A stretch of 9,589 nucleotides of DNA. Origin: an uncultured Porphyromonadaceae bacterium. Its GTDB lineage: Bacteria > Bacteroidota > Bacteroidia > Bacteroidales > Muribaculaceae. The stretch covers positions 1 through 9,589 of the forward strand of contig CAJMDR010000049.1 of NCBI GenBank assembly GCA_905212215.1, read 5' to 3'. Numbering within the stretch: the first letter of the stretch is position 1; each line of letters begins with the position of its first letter. A model generated the notes under the pieces. It saw only the letters and a list, made by a program, of their open reading frames with translations, made no database searches and had not been told where the DNA came from. This document shows positions 1 to 9,589 of the stretch, piece by piece. The position numbers were made by a program, and so were the translations under genes.

Positions 1-1832
1 GCCACTTCGAAGGCGAGATATACAACGTAACCAACCGCGCTACCGTTTCCACCACTAAGATGCAGTATGCAGGCGGTATCGTGGGCGAGACAGACGAGAA
101 CGGCTATGTGCACAATTGCGTCAACTACGGCGCCATCACCTCGCAGAACAACAACGGCGCAGGCGGTATCGTGGGGCAGCAGTTCAATCCCAACTGCCGT
201 GTTGAAGACTGTGTGAACTATGGCGTCATCACCGCTAAAGGCTCTTGCGGCGGCATAGTAGGTACCGGCAAAGGCTCCGTGGCCCGTTGCGAAAACCATG
301 CCGACATCACTTCTTCGTCGACCAACCCCGGCGGTATCCTCGGATACTTCTGGTGCATCACCGACACCACCACAATATCTGACTGCAAGAACTACGGCAA
401 AATCAAGGGCACAGGCAATGCAGCCGGCGGTATAACCGGTTACATGCAGGGCTCCGGTAACTTCCGCAACTGCTACAACGAAGGCGAGGTTACTTCCGGC
501 GCAAGCTATGCAGGCGGTATTCTCGGTTATTCCAGCACCAACAATGCTACCTGGACAATCAGGAATGTCGAGAACCGTGCCAACGTAACAGCCAACGCAT
601 ACGCGGGGGGTATCCTCGGCAGCTCCAACGGTACAAGCAAGGATACTCCCGCCACTCTTGACTCAGCCGAGAACTATGGTAATGTCAAGACTCTCAAAAC
701 CAACTATGCCGGCGGTATAGTAGGCTCCGTGGGGAGCTATGTAGTGGTTCGCAACGCTTACAACTATGGCGACGAGGTAAGCTCCTTTACTACCCAGGCC
801 GGCGGTATCGCAGGCCGAAGCACAGGTGTTGTGGAGAACTGCTACAACCACGCCAATGTAACCGCCAAGTCCTATAGTGTAGGCGGCATAATCGGCGAGA
901 GCAACACAAGCACCATTACCGACTATGGCTGCGCTATTCGCAACTGTATCAATGTGGGCAACGTGGAATCAACCGGCACCACCGATGCCACTTCTTTCAA
1001 GGTAGGTGGTCTGCTCGGCTATGGTTGGGTAAAGGTTGAGAACTCCGTGAACCGCGGCGACGTCAAGGGTCGCAAGAGCGTGGGTGGCATAGTAGGTCTT
1101 CCCTGCAAAGGCAGAAGCGCGACTCAGTTAGGCACCCAGGTTCTGAACAGCTATACCTCAGGCCGCGTTGAATGCACCGTCGACAACAATGCCAAGACTT
1201 GCGGCGCCGTAATGGGCGACAATACCACCGCCGTTACTTTCACCAAGATAGAGAACAGTTACTACGACAGCCAGATGGCCGGTATGAGCCTCAAGGAAAC
1301 CTATGCCGACGCTTCCAATGAAGCCGTCAAAGGCCTTCCCACCACCCAGCTTTTCAAGGCTCCGTTAGGCGCTGCCTTCACAACCTATGAGAACGGCTAT
1401 CCAATGCCCTCTGTACTGGCAACCAAAGACTTCGTCCTGATGGCTTCCGCAGCAGTTATTCTCAATACCGGGGACAATGCCGACAGGGTTAAGGATTCGT
1501 TCAAGGTTACCGTTCCCGCCGGAGCTACCTGGAGTGCTCCCAACATGACCTTCTCGCAGCATGGCACCGCTATCTGGACCGCCGCAGACCTCGTGAACCG
1601 CACTCCGGTAACCGTGACTGTAGGCAACCACCGTCACAACATCATGATTCAGCTCACCACCACTACCGGTGTAAATGGTGTTGACGGCGATAACGGCGAC
1701 ATTCGCGAAGTGCAGTACTACAACCTGCAGGGCATCCGCCTGAGCGAGCCTATGCCCGGCGTGAACGTACGCGTTACCATCTACAACAACGGCACACGTC
1801 GCACTGAACGCATAATGATAGGACAGCGGTAA
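1..1832 (+). CDS. GLUG-like repeat surface/secreted protein, 3' part (5' end outside window)
   Basis: The frame is open from base 3, so the gene starts upstream; 609 residues are visible before the TAA. Twelve copies of a GG[IL]xG turn, plus a degenerate thirteenth (CGAVMG, near base 1200), recur every 25-45 residues, first at about base 72. Most copies are followed by an N-C/A-x-N-x-G-x-[IV] strand (NCVNYGAIT, NCYNEGEVT, NCYNHANVT). This is the layout of GLUG-motif repeats, which probably stack as a beta-helix. The repeats end in a YYDSQM segment and a GLPTTQL stretch. A beta-sandwich-like region follows, then a last 45 residues (VQYYNLQGIRL ... ERIMIGQR) resembling type A T9SS sorting domains. 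Known: such proteins are exported and often surface-attached. Inferred: adhesin or other extracellular binding role; no catalytic motif is visible. The signal peptide would lie outside the window. Confidence 0.85.
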   Translation, partial: HFEGEIYNVTNRATVSTTKMQYAGGIVGETDENGYVHNCVNYGAITSQNNNGAGGIVGQQFNPNCRVEDCVNYGVITAKGSCGGIVGTGKGSVARCENHADITSSSTNPGGILGYFWCITDTTTISDCKNYGKIKGTGNAAGGITGYMQGSGNFRNCYNEGEVTSGASYAGGILGYSSTNNATWTIRNVENRANVTANAYAGGILGSSNGTSKDTPATLDSAENYGNVKTLKTNYAGGIVGSVGSYVVVRNAYNYGDEVSSFTTQAGGIAGRSTGVVENCYNHANVTAKSYSVGGIIGESNTSTITDYGCAIRNCINVGNVESTGTTDATSFKVGGLLGYGWVKVENSVNRGDVKGRKSVGGIVGLPCKGRSATQLGTQVLNSYTSGRVECTVDNNAKTCGAVMGDNTTAVTFTKIENSYYDSQMAGMSLKETYADASNEAVKGLPTTQLFKAPLGAAFTTYENGYPMPSVLATKDFVLMASAAVILNTGDNADRVKDSFKVTVPAGATWSAPNMTFSQHGTAIWTAADLVNRTPVTVTVGNHRHNIMIQLTTTTGVNGVDGDNGDIREVQYYNLQGIRLSEPMPGVNVRVTIYNNGTRRTERIMIGQR

Positions 1833-1917
1833 CCCGCTGACACAGAGACAAAAGCTTTAGAAAACGGTAATCTCGTTCAGTAAGCAGAGAGAAGCTTTCA
1901 AAAGCGATAGACCCGAT

Positions 1918-1935
1918 GCCGGGATAATCCCCGGC
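1918..1935. repeat. Short GC-rich hairpin, 6-bp arms
   Basis: GCCGGG and CCCGGC enclose the six-base loop ATAATC, 86 bases after the stop codon of the GLUG-repeat gene. It is the first of four hairpins in this gene-free stretch. No T-run follows, so alone it is a poor terminator; it may protect the mRNA 3' end or be incidental. Confidence 0.4.
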
Positions 1936-1948
1936 TGACACTGACCGC

Positions 1949-1994
1949 CCGGCCTCATGGCAGCCTCAACGGCACCATGAGGCCGGTTCATTTT
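1949..1994 (+). terminator. Rho-independent-type terminator after the GLUG-repeat gene
   Basis: Perfect 12-bp arms (CCGGCCTCATGG at 1949-1960, CCATGAGGCCGG at 1975-1986) enclose a 14-base loop, and the T-rich tail TTCATTTT follows at once. It lies about 115 bases past the stop codon and is the best transcription end point for that gene. Confidence 0.7.
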
Positions 1995-2019
1995 CAGGAT
2001 GGTATCAGCTGCGAAAGGG

Positions 2020-2042
2020 CTGCCAGACAATAAGGCTGGCAG
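2020..2042. repeat. Hairpin with 7-bp arms
   Basis: CTGCCAG at 2020-2026 and CTGGCAG at 2036-2042 enclose nine bases; TTTCC follows. It could be a back-up terminator on the plus strand, but the tail is weak. Confidence 0.4.
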
Positions 2043-2079
2043 TTTCCATACGGATTTATTGAAATTTACGAGGAAGAGG

Positions 2080-2114
2080 CTATCTTGATAAGCTGCTGAT
2101 ATATAGCAAGATAG
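2080..2114. repeat. Inverted repeat CTATCTTG / CAAGATAG
   Basis: Perfect 8-base arms (2080-2087, 2107-2114) enclose 19 bases. The repeat sits 54 bases upstream of the -33 box of the tRNA promoter, so it could be a regulator-binding site or a further hairpin of the upstream 3' region. The sequence does not decide. Confidence 0.35.
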
Positions 2115-2167
2115 GAATACATAAAAAAGGAGGAGAGAAAAATTATGGATAAAAAATGTAAAAACAT

Positions 2168-2198
2168 TTGCACAGGAGAGAAATAATGCCTAACTTTG
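2168..2198 (+). promoter_or_regulatory. Bacteroidetes-type promoter for tRNA-Ser
   Basis: TTG at 2168-2170 and TAACTTTG at 2191-2198 are separated by exactly 20 bases, a full match to the Bacteroidetes primary sigma factor pattern (TTTG / TAnnTTTG). The predicted start is near 2202. This gives a tRNA precursor with a leader of nearly 80 bases that carries a small hairpin (AAAAGC / GCTTTT, 2205-2224). Confidence 0.8.
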
Positions 2199-2279
2199 CA
2201 GCGGAAAAGCGAAAGAGAGCTTTTGCGATGACCAAATATTTTGGCGACAGACCTAAAAGTTTGGTAACCAATCCTAAAA

Positions 2280-2370
2280 GGAGAGGTGGGTGAGTGGCTG
2301 AAACCACCAGTTTGCTAAACTGACGTAGGAGATTATCCTACCACGAGTTCGAATCTCGTCCTCTCCGCCA
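2280..2370 (+). tRNA. tRNA-Ser, anticodon GCT
   Basis: Acceptor arms GGAGAGG (2280-2286) and CCTCTCC pair fully, followed by discriminator G and an encoded CCA (2368-2370). The T arm is ACGAG-TTCGAAT-CTCGT. Anticodon GCT is at 2314-2316 in the loop TTGCTAA. The anticodon stem has four Watson-Crick pairs (CAGT/ACTG) and a C/A pair at its base. A long variable arm (TAGGA / TCCTA) identifies a class II tRNA, and with GCT it reads AGC and AGT serine codons. At 91 bases it has the usual length. Strong hairpin downstream; own promoter upstream. Confidence 0.97.
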
Positions 2371-2376
2371 AAAGTT

Positions 2377-2418
2377 AAATCCGCTGTAAGTAATCTACTT
2401 ACGGCGGATTTACTTTGT
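2377..2418 (+). terminator. Strong hairpin terminator after tRNA-Ser
   Basis: A 17-bp stem (2377-2393 with 2397-2413), interrupted only by one G-T pair, closes a 3-base loop (ATC), and CTTTG follows. It begins six bases after the CCA end. It lies between the 3' ends of the tRNA gene and the convergent ORF6N gene, so it may stop transcription from both sides. Confidence 0.75.
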
Positions 2419-2468
2419 ATATGAGTAATTTGCAATGATTAGTCGATTCACTTCCCTGATTGTAGGGG

Positions 2469-3038
2469 TTAGTGTAACATGCGCAGTATGCTGTCGGGGT
2501 TCTGGTGCATCCGGCTGAAGGCCACAATCTTCTTACCCAAGTCTTTGATTGAGCCGCCTATGAAATATAAGGTGTCGTCAATTATCAGAAACCGGTCATG
2601 TACGTTTGAACAGTGCTTCACTTCTATCCGTGGATACTGTGCATTGTGACGGCGTAAATCATTGTTGATCTGTGAATGGTGCGGGTCGGTATAAATCGTC
2701 GCATGTACTCCTTCCCCGCGCTTGGTAAGGACTTTCAATACCCTGTCATCCACATAATTGTCTATGAGGATGATTCTATCTGTGGCTTTCCTTATTAAAT
2801 CGGATATAAGCGCATAGGCGTCGAATATCTGTCCTTCAAAGAAAAATCCCTCTATCGTCTCTGTATCTTTATTGTCAAGGCGCGTCAATATCTCATCAAT
2901 CCTCTTGTCAGTATCAGATTGATGCTTTTGCATGAGTAGCTGGTGATGTTCAACAGCTTCAAGACGTTGGAACACATGGGCATTGTGCATAAGAAATCTT
3001 CTCATGGCAGTAAAAGCCCTCATAATGCGGATATTCAC
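2469..3038 (-). CDS. ORF6N-family protein, C-terminal part (downstream of in-frame TGA)
   Basis: This is the 3' portion of a gene that begins at 3392; with the upstream part it makes a frame of 308 codons, the usual length of these proteins. The first residues (NIRIMRAFTAMRRFL) are the normal continuation of the ORF6N domain after its FTEQGVAML motif. A coiled-coil-like linker follows (residues 20-60, FQRLEAVEHHQLLMQKHQ). Then comes a C-terminal domain with GQIFDAY, LIDNYVDD and HDRFLIID. The last fits the phospholipase D pattern HxKxxxxD with Arg in place of Lys, before GGSIKDLGKK. Function is unproven; relatives occur in phages and mobile elements and are thought to bind DNA. Translation could restart at GTG (3038-3036) or at an ATG five codons later, but no ribosome site is seen. 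Likely a pseudogene fragment unless the TGA is read through or is an error. Ends in TAA. Confidence 0.75.
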   Translation of the reverse strand: MNIRIMRAFTAMRRFLMHNAHVFQRLEAVEHHQLLMQKHQSDTDKRIDEILTRLDNKDTETIEGFFFEGQIFDAYALISDLIRKATDRIILIDNYVDDRVLKVLTKRGEGVHATIYTDPHHSQINNDLRRHNAQYPRIEVKHCSNVHDRFLIIDDTLYFIGGSIKDLGKKIVAFSRMHQNPDSILRMLH

Positions 3039-3059
3039 CTCTATGGCAGTGTCTGATTT

Positions 3060-3392
3060 TCAAACACTACTTAACATGGCCACTCCTTGTTCTGTAAAAG
3101 CAAAGGGCAAATATTTAAGATGTTTCCCTCGACCTGCGTTTAAGGTCGCAATTTGCGACCTTAAACATTCTTCCTTGGTAAGTTCGAACATAAAGTCTTC
3201 AGGAAATCTATTTATATTGCGCCTGACTTGTTCTTTCAATCGTTTCGTTTCAACGCCATATAGGCGAGCCAAGTCGCTGTCAATCATTACTTGTTGACCG
3301 CGAACCACATGGATAAGATTTTCAATGGGCAACAACGCATGACTATCATTGCCAATAGGCTCCAAACTTCTTTTATTTCCGGATTCTTCCAT
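3060..3392 (-). CDS. ORF6N domain protein, N-terminal part ending at in-frame TGA
   Basis: This 110-residue product carries nearly the whole ORF6N DNA-binding domain: VMIDSDLARLYGVETKRLKEQ (about 35-55), NRFPEDFMFELTKEE (60-74) and the end FTEQGVAMLSSV. Family members continue LxSDTAIEVNIRIMRAF; here the Leu codon is TGA, and KSDTAIEV follows in the same frame. One T-to-G change (TTA to TGA) would explain it. The ATG at 3392 is chosen because it gives the normal N-terminal length and lies some 20 bases downstream of a TAnnTTTG box. Whether 110 residues fold and bind DNA alone is unknown. A perfect 29-base palindrome (3138-3166) lies within this coding part and encodes LRSQIATLN. The SMR transporter gene is divergent from it. 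Confidence 0.75.
   Translation of the reverse strand: MEESGNKRSLEPIGNDSHALLPIENLIHVVRGQQVMIDSDLARLYGVETKRLKEQVRRNINRFPEDFMFELTKEECLRSQIATLNAGRGKHLKYLPFAFTEQGVAMLSSV
3138..3166. repeat. 29-base perfect palindrome inside the ORF6N gene
   Basis: GTTTAAGGTCGCAA (3138-3151) is followed by one T and then its exact reverse complement (3153-3166). On the minus strand it encodes residues LRSQIATLN. Perfect 14-base arms with a single centre base are far beyond chance for coding DNA. Possible roles are autoregulation by the ORF6N protein, an mRNA hairpin, or a protein-binding or cleavage site; none is shown. Confidence 0.8.
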
Positions 3393-3412
3393 AGGAGGAT
3401 ACTTTGTAAATG

Positions 3413-3420
3413 CAAAATTA
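3413..3420 (-). promoter_or_regulatory. -7 box of the ORF6N gene promoter
   Basis: Read on the minus strand, TAATTTTG fits TAnnTTTG. The predicted start near 3409 leaves a leader of about 17 bases before the ATG at 3392. No clear TTG lies 19-21 bases upstream, so this is a partial match. Confidence 0.45.
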
Positions 3421-3527
3421 CTAAAATAATTGGTAAATCATAGATCCAGTAAAATAAATGATTTGGTATCTGCAATAGAAGAATAATTTATCAAACTAAT
3501 AGATTTTGAACTTGTAGGTCTGTGCTT

Positions 3528-3558
3528 TTGGAAACCCAACGGATAATGAGTAATTTTG
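3528..3558 (+). promoter_or_regulatory. Bacteroidetes-type promoter for the SMR transporter gene
   Basis: TTTG ending at 3530 and TAATTTTG at 3551-3558 are exactly 20 bases apart, a consensus match. The predicted start is near 3562, giving a leader of about 58 bases to the ATG at 3620. The leader holds GGCG/CGCC (3560-3580) and AGCC/GGCT with T6 (3593-3613), the latter a weak terminator-like element. I see no guanidine riboswitch motif. Confidence 0.75.
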
Positions 3559-3619
3559 CGGCGCCTTGGAAGGAGTCGCCGGGAATTCCTGCAGCCCTCG
3601 AACAGGCTTTTTTGTGATT

Positions 3620-3943
3620 ATGAGCTGGATAATATTGATTCTGGCAGGGTTGATGGAGGTGGGGTTTACTTTCTGTCTCGGCAAGACGAAATCTGCAACG
3701 GGGCATGAATTAGTGTACTGGTGGGCTGGATTTCTTGTAGCGTTGGGCCTGAGTATGTTCCTGATGGCAAAGGCAGCTGAAAAACTACCTATCGGGACTG
3801 TCTATCCGGTCTGGACCGGCATAGGGGCAGTGGGTGCCGTAATTGTCGGCATAATATTCTTTCACGAGCCGGCTTCTTTCTGGAGAATTTTCTTCATCAC
3901 CACCCTTATATTGTCAATTATAGGACTGAAAGTGCTGGGGTGA
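3620..3943 (+). CDS. Small multidrug resistance (SMR) family transporter, SugE/Gdx-like
   Basis: The product has 107 residues and four membrane helices (about 3-20, 31-50, 57-81, 85-105), the normal SMR size. The essential membrane Glu is E13 (LMEVG). The third helix carries the family signature IGTVYPVWTGIGAVGA (58-73) with Y62 and W65, and the end IIGLK matches the SugE/Gdx branch. Known: SMR proteins are dual-topology dimers that exchange protons for guanidinium or quaternary ammonium compounds. Odd: the first helix reads EVGFTFCLGKTK, whereas Gdx proteins usually have EVVWA there, so the substrate is uncertain. The ATG at 3620 is preferred over a TTG at 3566, because MSWIILILAG is the standard N-terminus and the 18 extra residues look non-coding. 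It is single-gene, since EmrE-type paired partners are not adjacent. It converges with the dehydratase gene. Confidence 0.9.
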   Translation: MSWIILILAGLMEVGFTFCLGKTKSATGHELVYWWAGFLVALGLSMFLMAKAAEKLPIGTVYPVWTGIGAVGAVIVGIIFFHEPASFWRIFFITTLILSIIGLKVLG

Positions 3944-3965
3944 CCACAATGTACAAATAAAATTT

Positions 3966-3995
3966 GGAGACAACCGAATCACTTCGTCTGTCTCC
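3966..3995. terminator. Hairpin between convergent SMR and dehydratase genes
   Basis: GGAGACA (3966-3972) pairs with TGTCTCC (3989-3995), and inside it CGAA/TTCG pair around TCAC. On the minus strand AAATTTTATTTG follows, on the plus strand TTCAAG. It sits between stop codons at 3943 and 4024, so it probably ends transcription in both directions. Confidence 0.6.
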
Positions 3996-4023
3996 TTCAA
4001 GAAACTACTATTTGTTTATTGCG

Positions 4024-5646
4024 TCAGTCAGTTTTTTTGTCGTATTTCTCGAATACGGAGTGACGTGATATGAACTCGGGAACTGTTTCCTTCATGAGAC
4101 ATATCATGTCGGGAATCATCACATCTTCTGCAAGATTCTCCAGTTGCTCGTTGACGTTTCTGGCTTCGGAGTAGTCATATTCTCTCACCTTAGCCACGAA
4201 GATGCGCTGATGTTCTGTGGGGATGGTGTTCTCCTTGGTTGCCAATACTTCTTCATAGAGTTTTTCTCCCGGACGCAGGCCGGTATACTCTATCTGTATG
4301 TCGCGGCCTAATTCGAGTCCAGCCAGTTTCACCATGCGTTCGGCAAGGGTGGCTATTTTTACAGATTCGCCCATGTCGAAGACGAAGATCTGAGTGCCGG
4401 TGGAGAACGTTGCAGCTTCCATAACCAGGCGGCATGCCTCGGGAATAGTCATGAAGAAGCGGCGTATTTCGGGGTGGGTGACGGTGAGCGGTCCGCCGTT
4501 CTCTATCTGCTCGCGGAAACGTGGTATTACGGAGCCGTTTGAGCCGAGGACATTGCCGAAACGGGTGGTGACGAAAGTGGTCTTGCCCTTCATGCGTCCG
4601 CTTTCTATGGCGAGGCCGAGGCTCTGCACATATATCTCGGCAAGGCGTTTGGTGCAACCCATTACGTTGGTAGGATTGACTGCCTTGTCGGTGGAAATCA
4701 TGACCATCTTGTCAACATCATATTCGATGCATTTGTCGGCAACATTGCGTGAGCCTACTACATTGGTCAGCACCGCCTCGCATGGATTTTCTTCCATCAA
4801 CGGCACATGCTTGTATGCTGCGGCGTGGAATACTACCTGCGGATGATATTTGCGGAAAACGAAATCAAGGCGTCGCGGCAGACGCACATCGCCAATTACC
4901 GGGACGAAGTTGAGCGACGGATACTTGTCTTCCAACTCCAGTCGTATGTTGTGAAGCGGTGTCTCGGCATTGTCGAATAGTATGAGCTGACGCACGCCGA
5001 AAGTGGCGAGCTGACGGCATAATTCAGAGCCGATGGATCCTGCTGCGCCCGTGACGAGCACTACTTTGTCGCGGAAATTGGCTACTATCTCGTTCATGGA
5101 GATTTTTATTTCCGGCCGTCCCAGCAGATCTTCGATGCGGATTTTGCGTATATAGTTGCTTAGCTTCTGATTTTCTGAAATCTCGTCGATGCCCGGGGTG
5201 ATGTATGTGCGCACATCTATGTCGTGGCAATATGTGATGAGCCTGTCCTGCTCGGACCTGGCGTCTGCGACCTGCGAGAATAGGATCCCGTCAATCTCAT
5301 GCGCCAAAGTGAGGGCGCTGAGGTCTCTGGCGTTCTCAAAGTAATACACCTTCAGCCCATAAAGCTGGTGGCCTTTCAGCTCGCGGCCATAGGTGATGAA
5401 GCCTGCCACTTCATAATGATGTGAAGAACGCAAGCGCGGCACCACGGACGCAGATTTGTTGTTGACGCCATAGACGAGGATGCGTTTGATGTGGTTGTTG
5501 CGCACCCGCTTCTTGCGGATGATGTCGTAGACCACAATCATTGCCAGCCGCACCAGAACGAGCAGGAAGACGGTGAACAGGAAGTCTATGATGATGAGAC
5601 CATAGAGCAGACCGTTGCCGATTTTGAGTGAGGAGAAAGCCAGCAT
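4024..5646 (-). CDS. FlaA1/CapD-type nucleotide-sugar 4,6-dehydratase, catalytic part (downstream of in-frame TAG)
   Basis: This 540-residue part holds one membrane helix (about 13-42), a CoA-binding-like Rossmann domain (54-180, ILVYGVNNKSA) and the dehydratase domain. The NAD(P) loop is TGAAGSIG (199-206). Ser, Asp and Lys of ISTDK (317-321) and the MxxxK pair of NVMGCTK (M329, K333) fit the Ser-Met-Lys triad of this group, in which Met replaces the usual Tyr. RPGEKLYEE (458-466) is also typical. Known: WbpM, PglF and CapD relatives dehydrate UDP-GlcNAc to a 4-keto-6-deoxy sugar for capsule, O-antigen or protein glycans at the inner membrane face. With the 102-residue upstream piece the frame is 646 codons, the full family size; only one TAG breaks it. 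The ATG at 5646 lies two codons after the TAG, so restart is possible, and soluble short homologues such as FlaA1 work without the N-terminal helices. Ends in TGA. Confidence 0.85.
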   Translation of the reverse strand: MLAFSSLKIGNGLLYGLIIIDFLFTVFLLVLVRLAMIVVYDIIRKKRVRNNHIKRILVYGVNNKSASVVPRLRSSHHYEVAGFITYGRELKGHQLYGLKVYYFENARDLSALTLAHEIDGILFSQVADARSEQDRLITYCHDIDVRTYITPGIDEISENQKLSNYIRKIRIEDLLGRPEIKISMNEIVANFRDKVVLVTGAAGSIGSELCRQLATFGVRQLILFDNAETPLHNIRLELEDKYPSLNFVPVIGDVRLPRRLDFVFRKYHPQVVFHAAAYKHVPLMEENPCEAVLTNVVGSRNVADKCIEYDVDKMVMISTDKAVNPTNVMGCTKRLAEIYVQSLGLAIESGRMKGKTTFVTTRFGNVLGSNGSVIPRFREQIENGGPLTVTHPEIRRFFMTIPEACRLVMEAATFSTGTQIFVFDMGESVKIATLAERMVKLAGLELGRDIQIEYTGLRPGEKLYEEVLATKENTIPTEHQRIFVAKVREYDYSEARNVNEQLENLAEDVMIPDMICLMKETVPEFISRHSVFEKYDKKTD

Positions 5647-5652
5647 GGCTAT

Positions 5653-5961
5653 CTACAGAAGGAATTCCTTTCCTGCCACTGCCATACATATGCGGCCTGT
5701 CTCGCGCAGGGTGGAATAGCGTATGATTGCGCGGTAAACCCTGAAAAATACGAATGAGAAGGCGGAAGCTACTGCCGAGCCTATAATCCAGGTAAGTACC
5801 GTTTCCGTGTCCAGCGCAAGCTGAGGCATGATGATGAAGAGGACTGAAAAGACGCCCAGACTGCCAAGTAAGGATATGAAAATGTCAAGAGCCAACACAA
5901 CCTGAGCCCGCAGGTAAGTGTTGCTCTGCAATTTATTGGCAAATTCTTTAAGACTACCCAT
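5653..5961 (-). CDS. N-terminal membrane part of the FlaA1/CapD-type dehydratase, ending at in-frame TAG
   Basis: The 102 residues carry two membrane helices (about 24-46, ALDIFISLLGSLGVFSVLF, and 58-74) and the conserved stretch FRVYRAIIRYSTLRETGRI before the third helix. The TAG falls after KEFLL, inside what should be helix three, and the frame goes on with IAMLAF. Full-length relatives have this four-helix region fused to the catalytic half, so this is not an independent gene. The ATG at 5961 is chosen because it gives the usual N-terminus, with a -7 box some 40 bases upstream and no Shine-Dalgarno sequence. Alone it has no predicted activity. TAG could come by one base change from TTG, TGG, TAT/TAC, CAG or others; a hydrophobic codon such as TTG fits a membrane helix best. 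Confidence 0.75.
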   Translation of the reverse strand: MGSLKEFANKLQSNTYLRAQVVLALDIFISLLGSLGVFSVLFIIMPQLALDTETVLTWIIGSAVASAFSFVFFRVYRAIIRYSTLRETGRICMAVAGKEFLL

Positions 5962-5999
5962 ATTTATTGATTAGAGAAAAATTATCCGAGTATTAAGTG

Positions 6000-6007
6000 C
6001 AAAATTA
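6000..6007 (-). promoter_or_regulatory. -7 box of the dehydratase gene promoter
   Basis: On the minus strand TAATTTTG fits TAnnTTTG and lies in the 73-base gap between the protease stop codon and the dehydratase start, with a T-run just upstream. No good TTG is found at the -33 position. The two genes may therefore be separate transcripts rather than one operon. Confidence 0.45.
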
Positions 6008-6025
6008 GCAAAAAATTCCCATAGG

Positions 6026-6058
6026 TCGCAGAAATCATTTGACAACCAGTTTCTGCGA
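6026..6058 (-). terminator. Possible terminator at the protease 3' end
   Basis: TCGCAGAAA and TTTCTGCGA (9-bp arms, 6026-6034 and 6050-6058) span the protease stop codon at 6035-6037. On the minus strand a run of six T (6015-6010) follows about ten bases later, further away than in a classical terminator. A competing hairpin (6050-6066, 7-bp arms) shares one arm. Confidence 0.35.
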
Positions 6059-8158
6059 TGCAGAAAATCCTGTGCCTGTTACCCTAAGGATATATATTCC
6101 CGGCCATTGCGGTAAAGTAGTCTCGAAACTCGTTCCGGAAGCCTGCTGAGCCTGAATAAGCCGTCCGTCGGCGTTATAAAACTCTACCCTGCCCTGTTGC
6201 AAACAGCCTGGCACCACACATTCTATGCGGCTGCCGGCGGAATATGAATTGTCAAGGAACCGGATAGAAAGGCGAGGCGAAGAATCCGTCTGTACACCTT
6301 TCACACTGAAACGCTCTATGGCATATTTAAGCCCGGCATAAGCATCTATGCAGCCGTAAGCACTGTTCTGCGGGAACCTTTCACTTACATTACGGTTTGA
6401 AGTCTTTTCCAATATTTCTTCAATGTCGTTGCGGGTCAAGGAAGGTACCGCCTCCAGCCATAATGCAGCCACACCCGCTGCCGTGGGCGATGACATGGAC
6501 GTTCCGGAATCATGTCCCCATACATAACGTTTACCATCAATGACTGTGTCGCATACATAATTACGTTCCATTCCGGGAGCTTCCGGGTAAAGAGCCGCTA
6601 CCACAAGCGAGCCGGGAGCTAAAATCTGGGGCAGTGTCTTGCCGTCGAGAGTAGTACCATAGCTGCTGAAACGGTTCGGCTCATTGATGCCGCCGAATTT
6701 CATGGAAGCCAATGTTACCAGCTCTCCACCCATTGTGCGAACTGATTCACGGCCATTTATCATGCCGACACCAATCACATGAGGAGAAGCGGCAAAATCG
6801 CTAATGTTTTCAGCAGCAGTTCCATACATGAAACCGGGAGCCTCCCAGCTTACCAGCGTGTTGCGGGATGCGTTGGCATATATCCTCATGTCGGCACCCT
6901 GTGGCGAACGGATAGCGAAGGCAAGCATGGGTATATCACCGGGCATATATTCGTCCACTGAACCTTCGAGGTCAATGTAGAACCTCTTGTCCGGGCCATA
7001 GACACCCATTTCCAGAGTCAGATTGCCTGCCAGGCAGTCATGTAGTTGAGGCATGGCTTCCTTGCATGTGGCATTGGTGGAAACAAGAGTGATTTTCCCT
7101 CCTTCCGCTGCAACCTGAGCCGGAGAGAACCAGGGACCGACATATTTAACCTTATCGCGGTGAGTAACCATTATCTGAATTTCAGCACCAAGAGTATCAC
7201 GACTCCAAGCCTCAAGACCTATTATATGGTTCTTTCCTGTGTGATACTTCTGGAACATGCTTCTTACCGTTGTTGTGTCTACGCTGAAATTGCGTTGTAT
7301 GGAAGATGTCCTCTGTCCGTCGTTACCTGCTGAGAAGAAGATAGTCTGTCCTGCCTCGGCAATGGTACGAGATAGAAGACCAACCGGCGAAGTACCGTCG
7401 CGAGGACCATTGTCAGAACCAAGGCTAAGGCTCATAACGGTTGGTTTGCCTACGTTCAGCCCATACTCGGAAACCGCCTTCATGCCGTAGATTATTTCAT
7501 CGTCATAAATTACGGCTCCGGTACCTACCAATACCAGCTCTGCATCGGGAGCGATACCCATGTAAGGATTCCCTTTCCAGCTTCCTGCGGCTGTAGACGC
7601 GGTGTGAGTACCATGTCCTCCTTCAGAAGGGTCTACAGGAGATGCCGCTATTTCTTCCGGAGTGCGGTACCAATCGGCATGCAACATGCCGTCTTTCCTT
7701 TCTTCGCTACTTTCAGTAAAGACATAAGCCTTTACGCGGGAATTACCCTCACTGTCATTAAAGGTTATATGTCGAGGATCTATTCCACTATCTATTATGC
7801 CTATGACCACACCTTTGCCGGTATAGGGAATGATATCGGGCACATGATTCTCGCCGGGAAGGATCTTGTCGACGCCTATATATGGGCGCGAAGTATTGAG
7901 TGTGACATATGCCTTTTTGGGGCGGCCGAGATAATTGAACTCGCTTTTGGAACAGTACGACTGTAACGAATCCGTCGGTACACCGAGCAGGACAAGATTC
8001 CCTGCCCTGATAGCAGTCTTGCAATCATCCGGAAAATATGTTTCTGAGGCTGATTCGACCCATATTCCGACTCTTTCTTTGGGAGTGGCAGAAAAACTGA
8101 CAACATTGACACTCAACGCCATCAGCAGAACAATAATGATATTAGGTAACTTTCTCAC
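6035..8158 (-). CDS. Secreted subtilisin-like (S8) serine protease with T9SS-type C-terminal domain
   Basis: The 707-residue protein begins with a signal peptide (RKLPN, hydrophobic 7-20, likely cleaved near 24). The S8 catalytic residues are all present: Asp123 in GIIDSGID, His182 in GHGTHTAS, oxyanion Asn279 in FSAGND and Ser554 in SGTSMSSPTAAG. The 275 residues between Asn279 and Ser554 are much longer than in subtilisin and form an inserted beta-rich domain, as in larger extracellular subtilases. The last 50 residues (VEFYNADGRL ... PGIYILRV ... QKLVVK) match type A T9SS sorting domains, so the enzyme is probably released or anchored outside the outer membrane. Inferred role: degradation of host, dietary or bacterial protein. 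The start is GTG at 8158; it gives the only complete signal peptide, and the promoter ends four bases before it. Ends in TGA. The gene is intact, unlike its two interrupted neighbours. Confidence 0.93.
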   Translation of the reverse strand: MRKLPNIIIVLLMALSVNVVSFSATPKERVGIWVESASETYFPDDCKTAIRAGNLVLLGVPTDSLQSYCSKSEFNYLGRPKKAYVTLNTSRPYIGVDKILPGENHVPDIIPYTGKGVVIGIIDSGIDPRHITFNDSEGNSRVKAYVFTESSEERKDGMLHADWYRTPEEIAASPVDPSEGGHGTHTASTAAGSWKGNPYMGIAPDAELVLVGTGAVIYDDEIIYGMKAVSEYGLNVGKPTVMSLSLGSDNGPRDGTSPVGLLSRTIAEAGQTIFFSAGNDGQRTSSIQRNFSVDTTTVRSMFQKYHTGKNHIIGLEAWSRDTLGAEIQIMVTHRDKVKYVGPWFSPAQVAAEGGKITLVSTNATCKEAMPQLHDCLAGNLTLEMGVYGPDKRFYIDLEGSVDEYMPGDIPMLAFAIRSPQGADMRIYANASRNTLVSWEAPGFMYGTAAENISDFAASPHVIGVGMINGRESVRTMGGELVTLASMKFGGINEPNRFSSYGTTLDGKTLPQILAPGSLVVAALYPEAPGMERNYVCDTVIDGKRYVWGHDSGTSMSSPTAAGVAALWLEAVPSLTRNDIEEILEKTSNRNVSERFPQNSAYGCIDAYAGLKYAIERFSVKGVQTDSSPRLSIRFLDNSYSAGSRIECVVPGCLQQGRVEFYNADGRLIQAQQASGTSFETTLPQWPGIYILRVTGTGFSASQKLVVK

Positions 8159-8162
8159 CTTG

Positions 8163-8194
8163 CAAAGTTAATAAATAAACTGAATGTAAGCAAA
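8163..8194 (-). promoter_or_regulatory. Bacteroidetes-type promoter of the S8 protease gene
   Basis: On the minus strand, TTTG (8194-8191), exactly 20 bases, then TAACTTTG (8170-8163): a consensus match. The -7 box ends four bases before the GTG start codon at 8158, so transcription should begin at about 8159, giving a leader of zero to one base. Confidence 0.75.
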
Positions 8195-8214
8195 TTTTTC
8201 ATACTCTTTATCAA

Positions 8215-8233
8215 TTGAAAACAATATTTTCAA
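8215..8233. promoter_or_regulatory. Inverted repeat upstream of groESL, candidate activator site
   Basis: TTGAAAA and TTTTCAA enclose CAATA. The 9-mer GAAAACAAT (8217-8225), part of this repeat, returns inverted as ATTGTTTTC at 8262-8270. The two lie about 90 and 47 bases upstream of the start predicted from the sigma-54 promoter, the first in the range used by sigma-54 activators. It could equally serve the divergent protease gene. Confidence 0.4.
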
Positions 8234-8285
8234 ATAGAAACGCAACTAAAACAGCTCGACAATTGTTTTCACAACGAAAATGCCT

Positions 8286-8302
8286 TTGGCACGAATATTG
8301 CT
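8286..8302 (+). promoter_or_regulatory. Sigma-54 (-24/-12) promoter of groESL
   Basis: TTGGCACG, four bases, TTGCT matches the sigma-54 consensus YTGGCACG-N4-TTGCW at every fixed position. GG (8288-8289) and GC (8300-8301) have the required 12-base spacing. The predicted start is near 8313, a leader of about 45 bases to the groES ATG. No TAnnTTTG box and no CIRCE element is found in the 199-base gap; the nearest primary-type box, TGCCTTTG at 8281-8288, misses one base and lacks a -33 TTG. Confidence 0.7.
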
Positions 8303-8357
8303 GATAACATTACAGAAATAAAACCTGAAAAATAACCATAAAACACACATATCAATC

Positions 8358-8630
8358 ATGAATATCAAACCTCTGGCTGATAGAGTACTCATTCTCCCGA
8401 CCGCTGCCGAAGAAGTAACGCTCGGTGGTATCATCATTCCCGACACCGCGAAAGAAAAACCGCTTCGCGGCACTGTCAAGGCCGTAGGCAACGGCACCAA
8501 AGATGAAGAAATGGTGCTGAAAGAAGGAGATCAGGTTCTGTACGGCAAATATGCCGGTACCGAACTGGAACTGGACGGTGAGAAATATCTTATCATGCGC
8601 CAGAACGATGTTCTGGCTGTAATAGGCTAA
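8358..8630 (+). CDS. groES: Co-chaperonin GroES
   Basis: The 90-residue protein has the full GroES pattern: [11 protein letters not shown] at the start, the mobile loop that contacts GroEL (about 16-33, [18 protein letters not shown], with the hydrophobic GGIII core), [22 protein letters not shown] and the end [14 protein letters not shown]. It forms the seven-membered lid of the GroEL folding chamber in the cytoplasm. The ATG at 8358 follows an A-rich leader without a Shine-Dalgarno sequence, as is common in this phylum. groEL starts 15 bases after its stop, so the two are co-transcribed. A perfect sigma-54 promoter lies upstream, which is unusual for a housekeeping heat-shock operon. Confidence 0.98.

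Positions 8631-9589
<959 letters not shown>

Follow-up and report, generated by a model that had tools for sequence, protein, structure and literature searches.

A conserved, probable sigma-54-type promoter upstream of groES-groEL in a Bacteroidota contig and a candidate receiver-less activator

The regulation of essential chaperones in Bacteroidota, a dominant phylum of the gut, is poorly described. The closest described system is that of Flavobacterium psychrophilum, where mapped transcription starts revealed a -24/-12 motif (SM4) at groESL, lon, dnaK, grpE-dnaJ, htpG, clpB, and other genes (PMC9723704); no activator is named for the SM4 promoters in the available text. The SM5 table of the same paper reports THC0290_0733, a probable sigma-54-dependent regulator, together with LptE (0732), groES being 0729 (PMC9723704). 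Since a sigma-54-type groESL promoter has been reported in this species, the sigma-54 control of groESL in Bacteroidota is already known in kind. A predicted sigma-54 control of GroEL, GroES, GrpE, DnaJ, and DnaK is enriched in Bacteroidota and Planctomycetota (PMC12316311). The same paper calls GroES of B. thetaiotaomicron sigma-54-dependent; the work cited for this (reference 80) deals with a Blattabacterium genome and is, judging by its title, an unlikely source. As for other regulatory elements, Porphyromonas gingivalis is described as having no classic CIRCE (PMC3646045), and in PMC7366714, from which the consensus of the primary sigma factor (sigma-ABfr) was taken, nothing on sigma-54 appears in 12 of 16 places of the text and rpoN occurs 0 times.

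The -24/-12 element and its conservation

The window, i.e., the whole stretch of 9,589 nucleotides that was analysed, ends with groES (8358..8630, + strand, 90 aa) and the first 314 aa of groEL (8646..9587, + strand), which continues past the window end; both genes were assigned by NCBIfam. Upstream of groES and divergent to it, the - strand (6035-8158) encodes a subtilase-like protein with a C-terminal type IX secretion sorting domain. The remaining part of the window contains a PseB-like nucleotide-sugar dehydratase on the - strand (4024-5646 and 5653-5961), whose N-terminal membrane part is apparently encoded by a second frame, the two frames being possibly one gene in two pieces, and two adjoining short frames of 110 and 189 aa (2469-3392, - strand) that may be one split gene. 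It also contains a tRNA gene (2280-2367), a SugE-like small multidrug resistance efflux protein (3566-3943, + strand) whose NCBIfam match falls below the curated cut-off, and a long repeat protein (3-1832, + strand) with AGGIVG-type repeats and no NCBIfam match.

The gap of 199 bases between the divergent genes (8159-8357) serves both groES and the subtilase gene. On its + strand, the 17 bases TTGGCACGAATATTGCT (8286..8302) have the layout of a sigma-54 -24/-12 promoter, TTGGCACG-AATA-TTGCT, in which the -24 element TTGGCACG occupies positions 8286..8293 and the -12 element TTGCT positions 8298..8302. The earlier note had stated that this site matches all the fixed positions with a correct GG-GC spacing, and this was confirmed: 13 of the 13 fixed positions agree, and ten bases (N10) lie between GG (8288-8289) and GC (8300-8301). 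The spacer between the promoter and the groES ATG (8358) is 55 bases long, and the promoter geometry predicts a transcript start about 12 bases past the GC, at 8312..8314 (+ strand). A scan of the window with up to three mismatches disclosed eight matches (the mean in shuffles being 5.2, with at least eight in 32 of 200 shuffles); seven of these have three mismatches each, and the site at 8286-8302, with none, is the only one below three. The arithmetic expectation of a full match, calculated for 12 fixed bases plus W on both strands of 9.6 kb, is about 0.0006.

The conservation of the site was analysed using the GroES sequence of the window as a query and retaining the best 80 of 586 Bacteroidota loci; the consensus was scored out of 13 over the 250 bases preceding groES, and L001 was left out as too short. 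At least 11/13 positions agree in 45 of 79 groES upstream regions, whereas among the other ORFs of these loci the same score was reached by 2 of 272 (best 80 of 586; Fisher 1e-32), one of the two being an htpG gene. A TGGCA-anchored site is located within 180 bases before groES in 78 of 81 sequences, window included (best 80 of 586 loci); none was found within that distance in L013 and L078, and L001 shows only 65 bases upstream. Some of the anchored sites are poor (that of L072 scores 6). The part constant across the sites is TGGCA...TG, where the constancy of TGGCA is by construction, being the selection condition; the base following TG at -12 varies among the 78 anchored sites (best 80 of 586 loci), with 38 C, 22 T, 17 A, and 1 G. 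The pattern GG-N10-GC, whose conservation the earlier note had proposed as a check, proves too strict, the site being kept in most loci and the C at -12 in 38/78. In the genus of G011, one of the genomes whose GroEL groups with that of the window (see below), the core TTGGCAY-N6-TG is present in 30/30 groES loci read. As for the -12 box, ATGC is found in 15 of 31 counted loci of other family members vs TTG followed by T, C, or A in 28 of 30 genus loci (L318-L346, L212). The earlier note cites sigma-54 control of groESL only for special copies; the site is no peculiarity of this organism, one of its kind preceding groES in most of the Bacteroidota loci fetched.

It had also been noted that no other good promoter is visible in the gap, which holds with one reservation: on its + strand (8159-8357), the perfect sigma-ABfr -7 consensus TAnnTTTG (PMC7366714) was not found, and a single box lies within one mismatch of it, i.e., the weak -7-like TGCCTTTG (8281..8288, + strand), which overlaps the -24 element. 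This box is the point of departure for a different reading of the locus, according to which groESL is transcribed by the primary sigma factor sigma-ABfr, the sigma-54 site adding no more than a second promoter induced by stress. A basal transcription would indeed be needed, essentiality having been reported for groES/EL of P. gingivalis (PMC3547785) and for groEL and groES of Bacteroides fragilis (PMC4072883); however, the only available box deviates from the consensus and coincides in part with a -24 element that the relatives keep in its sigma-54 form, so that a main role of sigma-ABfr appears unlikely, even if it deserves consideration. On the - strand of the same gap, positions 8170-8163 carry a perfect TAACTTTG (the sigma-ABfr -7 consensus) with an upstream TTTG, an arrangement that fits the divergent subtilase gene; the location of TAACTTTG just before the start at 8158 suggests that the subtilase message is nearly leaderless.

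Candidate activator, palindrome, and other regulators

The gene for sigma-54 (rpoN, PF04552) was found in 8/8 relative genomes tested, and activators with a PF00158 domain in 12/12 relative genomes, each with a match of E 4e-64 or better; since weak AAA+ matches to PF00158 also occur in 14/14 control genomes, only the strong matches were considered as activators. Most of the 12 genomes encode several such strong PF00158 proteins. In 14 of 80 groES loci (best 80 of 586), an activator gene is located on the same strand as groES and ends 1.7-2.8 kb upstream of it; these loci belong mostly to Flavobacteriia, with a few other Bacteroidota, and the frames are 393-435 aa long, that of L063 being cut by the locus end. 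The flanks of the groES loci extend to 4 kb at most, and the absence of the activator from the remaining loci means little. In L066 and L074, the gene order is activator, LptE, an unassigned protein, SecG, groES, and groEL; the Bacteroidales orthologue lies elsewhere in the genome, and in L113 it adjoins an LptE gene.

These proteins share a short N-terminus, an AAA+ domain with a GAFTGA-type loop, a long linker, and a Fis-type HTH. In the five proteins analysed with Pfam, 12-22 residues precede the AAA+ domain, the lid follows, and HTH_8 comes about 85-110 residues later; no receiver or sensor domain was found by Pfam in any of the five. The features of a PspF-type activator, i.e., AAA+, a GAFTGA-type loop, no N-terminal regulatory domain, and HTH_8, were therefore all found in the relatives. 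With a looser GAFTGA motif, the receiver-less protein was recovered in 11/12 genomes; the open frame of 416 aa in G006 (L092) is unclassified. In the activator tree, 25 receiver-less rows (24 distinct) form a single clade (support 100/100), apart from the receiver-bearing activators, among which long branches were flagged. Exactly one activator match (E<=1e-85) per genome is present in 59/59 genomes of the G011 family; these 59 were drawn from a larger group, and Muribaculaceae are among the named relatives in the GroEL tree. In P0093 (556 aa, PF00158 and PF04390), the activator frame seems to continue into an LptE-like sequence, and the activator frame of Prevotella communis (L107) is 567 aa long; an in-frame fusion of the activator with the outer-membrane lipoprotein is possible in both.

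It might be argued that groESL is served by another activator of the NtrC type, bearing a receiver, instead of the receiver-less protein. The multiplicity of strong PF00158 proteins in most of the 12 genomes points in this direction, as does F. psychrophilum, which has three PF00158 proteins and sigma-54 promoters in several expression clusters (PMC9723704). On the other side, only receiver-less activators were found in the groES loci (14/80; best 80 of 586, flanks up to 4 kb), and this protein is present once per genome in 59/59 family genomes, with helix changes that accompany the loss of a palindrome (see below); the involvement of a receiver-bearing activator is thus considered rather improbable.

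Of 78 loci (best 80 of 586), 50 carry the palindrome TGNCA-N3-TGNCA in the 150 bases that precede the -24 box, vs 0.26 expected in shuffles, a spacing of three between the half-sites being strongly preferred. Within 250 bases before groES it was found in 54 of 79 upstream regions (best 80 of 586 loci) vs 3 of 251 other upstream regions, and the TGNCA half-sites over the 78 loci (best 80 of 586) number 277 vs 57 in shuffles. On the basis of sequence comparison, the palindrome is perhaps the enhancer of the receiver-less activator. In some Flavobacteria it coincides with an apparent terminator hairpin after secG. Few loci of the other chaperone genes have it (dnaK 2/10, htpG 1/10, grpE 3/9, and Clp_N 0/20 loci), and therefore it is not linked to the activator in general, which counts against a simple regulon with one enhancer. 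A different palindrome, TTTTCACAAYGAAAA, shared by the window and L005, was also considered as an enhancer and dropped, the repeat resembling the intrinsic terminator of the upstream gene; repeats of this type were read as terminators by eye in L005 (same site as L212), L329, L324, and L340.

The textbook arrangement of other phyla, in which groESL is controlled by the HrcA/CIRCE repressor or by an RpoH-type heat-shock sigma factor, is very improbable here. HrcA was found in 0/12 relative genomes, and no CIRCE within four mismatches precedes any of 81 groES genes, window included and L001 in part (best 80 of 586 loci). RpoH above the curated cut-off (TIGR02392) was likewise found in 0/12 relative genomes; matches to TIGR02392 below the cut-off do occur in 11/12 genomes, and they probably correspond to the primary sigma factor.

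The motif was also searched at other chaperone genes. The genome of P. communis (L021, G009) contains 11 genome-wide matches with 0-1 mismatch, five of which precede groES, dnaK, grpE, htpG, and a Clp ATPase gene. The last of the five was at first sight a clpB, a reading that was dropped because NCBIfam coverage and start place it nearer ClpA/ClpC; since, in addition, its motif sits inside the end of the preceding helicase gene, it is the weakest of the five. G001 has a perfect motif before a Clp gene similar to that of P. communis (L196) and a 12/13 motif before a ClpB gene (L180). Over ten genomes, scores of at least 11 were obtained at 5/10 dnaK, 3/10 htpG, 3/9 grpE, and 8/20 Clp_N loci, where the 20 Clp_N loci correspond to 17 genes and several start codons, set mechanically, are uncertain; the match of L150 lies inside a frame, the frames of L159, L162, L168, and L169 are unreliable, and L177 is below the cut-off. 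Genome-wide, the motif with 0-1 mismatch is hardly enriched (68 vs 59 for a reversed-pattern control, six genomes), and therefore its signal is confined to particular genes. That the match in the window is itself a chance occurrence, as this near-control frequency might suggest, is scarcely credible, the same place and strand being kept before groES in most relatives and in 30/30 loci of the genus, so that conservation already refutes chance, except in the case that the element is kept for a function unrelated to sigma-54.

Near-loss of the palindrome in the lineage of the window

The region 8159..8285 of the window is the counterpart of that in which the putative enhancer TGNCA-N3-TGNCA is located in most relatives, and the palindrome is absent from it; over the 300 bases before groES, the best approximation has two mismatches. 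The GroEL of the window groups with those of G011, G012, G042, and G062 at 99/93 (bootstrap incompletely settled). The recognition helix of the receiver-less activator reads (S/A)ERTLYRK in 55 of 61 genomes (the 59 of the family plus G001 and G012), and its Glu is replaced in the four genomes G011, G012, G042, and G062 (4/4; Q, L, I, and I), the helix being unread in G041 and G061. In the best 120 of 7953 homologues of the G011 activator, the same residue is Q in 98, P in 19, S in 1, and E in 0, and it is unread in 2. The palindrome is present in 35 of 55 Glu-helix genomes vs 0 of 4 Glu-replaced ones (Fisher 0.02). The groES match was obtained in 34 of 41 genomes of the G011 genus, and 30 loci were read: the palindrome occurs in 2 of these 30 vs 35 of 58 loci from the other members of the family (Fisher 7e-7), these lineage p-values overstating independence because the species are related. 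One of the two palindromes of the genus, that of L337, includes the -24 box as one of its halves.

In the 31 upstream regions of this lineage (the 30 genus loci plus the window), no motif emerges that might replace the palindrome. The only common words above the shuffle maximum are AGAAATA and GAAATAA, which, judged by eye, belong to the stop codons of the genes upstream. In the same regions, TGNCA half-sites show a mild enrichment (24 vs 13 in shuffles), and therefore the loss of the palindrome is not shown as total.

Proposed mechanism and comparison with described systems

The proposal that sigma-54 controls groESL is well supported by the conservation of the site, by the presence in relatives of rpoN (8/8) and of activators (12/12), by the absence from relatives of HrcA and of RpoH above the curated cut-off (12/12), and by the mapped SM4 promoters of F. 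psychrophilum (PMC9723704). The element at 8286-8302 is, with good confidence, the likely promoter of groES-groEL, and the prediction is that a receiver-less AAA+ activator, of the kind encoded in 59/59 family genomes examined, opens it. Sigma-54 polymerase would sit closed at this site, and the activator would open the complex with ATP. Since the activator has no sensor domain, a control in trans is proposed: it may be held in check as PspF is, perhaps by a free chaperone (chaperone titration). In most relatives, the activator would dock at the palindrome and drive groESL; the organism of the window would possess this activator too, acting there in the absence of the usual enhancer or from another site. 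Other regulators act as well: the groES, dnaK, and clpB promoters of P. gingivalis are bound, and apparently repressed, by RprY (PMC3646045).

A wider picture can be put forward tentatively, as one that may well turn out otherwise: the heat-shock response of Bacteroidota would run on sigma-54, with a PspF-like activator, present once per genome and located beside groESL in many lineages, firing the chaperone promoters from TGNCA-N3-TGNCA; the genus of the window would have become enhancer-free, with the elsewhere invariant helix Glu changed to Q, P, L, I, or S and the -24/-12 core intact. If so, the activator that switches on an essential chaperonin in this genus would do so from solution or from a site of another kind. 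An activator-dependent promoter would be silent without its ATPase, and rpoN as well as one activator gene would then be conditionally essential. The comparison yields candidates for both the activator and the enhancer, together with a natural lineage in which the enhancer and the recognition helix changed jointly; the circuit is thereby directly testable in B. thetaiotaomicron or Flavobacterium johnsoniae. The observation is real, and the enhancer-loss variant surrounding the promoter is unusual. Searches of the open-access PMC literature, judged by titles and the beginnings of abstracts, disclosed no paper linking a receiver-less activator or a TGNCA palindrome to groESL in Bacteroidota; the assignment of the activator, the palindrome, and its loss were not met with there.

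As regards the systems already described, the receiver-less activator resembles PspF of Escherichia coli, which is held in check in trans: in both cases an AAA+ domain with a GAFTGA-type loop is followed by a C-terminal Fis-type HTH, with no receiver or sensor domain (none found by Pfam in the five proteins of the relatives). Unlike PspF, the activator of the relatives has about 85-110 residues between lid and HTH and is linked to LptE, SecG, and groESL. Some sigma-54 activators work without an upstream binding site; the enhancer-independent FlgR (Helicobacter) and CtcC (Chlamydia) are a possible model for the palindrome-less lineage of the window, with the difference that they have no DNA-binding domain, whereas the activator of the G011 lineage keeps its HTH in an altered form. 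The nif-coregulated groESL of rhizobia is likewise transcribed by sigma-54 RNA polymerase, as predicted for the groESL operon of the window; in rhizobia, however, this is an extra copy devoted to nitrogen fixation, whereas groES gave one match per genome in 59/59 family genomes. The nearest counterpart is represented by the SM4 promoters of F. psychrophilum, a member of the same phylum, where a -24/-12 element likewise precedes groES-groEL, in that case with mapped starts and at other chaperone genes too (PMC9723704); several Flavobacterium groES sites end in TGAA, unlike that of the window, which has a perfect GC at -12.
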